DNA of 64,000 bases, from assembly GCF_015711645.1 (NCBI RefSeq), contig NZ_JABTEX010000002.1:1426001-1490000 (forward strand), written 5' to 3'. Within the stretch, counting starts at the first letter, position 1. Every line of letters begins with the position of its first letter. Made by a program: the position numbers and the translations under genes. The notes beneath the pieces are model-generated. The model was not told the origin of the DNA and searched no databases. It saw nothing but the letters and a program-made list of their open reading frames with translations. This DNA comes from Planomonospora sp. ID82291 (GTDB lineage: Bacteria; Actinomycetota; Actinomycetes; Streptosporangiales; Streptosporangiaceae). Shown here one piece after another: positions 1 through 64,000 of the stretch.

Positions 1-2626
1 CCAGGAGATCGTCGCGGACGGCCGCGACGGACTGCCGGACCTCCGGGCAGGCGTCCAGCACGGCCTCGATCTCGCCCGGCTCGATCCGGTGGCCGCGCAG
101 CTTGACCTGGTGGTCGGTGCGCCCGAGGAACTCCAGGGTCCCGTCGCGGAGCAGCCGGACCCGGTCGCCGGTCCGGTAGCGGCGGGAGCCGCCCGGACCG
201 GGCACGAACCGCTCGGCGGTCAGCGCGGGCCGGCCCAGGTAGCCGGTCGCGACCCCGGCGCCGCCGATGAGCAGCTCGCCCGGCGATCCGATCGGGACCG
301 TCTCCCCGGCCGCGTCCACGACGTGGACCGTGGTGTTGGCGATCGGCCGGCCGATCACGATCCCGCCGGGATCGGCGGGCACCTCCCAGGCCGTGGACCA
401 GACCGTCGTCTCCGTCGGACCGTACACGTTGAGCAGGCGCTCCACGCGCGGGCGCAGCTCGCGGGCGAGCCGGGGCGGCAGCGGCTCGCCGCCGGTGAGC
501 GCCGTCACCCGGGGCAGGTCGCCGGTCAGCAGCACCCGCCAGCCCGACGGCGTCGCCTGCACGTGGGTGACCCCGGTCTCGCGGACCAGCCGGGCGACCG
601 CGCCGCCGTCGACGGCGGCGCCGGCGTCGGCGATCACCACCCGGCCGCCGGTGACCAGCGGCAGGTACAGCTCCAGGGCGGAGATGTCGAACGAGAGCGA
701 GGTCAGCGCCAGCCACACGTCGCGCGGGGTGGAGCCGACCAGGGAGCGCATCGCCAGCAGGAAGTTCACCAGCGCCCGGTGCGGGACCGCCACCCCCTTC
801 GGCCGCCCGGTGGACCCCGAGGTGTACAGCACGTACGCGGTGTCGCCGGGGCGGGGCGCCATCGGGGAGGCCGGCGCGGACGGCACCGGGGAGGCCGGTG
901 CGGGCGGCAGGTCGTCGAGCGAGGTCAGCACCAGGGCGGCGGCCGAGTCCTGGAGCACGTACGCGATGCGGGCCTCGGGGTAGCCGGGGTCGACCGGCAG
1001 GTAGGCCGCGCCGCTCATCGCCGTGCCCAGCAGGGCGGCGAGCAGGTCCGCGCCGCGCTCCATCCGGATCGCGACCAGGCAGCCGCGGCCGACGCCCGCG
1101 GCGGCCAGCCGGGCGGCGACCTGCGCCGCCCGCCCGGCCAGCTCCGCGTAGGTCAGCGTCTGCGCGCCGCAGACGACCGCCACCGCGCCGGGGGTGGCCT
1201 CGGCCTGCGCCAGCACCAGGTCGGCCAGGGTCGCCCCGGGCAGGTCCGCGCCGGTCGCGTTCCAGTCGTCCAGCAGGGCCAGCTCCGCCTGCGGCAGCAT
1301 GCGCAGCGCGCCCACCGGCAGGTCGGGATCGGCGACGGCCGAGGCGAGCAGCTCCTGGAACCGCTCGATGAGCATGACCGCGCTCTCGCGGTCGAACAGT
1401 TCGGTGCTGTAGATGACGGTGCCGTCGAAGGCGCCGTCGGGGGCGGGGGCGATGTCCACCGACAGGTCGTGGCGGGCCGGGTGCCAGCCGTTCGGGAACG
1501 GGGCCGCCGACAGGCCGGGCAGCGGTTCGGAGTCGTCGCCGCGGGTGTGCAGGGCGAACATCGTCTGGAAGACCGGGGTGCGGCCGAGGTCGCGCGGCAG
1601 GTCCAGCTCGGTCACCAGGCGCTCGAACGGCACGTCCTGGCGGGCGAGCGCGTCCAGCACCGCGCGCCGGGTGCGCCGGAGCAGCTCGCTGAAGGAGGGG
1701 TCGCCGGCCAGGTCGCAGCGGACCGGCAGCGTGCTCGACAGGAAACCGATCATGGATTCCAGCTCGACGCGGTCGCGGCCGGCCGACGGGGTGCCCACGC
1801 AGAAGTCGTGCTGACCGGTGTGCCGGGCCAGGAGCACCTGGTAGGCGGCGAACAGCACCATGTACGGCGTGCAGCGCGCCCGCCGGGCGAGCGCGGCGAT
1901 CCCGGCGGCCCGCTCCGGGGCGATCCGGAAGTCGAGCGCCTCCCCCGCCCAGGAGCGCCGGGCCGGACGCGGCCGGTCGGCCGGCAGGTCGAGCGGGGGG
2001 ACCCCGGCCAGGCGGTCGGCCCACCAGCGCAGGTCGTCGTCCGTCCAGCGCCGCTCGCGGGCGTGCTCGCCGTACTGCAGGGGGAGGTCCGGCAGGGGTG
2101 CGGCGCCGCGGCTGCCGTAGTGGGCGGCGACCTCGTCGCGCAGCACGTTGAGCGACCAGCCGTCGCTGTTGATGTGGTGCACGACCACGCAGAGCACGTG
2201 GTCGTCCGGGCCCAGCTCGATCAGCGCGACCAGGAACGGCGGCGCGGCGGTCAGGTCGAAGGCGGTATTGGTCAGCGCGGCCACCAGGTCGCGGGCCTCC
2301 TGCTCGCCGCGGGCGGCCAGGCGGCGGACCGCCACGGGGGCGGGCGGGTCGACGACCGCCACGGCCTCCCCGTCCACCTCGCGGAAGCGGGTGCGCAGGC
2401 TCTCGTGCCGGGCCGCGACCGCGGTGAACGCGGTAGCCAGGGCGGCCGTGTCAAGAGGACCTTTCACCCGGTAAACATAGGAGGTGTTGTAACTCGGATC
2501 GGTGGGATCGAACCGGTGGAGGAACCAGAGCCGCTGCTGACCGTGGGAGAGCGGGTGCTCCGCGGCTCCTCCGGCGGAAGGGCCGCCGGAGGAGCCGACG
2601 GAAAGGTCTGCCGCAGGCTGGGACAC
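1..2626 (-). CDS. Nonribosomal peptide synthetase, C-A, cut by left edge (Gly predicted)
   Basis: Condensation plus adenylation module; about 875 residues are inside the window and the 3' end is missing. The GTG at 2626 is chosen because GAAGGAG lies 5 nt upstream; an in-frame ATG at 2698 has no good ribosome site. The condensation domain starts at about residue 25 with SHGQQRLWFLHRF and has the catalytic HHINSDGW (His150, His151, Asp155). The adenylation domain has YTSGSTGRPKG from about residue 601, then YGPTETT, YRTGD and the GRTDHQVKLRG hinge just before the cut. Aligned by eye to GrsA, the nine specificity residues read DILQLGVVW, close to the known glycine code DILQLGLIW. A protein that begins with a C domain must receive an upstream acyl or peptidyl carrier protein. 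It is transcribed away from the operon that starts at 2994. Gly assignment is inference from the code. Confidence 0.93.
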   Translation of the reverse strand, partial: MSQPAADLSVGSSGGPSAGGAAEHPLSHGQQRLWFLHRFDPTDPSYNTSYVYRVKGPLDTAALATAFTAVAARHESLRTRFREVDGEAVAVVDPPAPVAVRRLAARGEQEARDLVAALTNTAFDLTAAPPFLVALIELGPDDHVLCVVVHHINSDGWSLNVLRDEVAAHYGSRGAAPLPDLPLQYGEHARERRWTDDDLRWWADRLAGVPPLDLPADRPRPARRSWAGEALDFRIAPERAAGIAALARRARCTPYMVLFAAYQVLLARHTGQHDFCVGTPSAGRDRVELESMIGFLSSTLPVRCDLAGDPSFSELLRRTRRAVLDALARQDVPFERLVTELDLPRDLGRTPVFQTMFALHTRGDDSEPLPGLSAAPFPNGWHPARHDLSVDIAPAPDGAFDGTVIYSTELFDRESAVMLIERFQELLASAVADPDLPVGALRMLPQAELALLDDWNATGADLPGATLADLVLAQAEATPGAVAVVCGAQTLTYAELAGRAAQVAARLAAAGVGRGCLVAIRMERGADLLAALLGTAMSGAAYLPVDPGYPEARIAYVLQDSAAALVLTSLDDLPPAPASPVPSAPASPMAPRPGDTAYVLYTSGSTGRPKGVAVPHRALVNFLLAMRSLVGSTPRDVWLALTSLSFDISALELYLPLVTGGRVVIADAGAAVDGGAVARLVRETGVTHVQATPSGWRVLLTGDLPRVTALTGGEPLPPRLARELRPRVERLLNVYGPTETTVWSTAWEVPADPGGIVIGRPIANTTVHVVDAAGETVPIGSPGELLIGGAGVATGYLGRPALTAERFVPGPGGSRRYRTGDRVRLLRDGTLEFLGRTDHQVKLRGHRIEPGEIEAVLDACPEVRQSVAAVRDDLL

Positions 2627-2744
2627 GGGGGCTCCTTCGGCGGAGTCGGGCTCACGTTCGCTGGGATGGCAGGGAGGGGTGGAACACCGACTCCCCATCC
2701 GAGGTCGTTTTCCCAGTTCCTTAGGGTTACTGAAGAGTAAACTT

Positions 2745-2763
2745 CTGGAAAGAAACTTTCCAG
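2745..2763. promoter_or_regulatory. Perfect 8-bp inverted repeat, operator candidate
   Basis: Arms CTGGAAAG (2745-2752) and CTTTCCAG (2756-2763) are separated by AAA. The dyad lies about 120 nt upstream of the minus-strand synthetase start and 230 nt upstream of the plus-strand operon, so one regulator bound here could control both. The binding protein is not in the window. A 3-nt loop could also form an RNA hairpin. Confidence 0.5.
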
Positions 2764-2806
2764 TTAGAGGTGGCTCGCCAGTTTTGCACCTCCGCTCCGG
2801 GCGCGC

Positions 2807-2850
2807 AAGCCCCGACGGGGCAAGGGTTTCCGACCCTGCCGGGGCTTTTT
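2807..2850 (+). terminator. Hairpin with T run in the leader of the NRPS operon
   Basis: AAGCCCCG (2807-2814) pairs with CGGGGCTT (2840-2847), and inside it AGGGT pairs with ACCCT around TTCCG; the right arm runs into five T residues. It looks like an intrinsic terminator reading rightwards, but no plus-strand gene ends before it. It may be an attenuator in the leader of the 2994 operon, the end of a small RNA, or a block on transcription entering from the left. Confidence 0.5.
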
Positions 2851-2993
2851 GAGACGGGCCTTGTGCGGCCCAACCGATCATGTAAGACTGTCGCCCGCAT
2901 TGAAATGGCATAAAGGCCTTTTTCTGGTGTGATCCTGGCGTTCGCCCATTCTCGGGGCCGCATACATCCGATCTTTATTGGGAGGTTCACCCG

Positions 2994-4553
2994 GTGAACC
3001 TGACCGTCACCCACCTGCTCGGAGAGCGGGCGCTGGCCGACCCCGACGGGGTCGCGCTGATCGTCCAGGGCTCGGCTCCGCTGACCTACGGCCAGTGGCA
3101 CGAACGGTCCACCGCCGTCGCGAACGGCCTGGTGGAGCGCGGCGTGACCCGCGGCGACCGGGTGGGGCTGGTCTTCGGGAACGCCGACTGGGCCGACTAC
3201 GCCGTGGCGTTCTTCGGCGTGCTCAAGGCGGGGGCCGCGGCCGTGCCGCTGTCCGACCGGCTCTCCGCGGCCGACCTGCGCTTCATGCTCGGGCACTGCG
3301 GCGCGGCGGGAGTGGTCCACGCGGAGGGGGCCAAGGTCCCCGGCGACGGCCGCTGGACCGTGACACCCGGCGGCCTGCACGCGCAGACGTCCCACGGGTC
3401 GGCCGCCCCGGCGCCCGGCGGCCCCGTCCCGGCGCCGCGCGAGCTCCCCGAGCCCGCGCCCGGCGACCTCGCGCAGATCCTCTACACCTCGGGCACCACC
3501 GGCCGGCCCAAGGGCGTCTCGGCCACCCACGCCAACCTGGCGCACGGCTGCGGCGCGCGGCGCCGCCCGTTCGCGCACTCCCGCCACCTGGTGCACGCCT
3601 TCCCGATCGGCACCAACGCCGGCCAGACCATGCTGGTCAACGCGCTGGACGCCTGCCCGGCCGTGGTGAGCCCGCCCCGCTTCACGCCCGGCCGCTTCGC
3701 CGCGCTGATCGAGGAGTACCGGGCCGGGACGGTCTTCCTCGTCCCGGCGATGGCGATCGAGCTGCTCAACGCGGGCGTCGCGGAGCGGCACGACCTGTCC
3801 AGCGTGCTGCTGCTCGGCTCCGCCGCCGCGCCGCTGCCCGCGGCGGTCGCCGAGGCGCTGACCCGGGCCTTCCCCAACGCGGCGATCGCCAACTACTACA
3901 CCTCCACCGAGGCGGCCCCCGCCCAGACGATCATGATGTACGACCCGGAGCGGCCCGGCAGCGTGGGCCGGGCGGTGGCCGGGGGGCGGGTCCGGATCGC
4001 GTCCCCGGGCGGGGAGCCGCTCCCGCAGGGCGAGACCGGCGAGGTGTGGATGCGCTCCCCGGCGGCCCCGCGCTCCTACTACGGGGATTCGGGCGGCGGG
4101 ACCTTCCGCGACGGCTGGATCCGGATGGGCGACCTCGGCCGCCTGGACGCCGACGGCTACCTCTACCTCGTCGACCGGGAGGGCGACGTGGTGAAGTCCG
4201 GCGCCTACAAGGTCTCCACGATCCGCGTCGAGGAGGCCGTGTTCGAGCACCCGGCGGTGGTCGAGGCGGCCGCGTTCGGGGTGCCGCACCCGGTCCTGGG
4301 AACCGCGGTCGCCGTCGCCGTGGTCGTCCGCGCGCCCCTGACCGCCGCGGAGCTGCGGCTCTTCCTCGCCGACCGGCTCGCGCCGCAGGAACTGCCCGCC
4401 CACGTGGCCGAGGTCGCCGTGCTGCCCCGCAACGCGGGCGGCAAGGTCGACAAGCGGGCGCTGCGCGGGAGCCTGGGCTTCGGCGGGGCCGGGAGCCCGG
4501 TGCCCGCGGGGTCCGCGGCCTCGCCCGGCTCCGCGGAACGGGCCCCCGCGTGA
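2994..4553 (+). CDS. Stand-alone acyl-AMP ligase (ANL superfamily)
   Basis: 519 residues. Activates a carboxylic acid as the adenylate, probably for transfer to a carrier protein. GTG start with GGGAGG 8 nt upstream. It shows the P-loop YTSGTTGRPKG from residue 164, the TGE-VWMRSP and MGDLGRLD motifs, and the catalytic Lys484 in GGKVDK. The NRPS-type YGPTE is replaced by NYYTSTEA, and the segment that should carry the amino-group-binding Asp235 reads PIGTNAGQTM, without Asp. It therefore resembles acyl-CoA or aryl ligases more than amino acid A domains, so a non-amino acid substrate is inferred. Its stop overlaps the GTG of the free condensation protein by 4 bp. The free carrier protein at 5895 is the obvious acceptor. 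Confidence 0.9.
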   Translation: MNLTVTHLLGERALADPDGVALIVQGSAPLTYGQWHERSTAVANGLVERGVTRGDRVGLVFGNADWADYAVAFFGVLKAGAAAVPLSDRLSAADLRFMLGHCGAAGVVHAEGAKVPGDGRWTVTPGGLHAQTSHGSAAPAPGGPVPAPRELPEPAPGDLAQILYTSGTTGRPKGVSATHANLAHGCGARRRPFAHSRHLVHAFPIGTNAGQTMLVNALDACPAVVSPPRFTPGRFAALIEEYRAGTVFLVPAMAIELLNAGVAERHDLSSVLLLGSAAAPLPAAVAEALTRAFPNAAIANYYTSTEAAPAQTIMMYDPERPGSVGRAVAGGRVRIASPGGEPLPQGETGEVWMRSPAAPRSYYGDSGGGTFRDGWIRMGDLGRLDADGYLYLVDREGDVVKSGAYKVSTIRVEEAVFEHPAVVEAAAFGVPHPVLGTAVAVAVVVRAPLTAAELRLFLADRLAPQELPAHVAEVAVLPRNAGGKVDKRALRGSLGFGGAGSPVPAGSAASPGSAERAPA

Positions 4554-5824
4554 GCACCGCCCGGCCGGGCCCGCCGCCCGGCGCCGCCCTCCCGCGGGGA
4601 GCCGAGGCCACCTTCCTCCAGCAGGGCATGTGGGTGACCGAGCAGACCGCGGGAGCGGGCACGGCCTACCACATGCCGCTCCTCGTCCACCTCCGCGGCG
4701 ACCTCGACGAGGACGCCCTCGCGGCGGCCTGCGCCGCGGCCGTGGAGCGGCATCCGGTGCTGGGCTGCGTCGTGGCCGAGGCGGACGGCGGGCTCCGGCT
4801 CGTCCCCGGCGCGCCGGTGCCGGTACGGCGCCGGGCCGCCGGGGGGCCGGTCGAGGGGGACCCGGACGACTGGCCCGCGGCCGTGCGCGAGGAGGTCTTC
4901 GCCCCGTTCGACGTGGACGGCGGGCCGCTGGCCCGCTTCACCCTGTACCGGACCGGCCCCGGACGGCACACCCTGGCGTTCACCGCCCACCACCTGGTCT
5001 TCGACGGGCACTCCAAGGACGTCCTGGCGGCCGATCTCGCCGCGCTGTACAACGGCGGGCGCCCCGCTGCGCCGCCCGCGCTCGACCACGGCCGGGCCGA
5101 ACGCGAGCGGGTCGCCGCGGAGCTCCCGGCAGCACGGGAGTTCTGGGCGGAGCGCTGGCGCGAGCCCGGTGAGACCGCGGTGCGCGGCCGGGTGCTGCGC
5201 TCCCGGCGGGCGGCCGCGGGCCGTACGCTCCGGTTCCGCGCGGACCTCGCGCCCGTCGCCGGGCTGACCCGGTTCGAGACGCTGCTCGCCGCGCTGCACG
5301 CGCTGCTGGCCGCCGGGTACGGGAACGCCGCCGTCACCACGGCGGTGGACCTGTCCACCCGGACGCCCGAGGCCGCCGGGCACGTCGGCGTCTTCGTCAA
5401 CGAACTGCCCGTCGCCTCGCGCCCGGATCCCGAGGAGACCTTCGGCGGGTTCGCCGCGCGGCTGCGCGCCGGACTGCGGGAGGTCTACCGGTTCCGCCGG
5501 GTCCCGCTGAGCCGGGCGCTGCCCCGCCTGCGACCGCACGCCGCGCTGGCGCCCGTCTCGGTCAGCTACCGCGCCCGGACGCTCCCGGACCCGGTCTTCA
5601 CCGGGCTGGAGTGCGCGGTGGACCGGACGGTCCCCAACGGCTCGGTCCGGGGCGCGCTCCACCTGCAGTGCGCGGACGGGCCGGACGGCCTGGCCGTCGC
5701 CCTGCGCCACGACCCCGAGGCGCTGCCGGACGTCCGCCCGGTCGCCGACGACCTGCGCCTGCTGCTGGACCGGGTCGGCCGCGACCCCGGTCTGCGCCTG
5801 CGCGACCTGGCGGCCCCTCGCTGA
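4550..5824 (+). CDS. Stand-alone NRPS condensation domain protein
   Basis: 424 residues, the size of a single C domain with no attached A or carrier domain. The GTG start lies inside the stop of the preceding ligase (GTGA overlap), implying coupled translation. The catalytic motif HHLVFDG is intact (His147, His148, Asp152), and VGVFVNELPV matches the later N-F-V-N core. It would form an amide or ester between two carrier-bound substrates, or between one and a small acceptor. The nearest partner is the free carrier protein encoded 70 nt downstream. Which donor and acceptor it uses cannot be read from the sequence. Confidence 0.9.
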   Translation: MSTARPGPPPGAALPRGAEATFLQQGMWVTEQTAGAGTAYHMPLLVHLRGDLDEDALAAACAAAVERHPVLGCVVAEADGGLRLVPGAPVPVRRRAAGGPVEGDPDDWPAAVREEVFAPFDVDGGPLARFTLYRTGPGRHTLAFTAHHLVFDGHSKDVLAADLAALYNGGRPAAPPALDHGRAERERVAAELPAAREFWAERWREPGETAVRGRVLRSRRAAAGRTLRFRADLAPVAGLTRFETLLAALHALLAAGYGNAAVTTAVDLSTRTPEAAGHVGVFVNELPVASRPDPEETFGGFAARLRAGLREVYRFRRVPLSRALPRLRPHAALAPVSVSYRARTLPDPVFTGLECAVDRTVPNGSVRGALHLQCADGPDGLAVALRHDPEALPDVRPVADDLRLLLDRVGRDPGLRLRDLAAPR

Positions 5825-5894
5825 ACGCCCGCCGCCGACCCCCGCGGCCCGCCGGACCGACGGCGGCCCGCCGTACGACCACCTGGAGAACGCG

Positions 5895-6128
5895 ATGGCT
5901 TCCGTCACCACCCTCACCGAGCAGATCAGGGAGATCTGGGAGGAGGTCCTGAACATCTCGCCGATCGACGACCACGACGACGTCTTCGACCTCGGCGGCC
6001 ACTCCCTGACCATCACGCAGATCATCGTCCGGATGCGCAAGCGCCTCGGCGTCGACGTCGAGCTGGACGACTTCTTCGACAACCCCACCATCGCCGGGAT
6101 CGTCGCGATCCTCGGCGGCGACCGATGA
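5895..6128 (+). CDS. Stand-alone peptidyl/acyl carrier protein
   Basis: 77 residues, a complete four-helix carrier domain. LGGHSLT carries Ser37, the phosphopantetheine attachment site; the LGGHSL form is typical of NRPS carrier proteins rather than fatty acid ACPs. GGAG lies about 7 nt upstream of the ATG. It sits between the free condensation protein and the 2-oxo acid dehydrogenase genes, so it is the likely meeting point where an acyl group made by either the ligase at 2994 or the E1/E2 enzymes enters the assembly line. No phosphopantetheinyl transferase gene is in the window. Confidence 0.95.
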   Translation: MASVTTLTEQIREIWEEVLNISPIDDHDDVFDLGGHSLTITQIIVRMRKRLGVDVELDDFFDNPTIAGIVAILGGDR

Positions 6129-6145
6129 CCGCGGACCGATGACCG
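6121..6145. repeat. 11-bp direct repeat across the carrier protein stop
   Basis: ACCGATGACCG occurs at 6121-6131 and 6135-6145. The first copy contains the carrier protein stop codon and the second contains the E1 alpha start codon. One of several stop-spanning repeats in this window. Confidence 0.8.
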
Positions 6146-7083
6146 AGACCCTCACCCCGGCCCCGGCCCCGGCGACGCGCCCGGCGCGGCTCTCCCGGCT
6201 GGCCGACGACGACCTCGCGCTGCTCCTGCTGATCCGGCACTTCGAGCGGGAACTGCTCCGGCTGTACGGCGCCGGCGAGCTCAACGGCACCACCCACACC
6301 TGCCTGGGCCAGGAGCACGTGCCGGTGGCGCTGCGCCCCCTGCTGGGGCCCGGCGACTTCGTGTTCAGCAACCACCGCGGCCACGGCCACTACCTGGCCC
6401 GGTTCGGCGACGCGCACGGGCTGCTGGCGGAGATCATGGGCCGGGAGGGCGCGGTCTGCGCCGGGGTGGGCGGCAGCCAGCACCTCCACCGCGACCGCTA
6501 CCTGTCCACGGGCGTGCAGGGCGAGAGCCTGCCGGTGGCCGCCGGGGTCGCCCTGCACCTGCGGCGCACCGAGCCGGGAGCGCTGGCCTGCGTGTACATC
6601 GGCGACGGCACCTGGGGAGAGGGCGCGGTCTACGAGGCGCTGAACCTGGCCGCGCTCTGGGACCTGCCGCTGCTGGTGGTGGTGGAGAACAACGGCATCG
6701 CCCAGTCCACGCCCACCGGCGCGCAGCTCGCCGGGACCGTCGCCGGGCGGGCGGCGGCGTTCGGGATCGGCCACCACCTGGTCGCCTCCGCCGACGTCAA
6801 CGAGATCCGTCCCGCCCTGGAGCCGCTGGTCGCCCGGGTACGGCGGGGCCGGCCGATGGTGGTGGAGTTCCGCGTCCACCGGCTCGGCCCGCACAGCAAG
6901 GGCGACGACACCCGCCCGCCCGAGGCGGTCCGCGCGGCCCGGGAGCACGACTGGTACGCCCGCTACGCCCACGACCACCCCGACCACTTCCAGCCGCTCG
7001 ACGCCCGCGCCCGGGCGCTGGTCGAGGACGTCGTCGCGGAGGTCTCCGCCCGGCCGCCGTCGAGGTGGTCGCCGTGCGCGTAG
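6139..7083 (+). CDS. 2-oxo acid dehydrogenase E1 component, alpha subunit
   Basis: 314 residues, normal for the alpha subunit of a two-subunit E1 of the pyruvate, acetoin or branched-chain type. The thiamine diphosphate motif is clear: GDG at residues 155-157 and NN at 184-185. NHRGHGHYLA and GVGGSQHLH match the conserved substrate/cofactor region. With the beta subunit it decarboxylates a 2-oxo acid and passes the acyl group to the E2 lipoyl arm. The start has no strong ribosome site and sits 10 nt after the carrier protein stop, so it probably depends on coupling. The C terminus is shaped by an 18-bp repeat that contains its TAG. Its place inside an NRPS operon suggests a biosynthetic role; the 2-oxo acid is not predictable. 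Confidence 0.92.
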   Translation: MTETLTPAPAPATRPARLSRLADDDLALLLLIRHFERELLRLYGAGELNGTTHTCLGQEHVPVALRPLLGPGDFVFSNHRGHGHYLARFGDAHGLLAEIMGREGAVCAGVGGSQHLHRDRYLSTGVQGESLPVAAGVALHLRRTEPGALACVYIGDGTWGEGAVYEALNLAALWDLPLLVVVENNGIAQSTPTGAQLAGTVAGRAAAFGIGHHLVASADVNEIRPALEPLVARVRRGRPMVVEFRVHRLGPHSKGDDTRPPEAVRAAREHDWYARYAHDHPDHFQPLDARARALVEDVVAEVSARPPSRWSPCA

Positions 7084-7124
7084 TACAGGACCCCGGAGCC
7101 GAGGGATGGTCGCCGTGCGCGTAG
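7066..7124. repeat. 18-bp direct repeat joining E1 alpha end and E1 beta start
   Basis: TGGTCGCCGTGCGCGTAG is present at 7066-7083 and 7107-7124, 41 bp apart and identical. The first copy ends in the E1 alpha stop TAG. The second, read in another frame, encodes the first residues of E1 beta. This suggests a local duplication that set the present gene boundary. Confidence 0.9.
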
Positions 7125-8104
7125 CCGAGAACCTCAACGCCGCCCTGCACGGGCTGCTCGACGACGATCCCACGGCGTACGTGCTGGGCGAGGACGTCCT
7201 CGACCCGTACGGCGGCGCCTTCAAGATCACCAAAGGGCTGTCGACCCGCTTCCCCGACCGGGTGATCACCACCCCGATCAGCGAGGGCGCCCTCACCGGC
7301 GTCGCGGCGGGGCTCGCACTGACCGGCAACACCGCGGTGGCCGAGATCATGTTCGGCGACTTCGCCGCGCTCGCCTTCGACCAGCTGTGCAACTTCGCCG
7401 CCAAGTCGGTGTCGATGTACGGCTCGCGCCTGCCGCTGCGGATGGTGGTGCGCTGCCCCACCGGCGGCGGCCGGGGCTACGGCCCCACGCACAGCCAGAG
7501 CCTGCAGAAGCACTTCGTCGGCATGCCCGGCCTGGCGCTGTACGAGATGTCGCCCTTCCACGACAACCGCGAGGTGCTCGCGGCCATGGTGGACCGGGGC
7601 GAGCCGTGCCTGTTCTTCGAGGACAAGATCCTCTACACCCGGCCGACGGGCCTGTCCGACCCGCTGTTCCGGGTGCGCCGCGACGGCGACCTGGCCGTGG
7701 TGGACCCGGACGTGCCGGAGCTCGCCGCCCGCCCCGACTGCGTGATCGTCGCGCCGGGCGGGACGGCGCACCGGGCGCTGGGCGCGATGCGGTCGCTGCT
7801 GCTGGAGGAGGAGGTCTCCTGCCGGCTGCTGGTGCCGTCCCGGCTGTACCCGCTGGACGTCGAGGCGCTGCTGCCGTACCTCGGCGGGGTCGTGCTGGTC
7901 GCCGAGGAGGGCACCGCCGGGGGCACCTGGGGGAGCGAGGTCGCCCACCTGGTCCACCAGCGCGTCTGGGACCGGCTGCGCGGGCCCGTCCGCCTGGTCT
8001 GCTCCCGGGCGTCGGTGATCCCCACCGCCGCCCACCTGGAGCGGGAGGTCCTGATCGATGAGTCCGCGATCCACCGCGCCGTACGGGAGGCCCTGCGTGG
8101 CTGA
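7106..8104 (+). CDS. 2-oxo acid dehydrogenase E1 component, beta subunit
   Basis: 332 residues. Opens with VRVAENLNAALHGLL and contains VLGEDVLDPYGGAFKIT, TPISEGALTGVAAGLAL and GPTHSQSLQKHF, all standard for the beta subunit of a heterotetrameric E1; the His of GPTHSQS lies in the active site of the family. The ATG at 7106 has GGAG 8 nt upstream; a GTG at 7115 is a weaker alternative. It pairs with the alpha subunit encoded just before it. No E3 (dihydrolipoyl dehydrogenase) follows, so the reduced lipoyl arm would need a housekeeping E3, unless the acyl group is transferred without net oxidation as in ketose-cleaving relatives. Confidence 0.93.
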   Translation: MVAVRVAENLNAALHGLLDDDPTAYVLGEDVLDPYGGAFKITKGLSTRFPDRVITTPISEGALTGVAAGLALTGNTAVAEIMFGDFAALAFDQLCNFAAKSVSMYGSRLPLRMVVRCPTGGGRGYGPTHSQSLQKHFVGMPGLALYEMSPFHDNREVLAAMVDRGEPCLFFEDKILYTRPTGLSDPLFRVRRDGDLAVVDPDVPELAARPDCVIVAPGGTAHRALGAMRSLLLEEEVSCRLLVPSRLYPLDVEALLPYLGGVVLVAEEGTAGGTWGSEVAHLVHQRVWDRLRGPVRLVCSRASVIPTAAHLEREVLIDESAIHRAVREALRG

Positions 8105-9290
8105 CGTCCTCGTCCCCAAGCTGAACAACCAGGACACCGAGTACCTGGTCGTGGAGTGGCTCGTCGGCGACGGCGAGCCGGTGCGCGCCGGCGAGGCGGT
8201 GGCGGTCCTGGAGACCTCCAAGGCCGCCGACGAGATCGAGGCGGCCGCCTCCGGGCGGCTGGTCCACGTCGCGGCCAAGGACGCCTGGATCGCCCCGGGC
8301 GCCGTGCTGGCCCGCGTCGTCTCCGCGGACCCGGCCGACCCCGCCGGTCCTGCCGGTCCTGCCGACCCCGCCGGTCCTGCCGACCCCGCCGGTCCCGCCG
8401 CGGACGCGGCGCAGGAGCCCGCGGCCTCCCTGATCACCGGCCCGGCCCGGTCCGCGATGGAGGAGCTGGACGTTTCCGAGGAGCAGGTGCTGGCGCTGGG
8501 ACTGCCCCTGGTCCGCCGGGTGGACGTCGAGCGCCTCGCCGCCGCACGGGCCCCGGCCGAGAGCCGGGGCGAGGCCGGGCGGTACGAGCTGCCGCGGGTG
8601 CAGCGGGCCGTGGCCCGCGCCGTCGCCCTGTCCCACAGGACCGTTCCGGCCGCGTACGCCGTGATGCGCTTCGACGTCGGGCAGGCGCTGGAGCGGGCCC
8701 GCGCGCTCACCCGCGAGGTGCGCCGGCCGGTCGGGCTGCCGGAGCTGTTCGTGCAGGCCGTGGCCGGGCTGCACGGGAGCTTCCCGCTGCTGTTCGCCTC
8801 GGTGGAGGACCCGGCCGGGGACGCGCCTGGGGACACCGCCGGGAACGCGACCGGGCGTACGCCCGGATGGGCGGGGCCGGTGGTCCGGCTCTCCGCCGCC
8901 CCTCTCGTCGGGGTCACCTTCGACCTGGGCGAGGGCCTGTACGTGCCGGTCGTCCGCGAGACCGGCTCGCTGCGCGAGATCGCCGCCACGCTGATGCGCC
9001 ACCGGCTGGCCGCCGCGTCCGGCGGTTTCCGGGAGCAGGACCTGGCCGGGGCGAACATCACGGTCACCCTGCACACCGACGCCGACGTGATCCTGGCCGT
9101 CCCGATCGTCCTGCCCGGCACGTCCGCCGCCCTCGCGGTGACCTCCCCGCGGCCGGAGACCGTCCTGGCGGCCGACGGCTCGGTGACGGTGCGGACCGTC
9201 GCCGACATCGGCCTGGCCTACGACCACCGCCTCGTCAACGGCCGGGACGCCGCACTGTTCCTGGCCGCCCTCCGCCGGGAGATCGAATGA
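8097..9290 (+). CDS. 2-oxo acid dehydrogenase E2 (lipoyl acyltransferase)
   Basis: 397 residues. The GTG at 8097 has GGGAGG 7 nt before it and overlaps the E1 beta stop. Domains: lipoyl domain at residues 1-77 with the lipoyl Lys42 in ETSKAADE; an Ala-Pro-Gly linker made of repeated ADPAGP units at about 78-103; a peripheral subunit-binding domain at about 115-150; and a catalytic acyltransferase domain to the end. The catalytic motif, normally DHRxxDG, reads DHRLVNG here: His377 is present but Asp381 is replaced by Asn. In this setting the acyl acceptor may be the free carrier protein at 5895 rather than CoA; that is inference. Stop overlaps the ATG of the terminal synthetase (ATGA). Confidence 0.9.
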   Translation: MADVLVPKLNNQDTEYLVVEWLVGDGEPVRAGEAVAVLETSKAADEIEAAASGRLVHVAAKDAWIAPGAVLARVVSADPADPAGPAGPADPAGPADPAGPAADAAQEPAASLITGPARSAMEELDVSEEQVLALGLPLVRRVDVERLAAARAPAESRGEAGRYELPRVQRAVARAVALSHRTVPAAYAVMRFDVGQALERARALTREVRRPVGLPELFVQAVAGLHGSFPLLFASVEDPAGDAPGDTAGNATGRTPGWAGPVVRLSAAPLVGVTFDLGEGLYVPVVRETGSLREIAATLMRHRLAAASGGFREQDLAGANITVTLHTDADVILAVPIVLPGTSAALAVTSPRPETVLAADGSVTVRTVADIGLAYDHRLVNGRDAALFLAALRREIE

Positions 9291-12200
9291 CCGAGACCGC
9301 CCCGACCGCCCCGACCGCGTCGGCCGCACCGCTCACGCCTGCCGTACCGGTGCCGCCGTCGTCCGCGCCGCCTGCCGCGTCTGCCGCGTCCGCGCCGCCG
9401 GAGCTGTCGGACGCCAAGCGGGCGCTGCTCGCCCGGCGGCTGCGGCGGCGGGAGGAGACCCGCGCCGTCACCCCGCGCCCGCCCGGCACGCTCCCGCCGC
9501 TCTCCCACGCCCAGGAGCGCCTGTGGTTCCTGGAGCAGTACCGGCCGGGCCTGACCGTCTACACCGTCCCCGCCGTGGTGCGGCTGCGCTGCCCGCTGGA
9601 CGAGGGCGCCCTGCGCCGCGCCCTGGACGCGGTCGCCGCCCGCCACGAGGCGCTGCGGATGCGCTTCCCCACCACCGGGGACGGCATCCCCGAACTGGTG
9701 ATCGACGACCCCGGCCCGGTCCCGCTGGAGGTCGCCGAGGTCGCGGACCAGGACGCGGCGCTGGAGCTGTTCGACGCCGCGCTGGCCGTCCCGTTCGACC
9801 TGGAGCGCGGCCCGCTGCTGCGCGCCGTCCTGGCCAGGATCGCCCCGGACGACCACGTGCTGCTGGTGGCCGCCCACCACGCGGTCGTGGACGGCTGGTC
9901 CTACGACATCGTCTTCCGGGAACTGCTCGCCCTGTACGACGGCGAGACCCTCCCGCCGCCGCCGGTCGGCTACGGCGACTACGCCCTCTGGGAGCGCGGG
10001 CGGGACCTGAGCCGCGAGATCGGCCACTGGCGCGACCGGCTGGCCGGGCTGCCCGCGCTCGACCTGCCGACCGACCGGCCGCGCCCGGCCGAGCAGGGCC
10101 ACGAGGGCGCGGCGCTCGCCGTCCGGATCGACGCCGACCTCACCCGCCGCCTCGCCGACGTGGGCCGGAGCGTGAACGCGACGCCGTACATGACGCTGCT
10201 GGCGGCCTTCCAGGTGCTGCTGGCCCGCTACTCGGGGCAGACGGACTTCGGGATCGGCTCCCCGGTGGCCGGGCGCGTCCTGCCCGAGCTGGAGAACGTC
10301 ATCGGCATGTTCGTCAACACGCTGGTGCTCCGCGCGGACCTGGACGGCGATCCGCCGTTCACCGCGTTCCTGGACCGGGTCAGGGAGCGCACGCTGGACG
10401 CGCTCGCCCACGCCGAGCTGCCGTTCGACCGCCTGGTCAGCGAGCTGAACGTGGTGCGCGACGTCAGCCGCGCGCCGCTGGCCCAGGTCGCCTTCGCCCT
10501 GCAGAACTACGCCGACGGCGGGGACGACCCGCGACTGGCCCACCTGCCCGCACCGGTCAGGACCACCCGCCACGACCTGGCGCTGTACCTGTTCGAGACC
10601 CCGGAAGGACTGGTCGGGCACGTCACCTACAACACCGAGCTGTTCGACGCGGAGACCGTGGAACGGCTGGTCGCCCGGTTCGAGACGCTGCTGCGCTCCG
10701 TCGTCGCGGCCCCGGACACCCCGGTGGGGGAGCTGTCGCTGCTCTCGGACGACGAGCGGGACCTCGTGCTGCGCTTCGGGTCGGCCGCGGACCCGGAGCC
10801 GACCGGCCACCGCCTGCTCGGCGACATCCTGGCCGCCCAGGCCGCGCTGACCCCGGACGCCACCGCCGTGGTCTGCGCGCCGGCCGCCGGGGGCGTCCCG
10901 GACGGTTCCCCGGGCGGTTCCCCGGGCGCGGCCTTGAACGGTTCCCCGGGCGCGGCCTCGGACGGTTCCCCGGACGCGATCCCGCCGGGCGGCGTTCCCG
11001 CCTCCCTCACCTACGCCGAACTGGACCGCCGGTCGCGGGCGATCGCGGCGCTGCTGCGCCGGCGGTACGGCGTCGGCCCCGACGTCCGGGTGGGCGTCCT
11101 GCTCGACCGCTCCACCGACCTGGCCGCCGCCGTCCTCGGCGTGCTGGTCGCCGGCGGCGCCTACGTCCCGCTCGACCCCAAGCAGCCGCGCGACCGGCTG
11201 GCCCACATGCTCGCCGACTCCGGGGCGGTCGCCGTGCTGACCTCCTCCGCCGGCCGCGCGCTGGTCCCGGACGGCCACCCCGTGGTCTGCCTGGACGCCG
11301 AGGAGCTGACGGAGACCGCGTTCGACGACCCCGGCACCACCCCTGACCACCTGGCCTACGTGATCTACACCTCCGGCACGACCGGGCGGCCCAAGGGCGT
11401 CGGGGTGCAGCACCGGCAGGTGCTGAACTACCTGGCCGGGGTCCGGGAGCGCTTCGCCGTCGAGCCGGGATCGGTCTTCACCCTGCTCCAGTCGCTCTCC
11501 TTCGACTTCGGCGTGACGGTCTTCTACCTGTCGCTGCTCACCGGAGGAGAGCTGCACCTCCTCGACCCCCAGGCCCCGGTCGAGGAGCTCGCCGGGACGC
11601 TGGGCCGCACCGACTACCTGAAGATGACCCCCTCGCACCTCGCCTCGCTGCTCGCCGGAGCCGATCCCCGCGACCTGCTCCCGCGCCGGCTGCTCATCCT
11701 CGGCGGCGAGGCCTCCGCCTGGTCGTGGGCCAGGGAGCTGGCCGGGCACACGCCGGTGGCCAACCACTACGGGCCCACCGAGGCCACCGTCGGCGTGGCG
11801 ACCCACGCCGTCACCGCCGCCCCCGAGACCGCGTCCGCCCTGCCGGTCGGCGGGCCGCTGCCCGGCGTCCGGCTCTACGTGCTGGACGAGCACCTGCGGC
11901 CGGTCCCGCCCGGCATGACCGGGGAGATCCACATCGGCGGCGACCGCCTGGCCCGCGGCTACCTCGGGCAGCCCGGCCTGACCGCCGACCGCTTCCTGCC
12001 CGACCCGTACGGCGCGCCCGGCGCCCGCATGTACCGCACCGGCGACCTCGGCCGCTGGCTGCCCACCGGGGAGCTGTGCTTCCTGGGCCGCCGCGACCTG
12101 CAGGTCAAGGTCCGCGGCTACCGCGTGGAGCTGTCGGAGATCGAGTCCGTCCTCACCGACCTGGAGGGGATCGAGCAGGCCGTCGTGGAGCTGCGCGGCG

Positions 12201-15034
12201 ACCGGCTGGTCGGCTACCTCGTCGGGGAGCCGATCCCCGTCCGGGAGCTGCGCGCCCGGCTCGCCGACCGCCTCCCCGAGTACATGATCCCGGGGCGCTT
12301 CGTCCGGCTGGACGAGCTGCCGCTGAAGTCGCACGGCAAGGTCGACCGCGCCCGGCTCCCCGAGCCCGGCGACGAGCGCCCGGACCACGAGGCCGGGTTC
12401 GCGCCGCCGCAGACCCCGCTGGAGGAGGGCATCGCGCAGGTGTGGGCCGAGGTCCTGGGACTGGCCCGGGTCGGCGCGCTGGACGACTTCTTCGAGCTGG
12501 GCGGGCACTCGCTGCTCGCCGCCCAGGTGGTCGCCCGGCTGCGCCGGGTCCTGCCCCCCGGCGGGCGTCAGATCGGCATCCTGGACCTGTTCAAGCACCG
12601 GACCGTCCGCGGGCTCGCCGAGCTCGCCGAGACCGACGCGGGCGGGCCCCGCGCCCTCCTGCACCGCCTCACCCCGGCCCGGAGCGCCGCCGCGACGCTG
12701 GTCTGCGTGCCGTACAACGGCGGGAGCGCGGCCGTCTACCAGCCGCTGGCCGACGCGCTGCCGCACGACTGGGCGCTGCACGCGGTGGCCGTCCCCGGCC
12801 AGGAGCTGGGGCTCGCCGAGGAGACCCGGCCGGTGGCCGAGGTCGCCGAGGGCTGCGCGGCGGAGATCCTCGCCGGGATCCGGGGCCCGGTCGTGCTGTA
12901 CGGCCACTGCGGGCTCGGCGTCATGCTCACCGTGGAGATCGCCCGGCGGCTGGAGGCGGCCGGGCGGCCCGTCGAGGCCGTCTACCTGGGCGGGATCTTC
13001 CCCTTCGCCCGGCCCTCGTCCCTGCTGGGCCGGATCGCCGACCTGGTCGACCGGTTCCGCGGCGACCAGGCGTGGGCCAACGCGCTGCGGGCCGCCGGGC
13101 TCGACGTCGACGAGCTCAGCCGCGAGGAGCTCAAACTGATCATCGACAACCGGCGGGAGGGCACCCGGGAGACCGAGCGCTACTTCACCCGGCTGCTGGC
13201 CGAGGGCGTCGAACCGCTCCGGGCGCCGATCGTCTCCGTCGTGGGCGAGCGCGACCCGGCGACGGAGTTCTACCAGGAGCGCTACCCCGAGTGGCACCTG
13301 CTGTCCGGCTGCGCCGCGCTGGTCGTCCTCGACGAGGCGGGGCACTTCTACCTGAAGTACCGGGCGGAGGAGCTGGCCGCCGTCGTCACCGCCGTCCACC
13401 CGGCCGTCGCCTCCGGTGACACGGCGGGCCTGGAGCGCACCGATCGGGCGACCTGGTGGCTGGAGGGCGTCTCCCGGCGGCCCCCGGTCGCTTCGGACGG
13501 TCCGGCCGCTTCGGGTGCCCCGGGTGCCCTGGACGGCACGGACCGGACGGACCCGACGGACCCGACGGACCCGACGGGCGCGTCGATCCGGAGGGGAGCG
13601 GAGCCCCCGCCGGACGCGGGCCGGCGCGGAGCCGGGACGCCCGCCGGACCGGCGCCGAGCATGAAGCGGTTCGGCGCGGTGGCCGCCGGGCAGCTCGTGT
13701 CGATCGTCGGCTCGTCGCTGACCGAGTTCGCGGTCCCGCTGTGGATCTACATCACCACCGGGTCGCTGGTGGACTTCGCGCTCTTCTCGGTCCTGGCGCT
13801 GCTGCCCGGCATGCTGGTCTCCCCGCTCGCCGGCGCGCTCGTCGACCGCCACGACCGGCGGCGCGTCATGCTCGCGGGGGACGTCGGCGCGTTCGGCACG
13901 CAGCTCGCCCTCGGCGTGCTGCTGTGGACCGGGAACCTGCAGATCTGGCACGTCTACCCGCTGCTGGCGGTGCTCTCCGTCGCGCTCGCCTTCCAGCGCC
14001 TGGCCTACGCCTCCGCCATCCCGCAGCTCGTCCCCAAGCGCTTCCTCGGCCACGCCAACGGCGTGGTCCAGATGGTCACCGGTACGGCGCAGCTCGTCGT
14101 CCCGCTGGTCGCGGTCGGGCTGATGGCGGGGATCGGGCTGGAGGGCATCCTCGTCGTGGACGTCGTCTCCTACGCGTTCGCGATCACGGTGCTGCTCCTG
14201 GTCCGCTTCCCGAAGACGATGGCGTGGCGGCGGCGGGAGTCGCTGACCGCCGAGATGGTCGAGGGCTGGCGCTTCTCCTGGGGCAACCCGTGGTTCCGCG
14301 GCATGCTCGTCTTCTTCGTGGTGCTGAACGTCTTCCTGTCCCCGCTGTTCCTGCTCGTCTCACCGCTCGTGCTGGGCTTCGCCACCCTCGACGACGTGGG
14401 CCGCGTCGCGTTCTGCGGCGGGCTGGGCGTGCTCCTCGGCGGTCTGGTGATGACGGTGTGGGGCGGCCCGCGCCGCCTGCGGATGCGCGGCGTGCTGCTC
14501 GCCACGCTCGCCCTCGGCGTCTTCTGCCTGGTCACCGGCGTTCGGCAGGATCTGGTGGTCATCGCGGCGGGCGCGTTCGGCATGTCGTTCTGGCTGACCG
14601 TGCTCAACGGCGTCTACGCCACGATCGTCCAGGTCAAGGTGCCGCAGCGCTTCCACGGCCGGGTCATGGCGCTCAACCAGCTCGTCGCCTGGTCCACGCT
14701 GCCGATCGGCTTCGGCCTGGTCGCGCCGTACGGCACCGCCCTGTTCGAACCGCTGCTGCTGCCCGGAGGCCCGCTGGCCGGCACCGTCGGCGTCGTCATC
14801 GGCACCGGCGAGGGCCGCGGCATCGGCCTGATGTACGTGCTGTTCGCGGTCGCGATCGCGGTCACCGCGCTGGTCGCCATGCGGACCCGGACGCTGTCCC
14901 GGTTCGACGCCGACATGCCGGACGCGCTCCCGGACGACCTGGTCGGCCTGCGGGCGGTCCAGGGGCGCGCGGAGCCGGTCGGCGCGGTGCGGCCGGCGGA
15001 GCCCGCCGGGGAGGAGGCCGTGCTCCGGGGGTGA
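9287..15034 (+). CDS. NRPS C-A-PCP-TE fused to MFS transporter (Asp predicted)
   Basis: 1915 residues in one uninterrupted frame, ATG overlapping the E2 stop. Order: Pro/Ala-rich leader (1-60); condensation domain (LSHAQERLWFLEQY from about 71, HHAVVDGW at about 197); adenylation domain (about 505-1040; YTSGTTGRPKG, YGPTEAT, YRTGDLG, GKVDR); carrier domain with Ser1075 in LGGHSL; thioesterase (about 1110-1370); a TDPTDPT-type linker; then a membrane transporter from about 1459 to the end with MFS motif A (GALVDRHDRRR). Specificity residues read by eye DFTKIGHVG, near the aspartate code DLTKVGHIG. The thioesterase nucleophile motif is GHCGLG, so Cys1208 replaces Ser; the acid (GERD) and His (GHFYL) remain. 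The ATG at 13661 lacks a ribosome site, favouring true fusion. Terminal module: adds the last residue, releases the product and probably exports it. Confidence 0.93.
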   Translation: MTETAPTAPTASAAPLTPAVPVPPSSAPPAASAASAPPELSDAKRALLARRLRRREETRAVTPRPPGTLPPLSHAQERLWFLEQYRPGLTVYTVPAVVRLRCPLDEGALRRALDAVAARHEALRMRFPTTGDGIPELVIDDPGPVPLEVAEVADQDAALELFDAALAVPFDLERGPLLRAVLARIAPDDHVLLVAAHHAVVDGWSYDIVFRELLALYDGETLPPPPVGYGDYALWERGRDLSREIGHWRDRLAGLPALDLPTDRPRPAEQGHEGAALAVRIDADLTRRLADVGRSVNATPYMTLLAAFQVLLARYSGQTDFGIGSPVAGRVLPELENVIGMFVNTLVLRADLDGDPPFTAFLDRVRERTLDALAHAELPFDRLVSELNVVRDVSRAPLAQVAFALQNYADGGDDPRLAHLPAPVRTTRHDLALYLFETPEGLVGHVTYNTELFDAETVERLVARFETLLRSVVAAPDTPVGELSLLSDDERDLVLRFGSAADPEPTGHRLLGDILAAQAALTPDATAVVCAPAAGGVPDGSPGGSPGAALNGSPGAASDGSPDAIPPGGVPASLTYAELDRRSRAIAALLRRRYGVGPDVRVGVLLDRSTDLAAAVLGVLVAGGAYVPLDPKQPRDRLAHMLADSGAVAVLTSSAGRALVPDGHPVVCLDAEELTETAFDDPGTTPDHLAYVIYTSGTTGRPKGVGVQHRQVLNYLAGVRERFAVEPGSVFTLLQSLSFDFGVTVFYLSLLTGGELHLLDPQAPVEELAGTLGRTDYLKMTPSHLASLLAGADPRDLLPRRLLILGGEASAWSWARELAGHTPVANHYGPTEATVGVATHAVTAAPETASALPVGGPLPGVRLYVLDEHLRPVPPGMTGEIHIGGDRLARGYLGQPGLTADRFLPDPYGAPGARMYRTGDLGRWLPTGELCFLGRRDLQVKVRGYRVELSEIESVLTDLEGIEQAVVELRGDRLVGYLVGEPIPVRELRARLADRLPEYMIPGRFVRLDELPLKSHGKVDRARLPEPGDERPDHEAGFAPPQTPLEEGIAQVWAEVLGLARVGALDDFFELGGHSLLAAQVVARLRRVLPPGGRQIGILDLFKHRTVRGLAELAETDAGGPRALLHRLTPARSAAATLVCVPYNGGSAAVYQPLADALPHDWALHAVAVPGQELGLAEETRPVAEVAEGCAAEILAGIRGPVVLYGHCGLGVMLTVEIARRLEAAGRPVEAVYLGGIFPFARPSSLLGRIADLVDRFRGDQAWANALRAAGLDVDELSREELKLIIDNRREGTRETERYFTRLLAEGVEPLRAPIVSVVGERDPATEFYQERYPEWHLLSGCAALVVLDEAGHFYLKYRAEELAAVVTAVHPAVASGDTAGLERTDRATWWLEGVSRRPPVASDGPAASGAPGALDGTDRTDPTDPTDPTGASIRRGAEPPPDAGRRGAGTPAGPAPSMKRFGAVAAGQLVSIVGSSLTEFAVPLWIYITTGSLVDFALFSVLALLPGMLVSPLAGALVDRHDRRRVMLAGDVGAFGTQLALGVLLWTGNLQIWHVYPLLAVLSVALAFQRLAYASAIPQLVPKRFLGHANGVVQMVTGTAQLVVPLVAVGLMAGIGLEGILVVDVVSYAFAITVLLLVRFPKTMAWRRRESLTAEMVEGWRFSWGNPWFRGMLVFFVVLNVFLSPLFLLVSPLVLGFATLDDVGRVAFCGGLGVLLGGLVMTVWGGPRRLRMRGVLLATLALGVFCLVTGVRQDLVVIAAGAFGMSFWLTVLNGVYATIVQVKVPQRFHGRVMALNQLVAWSTLPIGFGLVAPYGTALFEPLLLPGGPLAGTVGVVIGTGEGRGIGLMYVLFAVAIAVTALVAMRTRTLSRFDADMPDALPDDLVGLRAVQGRAEPVGAVRPAEPAGEEAVLRG

Positions 15035-15050
15035 GGACCGTGCTCCGGGG
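15018..15050. repeat. 13-bp direct repeat across the NRPS stop
   Basis: CCGTGCTCCGGGG occurs at 15018-15030 and 15038-15050 with the TGA stop of the terminal synthetase between them; flanking GAGG is also shared. Another stop-spanning duplication. Confidence 0.75.
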
Positions 15051-15083
15051 CGGGGACGGGGCCGCCCCCGGGAACGCGTGCGG

Positions 15084-15644
15084 TCAGCCGGGTGTGCCGA
15101 GGACCCCGTCCGCCAGCCGGGTCAGGCCGGCCGTGATCTGCTCGGCGGTCAGGCCGCGGTCGTCGCGCTGGAAGCCGTACACCTCGGGGGCGAGCGGGGC
15201 CAGGAGGGGCTCCACCAGCGCGTCGGGGTCCGGCACGTCCGCGGCGACGAGCAGGGACCGCACGTGCGCCCGCCAGAACCCGTACGCCCCCGTCGTGAAC
15301 CGCGACCGGCCGGTCTCGGCGCCGAGGACCAGGTGGGCGTGGTCGTCGAGCAGTCGCACCATGGCGGCGTAGAAGGCCGCCAGGCGGGCCGCGGGGGGCG
15401 CGCCGGGTCCCAGCGGGGGAGCGCCGCGCAGCAACTCCTCCTGCAGCGCGCGCTCGTGTTCGTCGAGGAGGGCCAGGGCGATCGCGGCCCGGTCCGGATA
15501 GCGCCGGTAGAGGGTCCCGCGGCCCACCCCCGCGGCGCGCGCGATGTCGTCCATGGTGACGTTCGGCGCGCCCTCGGCGGCGAACAGGCGCTCGGCCGCC
15601 TCCAGGATCCTGGCGCGGTTGCGTGCGGCGTCGGCTCTCTCCAT
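15084..15644 (-). CDS. TetR family transcriptional repressor
   Basis: 186 residues from the ATG at 15644 (MERADAARNR). The N-terminal helix-turn-helix is complete: ILEAAERLFAAEG, VTMDDIARAAGVGRGTLYRRY at about residues 8-50. The C-terminal ligand domain is ordinary in length. It is divergent from the azoreductase gene, and two similar palindromic sites lie in the 79-bp gap, so it most likely represses the azoreductase-SMR pair and itself. An upstream in-frame ATG at 15656 would add four residues. Ligand unknown; the neighbours suggest quinone, azo or cationic compounds. Confidence 0.92.
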   Translation of the reverse strand: MERADAARNRARILEAAERLFAAEGAPNVTMDDIARAAGVGRGTLYRRYPDRAAIALALLDEHERALQEELLRGAPPLGPGAPPAARLAAFYAAMVRLLDDHAHLVLGAETGRSRFTTGAYGFWRAHVRSLLVAADVPDPDALVEPLLAPLAPEVYGFQRDDRGLTAEQITAGLTRLADGVLGTPG

Positions 15645-15660
15645 GGGACGGAGCATATAT

Positions 15661-15711
15661 GGACACGGCGTCCGCTTCCTTGCTACGGTCAAGTGGACGC
15701 AGTGTCCACTT
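15661..15711. promoter_or_regulatory. Two TetR-type operators, GGAC-N5-GTCC
   Basis: Site 1 is GGAC at 15661-15664 and GTCC at 15670-15673. Site 2 is a longer perfect palindrome with arms AAGTGGAC (15691-15698) and GTCCACTT (15704-15711) around a 5-nt centre. The two share the same core and centre length and are 34 bp apart, so they lie roughly on the same DNA face. Site 1 is 16 nt from the tetR start and site 2 is 12 nt from the azoreductase start. Confidence 0.75.
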
Positions 15712-15723
15712 AATGGAGTGATC

Positions 15724-16368
15724 ATGAGCCATCTGCTGCACCTGGACGCCAGCGCCCGGCGTCGTTCGATCTCCCGGGAGCTCTCCGCGGCGTTCGCCCG
15801 GGCCTGGCGTACGGCACATCCGGACGGCGGTTACACCTACCGCGATCTGGCGGCCGACCCCGTACCGCACATCGGCGAGGCGTGGACCGAGCTGTGCGAT
15901 CACGTGCTGGCGCACGGCATCACCGACGTCGGCCGCTACCGGGAGGCCGTGCGGACTCCCGGGCAGGAGGAGGCCTGGGCCGTCCTCGCCCCGCTCCTGG
16001 ACGAGCTGGTGGCCGCCGACGTGGTGCTCATCGGCACGCCGATGTACAACTACTCGGTCCCCTCGGCGCTCAAGGCCTGGCTCGACCAGGTGACCTTCCC
16101 GAAGATGTCGCTGTCCGGGCGCCGGTTCGTGGTGGCCGGCGCCCGCGGCGGCGCCTACGGGCCCGGCACCCCGCGCGAACCGTTCGACCACCAGGAGCGC
16201 TACCTGCGGGACTTCTTCAAGGGGCACTTCGGCGTCGAGGACGTCGCGTTCGTCCACGCCGAGCTGGCCAACGCCCTGATCGACCCGGCCCTGGCGCACC
16301 TGCGCGACGCGCAGGACGCCTCGCGGGCCGAGGCCCGGGTGCGGATCCTCGCGGAGGCCCGGAGATGA
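15724..16368 (+). CDS. FMN-dependent NADH-azoreductase (AzoR-like)
   Basis: 214 residues. Cytosolic flavodoxin-fold reductase that uses NADH to reduce quinones or azo compounds by two electrons. LLHLDASARRRSISREL is the N-terminal phosphate-binding region; TPMYNYSVPSALKAWLDQV at about residues 100-120 is the family FMN/substrate segment. ATG at 15724 has GGAG 5 nt upstream. Stop overlaps the start of the SMR gene (ATGA), so the two are translated together. Probably induced when the TetR protein encoded divergently releases its sites. Confidence 0.92.
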   Translation: MSHLLHLDASARRRSISRELSAAFARAWRTAHPDGGYTYRDLAADPVPHIGEAWTELCDHVLAHGITDVGRYREAVRTPGQEEAWAVLAPLLDELVAADVVLIGTPMYNYSVPSALKAWLDQVTFPKMSLSGRRFVVAGARGGAYGPGTPREPFDHQERYLRDFFKGHFGVEDVAFVHAELANALIDPALAHLRDAQDASRAEARVRILAEARR

Positions 16369-16676
16369 GCTGGGCCCTGCTGCTGCTCGCCGGGCTGGTG
16401 GAGATCGCCTGGTCGCAGAGCATCAAGCCGACGGAGAACTTCACCCGGCCGGTGCCGACCCTGGTCTGCTTCGCGCTGGCCGCCGGCGCGGTCTGGCTGC
16501 TCTCCAAGGCGATGGACGACATCCCGGTCGGCACCGCCTACGCCGTCTTCACCGGCATCGGAGCCGTCGGGGCGATCACCTTCGGCGTCGTGCTGAACGG
16601 CGACCCCCTCGGCGCGGGCCGCCTCGCCGCCCTCGCGCTGATCGTCGGCGGCATCGTCCTCGCCAGGCTCGCCTGA
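16365..16676 (+). CDS. Small multidrug resistance (SMR) transporter
   Basis: 103 residues with four predicted membrane helices, the normal size for EmrE/SugE-type proteins that export cations in exchange for protons. The key membrane Glu is in GLVEIAW near residue 13, followed by the family's K-T-x-x-FTRP loop and the GTAYAVFTGIGAVG helix. The form of the first loop is nearer SugE (guanidinium or quaternary ammonium) than EmrE. Cotranscribed with the azoreductase by ATGA overlap. Confidence 0.92.
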   Translation: MSWALLLLAGLVEIAWSQSIKPTENFTRPVPTLVCFALAAGAVWLLSKAMDDIPVGTAYAVFTGIGAVGAITFGVVLNGDPLGAGRLAALALIVGGIVLARLA

Positions 16677-16713
16677 CGCGTCGCCGTCACCGGCGGACCG
16701 GCGGACCGGCGGT

Positions 16714-16729
16714 GCTCCGGAGGCGGAGC
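16714..16729. terminator. Short hairpin between convergent genes
   Basis: GCTCCG (16714-16719) and CGGAGC (16724-16729) flank GAGG, downstream of three tandem CCGGCGGA units. It sits between the SMR gene and the convergent membrane protein gene. Stem is short and there is no T run, so function is uncertain. Confidence 0.3.
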
Positions 16730-16751
16730 GGTGCTTCGGTGCTGGGGCGTT

Positions 16752-17501
16752 CTACCGGCCGCGGTCACGCAGGAACCGGACGCCCAGCACGCCGTACCAG
16801 AGCATGACGGGCAACTGGAGGCCGTAGCCGAGCTGCTCCAGTTCCGGCGACGGGCCGCCGGTCCCGGTCGTCCACGGCAACGCGACCGCGGCCAGCCCGC
16901 AGAGCACCGCGACCGCGCCGGCGAGGCGGAGTCGGCGGGGCAGCGGCAGGCACGCCGCGGCGGCGGCCGTGGCGGCGGCCCACAGCAGGCCCGTCAGGTT
17001 GACGGCCCACTTTGCGGTGAGCAGCACCGCCGCGGCCACGGCGGCGGCGGTCGGATCGGCGGGATCGGCGGCCAGCTGCGTGACCGCCAGGTTCCCGGCG
17101 TCGTGCAGCAGGCCCGCCAGCCCGGTGGCGGCGAGCAGCCCGCCCGGCAGCGCGCCCGGCAGCCCGCCCGACGGCCCGCCCGACGGCCCGCCGGGCCGTC
17201 CGCTCGGTGGTCCGCCGGGCATCGCGGCCGGGTACGGCCCGCCCGCCGCGGCCGGACCGGCGGCCAGCACGAGCCCGGCCGCGGTCAGCGCCAGCCAGGC
17301 CAGCACGTCGAGGGCCAGCTCGGCCAGGTGCAGGCCGGTGTGCCCGTTCACCGCCGCCAGCGCGCCGGCCGGGTCGGCGGGGTTCAGGGTCAGTCCTGCC
17401 GGGACCACGATCGCCACCGCGGCGATCATCGTGATCAGTGAGGCCAGCAGCAGTGCGCCGGTGAGCCGGATGCCCGCATCGCGGGTGATGGTGGACGTCA
17501 T
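16752..17501 (-). CDS. Membrane protein of unknown function
   Basis: 249 residues with about six hydrophobic segments: a first helix at about 12-37, then helices near 55-80, 115-130, 145-165, 170-190 and 195-215. A hydrophilic Gly/Pro/Ser insert (GGPSGRPGGPSGG type) at about 92-112 interrupts it and looks expanded. I do not recognise the family with certainty; DUF4386-like proteins are similar in size and layout. It is divergent from a MerR gene, and its promoter has the long MerR-type spacer, with the ATG almost at the predicted transcription start and no ribosome site. Confidence 0.8.
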   Translation of the reverse strand: MTSTITRDAGIRLTGALLLASLITMIAAVAIVVPAGLTLNPADPAGALAAVNGHTGLHLAELALDVLAWLALTAAGLVLAAGPAAAGGPYPAAMPGGPPSGRPGGPSGGPSGGLPGALPGGLLAATGLAGLLHDAGNLAVTQLAADPADPTAAAVAAAVLLTAKWAVNLTGLLWAAATAAAAACLPLPRRLRLAGAVAVLCGLAAVALPWTTGTGGPSPELEQLGYGLQLPVMLWYGVLGVRFLRDRGR

Positions 17502-17509
17502 GGGCGGTT

Positions 17510-17541
17510 ACGGTAGAACCCTGCCGCAGGGGGAAGGTCAA
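17510..17541 (-). promoter_or_regulatory. MerR-type promoter with dyad in a 20-bp spacer
   Basis: On the minus strand TTGACC (17541-17536) is followed after 20 nt by TACCGT (17515-17510). The spacer contains the palindrome CCCTGC-C-GCAGGG (17519-17531). Overlong spacers with a central dyad are the mark of MerR-activated promoters. The ATG of the membrane protein begins 8 nt after the -10 hexamer, so the message is probably leaderless. Confidence 0.7.
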
Positions 17542-17564
17542 CGCGCACGGGAAAGAGGGCCGTC

Positions 17565-18278
17565 ATGTGGCGGATCGGACAACTGGCGCGGATGTCCGGC
17601 GTGTCGGAGCGCACGCTGCGCCACTACGACGCGATCGGGCTGCTCGCCCCCGCCGCCGTCGACCACGTCACCGGCTACCGCTGGTACGGCGCGGCCGAGC
17701 TCTCCCGGCTCGAACGCATCCGCGGTCTGCAGCGCCTGGGCCTGCCGCTGCGCCGGATCGCCGAGCTGATCGACGCCCCCGAGACCCACCTGCGCCAGGC
17801 GCTGACGGACACCGTGGCCGCCATCCGGCGTGACATCGCCGAGCTGGAGGCCGCGGCGGCCCGCGCCGAGGACCGGCTGAGGCGGCCGATGTCGATCCTG
17901 CCCCAGCAGGCCGCCGTGCGGGCCCGCCGCCTGCGGGTGCGCCGTCTGCGCGTCGAGCACCCGTCCGAGCTGGCCGCCGTGTGCGGGGATGCGCCGGAGA
18001 CCCTGCTGACCTGGTTGCACGGGCACCCGGCCGGTGGCTTCGCCGCGGCCGTGGCCGCCGGGCGGGACGGCGAGCCGCTCACCCTGCCCGCCCGCACGGT
18101 CGTGCGCGCCGTCGTCCCGCCCGCGGTCGGCGTGGTCCGGGCGGGGCAGGACCTGTTCGGCTGGCTGGACCGCCACGGGCTGGCCGTCGCCGGTCCCACC
18201 CTGGAGGAGCACCTCGTCGACGCCGAGGGCGTCGGGGTCACCGTCCTGGAGGTGCCGACGCGACCCGGCGCGCGGTGA
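17565..18278 (+). CDS. MerR family regulator with effector-binding domain
   Basis: 237 residues. N-terminal MerR DNA-binding domain (IGQLARMSGVSERTLRHYD, then GYRWYG), a helical linker at about 75-110, and a C-terminal domain of about 110 residues with the spacing of a GyrI-like small-molecule binding domain (VVRAVVPPAVG, LEEHLVDAEG). GAGGG lies about 5 nt before the ATG. It most likely activates the divergent membrane protein gene from the 20-bp-spacer promoter at 17510-17541. Inducer unknown. Confidence 0.9.
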   Translation: MWRIGQLARMSGVSERTLRHYDAIGLLAPAAVDHVTGYRWYGAAELSRLERIRGLQRLGLPLRRIAELIDAPETHLRQALTDTVAAIRRDIAELEAAAARAEDRLRRPMSILPQQAAVRARRLRVRRLRVEHPSELAAVCGDAPETLLTWLHGHPAGGFAAAVAAGRDGEPLTLPARTVVRAVVPPAVGVVRAGQDLFGWLDRHGLAVAGPTLEEHLVDAEGVGVTVLEVPTRPGAR

Positions 18279-18330
18279 TCCGCCGCGCGCGGCGTCCAGA
18301 AACGGTGCGGGGTCCCGGTTCGGGAGCGGT

Positions 18331-18375
18331 CCCGGGTCCGGGAACGGCGCCAGGCCCGGGTCCGGGAACGGCGCC
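18331..18375. repeat. 21-bp direct repeat beside the lhr stop
   Basis: CCCGGGTCCGGGAACGGCGCC at 18331-18351 recurs exactly at 18355-18375, a 24-bp period. It ends five bases from the stop of the minus-strand helicase gene. Confidence 0.85.
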
Positions 18376-18379
18376 GGAT

Positions 18380-23215
<4,836 letters not shown>

Positions 23216-23290
23216 GGTTCCATACTGCCGGGCGGCACCGACAGAACCGGTGCCGCCCGGCGACCGTGCGAACGGGAGCACGGGGCCGAC

Positions 23291-23390
23291 CGGGCACCGG
23301 CCGGGAGGGTGACGGCCGGGCACCGACCGGGAGGGTGACGGCCGGGCACCGACCGGGAGGGTGACGGCCGGGCACCGACCGGGAGGAAGG
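23291..23390. repeat. 26-bp tandem repeat upstream of lhr
   Basis: A 26-bp unit beginning GGGAGGGTGACGG starts at 23303, 23329 and 23355, with partial units on both sides (from 23291 and from 23381). The non-coding stretch 23216-23553 between lhr and the VOC gene holds this array and little else; I see no further gene. Variable copy number is likely between strains. Confidence 0.9.
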
Positions 23391-23553
23391 TCGTGAAGTG
23401 ACGGATGGGGGCCGGCGGGGCGGAAGGGCCGGAAGCGACGGACGGGGGTGACGGTGGCATGACGGTCCGGTCAGGTTGGGCCGCTCCCGCCACGGAGAGA
23501 TAGCTCAGACACGGCACGGCGAGCAACCGGCACACGGGATGATGGGTCAGGCG

Positions 23554-24042
23554 ATGAGCATCGACTATCCGGCCATCGAGACGGCACGCGAACGGATCAG
23601 GGCCGAGCACCTGCGGGCGCACCGCCCGCCCAGCAGTGCCAGAGGGCTGCACCACTTCGCCCTGATCTGCTCCGACGTCGAGAGGACGATCGCCTTCTAC
23701 CAGGACCTCCTGGAGTTCCCCCTCACCGAGATATTCGAGAACCGCGACTACCGGGGGTCCAACCACTTCTTCTTCGACGTCGGCAACGGCAACCTGCTGG
23801 CCTTCTTCGACTTCCCCGGCCTCGACCTCGCCCCCTACGCCGAGGTCCTCGGCGGCCTCCACCACATCGCGATCTCGGTGGACCCGTCGACCTGGGAGCG
23901 GCTGCGCGGCAGGCTGGAGGCCGCGGGCGTGCCGCACCGGATCGAGAGCGGCGCCTCGATCTACTTCCGCGACCCCGACGGGACGCGCCTGGAACTGCTC
24001 GCCGACCCCCTCGGCGAGATGTACGGCTCGCACGTCATCTGA
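23554..24042 (+). CDS. VOC superfamily (glyoxalase-like) protein
   Basis: 162 residues from the ATG at 23554 (MSIDYPAIE); an ATG at 23539 is an alternative and neither has a strong ribosome site. Two beta-alpha-beta-beta-beta modules are seen: GLHHFALICSDVERTIAFYQDLL at about 30-52 and GLHHIAISV at about 105, ending YFRDPDGTRLELL. The two His residues and the last Glu are in the positions of metal ligands in glyoxalase and extradiol dioxygenase relatives. Substrate not predictable. Stands alone between lhr and the DUF3046 gene. Confidence 0.88.
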   Translation: MSIDYPAIETARERIRAEHLRAHRPPSSARGLHHFALICSDVERTIAFYQDLLEFPLTEIFENRDYRGSNHFFFDVGNGNLLAFFDFPGLDLAPYAEVLGGLHHIAISVDPSTWERLRGRLEAAGVPHRIESGASIYFRDPDGTRLELLADPLGEMYGSHVI

Positions 24043-24124
24043 TCCCCCGCCATCCGCGGCGGAGCGGCCGAGGGCGGGGCCCGCCGCAGCCCGGTCACGT
24101 CCCGTCGGGACCCATACTGGGGGG

Positions 24125-24319
24125 ATGCGCCTGTCGGAGTTCTGGAAGCGGATGAAGCTGCACTTCGGTGACCCCTATGCCGAGTCATGGGCCCGCGACT
24201 ACGTCATCGCGGAGCTGGGCGGCCGGACGGTGACCCAGGCGCTGGCCGACGGCATCGCGGCCAAGGAGGTCTGGCACGCGGTGTGCGGTGTGGTGAGCGT
24301 CGACTCGCGACTGCGGTAG
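24125..24319 (+). CDS. DUF3046 family small protein
   Basis: 64 residues: MRLSEFWKRM, YAESWARDYVIAELGGRTV and AAKEVWHAVC match the conserved actinobacterial DUF3046 protein, usually found just upstream of recA, as here. Function unknown. CATACT ends 6 nt before the ATG with only G residues between, so the start is either leaderless or uses that G run as a weak ribosome site. Confidence 0.9.
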   Translation: MRLSEFWKRMKLHFGDPYAESWARDYVIAELGGRTVTQALADGIAAKEVWHAVCGVVSVDSRLR

Positions 24320-24334
24320 GGCCGCGAGCCGGGG

Positions 24335-24426
24335 AGGCCGCCCCCGCGCGGGCCGGGTTCAGGGGAACCGGCCGTCGCCCTTGAGCGCCGCCCCCAAGGC
24401 CGCCCCCGCGCGGGCCGGGTTCAGGG
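24335..24426. repeat. 30-bp direct repeat across the stop of a small gene
   Basis: Identical 30-bp copies starting AGGCCGCCCCCGCGCGGG lie at 24335-24364 and 24397-24426. The second holds the stop codon (24421-24423) of the minus-strand gene, so the first is a copy of that gene's tail placed downstream. Confidence 0.9.
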
Positions 24427-24753
24427 ATCGGAGGCGTCCTCCAGCGACGTGCCGATCAGTTCGGCCGCGCGGGCCGGATCGCCGGCGCCCCCCTGACCGC
24501 CGGGGGACCACAGGAAGAGCCAGCCGTCCCGGGCGGGGGCGGCGAAGACGATCGTCTGCCTCCCGGTGCCGGGGTTCCACACCCACAGCACGGGATCGCC
24601 GTCTCCGAGCAGGCGGCCGACCAGCCCCCGGCCGGGAAGCTCCGCGGACAGGGAGCCGAGGTGGGCCAGGCGCTGCTGGGTGAACGTATCCGTCAAGCGA
24701 CGCACCTTCTGGTTCGTTTTCGCTCCAGGATTCCCCCAGGTCGGCGGGGTCAC
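24421..24753 (-). CDS. Small protein of unknown function
   Basis: 110 residues if the GTG at 24753 is used; a GTG at 24705 (MRRLTDTFTQQRL) gives 94 and is about as likely, since neither has a clear ribosome site. The body is coding-like and Trp-rich (VLWVWNPGTGRQTIVFAAPARDGWLFLW). No signal peptide or membrane segment. Family not recognised. It is divergent from recA, with the SOS box about 100 nt upstream of it, so SOS control is possible but not shown. Confidence 0.6.
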   Translation of the reverse strand: MTPPTWGNPGAKTNQKVRRLTDTFTQQRLAHLGSLSAELPGRGLVGRLLGDGDPVLWVWNPGTGRQTIVFAAPARDGWLFLWSPGGQGGAGDPARAAELIGTSLEDASDP

Positions 24754-24855
24754 AACAGGTCTGACGGAATGCCCGGGAATGTCGTCGGGGAGTGGAGACC
24801 GGCGGTGCGCCGGGGGCCGCGTTCCGGTGACACGGGTGGTGCGGCAGAGCCGCGA

Positions 24856-24878
24856 TCGAACAGCCGTTCGGCTATATT
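24856..24878 (+). promoter_or_regulatory. SOS (LexA) box and -10 of recA
   Basis: TCGAACAGCCGTTCGG at 24856-24871 differs by one base from the actinobacterial LexA consensus TCGAAC-N4-GTTCGA. TATATT at 24873-24878 is a good -10 directly after it. LexA bound here would cover the promoter. The leader to the recA start is about 95 nt. Confidence 0.88.
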
Positions 24879-24980
24879 GGACGGGTCAGCCCTAGTGGCG
24901 TGCTCTCCGGAAAATGTCGGTGGCACCCCGTAGCTTTCTGGCAACACCGATCCGACCCACAACCCTCCAGGGGGCTCCCA

Positions 24981-26078
24981 GTGGCAGCTAACGACCGCGA
25001 GAAGGCGCTCGAGACCGCGCTCGCTCAGATCGAGCGGCAGTTCGGCAAGGGCTCCGTCATGCGTCTCGGCGACGAGACCCGCGCACCCATCGAAGTGATC
25101 CCGACCGGGTCCATCTCCCTCGACGTCGCGCTCGGCATCGGCGGGCTCCCGCGCGGTCGCATCGTCGAGATCTACGGCCCGGAGTCCTCCGGCAAGACCA
25201 CCGTCGCGCTGCACGCGGTGGCCAACGCCCAGCGCGCGGGCGGCATCGCCGCGTTCATCGACGCCGAGCACGCCCTCGACCCGGATTACGCCAAGAAGCT
25301 GGGCGTCGACACCGACGCGCTGCTCGTCTCCCAGCCCGACACCGGCGAGCAGGCGCTGGAGATCGCCGACATGCTGATCCGGTCGGGCGCCGTCGACCTG
25401 CTGGTCATCGACTCGGTCGCGGCCCTGGTGCCGAAGGCCGAGATCGAGGGCGAGATGGGCGACAGCCACGTCGGCCTCCAGGCCCGCCTGATGTCGCAGG
25501 CCCTGCGCAAGGTCGCCGGCGCGCTCAACAGCACCGGCACCACCGCGATCTTCATCAACCAGCTCCGCGAGAAGATCGGCGTCATGTTCGGCTCGCCCGA
25601 GACCACGACCGGTGGAAAGGCGCTGAAGTTCTACGCCTCGGTCCGTCTCGACATCCGCCGCATCGAGACGCTGAAGGACGGCACCGAGGCGGTCGGCAAC
25701 CGCACCCGGGTGAAGGTCGTCAAGAACAAGATGGCGCCCCCCTTCCGGGTGGCCGACTTCGACATCCTGTACGGCGTCGGCATTTCCCGTGAGGGCGGTC
25801 TGATCGACATGGGCGTCGAGCACGGTTTCGTCCGCAAGTCCGGCGCCTGGTACACCTACGAGGGCGACCAGCTCGGCCAGGGCAAGGAGAACGCCCGCAA
25901 CTTCCTGCGCAACCACCCCGACACGGCGAACGAGATCGAGAAGAAGATCAAGGAGAAGCTCGGCGTCGGCCCGCGGGTGGACGCTCCCGCCACCCCGCCG
26001 CCGGCCGCCCCCGCGGCTCCCGCCGCCTCCGGTCGGGGCGCCAAGGCGGCCGCCGCGCCCAAGCCCGGTGACGCCTGA
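24981..26078 (+). CDS. recA: Recombinase RecA
   Basis: 365 residues from the GTG at 24981, which has AGGGGG 6 nt upstream; the open frame extends left but [30 protein letters not shown] is the conserved beginning. Walker A GPESSGKT, the [12 protein letters not shown] Walker B strand, the [26 protein letters not shown] loop 2 region, and an Ala/Pro-rich acidic-poor tail are present. Forms ATP-dependent filaments on single-stranded DNA and triggers LexA cleavage. No intein. Followed 14 nt later by recX. Confidence 0.98.
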
Positions 26079-26092
26079 TCCGGACCTGAGCG

Positions 26093-26863
26093 ATGATGAC
26101 GGGACCCGACGCCGGTCCGGCCGGGGCGACCGGACCGGGAGACTGGGGGGCCTGGCCCGATCTGCCCGCCTCCGGTCCGGCCGGGACGGGTCGGCGCGGC
26201 GGCCGGAGGCGGCGCGGCGCGCAGGGGAGCGGCCGGGAGAGAGACGCCCGGGACGGCCGCGGGGAGAGAGGCCTCCGAGACGGGGACGGCGGCGGAGGGC
26301 TCGTCCCTGACGGCCCCGTCGAGGGATCGGCGGCGAGTCAGGGACCTCCGGCGGATCCGCAGGCGGTGGCGCGGGCGATCTGCCTGCGCCTGCTGACCAT
26401 GGCGCCGCGCACCCGGGCGCAGCTCGCGGAGGCCCTGCGCAAGCGCGAGGTGCCCGACGACGCGGCCGAGGCCGTGCTGGAGCGGTTCTCCGAGGTCGGC
26501 CTCATCGACGACGAGGCGTTCGCGGCGGCCTGGGTGAGCTCGCGCCACACCGGGCGGGGGCTGGCCCGGCGCGCGCTGGCGTCGGAGCTCCGGCACCGGG
26601 GCGTGGACGAGGACACCGTCAAGGAGGCGGTCGAGCAGCTCGACCCCGAGCAGGAGGTCGAGACCGCCCGCCGCCTCGTGGCGCGCAAGCTCCGCGCGAC
26701 CCGGGGGCTGGAGCCCGCCGTCCGGACGCGGCGGCTCGCGGGCATGCTCGCCCGCAAGGGGTACGGCCCGAGTCTGGCCTTCCGCGTCATCCGGGAGGCG
26801 CTGGAGAACGAGGGGGCGGAAGATCCGGTCGTTCCCGTCGATCCGGATGATCCATTCGCTTGA
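26093..26863 (+). CDS. recX: Regulatory protein RecX
   Basis: 256 residues. The RecX repeats fill residues 88-250 (AICLRLLTMAPRTRAQLAEALRKREVPD, GLIDDEAFAAAWV, LARRALASELRHRGV, ARKGYGPSLAFRVIREAL). The first 80 residues are a Gly/Arg/Asp-rich extension not found in short RecX proteins; the true start could lie inside it. RecX binds and caps RecA filaments. Fourteen nucleotides separate it from recA, so they are cotranscribed from the SOS promoter. Confidence 0.93.
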   Translation: MMTGPDAGPAGATGPGDWGAWPDLPASGPAGTGRRGGRRRRGAQGSGRERDARDGRGERGLRDGDGGGGLVPDGPVEGSAASQGPPADPQAVARAICLRLLTMAPRTRAQLAEALRKREVPDDAAEAVLERFSEVGLIDDEAFAAAWVSSRHTGRGLARRALASELRHRGVDEDTVKEAVEQLDPEQEVETARRLVARKLRATRGLEPAVRTRRLAGMLARKGYGPSLAFRVIREALENEGAEDPVVPVDPDDPFA

Positions 26864-27139
26864 AAGAACACGCGGGCCAGTGGGTCTTTGCTTGCTCGTT
26901 ACCTCTTCGACGCTTAATCTCGACTCCAGTGAGGAGTTACTCCGCGCAGTGCGGATTGTCATAACGGTGAACTACGGACGTGTGAGCTTGCGGCGCGGGC
27001 GGGCGAGGTGTCGGCGAGGAGAGCCGGCATGGTGCCGGTCCTGGGTTGATACCTGTCCTGGTGGCTGTACCGCTGGGCTTTCCGTGCCGTGCGTGTGACC
27101 CCTCGTGTGCTTGGCTGAAGCGAGGAGGGCGGGGCGCGC

Positions 27140-28759
<1,620 letters not shown>

Positions 28760-28763
28760 CGCC

Positions 28764-28800
28764 CCGCGCCACCGGGTGCGCCCGTCACCCGGTGGCGCGG
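28764..28800 (+). terminator. Strong hairpin after rny
   Basis: CCGCGCCACCGGGTG (28764-28770 plus 28771-28778) pairs perfectly with CACCCGGTGGCGCGG (28786-28800) around a 7-nt loop, starting 4 nt after the rny stop. No T run, which is common for actinomycete terminators. Confidence 0.85.
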
Positions 28801-28933
28801 AGTGCGCCCGTCGGCGTCCGGGGCGCCGGGCCGGTCCCCGGGAGGCGTGCCCGCCGGCGCCGGCGGTTTCCGCGCCGCCGGACGCCGGCGGCCGGGACCC
28901 GCCGCGGGGAGGGAGGCTCCGGGCCCTTCCCCG

Positions 28934-29641
28934 TCAGCGGTTGCGCAGCGGCGCGTTGCGGATGATCACCCAGGTCAGCGCGAGGCCGAACACGAAGATG
29001 CCCAGGCCCACGCCGAGCGCCAGGCCCGCCGACTGGGGCAGGTCGGGGGAGAGGGCGGAGAGGCGGTCCCCGATGAGCGGCAGCCGGAGCTCCTTGCCGA
29101 TCGCTCCCTCGACGAGGATCCACAGGCCGATGCCGACCGGGATCAGGGGCAGTCCGCCGCCCTGCCACCGGTAGAAGCCGGCCATGATGAAGGCGCCCAC
29201 GACGATCCAGGCGACGAACTCGACCAGGTACTCGGCGAAGACCAGCGGCACCTGGGTCGGCTCGGTGAACAGGTGGACCCGGTCGATCACCTGCGGCCGG
29301 CCGACCAGGCCGTAGACCGCGCGCTCCAGCAGGTAGCCGACCGTGATCAGGGCGGACAGGAACGGGGCGAACAGGGCGACGGTGACGGCGGCCTGCACGC
29401 CGAACTGGCGGCGTGTCTGCCCGTGCGCGATGTAGAGCGGCAGGTACTCCCGGACCAGGGACACCCCGACGAACAGGGCGTACCACCGGGGCAGCTGGAC
29501 GGCGGCCTCCCACGCGCTCCGGTTGAGCGTGCCGAAGACGTCGACGCCGACCGCGATCACGACGACGACCGCGACATAGGCGGCGAACAGCAGCAGGGCG
29601 AAGTAGGAGTGGGCGGCGAGGAGCCGGGTGGGGAATCTCAT
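28934..29641 (-). CDS. ABC transporter permease (YtrC/D-like)
   Basis: 235 residues with six hydrophobic segments (about 15-37, 55-72, 90-115, 130-155, 160-175 and 205-228). Start ATG at 29641 overlaps the ATPase gene stop (ATGA). As the only membrane protein in the operon it should pair with the ATPase encoded just before it. Small integral subunits of this kind accompany YtrA-type regulators and respond to cell-wall stress in other Gram-positive bacteria; substrate here is unknown. Confidence 0.85.
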   Translation of the reverse strand: MRFPTRLLAAHSYFALLLFAAYVAVVVVIAVGVDVFGTLNRSAWEAAVQLPRWYALFVGVSLVREYLPLYIAHGQTRRQFGVQAAVTVALFAPFLSALITVGYLLERAVYGLVGRPQVIDRVHLFTEPTQVPLVFAEYLVEFVAWIVVGAFIMAGFYRWQGGGLPLIPVGIGLWILVEGAIGKELRLPLIGDRLSALSPDLPQSAGLALGVGLGIFVFGLALTWVIIRNAPLRNR

Positions 29642-30558
29642 CGGGTCTCTCCGGTGTGGAGCTCTGCGGTGGGGCGCGCTTCGGTTCCGGAGGCCGCGGG
29701 TCCTCCGGTCAGGTGGATGAACAGGTCCTGCATGTCGATCGGGCCGAGTTGGAGTCCGGCGGCGGCGGCCTCCTCGCGCCGGGCGTCGTCGAGGTCCCCG
29801 TAGAGCATCGCCGACATGGTCGGCCCGAGCCGCCGGGTGCCGAGCACGGTCAGTCCGGCGGTGAAGGCGTCGACCTGCGCGGCGGGCCCGGTCACGGCCG
29901 TGCCCCGGGAGAGCAGCGCCTGGCTCTCCTCGTGCACGACCAGCCGGCCCCGGTCGATGATCACGACCTCCTCGAAGAGGGAGCTGACCTCCTCGATGAG
30001 GTGGGTGGAGAGCACGATCGTGCGGGGGTGCGCCATGTAGTCGGCGAGCAGGGCGTCGTAGAAGGCCTGGCGGGACGGGGCGTCCATGCCGAGGTAGGAC
30101 TCGTCGAACATGGTCAGCGGCGCCCGGCCGGCCAGGCCGATCACCACGCCCACCGCCGAGCGCTGCCCCTTGGACATCTCCTTGACGTTCTTCTTCGGAT
30201 CGATCCCGAACAGGTCCAGCAGCGAGCGGGCGTAGTCCCCGTCCCAGTTCGGGCGGAGCCACTCGGCGAAGAAGATCGCGTCTTCGGCGGTGCCGATGTC
30301 GACGGTCTCGCCGGTGTCCCGGATCAGGCTGATCCGGCTGGTGACGGACCCGTTCTCGAACACCGGCCGCCCGTCGACCCGCACGCCGCCCGCCGTCTGC
30401 CTGCGGAAGCCCGCCAGCACCGAGAGCAGGCTCGTCTTGCCCGATCCGTTGCGGCCGAGCAGCCCGTAGATCTTCCCGGGTTCCAGGCTGAGCGTCAGCC
30501 CGTCCAGCGCCGTGACGTCGCCGTAGCGCAGCACCAGGTCCTCGACGTCGATCCTCAT
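29638..30558 (-). CDS. ABC transporter ATP-binding protein (YtrB-like)
   Basis: 306 residues. Walker A GRNGSGKT at about 36-43; the signature is MSKGQR rather than LSGGQ, and Walker B reads TMFDESYLGMD with Ser after the catalytic Glu in place of the usual Pro. The H-loop STH is intact. These variants are common in the YtrB/antibiotic-sensing branch. About 80 residues follow the nucleotide-binding domain. It starts 4 nt inside the regulator stop and ends 4 nt inside the permease start, so the three genes form a tightly coupled operon. Confidence 0.92.
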   Translation of the reverse strand: MRIDVEDLVLRYGDVTALDGLTLSLEPGKIYGLLGRNGSGKTSLLSVLAGFRRQTAGGVRVDGRPVFENGSVTSRISLIRDTGETVDIGTAEDAIFFAEWLRPNWDGDYARSLLDLFGIDPKKNVKEMSKGQRSAVGVVIGLAGRAPLTMFDESYLGMDAPSRQAFYDALLADYMAHPRTIVLSTHLIEEVSSLFEEVVIIDRGRLVVHEESQALLSRGTAVTGPAAQVDAFTAGLTVLGTRRLGPTMSAMLYGDLDDARREEAAAAGLQLGPIDMQDLFIHLTGGPAASGTEARPTAELHTGETR

Positions 30559-30914
30559 CGCCCCTCCAACTGCTTGATGCGCTCGATCACGTCGCCGAGC
30601 GGGATCCCGACGGTCTTGGCCTGGGCGACCATCGGGTCGACCACCTCGGTGAAGAAGTTCTTCCTGCGCTCGGTCCTGAGCGCGTCCCGGGCGTCCGGGC
30701 TGACGAACATGCCGATACCTCGCTTCTTGTAGAGGACGCCTTCCTCCACCAGTTGCTGGAACGCCTTGGCCGCCGTGGCCGGGTTGATCCGGTAGAAGGC
30801 GGCGTACTGGTTGGTGGACATGACCTGCTCGTCGCCCTTGAGCGCCTCGCTGAGCACGTCCGTCTTGATGCGGTCGGCTATCTGCCGATAGATCGGGCTC
30901 CGGTCATCGAACAT
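30555..30914 (-). CDS. GntR family regulator, YtrA type
   Basis: 119 residues: SPIYRQIADRIKTDVLS and the winged helix MSTNQYAAFYRINPATAAKAFQQLVEEGVLYKKRGIGMFV at about 33-72, then a short helical tail of about 45 residues, the hallmark of the YtrA subfamily, which lacks a large ligand domain. Start ATG at 30914. A 38-bp perfect dyad lies 8 nt upstream, so it very likely represses its own operon (regulator-ATPase-permease). Confidence 0.93.
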   Translation of the reverse strand: MFDDRSPIYRQIADRIKTDVLSEALKGDEQVMSTNQYAAFYRINPATAAKAFQQLVEEGVLYKKRGIGMFVSPDARDALRTERRKNFFTEVVDPMVAQAKTVGIPLGDVIERIKQLEGR

Positions 30915-30922
30915 GGCACCTG

Positions 30923-30960
30923 CTTCTATGGTTCATTACTCTACTAATGAACCATAGAAG
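30923..30960. promoter_or_regulatory. Perfect 38-bp dyad, YtrA operator
   Basis: Arms CTTCTATGGTTCATTA (30923-30938) and TAATGAACCATAGAAG (30945-30960) match over all 16 positions around CTCTAC. It ends 8 nt from the regulator start and is AT-rich against the local GC background, so it should overlap the promoter. This is unusually long and exact for an operator of a 119-residue regulator. Confidence 0.88.
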
Positions 30961-31090
30961 GTGTGCGGGCATGGGTCAACCGTCCCGGGACCGGGGGCCG
31001 TTCAGCGGGATGGCGAGACCGGGGCGCGGGAAAGGCGGCGGGGTGCGGGGATGGCGAGGCCGGAGGGCGGGGGAAGGCGGAGGGCGACCG

Positions 31091-32998
31091 TCAGCCGGAG
31101 AAGATCTGCTGGTAGAACGCGAGTTCGGCGGCCAGCGCCGCACTGCGGGTCTCGGCCCGGCGGAAGCCGTGGGACTCGCCCTCGAAGGTGAGGTACGTGC
31201 ACGGCACCCCGCGTTCGGCGAGGGCGTCGGCGAACACCTCCGACTGGGCCGGTGGGACCACGGGGTCGGCCAGGCCCTGCAGCAGCAGCATGGGGCAGCT
31301 CACCCCGGCGACCTGCCCCAGGGGCTCGCGGGAGCCGTACAGGACGGGGTCGGCGGGGCCGACCAGCCACTCGATGTAGCGGGACTCGAAGTCGTGGGTG
31401 GTCTCGGTGAACGGGCCCAGGGCGCTCACCCCGTAGTAGGAGACGCCGCCGGCGAAGGCGTCGGAGCGCGCGCACGCCGCCATGACGGTCCAGCCGCCCG
31501 CGCTGCCGCCCCGGATCGCGATCCGCGCCGGGTCCGCCAGGCCCTCCTGGGCCAGCCACTCGGCCGCCGCGATCGCGTCCTCCACGTCGACCACGCCCCA
31601 CTGGCCGCGCAGCCGCTCGCGGTAGGCGCGGCCGTAGCCGGTGGAGCCGCCGTAGTTGACGTCGATGACGCCGATGCCGCGGCTGGTGAAGAACGCCTTC
31701 TTCAGGTCGAGCGCCGTCGGGCTGTACCCGGTGGGGCCGCCGTGGACGAACACGACGTACGGCGGCGGGCCGTCGCCGCGGGCCTCCGGGTTGGACGGCG
31801 GGTAGACGTGGGCGTGCACCCGGCGGCCGAACCGCCCCTCGATCCGCACGGTGCGCGGGACCGGCAGGTAGGCGATGTCGGGCAGCTCGTCGATCTCGCG
31901 CCGGAGCCCCTCCACCCGCCCGGTGACGGTGTCCACCCGGACGACCGACGGGGGCACCGCCGGGCCGTACCCGATCCCGGCGAGCGTGCGCCCGTCGGCG
32001 GACAGGGCCGGCAGCCAGCCGTCGTAGGGCACGTCGAGGTCGGTCAGCGTGCCGTCGGCCGGGTCCAGGAGGCCCAGCCGCAGCTCCCCCTGACCGTGCA
32101 GGACCGCGAGCCGCCCGTCGTCCAGCACGGCGTACGGCGAGCCGCCCAGCTGCCACAGCGGCCCGGCGAACTCCTCCTCGGCGGGGTGGAGCGCCTGCGG
32201 GGAGGTGCCGTGGATGCCGACCTGGTAGAGGTTCCACCAGCCCGACCAGTCGGAGACCAGGTACAGGTTCCGGTCGTCGCGCCACTGCGGGGCGAGCACG
32301 GACTCGGTGACGCCGCCCTTGACGGTCCAGGAGGCGCCGTCGGCGAGCCGGGTGACCCGCAGCTCGGTGCCGTTCCACGGCATGAGCGGGTGGTTCCAGC
32401 AGACGTAGGCCAGGTGCTCCCCGTCGGGGGACGGCACCGGGGAGGCGTAGAAGTCGCTCCCGCAGACCCGCTCGCGGGGCTCGGCGCCGCCGTGCAGGGG
32501 GATGGAGACGATCGACCGGCCGACCTTGCCGTCATCGCCGTCGTGCCGCTCGCGGACGCACCACACCTGCCCGTCGCGGACGGTCAGGTCGGCGTAGCGC
32601 AGCCCGGTCTCCCGCTCGGGCTCCGGCGTGATCGGCCGCGGCTCGGCGCCGGGGTCCAGCAGGTAGAGGCGCTGGTCGGCCAGGTTCACGAAGACGACGC
32701 GGTGACCGGCGCCCGCACGCGGGCCCTCACCGGGCACGATCGCGTAGGACCGCCCGCCGTACTCGTGGACGCGGGTCCTGGCGCTCCACGGCGCGGGCAG
32801 CAGCTCCCGGCGGACGCCGCCGGCGTCCCGGTGCATGATCGTGGTCCGCCCGCCCTCGGCGGGGCGGTCCTCGGTCCACCACACCTCGTCGCCCAGCACG
32901 GTGGGGAAGGCGAGCTGCAGCCCGGAGCGGGCGACGTCGGCGGTGGAGACGGGGGAGGGCCAGGCGGCGTACGGCAAGGCATCACGCTCTGCGGGCAT
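31091..32998 (-). CDS. S9 family peptidase (acylaminoacyl/prolyl oligopeptidase-like)
   Basis: 635 residues from the ATG at 32998, with AGGA about 8 nt upstream. An N-terminal beta-propeller (about 15-360, WTEDRP, SPDGEHLAYVCWN, LPALSADGRTLAG) covers a C-terminal alpha/beta hydrolase. Catalytic triad: Ser in GGSAGGW, Asp in GLADPVVPP, His in GESHGF. The HGGPTGYSP oxyanion loop is present. It cleaves short peptides; no signal peptide, so cytosolic. Stands alone between the ytr-type operon and the glutamate transporter. Confidence 0.93.
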   Translation of the reverse strand: MPAERDALPYAAWPSPVSTADVARSGLQLAFPTVLGDEVWWTEDRPAEGGRTTIMHRDAGGVRRELLPAPWSARTRVHEYGGRSYAIVPGEGPRAGAGHRVVFVNLADQRLYLLDPGAEPRPITPEPERETGLRYADLTVRDGQVWCVRERHDGDDGKVGRSIVSIPLHGGAEPRERVCGSDFYASPVPSPDGEHLAYVCWNHPLMPWNGTELRVTRLADGASWTVKGGVTESVLAPQWRDDRNLYLVSDWSGWWNLYQVGIHGTSPQALHPAEEEFAGPLWQLGGSPYAVLDDGRLAVLHGQGELRLGLLDPADGTLTDLDVPYDGWLPALSADGRTLAGIGYGPAVPPSVVRVDTVTGRVEGLRREIDELPDIAYLPVPRTVRIEGRFGRRVHAHVYPPSNPEARGDGPPPYVVFVHGGPTGYSPTALDLKKAFFTSRGIGVIDVNYGGSTGYGRAYRERLRGQWGVVDVEDAIAAAEWLAQEGLADPARIAIRGGSAGGWTVMAACARSDAFAGGVSYYGVSALGPFTETTHDFESRYIEWLVGPADPVLYGSREPLGQVAGVSCPMLLLQGLADPVVPPAQSEVFADALAERGVPCTYLTFEGESHGFRRAETRSAALAAELAFYQQIFSG

Positions 32999-33115
32999 GC
33001 CGTCATCCTGCCCGATAACACGCCGCGTGTCGCCGGTATGACGTTCGGACGTTCCCGGTTCGCCGTCCCGCCCCGGTGGGGTCCGCGAGGACACGGGGAC
33101 CGGGAGGGATGGAGG

Positions 33116-33171
33116 GGGCGGGCCCGGGCGGGGAGACGACGAGGGGCGGGCCCGGGCGGGGAGACGACGAG
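33116..33171. repeat. 28-bp tandem duplication
   Basis: The unit GGGCGGGCCCGGGCGGGGAG followed by ACGACGAG starts at 33116 and again at 33144. It adjoins the terminator palindrome on its right. Confidence 0.85.
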
Positions 33172-33200
33172 GGGCGGGCGCCGGATCCGGCGCCCGCCCC
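33171..33200. terminator. Perfect 30-bp palindrome after the glu operon
   Basis: GGGGCGGGCGCCGGA (33171-33185) is the exact reverse complement of the following 15 bases. It lies about 40 nt beyond the stop of the last gene of the glutamate transporter operon and would form a very strong hairpin without a T run. Confidence 0.8.
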
Positions 33201-33253
33201 TGCGTCCGGGTCGGTCGCCCGGCCTCCGCCCCTGCGTCCGGGTCAGTCGCCCG
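33195..33253. repeat. 27-bp direct repeat across the gluD stop
   Basis: Copies at 33195-33221 and 33227-33253 match at 26 of 27 positions (core CGCCCCTGCGTCCGGGTC). The second contains the stop codon (33243-33245) of the last permease gene. Confidence 0.85.
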
Positions 33254-34196
33254 CGGGGACGCCGCCTCCGGGCCCGCCCGCCGCCTCCGACGGGGCGACG
33301 GGGGTGGCGGCCGTCCTCCTGCTCCGGCGGCTGCGCCGCTCCAGCCAGGTGGCGACGGCGCCGACGGCCAGGTTGATGATGATGTAGATGACGGCGATGA
33401 CGATCACCGAGGGGATGATGTTGCTGAAGTTGGAGGGCAGCACCCGCGCCCCCGCGTTCAGCAGGTCCTCGAACGCGACGATGAACCCCAGCGCCGTGTC
33501 CTTCAGCAGCACCACGAGCTGCGCGACGATCGCCGGCATCATGGCGGTGACGGCCTGCGGGAGCAGGACCATCCGCATGACCTGGCCCTTGCGCAGGCCG
33601 ATGGCCAGCGCCGCCTCGCTCTGGCCGCGGGGCAGGGACAGGATGCCCGCCCGCACGATCTCGGCCAGGACCGAGCCGTTGTAGAGCACCAGGCCGACCA
33701 CCACCGCGCTGAAGGGCGTCACCGTGAGGCCGAAGAGGAGGCTCGCGCCGAACATGACCGTGAAGATCATGATGAGCAGCGGGATCGCCCGGAAGAACTC
33801 CACCACCGCCCCCGCCGGGACGCGGATCCAGGCGTGGTCGGAGAGCCGGGCGATGCCGAAGACGAAGCCGAACGGCACCGCGATCACCGCGGCGACCACG
33901 GCGGCGCTGAGCGTGTTGACCAGGCCGGGCAGGATCAGGTTGGCCCACACGTCGGCCCGCAGGAACGGCGTCCACAGGTCGGCGTCGAGCTGGTTCTTCT
34001 CGCCCAGCTTGGCGACCATCACGTACAGCGCGAACGCCACGATCAGGACGGTCAGCACGGTGTATACGGCGTTGCGTGCGCGCGCCCGGGGCCCGGGGGC
34101 GTCGTAGAGGACCGTGGCGCGGTCGGCGGTCGCGACCGGCCGGTGCCGGTTCTTGACCGGGGCCGGGGCCGGACCGGGGGCCGGGGCCGCCGTCAT
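33243..34196 (-). CDS. gluD: Glutamate-type amino acid ABC permease, GluD-like
   Basis: 317 residues. An N-terminal Pro/Ala-rich cytosolic stretch precedes a membrane helix at about 45-63; the permease core follows with the EAA-type loop EAALAIGLRKGQVMRMVLLPQA. Ends in a basic Arg-rich and Pro/Gly tail. Fourth gene of the operon; its ATG overlaps the gluC stop. With GluC it forms the channel for uptake of glutamate or a related amino acid. The extended tail includes the duplicated segment at the stop codon. Confidence 0.88.
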   Translation of the reverse strand: MTAAPAPGPAPAPVKNRHRPVATADRATVLYDAPGPRARARNAVYTVLTVLIVAFALYVMVAKLGEKNQLDADLWTPFLRADVWANLILPGLVNTLSAAVVAAVIAVPFGFVFGIARLSDHAWIRVPAGAVVEFFRAIPLLIMIFTVMFGASLLFGLTVTPFSAVVVGLVLYNGSVLAEIVRAGILSLPRGQSEAALAIGLRKGQVMRMVLLPQAVTAMMPAIVAQLVVLLKDTALGFIVAFEDLLNAGARVLPSNFSNIIPSVIVIAVIYIIINLAVGAVATWLERRSRRSRRTAATPVAPSEAAGGPGGGVPAGD

Positions 34197-34861
34197 CGGG
34201 CCACCGCCATCCGCTTGGCCAGCCAGCCGAACAGCAGGCCGATGGGCAGGGTCAGCACCAGGAATCCGAGGGCGAACCCGAAGAAGATCGGCACGACGGC
34301 GTCACCGTGCGCCTCGAAGAGGGTCTTCATCGTCAGGGAGGCCTCTCCCACGCCGATGGCGGCGGCGATCGTAGTGTTCTTGGTCAGCGCGATCAGGATG
34401 CTGCCCAGCGGGGCGATCACCGCGCGGAACGCCTGGGGCAGCACGATCAGCCGCAGGTTCTGGGCGAAGGTGAGCCCGATGGCGCGGGCGGCCTCCGCCT
34501 GCCCCATCGGCACAGTGTTGATCCCGGCCCGGATCGACTCGCAGACGAAGGCCGCGGTGTAGGCGGACAGGCCGATGATCGACAGCCACATCGAATTGGT
34601 GGACAGGCTGTCGGAGAAGGAGACGTTCAGGACCACGCCGAGTCCCAGCCCGCAGAACACGATCACCAGCGTGAGCGGGATGTTCCGGATGGCGTTGACG
34701 TACACGGTGCCGATCCCGCGCAGGATCGGCAGCGGGCTGACCCGCATGGCGGCGAGCAGGGTTCCCAGGATCAGCGCCGCCAGGCCGCTGGCCAGCGTGA
34801 GCCGTATGGTCAGCCAGAAGGCGTCCCGGATGACCGGGAACTCCTCGATGAGTGCCTCCAC
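34193..34861 (-). CDS. gluC: Glutamate-type amino acid ABC permease, GluC-like
   Basis: 222 residues with five membrane helices. The coupling loop AEAARAIGLTFAQNLRLIVLPQAFRAV interacts with the ATPase in this family. GTG at 34861 is chosen over an out-of-frame ATG at 34865 because GGAGG lies 6-7 nt upstream and the frame is right. It overlaps gluD by 4 bp. Confidence 0.9.
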   Translation of the reverse strand: MEALIEEFPVIRDAFWLTIRLTLASGLAALILGTLLAAMRVSPLPILRGIGTVYVNAIRNIPLTLVIVFCGLGLGVVLNVSFSDSLSTNSMWLSIIGLSAYTAAFVCESIRAGINTVPMGQAEAARAIGLTFAQNLRLIVLPQAFRAVIAPLGSILIALTKNTTIAAAIGVGEASLTMKTLFEAHGDAVVPIFFGFALGFLVLTLPIGLLFGWLAKRMAVAR

Positions 34862-34923
34862 TCATTTCCTCCCATGGCTGTCGGCCGGGGCGCGTCGGGC
34901 GCCCCGGCCGGTCGGTGGCCGGA

Positions 34924-35745
34924 TCAGTAGCGTTCGACGGTCGGCGGGGTGGTGAAGAACTTGCCGAACTCGCCGAAGTTGGCGTCGACGGCCTTCTTCC
35001 AGCTGCCGTCCTGGAACATCTTCTCCAGCGCCTTGTTGATCTTCTCGCGGGTGTCCTTGTCCTCCAGCTTCACGCCCACGCCGTACTTCTCCTCGGAGAA
35101 GGGCTGGCCGACCAGGCGGAACTTGCCGGCCTTCTGGGTGGCGAACCCGGCGAGGATCGTGGCGTCCGTGGAGATCGCGTCGACCTGCTTGTTCTCCAGC
35201 AGCGGCAGGCAGGCGCCGTAGCCCTGCTGCTCGGTGAGGTACTGGGCCTTCCACTCGGCGCCGAACTTGTCGGCCAGGCGCTTGGGCGAGGAGGAGCCCT
35301 GGGCGCCGCAGACCTTCTTGTCCTTCAGGGACTCGACGCCGGTGATCGTCGTGTCGTCCGCGCGGGTCAGGATGTCCTGGCCGGTGACCAGGTACGGCCC
35401 GGCGAACCCGACCTTCTTCTTGCGGTCGTCGGTGATCGAGTACGTCGCGATCACGATGTCGACCTGGCCCTGCTGGATGAACGACTCGCGGTTGGCCGAC
35501 TGGGCCTCCTTGAACTCGATCTTGTCGTCCGGGTAGCCGAGCTCCTTGGCGATGTAGCGGGCCACGTCGACGTCGAAGCCCTTGAAGGACCCGTCGGGCT
35601 GCTTCTGCCCCAGGCCGGGCTGGTCGATCTTGATGCCCACGACGAACTTGTCGTCGCCCCCGCTGCCGCTGCTTCCGCACGCGGTCAGGCCGGCCACCGC
35701 GGCCACGGCTGCGACGGCCAGGGCACCGATACGGCGTACACGCAT
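34924..35745 (-). CDS. gluB: Glutamate-binding lipoprotein, GluB-like
   Basis: 273 residues. Lipoprotein signal: MRVRRIGALAVAAVAAVAGLTAC, with the lipidated Cys at residue 23. The mature part is an SBP_bac_3 protein (FKGFDVDVARYIAKELGY, QQGQVDIVIATYSITDDR, DATILAGF). Anchored outside the membrane, it delivers substrate to GluC/GluD. GAGGTAG lies upstream of the ATG. Gap of 62 nt to gluC and 100 nt after gluA. Confidence 0.92.
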   Translation of the reverse strand: MRVRRIGALAVAAVAAVAGLTACGSSGSGGDDKFVVGIKIDQPGLGQKQPDGSFKGFDVDVARYIAKELGYPDDKIEFKEAQSANRESFIQQGQVDIVIATYSITDDRKKKVGFAGPYLVTGQDILTRADDTTITGVESLKDKKVCGAQGSSSPKRLADKFGAEWKAQYLTEQQGYGACLPLLENKQVDAISTDATILAGFATQKAGKFRLVGQPFSEEKYGVGVKLEDKDTREKINKALEKMFQDGSWKKAVDANFGEFGKFFTTPPTVERY

Positions 35746-35845
35746 TCTGCTACCTCGTCTTTCGTCGGGGTTCCATCGGGACCGGGCGGACCGTCAGGGG
35801 TGTGCTGCGGATCTTCGCTGCGGAGGGGATCCGCCGGGACGGTTC

Positions 35846-36601
35846 TCAGTGCGTCAGGATCTTGGAGAGGAAGTCCTTGGCGCGGTCGGTGCGGGGGGCG
35901 GTGAAGAACGCGTCGGGGGTGTTCTCCTCGACGATCTGCCCCTCGGCCATGAAGACCACGCGGTTGGCCGCGCGCCGGGCGAAGCCCATCTCGTGGGTGA
36001 CGACCATCATCGTCATGCCGTCACGGGCGAGGCCGACCATGACGTCGAGCACCTCCTGGACCATCTCCGGGTCCAGCGCCGAGGTCGGCTCGTCGAACAG
36101 GATCATCTTGGGGTCCATGGCCAGCGCGCGGGCGATGGCCACCCGCTGCTGCTGGCCGCCGGACAGCTGGGCCGGGTACTTCGACGCCTGGCTGCCGATG
36201 CCCACCCGCTCCAGCAGCTCCATGCCGCGCTGCTCGGCCTGCGCCCGGGCGACGCCCCTGACCTTGACCGGCCCGAGCGTGACGTTCTCCAGGATCGTCT
36301 TGTGGGCGAACAGGTTGAAGGACTGGAACACCATGCCGACCTCGGAGCGGAGCCTGGCCAGCGCCTTGCCCTCGGCGGGCAGCGGCCGCCCGTCGAACGT
36401 GATCGTCCCGCCGTCGACGGTCTCCAGCCGGTTGATCGCCCGGCACAGCGTGGACTTTCCTCCACCGGAGGGGCCGATGACGACCAGCACCTCACCGCGT
36501 GAGATCGTGAGGTCGATGTCACGCAGCACGTGGAGGCTGCCGAAGTGCTTGTTGACCCCTTCGAGCACGACAAGAGGAGTCGTGTCCCCGTTCTCCGTCA
36601 T
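35846..36601 (-). CDS. gluA: Amino acid ABC transporter ATPase, GluA-like
   Basis: 251 residues from the ATG at 36601; an in-frame TTG at 36610 is possible. Walker [11 protein letters not shown]-loop VFQSFNLF, signature LSGGQQQR, Walker [14 protein letters not shown] and VTHEM are all canonical. First gene of the operon gluABCD. No ribosome site is evident before the ATG. Two CTGGGG copies about 12 bp apart lie 30-50 nt upstream in the divergent region with miaB. Confidence 0.93.
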
Positions 36602-36753
36602 GGGGGACAACGTAATTCGGTAAAGGGCACCTGGGGCTAACCCTGGGGTACCGATCCGATCACGGCCTGCCCAAACCCCGCCGTTCCCGGAGGGGGCCGC
36701 GCGGGATCGGGGGCTCCGCGAGGTCGGAGAAGCGCCTACCCTTGTCTGTTGAG

Positions 36754-38253
36754 ATGACTGCCACCGTGGAGAGCGCCCGCACGTACGAGGTTCGTACCTA
36801 CGGGTGCCAGATGAACGTGCACGACTCCGAGCGCCTGTCGGGCCTGCTGGAGGACGCGGGCTACGTCCCCGCGGCCGAGGGGGAGACGGCCGACGTGGTC
36901 GTGTTCAACACCTGCGCCGTCCGGGAGAACGCCGACAACCGCCTCTACGGCAACCTCGGCCACCTGCGCCCGGCCAAGACCGGCAACCCCGGCATGCAGA
37001 TCGCCGTGGGCGGCTGCCTGGCGCAGAAGGACCAGGGCGAGATCGTCCGCCGCGCCCCCTGGGTCGACGTGGTGTTCGGCACGCACAACATCGGCGCGCT
37101 GCCGGTCCTCCTGGAGCGCGCGCGGATCGCGCAGGAGGCCCAGGTCGAGATCAAGGAGTCCCTGGAGACCTTCCCGAGCACGCTGCCGACCAAGCGCGAG
37201 TCCGCCTACGCCGCCTGGGTCTCGGTCTCGGTCGGGTGCAACAACACCTGCACGTTCTGCATCGTGCCGTCGCTGCGCGGCAAGGAGAAGGACCGCCGTC
37301 CCGGCGACGTCCTGGCCGAGGTCAGGACCCTGGTCGGCCAGGGCGTCCTGGAGATCACCCTGCTGGGGCAGAACGTCAACACCTACGGCGTCGAGTTCGG
37401 CGACCGGCTCGCCTTCGGCAAGCTCCTGCGGGCCTGCGGCGACGTCGAGGGCCTGGAGCGGGTCCGCTTCACCAGCCCGCACCCGGCGGCCTTCACCGAC
37501 GACGTCATCGCGGCCATGGCCGAGACGCCCAACGTGATGCACCAGCTGCACATGCCGCTGCAGTCCGGCTCCGACCGGGTCCTGAAGGCGATGCGCCGCT
37601 CCTACCGGGCCGAGCGCTACCTCGGCATCATCGAGCGGGTCCGCGCGGCCATGCCGGACGCGGCGATCTCCACCGACATCATCGTGGGCTTCCCCGGCGA
37701 GACCGAGGAGGACTTCCAGGCCACGCTGGACGTGGTGCGGGAGTCGCGCTTCGCGAACGCCTTCACCTTCCAGTACTCCATCCGGCCGGGCACGCCCGCC
37801 GCCACGATGGACGGCCAGGTCCCCAAGGAGGTCGTGCAGGAGCGCTACGACCGGCTGGTCGAGCTGCAGAACGCGATCTCCTGGGAGGAGAACAAGAAGC
37901 AGGTCGGCCGGACGCTCGAGGTGCTGGTGGCCGAGGGCGAGGGCCGCAAGGACGAGGCGACCCGCCGGCTGTCCGGCCGCGCCCCCGACAACCGCCTGGT
38001 CCACTTCGTCCCGGGGGACGAGGTCCCGCGCCCGGGCGACATGGTCGGCGTCGAGATCACCTACGCCGCGCCGCACCACCTGGTGGCCGACGGGCCCGCG
38101 CTGAGCCTCCGCCGGACCCGGGCGGGAGACGCCTGGGAGGCCCGCCGGGCCGCTCCGGCGGGCGCCGCCTCCGGGGTCATGCTGGGCATGCCGTCGGTCG
38201 GCCGCCCCGCGCCCGCCGCGCCGGAGGCCCCGGGCTGCTCCGCCGGCTCCTGA
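36754..38253 (+). CDS. miaB: tRNA-2-methylthio-N6-isopentenyladenosine synthase MiaB
   Basis: 499 residues from the ATG at 36754; a TTG at 36742 would add four. The N-terminal cluster is held by Cys in TYGCQMN, NTCAVRE and GGCLAQ; the radical SAM cluster by [12 protein letters not shown] domain near the C terminus, then a Pro/Ala-rich tail. Adds the methylthio group to i6A37 of tRNAs, acting after MiaA, whose gene lies 5 kb downstream. No good ribosome site; TACCCT lies 11 nt before the ATG. Confidence 0.95.
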
Positions 38254-38418
38254 GGCCGTACGGGCCCCCGCGCGGGTCCGCGGCCGGGTCCGGCGAAAGA
38301 TGGCAAATTGTGATCATCATGTGATTGCGGCGCGAGCATTTCTCTCCTGTGGCTAATGTGATTCGGCACCCTCGGAAGCCGTGGAGGTTTCCCCGAGAAC
38401 CGCAGGGAGTTGTTCCGC

Positions 38419-39021
38419 ATGCACGTCCCCTCCAGCCCCGACCAGCCCGGACGGCACGGGGAGCCGGAGATCCTCACCGGATCCGGCCGCGGGTCCCGGC
38501 GCGGATCCGGGCGCGGGCGGGACACCGCCCTCCGCGGGCGGCGCGGCCTGGCCGTCGCCGTCGCCGCCGCGGCCGTGCTCCTGGCGGGCGGCGTCGCCGG
38601 CTACACCTTCGCCTCCTCCGGCGACGGGAGCGGCTCCGTCTCGGAGCCGCGGACACCGGGGGCCGGACAGGAGGGGCAGGAGCCCGCCGGCGAGGACGGC
38701 GCACCGCCGGCCGGCGAGGACCGGGAGGACCAGGACGCCTCCGGCGGATCGCAGGAGGACGCCTCCGGTGACCCGTCCGGCGACCCCTCCGGTGATTCCT
38801 CCGCCGGATCGGGCGGGTCGGGCTCCGGCGGGTCCACCGCGAGCACGCCGGGAGGGGACTCCGGCGGCTCGCGCGCCGAGCCCTCCGCCTCCACCCCGGC
38901 CAAGACCCCGGCCAAGGAGAAGCAGAGCGGCACGCCGTCCCGGCAGGGCGAGGAGGGCCACACCGACCCGCGCTCCGACGGCGCCCCCGGGTTCGTCGCT
39001 CCGAAGGGTCCCGCGGGCTGA
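38419..39021 (+). CDS. Membrane-anchored low-complexity protein, function unknown
   Basis: 200 residues. GGGAG lies 9 nt before the ATG at 38419. A short basic cytosolic part (to about 42) leads to one membrane helix (GLAVAVAAAAVLLAGGVAGYTF, written here as about residues 45-66), then about 130 residues of Gly/Ser/Asp/Glu-rich sequence (SGDPSGDPSGDSS, GSGGSGSGGS) with no fold evident. Likely displayed outside the membrane. No family recognised. Its last codons are the first unit of a seven-copy 28-bp repeat. Confidence 0.8.
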   Translation: MHVPSSPDQPGRHGEPEILTGSGRGSRRGSGRGRDTALRGRRGLAVAVAAAAVLLAGGVAGYTFASSGDGSGSVSEPRTPGAGQEGQEPAGEDGAPPAGEDREDQDASGGSQEDASGDPSGDPSGDSSAGSGGSGSGGSTASTPGGDSGGSRAEPSASTPAKTPAKEKQSGTPSRQGEEGHTDPRSDGAPGFVAPKGPAG

Positions 39022-39197
39022 GTCCTCAGCGAAGGGTCCCGCGGGCTGGGTCCTCAGCGAAGGGTCCCGCGGGCTGGGTCCTCAGCGAAGGGTCCCGCGG
39101 GCTGGGTCCTCAGCGAAGGGTCCCGCGGGCTGGGTCCTCAGCGAAGGGTCCCGCGGGCTGGGTCCTCAGCGAAGGGTCCCGCGGGCTGGATCCTCAG
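39004..39197. repeat. Seven tandem 28-bp repeats starting inside a gene
   Basis: Units starting AAGGGTCCCGCGGGCTG begin at 39004, 39032, 39060, 39088, 39116, 39144 and 39172. The first unit carries the stop codon of the preceding gene: it has CTGA where the others have CTGG. Because 28 is not a multiple of three, the units read in shifting frames, so this is a DNA-level expansion rather than a protein repeat. No spacer variation, so not a CRISPR array. Confidence 0.95.
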
Positions 39198-39311
39198 GGG
39201 TCCGTCACCTGCGCCTCCGCCGGGGCCCGCCGGTCGGGCCCCGGCCGGGACCCGCCCGGCCGAACCGCCGCGGGTCCCGCCGGACGGGCCGCTCTGGGCT
39301 AGTCTGGCGGC

Positions 39312-40037
39312 GTGCTCGTCGCCGCCGCCGTCTGCCCGCATCCTCCGCTGCTGGTCCCCGAACTGGCCGGGACCGCCGCCGGTGAGCTCGACGGGCTCCG
39401 GGCGGCCTGCGCGTCCGCCGTGGACGGCCTGCGGGAGGCGCGGCCCGACGTCCTCATGGTGGTCGGCGGAGCCGACGGGGCCGGGACCTACGGGCCCGGC
39501 GCCGCGGGGAGTCTCGCCCCCTGGGGGGCGGACGTCCGGGCCGGCGCGGGCGCGCCGGTCCTGCCGCTCTCGCTGACGATCGGCCGCCGGTTGCTGGAGG
39601 AGGGCGGCCTGTCGGCCTCCGCGTTCCACGCGGTGCCCTTCGACGCCTCCCGGCAGGAGTGCGCGGCCCTGGGCGCGGCTCTGGCGGACCGGGCCGATCG
39701 GGTGGCGATGCTGGTCATGGGCGACGGCTCGGCCCGCCTGACGGAGAAGTCACCGGGCTATCTCGACGCCCGCGCCCGGCCGTACGACGAGGAGATCGCC
39801 CGCACGCTCGCCCGGGGCGAGGTCCCGGACCTCGACCCCGCCGAGGCCGCGGAGCTCTGGGTCGCGGGCCGGGCGGCCTTCCACGTCCTCGCCGCAGCCG
39901 CAGCCGGAATCGGGAGCGGGAGCGGGAGCGGGAGGGGGAGCGCGCCGGGGGGCTCCTTCGACGGGGAGGTCCTCTACCACGACGCCCCCTACGGTGTCGG
40001 ATACGTCGTGGCGCTGCTCCGGTCGCGGAGCGCCTGA
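39312..40037 (+). CDS. Class III extradiol dioxygenase (LigB)-like protein
   Basis: 241 residues. MLVAAAVCPHPPLLVPELAG with the paired His-Pro and the later VMGDGSARLTEKSPGYLD and YDEEIARTL match the LigB-like proteins that actinobacteria keep between miaB and miaA. Function is unknown; the conserved His residues suggest a metal site. A Gly/Ser run (GIGSGSGSGRGS) near residue 200 looks expanded. TAGTCT ends 6 nt before the GTG, with no ribosome site, so a leaderless message is likely. Converges on rnz with both stop codons inside one hairpin. Confidence 0.85.
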   Translation: MLVAAAVCPHPPLLVPELAGTAAGELDGLRAACASAVDGLREARPDVLMVVGGADGAGTYGPGAAGSLAPWGADVRAGAGAPVLPLSLTIGRRLLEEGGLSASAFHAVPFDASRQECAALGAALADRADRVAMLVMGDGSARLTEKSPGYLDARARPYDEEIARTLARGEVPDLDPAEAAELWVAGRAAFHVLAAAAAGIGSGSGSGRGSAPGGSFDGEVLYHDAPYGVGYVVALLRSRSA

Positions 40038-40060
40038 CGCCCGGGGCCGGACGGGTCAGG
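40033..40060. terminator. Bidirectional hairpin over two stop codons
   Basis: CCTGAC (from 40033) pairs with GTCAGG (to 40060), continued by CCCG with CGGG after a one-base bulge. The stop codons of the LigB-like gene (40035-40037) and of rnz (40056-40058) both lie in the stem, so it can end transcripts from either side. Confidence 0.7.
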
Positions 40061-40979
40061 CCCGGCGGGGCACGGGCACGCGCAGCAGGTCGTGGGCCAG
40101 GACGACGTCGCCGCCGAAGGCCGCGCGGGCCTCGTCCAGGAAACGGGGTTCGTCGTGCGTGCCGTAGCGCTCGGAGACATGGGTCAGGAGCAGGCGGCGG
40201 ACCCCGCACTCGGCCGCCACCCGGCCGGCCTGGGCGGCGGTGAGGTGGCCGTAGCGCGCGGCCGGCTCCGCCTCCGCCGACAGGAACGTCGACTCGATCA
40301 CCAGCAGGTCCGCCCCGTCGGCGAGCGCGAACACCCCGTCGCACAGGCGGGTGTCCATGACGAACGCGGCGCTCTGCCCGCGGCGGATCTCGCTGCACTC
40401 CTCCAGCCGCACGGTGGAGCCGTCCGGCGCGGTCACCGTCCCGGTCCTCTGGAGCTCGCCGACGAGCGGCCCCCGGACGCCGCGCTCCCGCAGCCGCTCG
40501 GGGAGCATCCGGCGGCCGTCCGGCTCGTCGACGCGGTAGCCGTAGGACTCGACGGGGTGGGAGAGCGGGCGCGCGGTGAGGGTCACCGGGCCCGCGTCGA
40601 AGGAGGCGGCCGGCCCGGAGACGGGGCGTTCGGCGATCACGGAGGTGTCGGCGAAGACCGAGGCGTTGCGGAGGCGGCGCCAGTAGGTCTCCCCGCTCGC
40701 CGGGTAGGCGGCCCGGACGGGGTGGGCGACGCCGTCCCTGGCGATGCGCTGGACGACGCCGGGCACGCCCAGGCAGTGGTCGCCGTGGAAGTGGGTGACG
40801 CAGATCCAGGTGATGTCGTGGGCGCCGACGCCCGCGTGGAGCATCTGGCGCTGGGTGCCCTCCCCGGGGTCGAACAGGAAGCCCTGGCCGTCCCAGCGCA
40901 GCAGGTAGCCGTTGTGGTTACGGTGGCGGGTGGGGACCGCGCTGGAGGTGCCGAGGACGACGAGTTCGCGAAGGGACAC
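40056..40979 (-). CDS. rnz: Ribonuclease Z (metallo-beta-lactamase fold)
   Basis: 307 residues from the GTG at 40979 ([17 protein letters not shown]). The zinc motif [25 protein letters not shown] and [10 protein letters not shown] are those of tRNA 3'-endonuclease. It removes tRNA 3' trailers. TAGCAT ends 7 nt before the GTG on its strand and there is no ribosome site. The ogt gene starts 7 nt away on the other strand, so each promoter must lie inside the other gene. Confidence 0.93.
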
Positions 40980-40986
40980 GATCTCA

Positions 40987-41514
40987 ATGCTAGGAAGCGT
41001 GGCCTTCGGAGGCGTGCCGACCCCGCTGGGGGAGATGTCCGTCGCCGTCACCGAGGACGGCGTGGCCGCCGTGTGCTGGGGCGACGACGCCCGGCTCCGG
41101 GCGCGGCTGGCGGACCGGTCCGGCCTGGTCGAGGTGGACGAGCCGGAGCGGACGGCCCCCGTGCTCGGTGAGCTGGCCGCCTACTACGCGGGGGAGCTGC
41201 GGGTCTTCGCCGCCCGGGTGGACTGGCGGCTGACCACGCCCGTGCAGCGCGCGGTCCTCGGCACGCTGCACGCGACGGTGCCGTACGGCAAGGCCGTGAC
41301 CTACGGGGAACTGGCCGCGCGCAGCGGGACGGGCGTGCCGGCCCGGGCCATCGGCTCGATCATGGGCGCCAACCCGGTCCCGGTGATCGTGCCCTGCCAC
41401 CGGGTGGTGGCGGGAAGCGGCCTGGGCGGGTTCAGCGGGGGAGAGGGCGTGGAGTCCAAGCGGTGGCTGCTGACGCTGGAGGGCTACCTGCAGCCGACGC
41501 TCGACTGGGACTGA
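40987..41514 (+). CDS. ogt: Methylated-DNA--protein-cysteine methyltransferase
   Basis: 175 residues from the ATG at 40987; a GTG at 40999 is an alternative. [44 protein letters not shown] and the acceptor site IVPCHRVV are conserved. Suicide repair protein that takes methyl groups from O6-methylguanine onto the Cys of PCHR. Divergent from rnz with a 7-bp gap. Ends in a large bidirectional hairpin. Confidence 0.93.
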
Positions 41515-41562
41515 CCGGGTGCGGGGCCGTCCGGCTCGCCGAGCGGCCCCGCCGGAGGTCAG
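41511..41562. terminator. Bidirectional terminator between ogt and antitoxin gene
   Basis: Outer arms CTGACC (41511-41516) and GGTCAG (41557-41562) enclose an inner stem GCGGGGCCG (41521-41529) with CGGCCCCGC (41544-41552). Both stop codons lie in the outer stem. Confidence 0.85.
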
Positions 41563-41795
41563 CCGTCCTGCCCGGCCTGCGGGGCGTCCTCAGCGCCCGG
41601 GGCCGGGTCGGTCCGGCCGTCGATGCCCTCGGCCATCTCCCTGGCCTTGTCGGCGGCCATGCCGACGTGCTCCTCGTGCCCGGCGAACCTCTGCCCGGCG
41701 GCCTCCTCCCCTCGGTCGATGCCCTGCTCGACGAGCTCCTCGATCTTGTCCGAGTGCTCGCCCATCAGGTCCTTCCCCTTGTCGAAGACGGACAT
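41559..41795 (-). CDS. MT0933-like antitoxin family protein
   Basis: 78 residues, acidic and Ala/Gly-rich: MSVFDKGKDLMGEHSDKIEE then QRFAGHEEHVGMAADKAREMAE matches the actinobacterial MT0933/Rv0909 family named as antitoxins. AGGGGGA lies about 6 nt before the ATG. No toxin gene of the usual partner type is adjacent, so a toxin-antitoxin role here is doubtful and it may act alone. Confidence 0.75.
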   Translation of the reverse strand: MSVFDKGKDLMGEHSDKIEELVEQGIDRGEEAAGQRFAGHEEHVGMAADKAREMAEGIDGRTDPAPGAEDAPQAGQDG

Positions 41796-41888
41796 GGCGA
41801 TCCCCCTGGTGACTGATCCGGAGGCGGCGGCGCGTCGTCCGTGCCGCCGCCATCCGCAGTCCCTTCCCGGTGTTGGGACACTTATCCC

Positions 41889-42866
41889 GTGCCTCAGCTA
41901 CCCGTCATCGCCGTCGTCGGCCCCACGGCGGCCGGAAAGTCCGACCTCGCCGTCGATCTCGCCCTGGAACTGGGGGGTGAGGTGATCAACGCCGACTCCA
42001 TGCAGCTCTACCGGGGCATGGACGTCGGCACGGCGAAACTGACCGTGGAGGAGCGGCGCGGGGTCCCGCACCACCTGCTGGACGTCTGGGACGTGCGGCG
42101 GACGGCGAGCGTGGCGGAGTACCAGGAGCGGGTGCGGCCGCTGATGGACGACCTGCTGGCCCGGGGGGTCGTGCCGATCCTGGTCGGCGGGTCCGGGCTC
42201 TACGTCCGGGCCGCCCTCGACGACCTGGAGTTCCCCGGCACCGATCCGGCGATCCGGGCCCGGCTGGAGGCCGAGCTGGCGGCGTACGGCCCGGCTCCGC
42301 TGCACCAGCGGCTCGGCGGGCTGGACCCGGAGGCGGCCGGGGCGATCCTGCCGAGCAACGGCCGCAGGATCGTCCGCGCGCTGGAGGTCGTCGAACTGAC
42401 CGGCCGGCCGTTCTCCGCCTCGATGCCCTCCTACGACGCGGTCTACGACAGCGTGCAGCTCGGCGTCGAGGTGCCCAGAGCGGTGCTGGACGAGCGGGTG
42501 GCGCTCCGGGTGGACCGCATGTGGGAGGCCGGGCTGGTGGAGGAGGTCCGGGCGCTGGCGCGGCGGGGCCTGGCCGAGGGGCGGACCGCCGGCCGCGCGC
42601 TCGGCTACGCCCAGGTGCTGCGCTTCCTGGCCGGGGAGTGGACCGAGGAGCAGGCCAGGCAGGAGACGGTCCGGGCGACGCGCAGGTTCGTCCGGCGGCA
42701 GGAGTCGTGGTTCCGCCGCGATCCCCGGGTGGTCTGGCTCCCCCAGCAGGACCCCGGCCTCCTGGACCGGGCCCTGGAGGAGGTGCGCCGCCCTGCCGCC
42801 TCCGCGCCCGGAGGCGCCGCGGGCCGCCCGGGACTTGCCGAAGGTTGTTCTGGTGAGTCATGCTGA
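41889..42866 (+). CDS. miaA: tRNA dimethylallyltransferase MiaA
   Basis: 325 residues from the GTG at 41889 (MPQLPVIAVVGPTAAGKS). P-loop GPTAAGKS, INADSMQLYRGMDVGTAK, VGGSGLYVRA, and the RRFVRRQESWFRRD tRNA-binding segment are present. Makes i6A37, the substrate of MiaB. No ribosome site precedes the GTG. Ends 29 nt before the next gene, with which it may be cotranscribed. Confidence 0.95.
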   Translation: MPQLPVIAVVGPTAAGKSDLAVDLALELGGEVINADSMQLYRGMDVGTAKLTVEERRGVPHHLLDVWDVRRTASVAEYQERVRPLMDDLLARGVVPILVGGSGLYVRAALDDLEFPGTDPAIRARLEAELAAYGPAPLHQRLGGLDPEAAGAILPSNGRRIVRALEVVELTGRPFSASMPSYDAVYDSVQLGVEVPRAVLDERVALRVDRMWEAGLVEEVRALARRGLAEGRTAGRALGYAQVLRFLAGEWTEEQARQETVRATRRFVRRQESWFRRDPRVVWLPQQDPGLLDRALEEVRRPAASAPGGAAGRPGLAEGCSGESC

Positions 42867-42895
42867 GTTCCTTTAATGGACTTAGGAGGAGCGGC

Positions 42896-43654
42896 ATGGC
42901 CGAGGCACAGGCGACGGCGGCGGCGGTCAAGGGACCGATCGGGAGGCTCGGCGGAGGGTTCATGATCTCGCGCGAGGCCAAGGCGGTGAGCGAGCGGGCG
43001 GGACTGGCCGGGCGGGCCATGTACTTCCGCGGCCGGTGCGGGGTGCTCGGCGAGGTGGACGCGGACGTGGTCCGCTCCGCGGTGGCCTTCTTCCCCGCCG
43101 GGCACGTCCGGGCCAACTGGGAGGCCGGGCGGGCGCTGCCGGTGGAGGCGGCGGTGGAGCTCTACGCGGAGGCCTGCCACGCCTGGGGCCGCCGCCGGCT
43201 CGGTTCCTTCGACGGGGCCGCCCGCCTGGCGGAGCTGCTGGAACCGGTGGCCGCCGGGGCCGAGGTGACGGGCGCCCCGCTGTTCGCCGGGTGGCGGGCC
43301 GTACCGCTGCCGGACGACGCCCCGGCGCGGGCGACCCAGCTCATGCACGTGCTCCGCGAGCTGCGCGGCGGACTGCACGCGGTGGCGGTGCTCGCCGAGG
43401 GGCTGACCCCGCTGCAGGCCATGCTGCTCGAGTCGCACGGGTCCCCGCTGGGCGACATGCCGGGTGAGGCCATGGCGCGCTTCTTCGAGTGGCCGGAGCC
43501 GTACCCGGCGCCCGACCCGCGGCTCGCCGCGGCGCGGACGCGGGCCGAGGAGCTCACCGACCGGCTGATGACGCCCGCGTTCGCGGTGCTGGACGAGGCG
43601 GAGGCGGCGGAGCTGGCCGATCTGCTCGCCGCGGCCGGGGCCGCCGCCGGATAG
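42896..43654 (+). CDS. SCO6745-like protein, function unknown
   Basis: 252 residues. AGGAGGAG lies 6 nt before the ATG at 42896, a very strong site. The protein is helical and Ala-rich: AMYFRGRCGVLGEVDADVVRSAVAFFPAGHVRANWEAG in the first third resembles the actinobacterial SCO6745 family; the match is from memory and moderate. No membrane segments. It follows miaA closely and precedes the large gene at 43712. Confidence 0.75.
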   Translation: MAEAQATAAAVKGPIGRLGGGFMISREAKAVSERAGLAGRAMYFRGRCGVLGEVDADVVRSAVAFFPAGHVRANWEAGRALPVEAAVELYAEACHAWGRRRLGSFDGAARLAELLEPVAAGAEVTGAPLFAGWRAVPLPDDAPARATQLMHVLRELRGGLHAVAVLAEGLTPLQAMLLESHGSPLGDMPGEAMARFFEWPEPYPAPDPRLAAARTRAEELTDRLMTPAFAVLDEAEAAELADLLAAAGAAAG

Positions 43655-43711
43655 CCGCCGGGCGGCCGGTTCGTTTGGGGCATCCCCCCCGAGCTGGCAG
43701 ACTGACGTTCC

Positions 43712-45988
43712 ATGGACGTGGACATCTGGGCCTGGGTGGGCGACACCCAGCGGCAACTGCACGAAGCCGGTAACACCGGTCTGGCCATGGCGATCGGCAC
43801 CGTGCCCGCGCAGGCGCTGGAGGGCCGCTACGGGCAGCTCGACGTGCTGGCGCCGGCCATCGCGCAGGAGGCGGAGAAGCTGGGGCTGCCCTGGCTCGAG
43901 TTCTACGCCCGCTACTGGCACCTGGTCGGCCGCGTCGGGGACCGCGCGCAGGGCGTGGTCGCGCTCGACGACGCGCGGACCCTGGCGGAGTTCGCCCGGC
44001 GCGAGGACGTCCGCGACTGCCCGGCGGCCCCCGGCGCGGTCGAGGCGCTGGCGATCGCGCAGGCCAACACCGACGGCGCCGGCCACGCGGCCGAGCGGCT
44101 GGAGGCCCTGACCGCGGCCGAGGTCGAGCCCGGCTCGCTCGCCTTCGCCGCCCTGGCCGAGCAGTACGTCACCGCCCTGGTCGACGACGGGCGCGCGGTG
44201 GAGGCGGTGGCCCACGCGGAGGCGGCGGTGGAGCGGCTCGGCGGCGCCGGCCGCGAGGCGAGCTGGGAGCTGGGGGCCGCCTCCGTGCGGGCGCTGCTCG
44301 CCGCCGGCCGTCCGCAGGACGCGCTGACCGCCCTGGACGCCGCGGCCGGCTTCAAGCCCGACGACCCGGTGGCCAAGGCGCACCGCGAGGGCGTGCTGCG
44401 CGCGCTGGTGCTCGCCACGCTGGGCCGGGAGGCGGAGGCCGTGCAGGCCCTGCCCGACCTCGACGTGGTCGGCGACCACCCGCGGGTCTGGGTCGAGTGG
44501 GCGCGGACCGTGCTCCTGCTCGCGGGCTCCGCGCAGATCACCAACACCTGGCAGCTCGGCCGGGTCCTCAAGCAGTGGATCGACTACTTCGCGGTGATGG
44601 GCGCCTACCGGGCCCGGGTCGAGCTGGCCCTGATCGCCGGCGACCTGGCCGTGGCCCGGCAGGGCGTCTGGCAGGCCCGGATGCTCGCCGACCTGGCCGA
44701 GTCCGGCGCCGCCGAGCTGAAGGACCCCTCGGCCGTCGCCGACCGGATCGCGGCGCTGCGCGCGGCGGCCGACGCGGTGACGCCGCTGCCGGCCCCGGGC
44801 CCGCAGGACGAGCTCGTCGGCTACTTCGACGCCGCCGACGGCTTCAACGCCGACCCCGAGCGCTGGGTGGGCTGGCTGGCCCCGCTCTCCGGCCGGGACC
44901 TGGAGGCCACCCGCCGGCACACCACCACCCTCGGCTTCCTCGGCTACCCGGCCAGGGGCGCCGACATCTACTGGGACATGCTGGTCGAGTCCGGCGACAT
45001 CGAGACCGCCGACGAGCAGGACGTCTCCTTCATCACCGGCCTGCTGGTCGAGGCCCGCCAGGACGAGCGCCTGGAGCAGATGGCCGAGCGGCTCCCGGCC
45101 GCCCGGCGCCACCTGGCCCTGGCCCGGCTGCACCGCGGGCGGGAGCGCTGGGAGCAGGCGGCGGCCGAGGGCGAGGCGGCCGTGGCGGCCGGCGCGGGCA
45201 TCGAGGCGCGCCGCCTGTGGGCCTCCGCCGTCCAGCAGCTCGACGACAACGCCAAGGGCGCCCGGATCCTGCGGGAGGTCCTCGACTCCGAGGAGATCGA
45301 GGCCGAGGACGTCTGGCGCATGATCACCATGGCGACCGCCGCCGAGGACTGGGAGACCGTCCGCGTCGGCGCCGCGAAGATCGGCATGCCGCTGAAGTCC
45401 GCCGAGGGGCCGATCGAGGAGGAGATGGGCCTGGTGCGGATCGTCCTGCCCGCCCCCGACGGCAGCCAGCGCGCGGTCGTCAGCGTGCGCACCGGGCCCG
45501 CGACGGCCCGCCTGGCGATGCCCCAGCCCCCGGGGCTGGAGTACAACGCCGGCGACCTGGTCGTCTTCGATCCGGCGCTGCTGGAGCCCGTCCCGGAGAG
45601 CCCGGAGGAGCAGGAGGGCTTCATCCCGCCGTTCGCGGCGGTCGGCATGCTCCGCCCCGGCGGCTACACCAGCTGGTTCTTCGACGGCGCGGCCCCCACC
45701 GAGGCCGAGTGGACCGAGTTCAACGAGGTCATGGCCGAGCGCGGCTGGCCGATGTGGGTCTACAGCGACGAGGACTACACGGTGACCCACCCGAGCACGG
45801 GCGAGCCCCTGCCCGGCCTGTTCGGCTGGATCGCGATCCCGCCGGACGTCACCCCGGTGGAGCTGGACGCGGTGCTCGACGACGCCACCGAGCGCTGGAC
45901 GCACCCCCTGGCCTGGCTGGACCTCGCCAAGGAGGTCGGCGTCGAGGCCGAGCGGCACGAGCGCATCACCCGGGAGTACGGCCTGTAG
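43712..45988 (+). CDS. Large TPR-like helical protein, function unknown
   Basis: 758 residues. Residues 1 to about 570 are Ala/Leu/Glu-rich helical pairs of the tetratricopeptide style (AAERLEALTAAEVEPGSLAFAALAEQYV, RAVEAVAHAEAAVERL, ARQDERLEQMAERL). The last 190 residues form a different, aromatic domain (GYTSWFFDGAAPTEAEWTEFNEVM, WPMWVYSDEDYTVTHP, LFGWIAIPPDVTP). No signal peptide. I do not recognise the family. CAGACT lies 8 nt before the ATG and there is no ribosome site. A long hairpin follows the stop. Confidence 0.85.
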   Translation: MDVDIWAWVGDTQRQLHEAGNTGLAMAIGTVPAQALEGRYGQLDVLAPAIAQEAEKLGLPWLEFYARYWHLVGRVGDRAQGVVALDDARTLAEFARREDVRDCPAAPGAVEALAIAQANTDGAGHAAERLEALTAAEVEPGSLAFAALAEQYVTALVDDGRAVEAVAHAEAAVERLGGAGREASWELGAASVRALLAAGRPQDALTALDAAAGFKPDDPVAKAHREGVLRALVLATLGREAEAVQALPDLDVVGDHPRVWVEWARTVLLLAGSAQITNTWQLGRVLKQWIDYFAVMGAYRARVELALIAGDLAVARQGVWQARMLADLAESGAAELKDPSAVADRIAALRAAADAVTPLPAPGPQDELVGYFDAADGFNADPERWVGWLAPLSGRDLEATRRHTTTLGFLGYPARGADIYWDMLVESGDIETADEQDVSFITGLLVEARQDERLEQMAERLPAARRHLALARLHRGRERWEQAAAEGEAAVAAGAGIEARRLWASAVQQLDDNAKGARILREVLDSEEIEAEDVWRMITMATAAEDWETVRVGAAKIGMPLKSAEGPIEEEMGLVRIVLPAPDGSQRAVVSVRTGPATARLAMPQPPGLEYNAGDLVVFDPALLEPVPESPEEQEGFIPPFAAVGMLRPGGYTSWFFDGAAPTEAEWTEFNEVMAERGWPMWVYSDEDYTVTHPSTGEPLPGLFGWIAIPPDVTPVELDAVLDDATERWTHPLAWLDLAKEVGVEAERHERITREYGL

Positions 45989-46011
45989 GCGTTCTGCGGG
46001 AAAGACGGTGT

Positions 46012-46040
46012 CCGCCCGCGAGGGGCTCCCTCGCGGGCGG
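46012..46040 (+). terminator. Hairpin after the TPR-like gene
   Basis: CCGCCCGCGAGGG (46012-46024) pairs perfectly with CCCTCGCGGGCGG (46028-46040) around GCT, 23 nt after the stop. Confidence 0.88.
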
Positions 46041-46099
46041 TATGCTGCTCCAACTCCAGAACATCATTCGGTGCGTGTCCCGCAGGTCAGGAGGAACGA

Positions 46100-46858
46100 A
46101 TGCTCGACCGATTCCGGTTGGACGGCAGGGTGGCCGTCGTCACGGGGGCCTCCTCCGGGCTGGGCGTCGCGTTCGCGCGCGGCCTGGCCGAGGCGGGGGC
46201 CGACATCGCGATCGGCGCGCGCCGCAAGGACCGCCTGGAGGAGACCCGGCGCCTGGTCGAGGAGACCGGCCGCCGGTGCGTGGCGGTCGCCACCGACGTG
46301 ACCAGGCCGGAGGACTGCCGGGCCCTGGTGGAGGCGGCCGTCGCCGAGCTGGGCGCGGTGGACATCCTGATCAACAACGCCGGCGTCGGCACGGCGGTGC
46401 CCGCGCTCAAGGAGACGCCCGAGCAGTTCCGCCAGGTCGTGGAGATCAACCTGCACGGGACCTACTGGATGGCCCAGGCCTGCGCCCGGGTGATGCGGCC
46501 GGGGTCCTCGATCGTCAACATCGGCAGCATCCTCGGGGAGACCACGGCCGGCCTGCCGCAGGCCGCCTACAGCGCCTCCAAGGCCGCGGTCGTCGGGCTC
46601 ACCCGGGACCTGGCCCAGCAGTGGACCTCGCGGCGCGGGATCCGCGTCAACTGCCTGGAGCCGGGGTTCTTCGCCTCGGAGATGACCGAGCAGTACGCCG
46701 AGGGCTACATGGCCTGGCAGCTGGAGCACCGCGTCCTGATGAAGCGCGCGGGGGACCCCGCCGAGCTGGTGGCGGCGGCGGTCTTCCTGGCGAGCGACGC
46801 CGGATCCTACGTCACTGGAGCGGTGATCCCCGTGGACGGCGGGATCCTCACCACCTGA
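46100..46858 (+). CDS. Short-chain dehydrogenase/reductase
   Basis: 252 residues. AGGAGG lies 6 nt before the ATG. Classical SDR: cofactor loop TGASSGLG at about residue 15, NNAGVG near 94, catalytic Ser in NIGSILGE and YSASK (Tyr and Lys). GARRKDRL after the second strand favours NADP(H). The closing VTGAVIPVDGGILTT is typical. Oxidoreductase on an unknown alcohol or ketone; no pathway neighbours. Confidence 0.92.
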   Translation: MLDRFRLDGRVAVVTGASSGLGVAFARGLAEAGADIAIGARRKDRLEETRRLVEETGRRCVAVATDVTRPEDCRALVEAAVAELGAVDILINNAGVGTAVPALKETPEQFRQVVEINLHGTYWMAQACARVMRPGSSIVNIGSILGETTAGLPQAAYSASKAAVVGLTRDLAQQWTSRRGIRVNCLEPGFFASEMTEQYAEGYMAWQLEHRVLMKRAGDPAELVAAAVFLASDAGSYVTGAVIPVDGGILTT

Positions 46859-46886
46859 GCCGGGCCGCGGGCCGTCCCGGCGGCCG

Positions 46887-46951
46887 GGACGGAGATCCTC
46901 CGGGTGGCGGTCCGCCCGGCAGGACGGAGATCTTCCCGGTGGCGGTCCGCC
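46887..46951. repeat. 30-bp imperfect direct repeat after the SDR gene
   Basis: Copies at 46887-46916 and 46922-46951 share 28 of 30 bases (start GGACGGAGATC, end GTGGCGGTCCGCC), with a third degraded partial copy at about 46955-46972. They begin 28 nt after the SDR stop. Confidence 0.8.
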
Positions 46952-47075
46952 TGAACGGGAGATCTCTTCGGGGGGAACGCCCCCACTCTTAATCATCCGG
47001 TTGTGTGAACACCGCTCATCCGTCACGGACGCGTGCGAGAGTGCTCGTGACGAGACGGAGCGGATGGAGGACATC

Positions 47076-47438
47076 GTGCTGGAAGTCGACAGGCTCGGAG
47101 CCGTCGTGCGGGACGAGCGCCCGTGGGGCGGGTTCGAGCGCTACACGCTCAACGAGCCGACCACGGTGAAGATCATCGATGTCGCGCCCGGCCAGCGGCT
47201 CAGCCTGCAGCGGCACGAGCACCGGGACGAGCTCTGGGTCGCCCTGGACCCGGGCGCGGTCTTCGAGATCGACGGGGAGCGGATCACGCCAGCGGTCGGC
47301 GACCGCGTGCTCATCCGGGCCGGTCAGACCCACCGCCTCAGCTCCTCGGGACCGGCCGTCCGGATCCTGGAGATCGCCTTCGGCCACTTCGACGAGGACG
47401 ACATCGAGCGGCTCGAGGACTCCTACGGCCGAGCCTGA
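47076..47438 (+). CDS. Cupin protein, mannose-6-phosphate isomerase type II C-terminal-like
   Basis: 120 residues. GTG at 47076 has GGAGG 5 nt upstream; an ATG at 47064 with GGAG 4 nt before it is possible. One cupin barrel: RPWGGFERYTLNEPTTVKIIDVAPGQRLSLQRHEHRDELWVALD, then VGDRVLIRAGQTHRLSS. These are the conserved residues of the isomerase half of GDP-mannose pyrophosphorylase/phosphomannose isomerase, here free-standing. Probably a sugar-phosphate isomerase or binding protein. Confidence 0.88.
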   Translation: MLEVDRLGAVVRDERPWGGFERYTLNEPTTVKIIDVAPGQRLSLQRHEHRDELWVALDPGAVFEIDGERITPAVGDRVLIRAGQTHRLSSSGPAVRILEIAFGHFDEDDIERLEDSYGRA

Positions 47439-47507
47439 GCGGACATCGCGCACGGGCGGCGCACGTCGGGGGGCGGCAGGGCGACGCCGACCGGCAGGCG
47501 CGTGCGC

Positions 47508-47538
47508 GGACGGCCCGGGCTCCGGTTCCGGGCCGTCC
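47508..47538 (+). terminator. Hairpin after the cupin gene
   Basis: GGACGGCCCGG (47508-47518) pairs with CCGGGCCGTCC (47528-47538) around a 9-nt loop, 69 nt after the cupin stop. Confidence 0.75.
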
Positions 47539-47643
47539 GGTCGTGTGCGGAACCGGAGGCCGAGACCGAGCAAGGCTTTTGCGGCTGCATTGAGTAGATT
47601 TGCCACTTCGGGGTAGCCGGACCCCGTGAGAGGTGGCGGCGGG

Positions 47644-48315
47644 ATGCGGGCAGGACTGGGCCGGAGCGCGGCGGTCGCGGCGGTCGTGTTGGCGCTGGCG
47701 GGCTGCGGGCCCGCCGGGGAGACCCTCGGCGACCCGGCCCCGGCCGGAGGCGGGAAGCCGGCCTCCGAGGCCCTGGCGGACCTGAAGAAGCTCGAGGTCA
47801 AGGGCCGCGCCCCGATGACCGGCTTCGACCGGGGGGAGTTCGGACCCGCGTGGGCGGACGTCGACCACAACGGGTGCGACACCCGCAACGACATCCTCAA
47901 GCGCGACCTCGAAGGGGAGACCTTCAAGAAGGGCACCCAGGACTGCATCGTGCTCACCGGCACCCTCCGCGACCCCTACAGCGGGAAGACCATCGCGTTC
48001 GAGCGCGGGCAGAAGACCAGCATGGCGGTGCAGATCGACCACGTGGTCGCGCTCGCCGACGCCTGGCAGAAGGGGGCGCGGCAGCTGAGCAAGGAGGAGC
48101 GCCGGCAGCTGGCCAACGACCCGCTGAACCTGCTGGCGGTGGACGGCCCGTTGAACGGCCAGAAGAGCGCGGCGGACGCGGCGACCTGGTTGCCGCCGCG
48201 CCGCGCCTACCGGTGCCCCTACGTCACCCGCCAGATCCAGGTGAAGGCCAAGTACGGCCTCTGGGTGACCACCGCGGAGAAGGAGGCGATGGAGCGGGTG
48301 CTGAAGTCCTGCTGA
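47644..48315 (+). CDS. Secreted HNH nuclease family lipoprotein (DUF1524-like)
   Basis: 223 residues from the ATG at 47644 with AGGTGG about 7 nt upstream; a GTG at 47626 would add six. Lipoprotein signal ending LALAGC (Cys24). QIDHVVALADAWQKGA, NDPLNLLAVDGPLNGQKSAAD and the flanking WLPP are the catalytic and metal region of the actinobacterial exported HNH family. Two Cys pairs suggest disulphides. Probably an extracellular nuclease for nucleotide scavenging. Confidence 0.9.
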   Translation: MRAGLGRSAAVAAVVLALAGCGPAGETLGDPAPAGGGKPASEALADLKKLEVKGRAPMTGFDRGEFGPAWADVDHNGCDTRNDILKRDLEGETFKKGTQDCIVLTGTLRDPYSGKTIAFERGQKTSMAVQIDHVVALADAWQKGARQLSKEERRQLANDPLNLLAVDGPLNGQKSAADAATWLPPRRAYRCPYVTRQIQVKAKYGLWVTTAEKEAMERVLKSC

Positions 48316-48339
48316 CCTCCGGCACCCGCCGGCCCGCCG

Positions 48340-48684
48340 TCAGTCGTCCCACTCCCGCTTGAACTTGACGATCTTCCCGGTCCGCAGGGAGACGTAGACG
48401 TCGTACTCCCAGCGGCCCTTCTCCAGCTCCACCTTGCAGACGCGGTGGCCGTGCTCCCGCTCCCGCTCCACCTCGCTGACGCGGGCGCCGGGGACGCGCT
48501 TCTTCGCGATCTCGACGGCCTTGGCGCACGAGACGGGCGCGGCGGGGGCGGTGGACGTGGCCGTCCCGGCGGCGGGGGCGGCGCCTCCGCCCGAGGCGAG
48601 GGCGGCGGTTCCGCCGGCGCCCATCAGGGCGGCGGTTCCGGCGACGGCGAGTGCGATCTTGACGATCAGGTGTGTCTTCTTCAT
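48340..48684 (-). CDS. Exported PepSY-domain protein
   Basis: 114 residues. Signal peptide MKKTHLIVKIALAVAGTAAL with cleavage near ALA-SGGG, then an Ala/Thr linker and one PepSY domain (SCAKAVEIAKKRVPGARVSEVE, WEYDVYVSLRTGKIVKFKREW). Two Cys may pair. GGAG lies 2 nt from the ATG, closer than ideal. Downstream of the sensor kinase on the same strand and preceded by a direct-repeat box shared with the RR region, so it is a likely target of that system. Paralogue at 51396. Confidence 0.87.
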   Translation of the reverse strand: MKKTHLIVKIALAVAGTAALMGAGGTAALASGGGAAPAAGTATSTAPAAPVSCAKAVEIAKKRVPGARVSEVEREREHGHRVCKVELEKGRWEYDVYVSLRTGKIVKFKREWDD

Positions 48685-48718
48685 GGCTCCAGGTTTCCGC
48701 GGTCTCGGATAGGGCCGC

Positions 48719-48735
48719 GTTAAGAACCGGCTAAG
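48719..48735. promoter_or_regulatory. OmpR-type direct repeat upstream of PepSY gene
   Basis: GTTAAG (48719-48724) and GCTAAG (48730-48735) are spaced 11 bp apart. On the PepSY strand this reads CTTAGC-N5-CTTAAC, ending 34 nt before the ATG. It overlaps the stop codon of the sensor kinase gene. The same pair of half-sites with the same spacing occurs at 50874-50890. Confidence 0.6.
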
Positions 48736-50144
48736 GGTCCGCCTCCGGTTGAGAACGCCGGACCCGCCGGACCCGGCGGACCCGGCGTTCCCTGCGGACC
48801 CGCCGGATCCGCAGGGAACGCCGGGGACGCCAGGAACAGGGTGACGCTCGCGCCGCCCGCGGGGGACGCGCCGAGGGTGAGCGCGCCGCCGGACGACTCG
48901 GCGGTGCGGCGCGCGATGTCCAGCCCCAGGCCGGTCGACCCGGCCCCGCTCCGGCCGCGGCCCAGGGGGTCGGCCGTGCCGAACCCCGGTCCGGCGTCGT
49001 CGACGGTCAGCAGGGCGCCGCCCGGGACCGGCGCCAGCCGTACGCCGAAGGGGGCCTCCTCGTCGGTGTGCGCGAACACGTTGCCGAGCAGGGCGTCCAC
49101 GCAGGCGGCCAGGTCGCCGGGGGAGACCGCGACGGGGAGCGGGCCGGGACACAGATCCAGGTCCACGGCCCGGCCCTGGTCCTCGGCGAGCACCGACCAG
49201 AACGCCACCCGGTCCCCGACCACCGCGACCGCGTCGCACTCCGCGCGGTCGCGCGACCGCCGCCGGGCCTCGTCGATCACCGCGGTGACCGCCCGTTCCA
49301 GCGCGTCCACCCGGGCCTCGATCCTGGCCGCCTCGTCCGGGTCGGCGAGGGACTCGGCCTCCAGCCGCAGGCCGGTGAGCGGCGTGCGCAGCCGGTGGGA
49401 CAGGTCGGCCGCGTTCTCCCGCTCCTCGGCCAGCAGGCCGGTGATGCGCTCGGCGAGGTGGTTGAGCGCGCGGCCGACCGCACGGACCTCGGGAGGGCCG
49501 CCGGGGACGGTCCGGGCGGCGAGGTCGCCGGCGGCGAGCCGGTGGGACACCCCCGCCAGCGACGAGACCGGCCGGGTCATCGCGCGGGCCAGCCGGTCGG
49601 CGACCAGCATGCCCAGGCCGACCAGCGCCAGTCCGAGCACCAGCAGCCCCGCCTGCACCCGGGCGACGCCCGCGGTCAGCTCGTCGTCGCTGAGGAGGAC
49701 CCGGACCACCGCCGTGCCGCCCGGCGCCCCCTGGACCGCGACCAGGATCTCCCGGCCGCCCGGGACCGAGGCGGTGACGCTGCGCCCCCGGGCGGCCAGC
49801 GCGACGGCGGCGGACCTCTCCGCGGGGGCGCCGAGGACCCGGCCGTCGCCGAGGAAGACCGTGGTCGGGTGCGCGGCCCGTTCCGCGGTCAGATGCAGGG
49901 TCTCCGCGTCCACCGTGTCCACCGTGTCCAGCGCGCCCTGTGCGCCCCCTGCGTCCCCTGGGCCCCCTGCTCGTGCGGCGCCCGCCGTGCCGACGGCGAC
50001 GGCCATCGACTCGGCCTCGCCGCTCGCGCGGGCCACGGCGGCGCTCTCGGCGGCCGTCCGCACCAGCAGCAGGAGCGGGACCAGCAGGGCGATGAGGACG
50101 AGCGAGGTGGTCGCGGCCACCAGCAGCGCCAGCCAGCGCCTCAC
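48720..50144 (-). CDS. Two-component sensor histidine kinase
   Basis: 474 residues from the GTG at 50144, which overlaps the regulator stop. Two membrane helices (about 5-28 and 170-190) flank an extracellular domain of about 140 residues; HAMP domain to about 245; phospho-acceptor His in DLSHRLRTPLTGLRLEAESL near 265; N box NVFAHTDEEAPFG; DDAGPGFG and STGLGLDIARR of the ATPase domain. The tail is Pro/Gly-rich. Works with the regulator encoded upstream; the signal is probably envelope-related given the PepSY partners. Confidence 0.93.
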   Translation of the reverse strand: MRRWLALLVAATTSLVLIALLVPLLLLVRTAAESAAVARASGEAESMAVAVGTAGAARAGGPGDAGGAQGALDTVDTVDAETLHLTAERAAHPTTVFLGDGRVLGAPAERSAAVALAARGRSVTASVPGGREILVAVQGAPGGTAVVRVLLSDDELTAGVARVQAGLLVLGLALVGLGMLVADRLARAMTRPVSSLAGVSHRLAAGDLAARTVPGGPPEVRAVGRALNHLAERITGLLAEERENAADLSHRLRTPLTGLRLEAESLADPDEAARIEARVDALERAVTAVIDEARRRSRDRAECDAVAVVGDRVAFWSVLAEDQGRAVDLDLCPGPLPVAVSPGDLAACVDALLGNVFAHTDEEAPFGVRLAPVPGGALLTVDDAGPGFGTADPLGRGRSGAGSTGLGLDIARRTAESSGGALTLGASPAGGASVTLFLASPAFPADPAGPQGTPGPPGPAGPAFSTGGGPLAGS

Positions 50145-50821
50145 GACGGCGCGGCCAGCCGTACGCCCACGCCGCGCACGGTCTGCAGGTAGCGGGGCTC
50201 GGCCGACGTCTCGCCCAGTTTGCGGCGGAGCCACGACAGGTGGACGTCGACGGTCTTGTCCGCCCCGCCGTACGGGACCTGCCAGACGTGGGTGAGCAGC
50301 TCGCGCTTGGTGACCACCTCACCCGGACGGGCCGCGAGGTAGTGGAGCAGGTCGAACTCCCGGGGGCTGAGGTCCAGCGGTGCGCCGTCCAGGGTCGCCT
50401 CGCGGGTGCGCGGATCCATCCGCAGCCCGCCGACCGTCACCGAGCCGTCCGCACGGCTCTCGCCCGACCGCCGGAGCACCGCCCGGATCCGGGCGTCCAG
50501 CTGGGTCGCGGTGAACGGCTTGACCACGTAGTCGTCGGCGCCCGCGTCCAGCAGCCTGACCATCTCCGCGTCGCCGTCCCGGGCGGTGGCGACGATCACC
50601 GGGACGCGGCTGACCGCGCGCAGCATGCGCAGCAGGTCCAGGCCGTCGAGGTCGGGAAGGCCCAGGTCGAGCACGATGAGGTCGGGACGCTCCTCGACGG
50701 CCAGGCGGAGGCCGTCCAGGGCGGCGGGGGCGGACAGCACGGCGTGGCCGCGATCCCGCAACCCCCGGGTGAGGGAGGTGCGGATCTGGGCGTCGTCCTC
50801 GATGAGCAGTACGTTCGGCAT
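50141..50821 (-). CDS. OmpR family response regulator
   Basis: 226 residues. Receiver domain with the acidic pair in IEDD, phospho-acceptor Asp in LDLGLPDLDG (about residue 52), Thr in ATARDG and Lys in VVKPF. Winged-helix DNA-binding domain ending KTVDVHLSWLRRKLGE and LQTVRGVGVRL. First gene of the regulator-kinase operon. Binds tandem half-sites in this family, matching the 11-bp direct repeats at 50874-50890 and 48719-48735. Confidence 0.95.
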   Translation of the reverse strand: MPNVLLIEDDAQIRTSLTRGLRDRGHAVLSAPAALDGLRLAVEERPDLIVLDLGLPDLDGLDLLRMLRAVSRVPVIVATARDGDAEMVRLLDAGADDYVVKPFTATQLDARIRAVLRRSGESRADGSVTVGGLRMDPRTREATLDGAPLDLSPREFDLLHYLAARPGEVVTKRELLTHVWQVPYGGADKTVDVHLSWLRRKLGETSAEPRYLQTVRGVGVRLAAPS

Positions 50822-50873
50822 CGGCCGTCACGTTAGCCGGGCCGGAGCAGTGCCGGAACCGCGTTATCGGTCC

Positions 50874-50890
50874 CTTAACCATGCCTTAGC
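50874..50890. promoter_or_regulatory. OmpR-type direct repeat in RR/secreted-protein gap
   Basis: CTTAAC (50874-50879) and CTTAGC (50885-50890) are 11 bp apart, in the gap between the response regulator gene and the divergent secreted-protein gene, whose ATG follows after 34 nt. A weaker TTATC half-site precedes it at 50863. Confidence 0.6.
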
Positions 50891-50924
50891 GCCGGAGGCC
50901 GCACGAGGATGGGAAGGTGGGGGA

Positions 50925-51389
50925 ATGCGTAGAAGGCTCCCACTCGTCCTGGCCGGATGGCTGGTCACCGGCGTCCTCGCGACCGGGACGGGGGTGGCGG
51001 CGATCACCTTTCTCGGCGAGCCGCTGACCGCCTCCGCGCACCGTCCGCTCTCCTCCGCCGAGGTCGAGGAGGCGCTCGCCCGCGCCCTCCCGCCGGAGGC
51101 GGTGCCGTCGGCCGCGGCCGGCCCGGCCGATCCCGCGCCTTCGGCCACAGGGCGGGCGGAGGGCCGGAGCCGGACGATCACCACGGCGGGCGGGAACGTG
51201 ATCGCCCGGTGCGACGGGGGCGTCGCGGTGCTGCGGACGTGGAGCCCTGCCCAGGGCTTCCGGGTGGACGATGTGGAGCGCGGCCCCGCCGCCCGGGCGC
51301 GTGTCGAGTTCGAGTCGGACGAGGCCGACGTCAAGGTCGAGGTGCGCTGCGGGGCCGACGGCCTGCCGGTCCATCGCGTGCACGACTGA
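50925..51389 (+). CDS. Exported protein of unknown function
   Basis: 154 residues. Starts at an ATG preceded by GGTGGGGGA. An N-terminal hydrophobic segment (about 5-30) serves as signal or anchor, then an Ala/Pro linker and a small domain of about 70 residues (SRTITTAGGNVIARCDGGVAVLRTWSPAQGFRVDDVERG) with two Cys. Family not recognised. Divergent from the response regulator and next to its presumed binding site, so it is a likely member of that regulon. Confidence 0.8.
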   Translation: MRRRLPLVLAGWLVTGVLATGTGVAAITFLGEPLTASAHRPLSSAEVEEALARALPPEAVPSAAAGPADPAPSATGRAEGRSRTITTAGGNVIARCDGGVAVLRTWSPAQGFRVDDVERGPAARARVEFESDEADVKVEVRCGADGLPVHRVHD

Positions 51390-51395
51390 CGGCGG

Positions 51396-51797
51396 TCAGC
51401 GGCCGTAGTCGATTTTCAATCTGACGACCCTGCCGCTCCTGACCGAGACGAAGAGGTCGTACCTCCACGGGGCCTTCACCAGTTCGACCCGCCAGTTCCA
51501 GATGCCCTGGTCCCACACGTGCCTGACCCGGGTGACCCGGGCGCCGGGGACCTTCCTCCTGGCGATCTCCGCGGCCTGCCGTGAGGAGACGCCCGCCGCG
51601 GCGGGCGAGGCGGCACCGGTCGCGGCCGTGACGGCTGTGCCGTTCGTGACGGCTGTGGCGCTCGTAGCGGCTGCGCCGCTCGTGACGGCTGTGCCGCTCG
51701 TGGCGCTCGTCGCGGAGGCGCCACCGCCGGAGGAGAGGAGGGCGGCGGTCCCGGCGGCGGTGAGGGCGATCCTGGTGAACATGCTGCGCTGTCTCAT
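51396..51797 (-). CDS. Exported PepSY-domain protein, paralogue
   Basis: 133 residues. Signal peptide at 1-29, then a Ser/Thr/Ala-rich stretch built of ATSATAVTNGTAV-like units (about 30-65), then a PepSY domain (SRQAAEIARRKVPGARVTRVRHVWDQG, WRYDLFVSVRSGRVVRLKIDYGR) closely like that encoded at 48340. Lacks the Cys pair of its paralogue. An 11-bp repeat of CTTCG around TTAAAA lies about 44 nt upstream. Converges with the secreted protein gene, 6 nt between stops. Confidence 0.85.
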   Translation of the reverse strand: MRQRSMFTRIALTAAGTAALLSSGGGASATSATSGTAVTSGAAATSATAVTNGTAVTAATGAASPAAAGVSSRQAAEIARRKVPGARVTRVRHVWDQGIWNWRVELVKAPWRYDLFVSVRSGRVVRLKIDYGR

Positions 51798-51884
51798 GGA
51801 TCGTGCCTTCCCGGCCGGCGGTGCGGGGCCTCGGGGTCTTCGTTAAAACTTCGGCGGAGACGCCGGACCGCCTCCGTCGGGTTC

Positions 51885-51925
51885 CGCGGTCCCGCCCGCC
51901 GGAGGGTCCGGCGGGCGGGACCGCG
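51885..51925 (-). terminator. 19-bp-stem hairpin after the ECF operon
   Basis: CGCGGTCCCGCCCGCCGGA (51885-51903) pairs perfectly with 51907-51925 around GGG, about 49 nt beyond the stop of the CU044_5270-like gene. No T run. Confidence 0.88.
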
Positions 51926-51973
51926 ATCACCCGGCGCGATGATGGCCTCCGTACGCGCCGGGCGAGTCCCGGA

Positions 51974-53035
51974 TCAGCCGCAGCCGGCGGTCTCCTCCTC
52001 GACCCGGGGTGCCTCGTCGACCACCGTGACCGAGAGCTGCGCGGTGGAGGCGACGAGACTGCCCGCGGGGGACCGGGCCCGCTTCCCGTCCACGACGATG
52101 CCGCGCTCGCCCAGGAACTCGAAGGTCTCCGGGTGGAAGACGAGGTCCTCGCGGACGCCGTCCGGGCCGACCCGGCCCACCCCGACGCCCTTGCGGCCCG
52201 CGGCGTCCTCGGCGTCGCCGACGGCGTCCACCCCGGGGATCGTCGCCGCCGCCTCGAACAGCGCGGCCCGCTGCGCGGCGGGCACGTAGTTCTCGCGGAG
52301 CAGGTCGCCCACCCGCGTCCACGCGGCCGCGTCCCGGGAGTCGCCGCCCCGGTCCCCGGTGTAGAGGTGGGCGCGCATCCCCTCGGCGTCGGCCGGCAGT
52401 CGCCTGACCGCCGCGTGGTCGGTGCGCAGGTGGCCGGGGACCGGTCCGCAGACCGGGAGCCGGTGCAGGTCGACGGTGCCGGCCTCCCGGTAGGCGCTCT
52501 CCGGGATCGGCCAGCCGGGGTAGGCCTTCGGCTCCAGGTGCTCGATCCGGAGCGAGCCCTCCCTGGTCCCGTCGGCGGACTGCCAGATCACCCGCCTGGT
52601 CCGGTAGAGGTGGCGCGACTCCTCACCCTCACCCTCACCGGCGACGGTGAACGCGCCGTACATGGTCTCCGACTCGACCTTGACGAACTGGTCGTCGCGC
52701 GGGTCCAGATCGGTCCGGGAGGCGGCCCGCGCGGCCCTGCCCAGCACCTCGCTCGCCGACATGGGAGCGAGCCGCGGCAGCGCCACCACGACCTCCTGCG
52801 CGGGGCCGCGCTCCGGGCCCGTACCGCCGGTCAGCACGGTGGCGCCCACCGCCACCGCCACCGCCAGCGCTCCGGCCGGCAGCATCACCCAGGGCCTGCG
52901 CCACAGCGAGCGCCCGGGTGGGCGTCCGGCGGACGCCGCGGCCAGCCCCCGCCGGGCCGCGGCCTTCGCCTCCGGGTCGTACGGCGCCGCGTCCGGCCGG
53001 ATGCGGGCCACCAGTCGGATCTCGTCCTCGTTCAT
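51974..53035 (-). CDS. CU044_5270-like membrane protein
   Basis: 353 residues. MNEDEIRLVARIRPDAAPYDPEAKAAARRGL, one membrane helix (about 50-70), then a large extracellular domain with HLEPKAYPGWPIP and a final beta-rich part. This layout is that of the actinobacterial CU044_5270 family, which is regularly encoded next to ECF sigma factors. The ATG overlaps the sigma gene stop. It may act as a membrane-bound partner of the sigma factor; that is inference from position. Confidence 0.85.
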   Translation of the reverse strand: MNEDEIRLVARIRPDAAPYDPEAKAAARRGLAAASAGRPPGRSLWRRPWVMLPAGALAVAVAVGATVLTGGTGPERGPAQEVVVALPRLAPMSASEVLGRAARAASRTDLDPRDDQFVKVESETMYGAFTVAGEGEGEESRHLYRTRRVIWQSADGTREGSLRIEHLEPKAYPGWPIPESAYREAGTVDLHRLPVCGPVPGHLRTDHAAVRRLPADAEGMRAHLYTGDRGGDSRDAAAWTRVGDLLRENYVPAAQRAALFEAAATIPGVDAVGDAEDAAGRKGVGVGRVGPDGVREDLVFHPETFEFLGERGIVVDGKRARSPAGSLVASTAQLSVTVVDEAPRVEEETAGCG

Positions 53036-53688
53036 GCGTGCGACTCCAGGGAATCCAGGGAATCCGGTGAATCCAGGGAACGGCGGATCTTGGCCCGGGT
53101 GCGGGAGAGCCGTGAGCGCACGGTCCCGACCGGGATGCCGAGGGCCTCGGCGGCCTCCTCGTAGGTCAGATCGGCCCAGGCCACCAGCAGCAGCAGGTCG
53201 CGTTCGGCGGAGCTCAGCCGGGCCAGCGCGGCGGCCAGGACGGGCCGGAGCCGGTCGGCGGTCACCCGTTCCGCGCTGCGCTCCTCGAAACCGGCCGCCC
53301 GGTCCGGGGCGTGCCGGAAGGAGCGGGCGAGCGCCTTGAGCCTGCGGGTCTCGGCCCTGCGGTGGCCGGAGATCAGGTTCGAGGCGATGCCGTACAGCCA
53401 GGGCCGGGCGTCGGCCCTGGACAGGTCGTACCGGGCGCGTTTGCGGAAGGCCACCAGGAACGTCTCCGCGGTCACGTCGTCGGCCATGGAGACGTCGTCC
53501 AGCCGCCGGGCGGCGTACCGGTGGATCTCGTCGGAATGCCGGTCGAAGAGCCCGGCGAACCCGTCGGGGTCGGTCAGCGACCCCTCGATCAGCGCCGCGT
53601 CGGAAGCGGGGCCGCCGGGCCCGCCGGATCCGGAGCCGCCGGAGAGAGGGACGGGTGTTCCGGCCCGCTGGAAGAGCGCCAGCGCCAT
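53032..53688 (-). CDS. ECF family RNA polymerase sigma factor
   Basis: 218 residues from the ATG at 53688 (MALALFQRAGT); upstream starts in the same frame lack ribosome sites. Region 2: FAGLFDRHSDEIHRYAARRL and DVTAETFLVAFRKRARYD; region 4: LLLVAWADLTYEEAAEALGIPVGTVRSRLSRTRAKIRRSL. No anti-sigma zinc protein is adjacent; the CU044_5270-like gene overlaps its stop and may take that role. Ends in SLDSPDSLDSLESHA, a small repeated tail. Confidence 0.93.
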   Translation of the reverse strand: MALALFQRAGTPVPLSGGSGSGGPGGPASDAALIEGSLTDPDGFAGLFDRHSDEIHRYAARRLDDVSMADDVTAETFLVAFRKRARYDLSRADARPWLYGIASNLISGHRRAETRRLKALARSFRHAPDRAAGFEERSAERVTADRLRPVLAAALARLSSAERDLLLLVAWADLTYEEAAEALGIPVGTVRSRLSRTRAKIRRSLDSPDSLDSLESHA

Positions 53689-53978
53689 CACCCGTTTCGT
53701 CCAGTCATCGTGAAGGGGTCCTTTCCCGGGGCGCGTCTGCGCCCTCACCCCCTACTCCGCCACCGGACGCTATCCGGTTCCCGGAATGTCACCGCCGCCC
53801 GGAGGACGGGAGCAATAGGATCCGATGCAGGTAAAGCAGGCATAAAGGAAATGCTGATGGGCGCGGGGAAGGCCGGCGGGGGACGGCGGGCCACGGTGGA
53901 CGCACGCCCGAGGACCCCGGGAGCGGAGCGGAGGAACCCGCGGACGGGCCGCTCCTCGACAGGCGGAGGATCGAGGAG

Positions 53979-54926
53979 ATGATGATGAGAGACAGGACAC
54001 GGGGCGGGTCCGGCGGGCGCCGACTGCTGCTGAAGGGCTCCCTGCTGGCCGTCGGCGCGCTGGTGGTGTTCGGCGTCGTGCTCAGCGGCTGCTCCCGGGT
54101 GAGCACCCAGCCCGACGAGATCGTCCTGCACTACGCGGGCGGGACCTTCGAGGCGATCAAGTTCGAGCGGTGCATCCCCCCCTCCAGCGGCGCCACCCTG
54201 CTCGGTCCCGGCGACACGGCCTACTCCTACCCGTTCGGCCAGCGGACCTTCGACTTCTCCGGGGCCGAGGACGCCGAGTCCCAGCCGCTCTCGGTGGTCA
54301 GCAAGGACAACGTGGAGATGAAGGTCGCGGGAGTGGCCACCTTCACTCTCAACACCGACTGCACGACCCTGCAGCGGTTCCACGAGAAGATCGGCCTGAA
54401 GTTCCGCGCCTACTTCGAGGAGGGGGAGTCGTCCGACGGCTGGCGGCGGATGCTCGGCATCTACATGCGGGTGCCGCTGGACCGGGCGCTGGACGCCGCC
54501 TCGCAGGAGTTCGAGTGGCGGGGCCTGTTCAACGACCCGAAGGTCAAGCAGCAGTGGGAGGCCCGGGTCGGGCAGCTCGCCCGGGAGTTCATCAAGGAGG
54601 CGGCGGGCGCGGGCTACTTCTGCGGCCAGAACTACGCCGGCACCGGTGAGTGCGGCGACATCTCGCTCACCATCCAGAAGCCCGAGCCGCCGGACAACCT
54701 GGTCGCCGCGCTCTCGGCGGAGCAGGCCGCCAAGGCGGAGAACGCCGCGCAGGCCCAGCGCAACGCCAAGGTCCGCACCGAGATCGAGTCCATCAAGGAC
54801 CTGGTCAAGGTCCTCGGGCCGGACGGCGCCGTGCTCTGGCAGGCCATCCAGAAGGGCCAGGTCACCGTGGTACCGGTCCCGCAGGGCAGCGACCTGAACC
54901 TCACCCCGTCGGCCGGGAACCGCTGA
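53979..54926 (+). CDS. SPFH/band-7-like lipoprotein
   Basis: 315 residues. A membrane-crossing signal (about 13-37) ends in VVLSGC, a lipobox, so it is probably a lipoprotein facing outward. The middle has the strand pattern of SPFH/prohibitin proteins (SVVSKDNVEMKVAGVATFTLN) and a helical C-terminal part (AALSAEQAAKAENAAQAQRNAKVRTEIESIKDL). GAGGAG precedes the ATG directly. Function unknown. The 290-nt gap before it, shared with the ECF gene, holds no other gene. Confidence 0.83.
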   Translation: MMMRDRTRGGSGGRRLLLKGSLLAVGALVVFGVVLSGCSRVSTQPDEIVLHYAGGTFEAIKFERCIPPSSGATLLGPGDTAYSYPFGQRTFDFSGAEDAESQPLSVVSKDNVEMKVAGVATFTLNTDCTTLQRFHEKIGLKFRAYFEEGESSDGWRRMLGIYMRVPLDRALDAASQEFEWRGLFNDPKVKQQWEARVGQLAREFIKEAAGAGYFCGQNYAGTGECGDISLTIQKPEPPDNLVAALSAEQAAKAENAAQAQRNAKVRTEIESIKDLVKVLGPDGAVLWQAIQKGQVTVVPVPQGSDLNLTPSAGNR

Positions 54927-54939
54927 GGGGGCGCCGCCC

Positions 54940-54981
54940 CGGGAGGGCCCGCGGATGACGCGTCACCCGCGGGCCCTCCCG
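54940..54981. terminator. Bidirectional hairpin between SPFH-like and IclR genes
   Basis: GGGAGGGCCCGCGG (54941-54954) pairs with CCGCGGGCCCTCCC (54967-54980), continued inwards by TGACG with CGTCA. It lies between convergent genes. Confidence 0.85.
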
Positions 54982-55024
54982 CCCGTCCCGGCCTCCGTCC
55001 CCGCAGGGCCGCCGGAGGGCGGCG

Positions 55025-55828
55025 CTACAGAGGGCCGCCGAGTTCGGCGCCGAAGTCGCCCGCGATCCGCCGCAGGCCCTCGGCGAGCTCCTCCCGGTCG
55101 AGGATCTCGATGCGCTCGGCCGGACCGGAGACCGACATCGCGGCGACCGTCCGGGAGCCGTCGTGCACCCCCACCGCCAGGCAGTGCACGCCCAGCTCCT
55201 CCTCGCCCAGGTCCATCGCGTACCCCCGGGCGCGGACCCGCTCCAGCTCGGCGAGCATGCCGGGCAGGTCGGTGATCGTGTTCGCGGTCCGCCGGGGCAT
55301 GCCGGTCCGCTCGACGAGCGCGGCCACCTCGGCGGCCGGCCGGTCGGCCAGCAGCACCTTGCCCACCGCCGTGCTGTGCGGCAGCACCCGCCGCCCCACC
55401 TCGGCGAACATCCGCAGCCGCCGGGGGGAGGGCACCTGCGCGACGTAGACGATGAAGTCGCCCTCCAGCACCGCCAGGTTCGCCGTCTCACCGGACAGCG
55501 CGACCATCTTCTCCAGGTACGGCTGCGCCCAGGCGCCGACCATGCGCTCGGCCACCCCGCCGAGCCGTACCAGCGCCCCGCCCAGCGCGTAGCGCCGGTC
55601 GGACTCCTGCCGCACGTACCCCCGGGCCAGCAGCGTGCGCAGCAGCCGGTGGACGGTCCCGTACGGCAGGCCGGTCGCGGCGGACAGCTCGGAGATCCCG
55701 GCCTCCCCGCCCCTCCCGGCGAGCGCCTCCAGCAGGTCCAGCGCCCGGTCGACGGACTGCACCGTGCCCATGGCGCCGCCCGTTCCGTTCGCGCGGCCGG
55801 CGCCGTGCCCGTCGGTCCGCTCGCTCAC
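55025..55828 (-). CDS. IclR family regulator of the glycolate/malate synthase genes
   Basis: 267 residues from the GTG at 55828, with GGAGGAG 8 nt upstream. A short Gly-rich leader precedes the winged helix (VQSVDRALDLLEALAG, ISELSAATGLPYGTVHRLLRTL) and the effector domain (GETANLAVLEGDFIVYVAQVPSP, HSTAVGKVLLA, GVHDGSRTVAAMSVSGPAERI). Last gene of the run after glcF. Most likely controls aceB and glcDEF; a candidate site is at 61650-61666. In this family glyoxylate is a common effector. Confidence 0.92.
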   Translation of the reverse strand: MSERTDGHGAGRANGTGGAMGTVQSVDRALDLLEALAGRGGEAGISELSAATGLPYGTVHRLLRTLLARGYVRQESDRRYALGGALVRLGGVAERMVGAWAQPYLEKMVALSGETANLAVLEGDFIVYVAQVPSPRRLRMFAEVGRRVLPHSTAVGKVLLADRPAAEVAALVERTGMPRRTANTITDLPGMLAELERVRARGYAMDLGEEELGVHCLAVGVHDGSRTVAAMSVSGPAERIEILDREELAEGLRRIAGDFGAELGGPL

Positions 55829-55881
55829 GTCATCATCTCCTCCGCGGGCCGTGAGCCCGCCGGTCTCACCGGTTCGCCCGC

Positions 55882-57168
55882 TCACCCGACCTCCCGCAGG
55901 GCCCGCAGGGAGGCGTCCAGGACCTGGGCGGTGTGGGCCACCGGGATCGGGGCCGCGCCGGTGCGGCGGATCGCCGCGGTGATCTGCAGGGTGCAGCCGG
56001 GGTTGGCCGAGACCAGCAGGTCGGCGCCGGTGGCGAGCACCCGCTCGGCCGTGCGGTCGCCGAGCTCGCGGGCGGCCTCGGGCCGGAGGATGTTGTAGGT
56101 CCCGGCGGAGCCGCAGCAGAGCGCCGGCTCGGCGATCTCCCTCAGCTCCAGGCCGGGCACGGCGGCCAGCAGCTCGCGCGGCTGGGACCGGATGCCCTGG
56201 GCGTGGGCCAGGTGGCAGGCGTCGTGGTAGGCCACCGTCAGCGGGAGCGGGTGCCGCGGGGCGACCGGCCCCAGCTCGACGAGGTACTCGGCCAGGTCCG
56301 CGGTCCTGATCGCGGCGGCCCGGTCGGCCCACGCGCCGTCGAGGAGGCCGGCGTACTCCTTCATGGTCGAGCCGCACCCGGCCGCGTTGACGACGACCGT
56401 GTCCACGCCCGCCCGCTCGAAGGCGGCGACGATGCGCCGGGCGAACCTCGCGGCCTCCTCCGGTCGGCCGGAGTGCAGCGACAGGGCGCCGCAGCAGCCC
56501 TGGGAGGGCGGGATCACCACCTCGCAGCCCTCCATCGCCAGCACTCGGGCCGTGGCCGCGTTGACCTGCGGGAAGAACTCCCCCTGCACGCATCCGGTGA
56601 GCAGGCCGACCGTGGCCCGGCGCCTGCCGACCGCCCGGACGCGGCGCGGCGGCCGCCGGTGCCGTACCGGGTCGGGGGCGAGCTCGGCCAGCGCGGCCAG
56701 GGACGGGCTGACCCGCTCCAGCGCCGGTGCGATCCGCCGCCGCAGGTCGGCGCCCAGCCGCAGCGGCAGCCGCAGGGCCCGCAGCCGCCGGGGACGGGGG
56801 AGGAGCCGGAAGACCAGCTCCCGCACCGCCCGGTCGACGGGCGCGCGGACGTGCTCGCGCTCCACCACGGCCCGGGTCTGCTCGATCAGCCGGTCGTAGC
56901 GCACCCCGGACGGGCAGGCCGTCACGCACGCCATGCAGCCCAGGCAGGCGTCGAAGTGCCCGGCCATCGCGCCGGTCACCGGGGTGCCCGCCACGTGCTG
57001 GCCCATCAGGTGGATCCGGCCGCGGGGCGAGTCCATCTCCTCGCCCCACAGGACGTAGGTGGGGCAGGCCGGCAGGCAGAACCCGCAGTGCACGCAGTCG
57101 CCGATCAGCCCGGGGTCGATGCCGGAGCCGATGCCGGAGCTCGCGCCGGGATCCGTGCCGGAATCCAC
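55882..57168 (-). CDS. glcF: Glycolate oxidase iron-sulphur subunit GlcF
   Basis: 428 residues. Two ferredoxin-type clusters (DCVHCGFCLPACPTY at about 24-38 and ACLGCMACVTACPSG near 75) and two CCG domains (GCCGALSLHSG and LCCGSAGTYN). Passes electrons from the GlcD flavin to the membrane quinone pool. Starts 1 nt after the glcE stop. The N terminus has a short GIGSGIDPG-type run. Confidence 0.93.
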   Translation of the reverse strand: MDSGTDPGASSGIGSGIDPGLIGDCVHCGFCLPACPTYVLWGEEMDSPRGRIHLMGQHVAGTPVTGAMAGHFDACLGCMACVTACPSGVRYDRLIEQTRAVVEREHVRAPVDRAVRELVFRLLPRPRRLRALRLPLRLGADLRRRIAPALERVSPSLAALAELAPDPVRHRRPPRRVRAVGRRRATVGLLTGCVQGEFFPQVNAATARVLAMEGCEVVIPPSQGCCGALSLHSGRPEEAARFARRIVAAFERAGVDTVVVNAAGCGSTMKEYAGLLDGAWADRAAAIRTADLAEYLVELGPVAPRHPLPLTVAYHDACHLAHAQGIRSQPRELLAAVPGLELREIAEPALCCGSAGTYNILRPEAARELGDRTAERVLATGADLLVSANPGCTLQITAAIRRTGAAPIPVAHTAQVLDASLRALREVG

Positions 57169-57169
57169 G

Positions 57170-58492
57170 TCACAGGCCTTCCGCCAGCCGGCCGGGGGAC
57201 ATCCTCCGGCCGGGGTCGAACCGTTCCTTGACCCGCCGCATCAGCGGGAGCGCCCCCACCGGGCCCCAGGGATCCACCCGCCGGGCGAGCTCCCGCGGCG
57301 CGGCGAGCACGGTCAGCCTGCCGCCGAGCGGGCGGACGTCGTCGCGCACCCCGGACACGAACGCCGCGAACTCCGGCCCGCCGGTCCGCGCGGGCAGCGC
57401 GACGTGCAGGACCGCCGAGGCCAGCGACCCCCGGACCCGGGCGGGCAGCCCCCGCGCGGCGACCGCCCGCAGCGCGCGGTCGGCGGACGCGGGCGGGACG
57501 CGCAGCTCCAGCAGCACCTCATCCGGGGCCCCGCCGCCCGGTATCGCCCCCCACCATGAGGGCGCCTCCCCGGTGACCTCCCCCGGTCCGTGCCCGCCGG
57601 TCAGGTCCTGTACGGCCCGCGCCCGCCCGTCCGCCGCGGGCCCCTCGAACAGCGCGCAGACCGTGACCGCCCCGGAGGGCGCGGACCAGTCGAGTTCGAC
57701 CGCGCTCGGTTCGGTCTGCGAGGCGGCGAGCGCGGTCGCGAGCGCGGCCGGGCCGACCACGCCGGCCGGATCCGCCCAGGACTCCGGGCCGGGGAGGCGG
57801 ACGGTGGTCCAGCAGCGGGCCGGGGCGGCCGGGTGGAGGCGGAAGGCGGCCTCGGTGATGATCCCGAGCGTGCCGTACGAACCGGTGAAGAGCTTGCCGA
57901 GGTCGTAGCCGGCGACGTTCTTGACGACCTTCCCGCCGGACCGGGCGACCGTGCCGTCCGCGAGCACGACCGTGATCCCGATCAGCAGGTCGCGGGCGGT
58001 GCCGTAGCGGAGCCTGCGCGGTCCGGCGGCGGCCGTGGCGAGCACGCCTCCGACGGTGCGGCCGCCGGAGGGGACGTCGAGGGCGAGCTCCTGGCCGGCG
58101 GCGGCGAGGACCCCGGCCAGGTCCTCCACGGCCGTGCCCGCCTGCACCCGCACGACGAGGTCCCCGGAGGCGTGCTCCAGGATCCGGTTCAGGCGGCGGG
58201 TGCCGACCAGCAGGTCGCAGCGCTCCGGTGGGCGTCCCCAGTGCAGCCGGGTGCCGCCGCCGGTGGGGACGGCGGCCAGGTCGAGGGAGGCGCAGACGCG
58301 CATCAGCGCCGCGACCTGCTCGGTGTCGCCCGGCAGGGCCACCCAGCGGGGCGACACCCCGGCGACCGCGTCACCGGGACCGGCGTCCCGGATCTCGGCG
58401 CCGGTCCCGCGCAGCGCCTCCAGCGCCGCCGGCGCATCCGCGGCCCCCGGCGCACCGGCCCCGCGGGGACCGCCTCCGTGCGGCGCGCCCAT
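57170..58492 (-). CDS. glcE: Glycolate oxidase FAD-binding subunit GlcE
   Basis: 440 residues. PCMH-type FAD domain (VPTGGGTRLHWGRPPERCDLLV, VPSGGRTVGGVLATAAAGPRRLRYGTARDLL, KNVAGYDLGKLFTGSYGTLGIITE), then a divergent C-terminal domain. The ATG shares one base with the glcD stop (TGATG), so translation is coupled. Partner of GlcD in the three-part glycolate dehydrogenase. Confidence 0.92.
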   Translation of the reverse strand: MGAPHGGGPRGAGAPGAADAPAALEALRGTGAEIRDAGPGDAVAGVSPRWVALPGDTEQVAALMRVCASLDLAAVPTGGGTRLHWGRPPERCDLLVGTRRLNRILEHASGDLVVRVQAGTAVEDLAGVLAAAGQELALDVPSGGRTVGGVLATAAAGPRRLRYGTARDLLIGITVVLADGTVARSGGKVVKNVAGYDLGKLFTGSYGTLGIITEAAFRLHPAAPARCWTTVRLPGPESWADPAGVVGPAALATALAASQTEPSAVELDWSAPSGAVTVCALFEGPAADGRARAVQDLTGGHGPGEVTGEAPSWWGAIPGGGAPDEVLLELRVPPASADRALRAVAARGLPARVRGSLASAVLHVALPARTGGPEFAAFVSGVRDDVRPLGGRLTVLAAPRELARRVDPWGPVGALPLMRRVKERFDPGRRMSPGRLAEGL

Positions 58493-59976
58493 CAGAACTG
58501 CTCCGCCCGGCCGGACTCCACCAGCGGGTGGGCCCCCCTGCGGACGCCCGGCACCTCGCCGCACAGGCGCGGGGTCGGGAAGACCTTGCCCGGGTTGGAC
58601 AGGCCACGGGGGTCGAAGGCGCAGCGGAGCAGTTGCATGGTGTCCAGATCGTCGTCGGTGAACATTCTCGGCATATATCGTGCCTTGTCCACGCCGACCC
58701 CGTGCTCCCCGGTGATGGATCCGCCGTGCTCGACGCACAGGTCGAGGATCCTGCCCGAGACGGTCTCGGCCCGCTCGGCCGCGCCGGGCTCGCGGTCGTC
58801 GAAGAGCACCAGCGGGTGCAGGTTGCCGTCTCCGGCGTGGAAGACGTTGGCCACCCGGATGCCGTGCTCGGCCGAGAGCCGGTCGATGTCCGCCAGGACG
58901 CCGGGCAGCGCGGTGCGGGGGACCACGCCGTCCTGCACGATGTAGGCGGGGCTGATCCGGCCGACCGCGGCGAAGGCGGACCTGCGGCCCTTCCAGATCG
59001 CGTCCCGCTCCGCGGGACCGGCGGCGGTCCGCAGTTCGAACGCGCCGCTCTCGCGGCAGATCCGCTCCGCCTCGGCGGACCGCAGCGCCGTCTCGGCGGC
59101 CGGCCCGTCCAGCTCCACGATGAGGACCGCGCCCGCGCCGGCCGGGTAGGCGCAGTCCACGGCCGCCTCGGCGGCCTCGATCGCCAGCGCGTCCATCATC
59201 TCGATCGCCGCCGGGACGATGCCGCCGCCGATGATCGCCGAGACGGCCCGCCCGCCCTGCTCGATGCTCTCGAACGCCGCCAGCAGCGTGGTCACGGCCT
59301 CCGGCGCGCGCAGCAGCCGTACGGTGACCCTGGTGGTGATCCCGAGCGTGCCCTCCGAGCCGACGAACGCGCCCAGCAGGTCGTATCCGGGGTCGTCGGC
59401 GTCCAGTGTGACGACGTCGCCGTCCGGAGTGACGATCTCCAGGGCCAGCACGTGGTTGACCGTGAAGCCGTACTTCAGGCAGTGGGCGCCGCCGGAGTTC
59501 TCCGCCACGTTCCCGCCGATCGTGCAGACCTGCCGGCTGGAGGGGTCGGGCGCGTAGTAGCGGCCGTGCGCGCGGACCGCCTCGGTGATCTCCAGGTTGG
59601 TCACCCCCGGCTCGACCACGGCCCGCCGGTTGGGCAGGTCGACCTCCAGGACGCGGCGCATCCTGGAGGTGACGACCAGCACGCCGTCGGTCCGCGGCAG
59701 CGCGCCGCCGGACAGGCCGGTTCCCGCGCCCCGCGCCACGAACGGCACGCCGTACTCGTTGCAGATCCGCACGACGGCGGCGGTCTGCCCGGTGGTCTCC
59801 GGGAGCACGACGATCCCGGGGACGGCCCGGTGGTGGGTCAGCCCGTCGCACTCGTAGGTGCGCAGCCGCACCGGATCGGTGATCACCGCCCCCGGCGGCA
59901 GGACCGCCGCCAGCCGCCGGGCGGCCCTGTCGAGTACGGGGCCGGGCGCGGGCGTCGCGCCTGTCGTGTCCGTCAT
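58492..59976 (-). CDS. glcD: Glycolate oxidase FAD-linked subunit GlcD
   Basis: 494 residues. FAD loop RGAGTGLSGGALP at about 80-92, GGNVAENSGGAHCLKYGFT near 155, GSEGTLGITTRV, and the C-terminal HGGSITGEHGVGVDKARYM, all typical of GlcD. Oxidises glycolate to glyoxylate. Separated from aceB upstream by 78 nt that hold a strong hairpin, so its level may differ from that of aceB. Confidence 0.95.
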   Translation of the reverse strand: MTDTTGATPAPGPVLDRAARRLAAVLPPGAVITDPVRLRTYECDGLTHHRAVPGIVVLPETTGQTAAVVRICNEYGVPFVARGAGTGLSGGALPRTDGVLVVTSRMRRVLEVDLPNRRAVVEPGVTNLEITEAVRAHGRYYAPDPSSRQVCTIGGNVAENSGGAHCLKYGFTVNHVLALEIVTPDGDVVTLDADDPGYDLLGAFVGSEGTLGITTRVTVRLLRAPEAVTTLLAAFESIEQGGRAVSAIIGGGIVPAAIEMMDALAIEAAEAAVDCAYPAGAGAVLIVELDGPAAETALRSAEAERICRESGAFELRTAAGPAERDAIWKGRRSAFAAVGRISPAYIVQDGVVPRTALPGVLADIDRLSAEHGIRVANVFHAGDGNLHPLVLFDDREPGAAERAETVSGRILDLCVEHGGSITGEHGVGVDKARYMPRMFTDDDLDTMQLLRCAFDPRGLSNPGKVFPTPRLCGEVPGVRRGAHPLVESGRAEQF

Positions 59977-60005
59977 CGCGGCTCCTCCGGCGGTCGGGGG
60001 ACCGG

Positions 60006-60039
60006 GGCCGGACCCTCCCCGGGCGGGGAGGGCCCGGCC
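60006..60039 (-). terminator. Hairpin between aceB and glcD
   Basis: GGCCGG and CCCTCCCC (60006-60020, one A between) pair with GGGGAGGG and CCGGCC (60025-60039) around GGGC, with one A-C mismatch. It lies in the 78-nt gap within the aceB-glcDEF-iclR run and may end or reduce readthrough from aceB. Confidence 0.7.
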
Positions 60040-60054
60040 GCCGGGTCCCTCGTG

Positions 60055-61641
60055 TCAGGGCATGCGGGCATAGGCGGGCAGGGTGAGGAACTCGGCGAAG
60101 TCGTCGTCGAGGGCGACCTCCTTGAACAACGCGGTGGCCTGGGCGTAGAGGGCCTCGTCGTAGCCGGGCTCGGCCTCGATCTTGGCGAGCTCCTCGTCGA
60201 TGATCCGCTCGACGAGCTCCTTGGTGACCACGGCCCCGGTGTCGGCGAGCTCGATGCCGTTGTGGATCCACTGCCAGATCTGGGAGCGGGAGATCTCGGC
60301 GGTGGCGGCGTCCTCCATCAGGTTGTGGATGGCCACCGCGCCCAGGCCGCCCATCCAGGCGGCGAGGTAGCGCAGCGCCACGTCCACGTTGTTGCGCAGG
60401 CCGGCCTCGGTGATGTCGCCCGGGGTCTCGGAGACCGCGAGCAGGTCGGCGGCGGAGACGGAGACGTCCTCGCGGAGCCGGGCGAGCTGGTGGGGCTCGT
60501 CGCCGAGCACGCCGTCGAAGATCTCGCGGCAGATCGGGACCAGATCGGGGTGGGCGACCCAGGAGCCGTCGAAGCCGTCGCCGGACTCGCGGGTCTTGTC
60601 GGCGGTGACCTTCTCCAGGGCGACCCGGTTGACCTCGGGGTCGCGGCGGGAGGGGATGAAGGCGGCCATGCCGCCGATGGCGTGCGCGCCGCGCTTGTGG
60701 CAGGTGCGGACCAGCAGCTCGGTGTAGGCGCGCATGAACGGCGCGGTCATGGTCACCGCGTTCCGCTCGGGCAGCAGGAACTCCCGGCCCCGGGTCCGGA
60801 ACTTCTTGATGACGCTGAACAGGTAGTCCCAGCGGCCCGCGTTGAGCCCGGCCGAGTGGTCGCGGAGCTCGTAGAGGATCTCCTCCATCTCGAACGCGGC
60901 CGGGTAGGTCTCGATCAGCACCGTCGCGCGGATCGTGCCCTGCGGGACGCCGAGCAGCTCCTGCGCCCGGACGAAGACGTCGTTCCAGAGGCGGGCCTCC
61001 AGGTGCGACTCCATCTTCGGCAGGTAGAAGTAGGGGCCCTTGCCCTTGGCGAGCTGCCGCTCGGCGCAGTGGAAGAAGTAGAGGCCGAAGTCGACGAGCG
61101 AACCGGAGAACGGGGCGCCGTCGCAGGTGAGGTGCTTCTCCTCCAGGTGCCAGCCGCGCGGCCGGACCACGATGGTGGCCAGCTCCTCGTCGTGCTTGAG
61201 CGCGTAGCGCTTGCCGCCGGTCTCGAAGTCGATGGTCCGGTCCAGCGCGTCGCGCAGGTTGAGCTGGCCGTTGACGGTGTTCTCCCAGGTGGGGGCGTTG
61301 GCGTCCTCGAAGTCGGCCAGCCAGACCTTGGCGCCGGAGTTCAGCGCGTTGATCGTCATCTTCCGGTCGACCGGGCCGGTGATCTCCACTCGGCGGTCCA
61401 CCAGGCCGGGCGCGGGCGGGGCGACCTTCCACTCGGACTCGCGCACGTGCTTCGTCTCGGGAAGGAAGTCGAGGGTGCCTCCGGCCGACAGCTCCTCCTG
61501 CCGCGCCCGGCGGGCGGCCAGCAGGTCCAGGCGCCGGGCGCCGAACTCGCGCTGGAGGGCGGCGACGAAGGCCAGCGCCTCCGGCGTGAGGATCTGGTCG
61601 AACCGGTCCAGCAGGGGGCCGGTGATCTCAACGCCGTCCAT
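60055..61641 (-). CDS. aceB: Malate synthase A
   Basis: 528 residues, normal for the A form. [72 protein letters not shown], and [12 protein letters not shown] are conserved; the acid and Arg of the active site lie in these blocks. Condenses glyoxylate and acetyl-CoA to malate, consuming the glyoxylate made by GlcDEF. AAGGAAG lies 4-5 nt before the ATG. No isocitrate lyase gene is in the window. Confidence 0.96.
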
Positions 61642-61649
61642 GGGCTTCC

Positions 61650-61666
61650 TTTCCGTATGATGGAAA
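61650..61666. promoter_or_regulatory. Dyad upstream of aceB, IclR-site candidate
   Basis: TTTCC (61650-61654) and GGAAA (61662-61666) flank a 7-nt centre, directly upstream of the aceB ribosome site. A related TGGAATAG lies about 18 nt further out. Spacing and AT-rich context fit IclR-type sites in malate synthase promoters. Confidence 0.5.
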
Positions 61667-61872
61667 ATAGCTTCTGAATTGTGGAATAGACGCTACTGGA
61701 CGGTCACTTAGGGGTCAAAGGCCGGGGTCCTCTCAGGGCGCCCTCCGGGGTCTCCCGGATGGGATCACGCGGGCGGCCGGGCCATAGTCGGATCAGTTCC
61801 CCCGGCGGCGGGGAGCGGAACCGGTCGTGAAAGGGGAGGCGGAACGCCTCCCGGAAGTCGAGGATCAGTCTC

Positions 61873-62556
61873 ATGAAGAAGAACATTCCGGTCGCGGGGG
61901 CGCTCCTGGGGACGGTGCTCGTGCTCTCCGCATGCGGGATCGCCACGCAGCAGACCGCCGTCTCCTACGACGTGACCGACGAGGTGCTGGTCCTCTCCGT
62001 GGACGCGCAGGCCGGGGACATCGTGGTCAACGAGTCCGCCCGGAGCGGGATCAGGGTCACCGAGACCCTCCACTGGAACAACGACAAGCCCAAGACCGAG
62101 CACTCCGTCGACGGCGGCACCCTCACGCTGAAGTACGACTGTCCGTCCGGGTTCGGCGTGGTGAGCTGCAGCGTCGACTACAAGGTCGAGATCCCCAAGG
62201 GGCTGCGGGTCCAGATCGAGACCGGCGCGGGCGACATCACGCTGCGCTCCCTGACCGGCGAGGTCGAGGCGGGCAGCGGAGCGGGGGACATCGAGGCCAG
62301 CGGCCTGGCGGGCAAGGCGTTCGTCGCCGACACGGGGGCCGGCGACATCGAGGCGGGGTTCACCGCCGCACCCGACCGGGTCGACGTGGAGACCGGCGCG
62401 GGCGACGCCACGGTACGGCTGCCGAAGGGCCCCTACCGGGTGGACGTCAGCAGCGGCGCCGGGGACGAGACGGTCAAGGTCGACAAGGACCCGTCCGCGG
62501 CCCGCACCGTGAAGGTGTCGAGCGGCGCCGGAGACGCGAAGGTGCTGCCGGCCTGA
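61873..62556 (+). CDS. DUF4097-like lipoprotein with GAGD repeats
   Basis: 227 residues. Lipobox LVLSAC (Cys21) after a basic signal peptide; GAGGA lies about 8 nt before the ATG. The mature protein is a repeated beta-strand ladder: ETGAGDITLRSL, GSGAGDIEASGL, DTGAGDIEAG, ETGAGDATVRL, SSGAGDETVKV and SSGAGDAKVL, six G-A-G-D turns at about 20-residue spacing, as in DUF4097/DUF2807 adhesin-like folds. Extracellular; function unknown. Confidence 0.88.
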   Translation: MKKNIPVAGALLGTVLVLSACGIATQQTAVSYDVTDEVLVLSVDAQAGDIVVNESARSGIRVTETLHWNNDKPKTEHSVDGGTLTLKYDCPSGFGVVSCSVDYKVEIPKGLRVQIETGAGDITLRSLTGEVEAGSGAGDIEASGLAGKAFVADTGAGDIEAGFTAAPDRVDVETGAGDATVRLPKGPYRVDVSSGAGDETVKVDKDPSAARTVKVSSGAGDAKVLPA

Positions 62557-62565
62557 ACCCCGGCC

Positions 62566-62638
62566 GGCCCTCCGGTTCCGCCCGGCCGGCCCTCCGTCCG
62601 CCCGGCCCTCCGGTTCCGCCCGGCCGGCCCTCCGTCCG
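62566..62638. repeat. 35-bp tandem duplication after the DUF4097-like gene
   Basis: A 35-bp unit starting GGCCCTCCGGTTCCGCCC lies at 62566-62600 and again at 62604-62638, a 38-bp period, 10 nt after the stop of the lipoprotein gene. Confidence 0.88.
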
Positions 62639-62738
62639 AGCGGGCGGCGGGGATAACCAGGTGAGGTCCGGCCGTTCGCGTGGCACCATCGGCGGGAAGA
62701 CATCCGAGGCGTCCGGGCGTTGTCATAGGTGTCACGCC

Positions 62739-64000
62739 ATGGGCGTCGCAGGACGACGCACACGGAGAACCGAGCATCCGAACAGGAGCAACGACATAGA
62801 CACTCGTGAGTCGCTGGACTTTGACCAGTTCGACGATCTGCCCGAGATCGGTGAGATGGACCTGGCCGAGCGCCAGGCGCTGCGCCGGGTGGCAGGCCTC
62901 TCCACCGAGCTCGAGGACGTCACCGAGGTCGAATACCGTCAGCTGCGGCTCGAGAGGGTCGTCCTGGTCGGTGTCTGGACCTCGGGTACGGTGACCGACG
63001 CCGAGAACTCCCTCCTGGAGCTCAAGCTCCTCGCCGAGACGGCGGGCTCGGAGGTGCTGGAAGGTGTGATCCAGCGCCGCCAGAAGCCCGACACGGCGAC
63101 CTACATCGGCTCCGGCAAGGCGCAGGAGCTGGCGGACATCGTGGCGGCCACCGGCGCCGACACCGTGGTCTGCGACGGTGAGCTGAGCCCCGGCCAGCTG
63201 CGGCAGCTGGAGGAGGTCGTCAAGGTCAAGGTCATCGACCGGACCATGCTGATCCTCGACATCTTCGCCCAGCACGCCAAGAGCAGGGAGGGCAAGGCCC
63301 AGGTCGAGCTCGCCCAGCTCAACTACCTCCTGCCGCGCCTGCGCGGCTGGGGCGGCAACCTGTCGCGCCAGGTCGGCGGCCGGGCCGCGGGCGGCGTCGG
63401 CATCGGCGGCCGCGGTCCCGGTGAGACCAAGATCGAGCTGGACCGCCGCCGCATCCGCGAGCGGATGGCCAAGCTCCGCCGCCAGATCGGCGAGATGACC
63501 ACCGCGCGGGAGACCAAGCGCGCGCGCCGGGTGCAGCGCGAGGTCCCGGCCGTGGCCATCGCCGGTTACACCAACGCGGGCAAGTCCTCGCTGCTGAACC
63601 GGCTGACCGGTGCGGGCGTCCTGGTGGAGAACGCGCTCTTCGCCACCCTCGACCCGACCGTCCGCAGGGCGTACACCCCCGAGGGGCGGCTGTTCACGCT
63701 GGCCGACACCGTCGGATTCGTCCGGCACCTGCCGCACCAGCTGGTCGAGGCCTTCCGCTCCACGCTGGAGGAGGTCGGCGACGCCGACCTGATCCTGCAC
63801 GTGGTCGACGGTTCGCACCCCGACCCGGAGTCGCAGCTCGCCGCCGTGCGGGAGGTCTTCTCCGAGATCGAGGGCGCGGGGGACATCCCGGAGATCGTGG
63901 TCGTCAACAAGGCCGACGCCGCCGACCCGGTGGTGCTGGCCCGGCTGACCGCGCGGGAGAAGCACACCGTCGTCGTCTCGGCCCGCACCGGCGCCGGGAT
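62739..64000 (+). CDS. hflX: GTPase HflX, cut by right edge
   Basis: About 420 residues in the window; the 3' end is missing. The first in-frame ATG is at 62739 but lacks a ribosome site; AGGAG at 62784-62788 is 7 nt before an in-frame ATA at 62796. The N-terminal HflX domain (YIGSGKAQELADIVAATGADTVVCDGELSPGQ) and glycine-rich helix (RGWGGNLSRQVGGRAAGGVGIGGRGPGETKIELD) lead to the G domain: GYTNAGKSS near 275, DPTVRR, DTVGF, and NKAD. It binds the 50S ribosome and rescues stalled ribosomes under stress. Confidence 0.95.
   Translation, partial: MGVAGRRTRRTEHPNRSNDIDTRESLDFDQFDDLPEIGEMDLAERQALRRVAGLSTELEDVTEVEYRQLRLERVVLVGVWTSGTVTDAENSLLELKLLAETAGSEVLEGVIQRRQKPDTATYIGSGKAQELADIVAATGADTVVCDGELSPGQLRQLEEVVKVKVIDRTMLILDIFAQHAKSREGKAQVELAQLNYLLPRLRGWGGNLSRQVGGRAAGGVGIGGRGPGETKIELDRRRIRERMAKLRRQIGEMTTARETKRARRVQREVPAVAIAGYTNAGKSSLLNRLTGAGVLVENALFATLDPTVRRAYTPEGRLFTLADTVGFVRHLPHQLVEAFRSTLEEVGDADLILHVVDGSHPDPESQLAAVREVFSEIEGAGDIPEIVVVNKADAADPVVLARLTAREKHTVVVSARTGAG

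Follow-up and report, generated by a model that had tools for sequence, protein, structure and literature searches.

A predicted operator of phased 11-bp direct repeats at an actinobacterial two-component locus encoding a PepSY protein and an uncharacterised exported protein

Paired CTTARC hexamers occur upstream of two genes that flank a two-component system of Planomonospora sp. ID82291, and the question that they raise is which protein reads them and with what effect. The window, i.e., the whole stretch of DNA that was analysed (64,000 nt), carries on its minus strand a regulator, a kinase, and PepSY1, in that order, and a divergent gene, SEC, on its plus strand (Table 1). The regulator combines a receiver domain (PF00072, E 6.7e-26) with a Trans_reg_C winged helix (PF00486, E 1.7e-25), and its stop codon overlaps the kinase start, read by eye as GTG, in the form GTGA. 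PepSY1, with a hydrophobic segment seen by eye at the N-terminus of its translation, is encoded directly downstream of the kinase, and a small secreted PepSY-only protein thus stands beside kinase and regulator. PepSY1 matches were found in 36 of 80 named loci, one of them a few kilobases away and on the other strand.

Table 1. Genes, predicted operator arrays, and proposed promoter elements of the locus (window coordinates).
Feature	Position	Strand	Basis or remark
PepSY1, secreted 114-aa single-domain PepSY protein	48340..48684	-	Pfam PF03413, E 2.1e-11, residues 54-107
Proposed PepSY1 -10, AAACCT	48691..48696	-	11 nt after last half-site, 6 nt before ATG
Predicted PepSY1 operator array, CTTAGC-N5-CTTAAC-N5-CCTATC	48708..48735	-	sequence; similar arrays in relatives
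Kinase stop TAA	48720..48722	-	inside middle half-site CTTAAC (48719-48724)
Sensor histidine kinase	48720..50144	-	HAMP, HisKA, HATPase_c (Pfam)
OmpR/PhoB-family response regulator	50141..50821	-	Response_reg and Trans_reg_C; relatives
Proposed -10 of regulator-kinase operon, TAACGT	50830..50835	-	8 nt before ATG
Predicted divergent-region operator array, GTTATC-N5-CTTAAC-N5-CTTAGC	50863..50890	+	27 nt from regulator's proposed -10
Proposed SEC -10, GAAGGT	50913..50918	+	22 nt after array, 6 nt before ATG
SEC, exported, membrane-anchored, 154 aa, uncharacterised family	50925..51389	+	alignment, structure model
PepSY2, small PepSY-like protein beyond SEC	51396..51797	-	Pfam PepSY E 0.0011, 19.7 bits vs cut-off 24
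Single half-site TTTAAC	51842-51847	-	44 nt before PepSY2 ATG

The original prediction placed CTTARC boxes 11 bp apart upstream of PepSY1 and SEC, and both pairs were located. CTTAGC-N5-CTTAAC (48735..48719, minus strand) has its 3' end 34 nt before the PepSY1 ATG (48684), and CTTAAC-N5-CTTAGC (50874..50890, plus strand) ends 34 nt before the SEC ATG (50925). The geometry had been called identical at the two genes; the 11-bp spacing is real, but the two pairs are different registers within three-box 11-bp arrays. At PepSY1 the third half-site, CCTATC (48708-48713), follows the pair and ends 23 nt before the ATG, and at SEC the third half-site, GTTATC (50863-50868), precedes it. Similarly, the distance of exactly 34 nt was measured at both genes but is not supported as a shared rule: the SEC array lies 23-25 nt from the start in most relatives, including all of the 17 SEC rows that were picked by hand after a wider SEC comparison. 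Exceptions were found at 35 nt (L034 and L038), 134 nt (L035), and 263 nt (L061), and in Micromonospora loci the last clear half-site is more distant again, as in L107, where CTTAGC ends 45 nt before the start. In the window, array and -10 of SEC are separated by an additional 11 bases, or one helical turn (+11 variant). The shared 34 nt is therefore partly a coincidence, because it is counted from the middle half-site at PepSY1 and from the +11 variant at SEC. In the divergent region of L061 (G087), two copies of the array, 63 bp from each other, precede the secreted gene, which resembles the outcome of a tandem duplication.

In the whole genome (7,576,605 bases, 15 contigs), CTTARC-N5-CTTARC had exactly two exact matches, and the scan proposed at the outset thus returned only the sites beside this regulator. 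The reversed control pattern likewise had two, and raw rarity of the motif therefore proves nothing; what is exceptional is that a single regulator has both sites within 2.2 kb and that their positions are conserved. The three-box pattern, with up to 3 mismatches of 18, was confined to the same two places, vs. 4 matches of its control. A larger regulon in the source genome was rejected, since the pair motif with two mismatches gave 170 matches vs. 384 for the reversed control and therefore no excess. With one mismatch, nine matches were obtained. Six of them share a single sequence, CTTAGCACACGCTTAGG; five of the six lie about 2.1-2.2 kb from copies of a sequence that we take to be 5S-rRNA-like, and the copies were for this reason taken to belong to rRNA operons. 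Another one-mismatch match (L150) presumably resembles an iron-box region, and two others (L151 and L152) were rejected as targets because no clearly fitting -10 was found. The layout half-site-N11-NANNNT-N6-RTG had 8 matches in the genome vs. 2 for the control, and six of the 8 belonged to the 5S-like sequence.

The exact pair was also scanned in 297 family genomes; the lists used covered 150 motif places and, of the 135 genomes in which the regulator had a match, 130. Among the 150 places listed, 84 were in genomes with a listed regulator relative (E <= 1e-85, which takes in orthologs and close paralogs), and 67 of these 84 were at the regulator's locus, compared with about 0.05% by chance. 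Upstream of the regulator lay 54 of the 67 listed places, all pointing away from it. The 13 listed downstream places comprised 12 at the PepSY position (approximately 1.9-2.1 kb from the regulator start, on its own strand) and one at 3.5 kb from that start on the other strand. The pair motif alone is not specific, because 66 of the 150 listed places were in genomes without a listed relative; the reversed control was, genome by genome (columns not summed), of the same order as the motif in the 297-genome scan.

A slightly looser form of the triple pattern, with two mismatches allowed, was found at 87 places in 61 of 120 family genomes, and the share within 3.5 kb of a regulator relative was 21 of 21 for perfect arrays, 17 of 19 for arrays with one mismatch, and 18 of 47 for those with two. 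Twenty of the 21 perfect arrays were beside regulators with 78-100% identity, and one (G111) was beside a relative with 70% identity. Of 25 aligned regulators, 19 have the same recognition-helix stretch, DKTVDVHLSWLRRKLGE, and the other 6 depart from it at one or two letters. Neither these conservation counts nor the promoter counts below represent independent events, because the genomes share ancestry and the named set partly repeats the unnamed one. Judging from the sequences compared, the layout appears to be kept across many actinobacteria.

Phasing of the half-sites to the promoters was assessed at SEC using 65 promoters chosen without regard to boxes, namely that of the window and those of 64 homologs in named genomes. 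The SEC -10 was selected on its own sequence and its distance to the start codon, independently of the boxes, and in four loci (L078, L079, L080, and L082) the start codon was moved to a downstream in-frame start. Half-sites (126 in total) ended at distances of 23-25, 34-36, 45-48, and 56-57 nt from the start codon in 31, 27, 38, and 18 cases, respectively, and at most once at any other distance, where about 1.4 per distance was expected from the other strand. NANNNT was found 5-9 nt before the start in 50 of the 65 promoters (GATAGT or CATAGT in 14 of the 50) and was not in place in 15. Half-sites ended 11 (29 cases), 22 (26), 33 (33), and 44 (17) nt upstream of it, with at most one at other distances. 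A plain example is CTTATC-N11-CATAGT-N7-ATG in two Streptomyces loci (L100 and L106).

At the PepSY site, half-site spacings in 32 loci were 11 (31), 22 (20), and 33 (13) nt, with at most one of any other length, and a half-site stood 11 nt before GANYCT in 16 loci. The N11-hexamer layout of this side was compared in 56 of the 80 named loci, 14 of which share the N11-hexamer-N6-ATG layout of the PepSY1 promoter in the window; in several PepSY promoters of Nonomuraea the hexamer, for example TTTCGT, lacks the A at position 2. On the regulator side, 78 of 81 loci carry TANNNT 3-15 nt upstream of the start, and half-sites in these 78 promoters lay 26-28, 37-39, 48-50, and 59-61 nt away from that element (40, 45, 32, and 22, respectively), with 21 elsewhere. 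One array is thus positioned exactly relative to both divergent promoters, because it is phased to the proposed -10 elements of SEC and of the regulator. The proposed -10 elements are 6-9 nt from the start codon, and from this we infer leaderless or nearly leaderless messages. In the window itself, the candidates GAAGGT and AAACCT are poor TANNNT matches, and the SEC spacing is 22 rather than 11; a consensus scan of 48300-52000, of a kind that fits actinobacterial promoters poorly, detected no sigma-70-type promoter. Random scatter of the motif with respect to start codons, named in the original prediction as the outcome that would count against it, is clearly not what was observed. The small regulon of the adjacent regulator that it proposed is supported by the perfect triple arrays in the 120 genomes, all of which are beside relatives of this regulator, and by their phasing to the -10 elements.

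The predicted PepSY1 operator also reaches into the kinase gene. The TTAA and TTAG cores of the half-sites contain TAA and TAG. Of the 34 loci (window included) in which a PepSY match follows the kinase, 23 have the kinase stop within a half-site, and 20 have a second half-site in 11-nt phase with it. A kinase stop within a half-site was also observed in 10 of 46 loci without a detected PepSY, a group that makes an imperfect control, since some divergent PepSY genes may have escaped detection. The looser 11-bp repeat that had been reported upstream of PepSY2 did not hold up: a single half-site, TTTAAC, is present without an 11-bp partner, and its distance of 44 nt misses the 11-nt phase (45) by one base. 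In two other loci (L069 and L071), TTTTTAGC lies 44 nt before the ATG, as counted by eye. Membership of PepSY2 in the regulon is unproven.

If the array belongs to the PepSY gene, it was predicted to move with that gene, and this held with exceptions. In G091 (L067) and G144 (L165), the PepSY gene is about 3-4 kb from the regulator, farther along the locus, and keeps its array; in L165 the PepSY match has E 7.1e-10 and the array lies 23 nt before the ATG. In G067 (L158), the array is on another contig, upstream of a weak PepSY match (E 0.019, under the cut-off). These places were picked from the motif list, from which 15 further places were fetched: three precede PepSY or PepSY-like genes (L158, L165, and L167), two precede DUF4956 genes, and the other 10 had no comparable gene. 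The DUF4956 membrane-protein gene of L160 follows an array and N11-TAGCGT about 3 kb from the two-component locus, and that of L159, in a second genus, follows the same arrangement on another contig. By sequence, DUF4956 is a possible extra target in two genera, and the regulon may therefore not be closed in some genera.

The same genome harbors a paralogous regulator with 69% identity (G000 contig 9, locus L052, 171871-179371) and the same recognition-helix stretch. Its kinase stop lies within CTTAAC-N5-GTTAGG, ahead of a PepSY gene (E 1.8e-10). No array was detected in the divergent region of the close-paralog loci L051, L052, and L053. Cross-talk between the paralog and this regulator is possible.

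Together, the comparisons argue strongly for the operator and its architecture, and it is very likely that the adjacent OmpR-family regulator binds the boxes. Quite probably, they serve as operators at which this regulator activates itself, the kinase, PepSY1, and SEC, with a possible feedback of the DbfQ type. The phosphorylated regulator would bind arrays of two to four CTTA(A/G/T)C half-sites in head-to-tail order, with a half-site every 11 bp. The array would replace the -35 element at the promoters of PepSY1 and SEC, the nearest box slot being 11 nt upstream of the -10 (22 nt at SEC of the window), and transcripts would begin at or near the start codon and be leaderless. In the opposite sense, the divergent-region array would immediately precede the -35 region of the operon for regulator and kinase and would mediate its autoregulation. 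Regulator, kinase, PepSY1, and SEC would then be induced together in a small, nearly closed circuit, in which exported PepSY1, perhaps with SEC, may feed back on the extracellular domain of the kinase, as DbfQ does on DbfS. A broader version is a tentative and rather doubtful proposal: a widespread, largely closed circuit in which phase-locked arrays drive leaderless transcription of two exported proteins that report to the kinase, the operator supplies the kinase stop and is shared with the PepSY promoter, and SEC represents a novel kinase co-sensor family.

Hexamers that are alike by accident or through coding constraint could in principle explain the boxes, as the reversed control is equally frequent in the genome (two exact matches) and the kinase gene ends within one of the pairs, but conservation over many genera, the 11-nt periodicity, the fixed promoter phase, and the array kept at displaced PepSY genes make this extremely improbable. 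Another regulator might read them instead, either the contig 9 paralog, alone or jointly, or the ECF sigma factor encoded at 53032-53748. The paralog shares the recognition-helix stretch and has its own box-like kinase end ahead of a PepSY gene, and the array of G111 is beside a regulator with an identity of only 70%; on the other hand, the remaining 20 perfect arrays are beside the closer regulators, and the arrays are phased to the regulator's own promoter, so that such a reading is improbable. ECF promoters are, to our knowledge, not 11-bp direct-repeat arrays, and this was counted against the sigma factor.

Repression, in which the arrays block polymerase, is somewhat less improbable but still unlikely. 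It would suit arrays that come within 11 nt of the -10, but the array occupies the place of the -35, as it does in PhoB/PmrA-type activation. The consensus scan between 48300 and 52000, ill-suited as it is to actinobacterial promoters, gave no sigma-70-type promoter, and strict 11-bp phasing to the -10 would fit contact with polymerase better than blocking. Activation is therefore the likely mode, judged from position and known families. What the exported proteins do is more evenly balanced. By analogy, a feedback role on the kinase has about an even chance, and a serious contender, a little short of that, is that PepSY1 and SEC are effectors that bind metal or respond to envelope stress in the manner of UipA. 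UipA, a uranyl-binding PepSY protein, is encoded beside a two-component system for which a role in sensing is unproven (PMC8963506); PepSY functions are described as diverse (PMC4282423). Against the effector role, DbfQ, which is similar to PepSY1 in size and layout, is reported to target the sensory domain of a kinase (PMC12714742), and this is not decisive.

The general type of system is known, both for PmrA-like boxes and for DbfQRS-type modules. Direct-repeat operators spaced about 10-11 bp beside the promoter that they serve are typical of OmpR/PhoB-family regulators, and the 11-nt arrays phased to -10-like elements agree with this. The solved structures related to this regulator include those of BasR, and the locus resembles PmrA (BasR)/PmrAB in having an OmpR-family regulator and hexamers 5 bp apart. 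We know of no PepSY or SEC partner in PmrAB. The PmrA box is given as CTTAAG-N5-XTTAAT, bound head to tail (PMC3973317), whereas the hexamers here end in AC, GC, or TC (CTTAAC, CTTAGC, and GTTATC) and occur in up to 3-4 boxes. The regulator was rejected as a PmrA ortholog (NCBIfam PmrA, 152.3 bits vs. a cut-off of 330), and it reached no NCBIfam cut-off among the best 25 of 104 rows. A tandem motif, TTAAG-N6-TTAAG, is ascribed to BqsR; no paper on it was found in the literature search. DbfQRS of Vibrio cholerae and BqsRS of Pseudomonas aeruginosa are alike in having a small secreted single-PepSY protein beside kinase and regulator, but here PepSY is downstream of the kinase with a proposed operator-driven promoter of its own, and a divergent SEC belongs to the unit. 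DbfQ is reported to be a small single-domain secreted PepSY protein that targets the sensory domain of the neighbouring kinase, and PepSY two-component modules occur in several phyla (PMC12714742). UipRS-UipA of Microbacterium likewise places an actinobacterial PepSY protein beside a two-component system, but UipA has tandem PepSY domains, which bind uranyl or iron, in one membrane-anchored protein (PMC8963506), whereas PepSY1 has one domain by Pfam. In Streptomyces coelicolor, SCO5403/5404 are the OmpR-family pair RapA1/RapA2 (PMC9739842), and SCO5402, numbered next to them, is a two-PepSY protein (PMC4282423); the likeness lies in an OmpR-family pair near a PepSY protein, the numbering suggests another gene order, and the case is a lead only.

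New are the actinobacterial layout, the uncharacterised secreted partner, and the kinase stop codon in the operator; in the titles and abstract openings searched, no description of this operator or of this actinobacterial module was found. An uncharacterised two-component family (Streptosporangiaceae, Micromonospora, Streptomyces, Actinoplanes, Jiangella, and others) thereby gains an exact predicted operator, three predicted promoters with their start sites, and a pair of exported partners, and each of these is open to direct test. The action of PepSY proteins beside sensor kinases is an open subject, to which the locus would add an actinobacterial example with a second, unnamed partner.

That partner, SEC, belongs to no Pfam family, and a search with 46 members gave scattered weak matches only. 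Two cysteines were invariant across the 46 aligned sequences (45 of the 64 homologs and SEC of the window). The structure model contains an N-terminal helix, a low-confidence linker, and a confident C-terminal beta domain (pLDDT 97-98). No Foldseek match at E <= 0.001 was obtained (best E 0.28), and the best VIA-align hit, 4k15 (Z 6.1, 3.3 A rmsd, 76 residues), is below the informative level of the tool. Assignment of a function through the fold was thus abandoned, as neither Foldseek nor VIA-align established a known fold.

Several recurring exact matches in relatives were set aside, namely L055-L058 and L063-L066, which are not beside this regulator, and L154-L157, which have no clear -10 at 11 nt. 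L154, L155, and L157 share CTTAGC-N5-CTTAAC in similar surroundings in two genera, also not beside this regulator. CTTAACGCGACCTTAAC-like sites recur across many species of a single genus (g67); L055-L057 represent them and resemble one another in their flanks. On the other strand the site reads as a GTTAAG pair, and it is probably the site of another regulator. Next to PepSY1 in the window, a putative secreted lipoprotein with an HNH-like stretch, QIDHVVALADAW, recognised by eye, is encoded at 47626-48315 (plus strand). On the other side, the module is adjoined at 51974-53748 (minus strand) by an ECF-type sigma factor gene and then a protein without a Pfam family, in which a hydrophobic segment was seen by eye.
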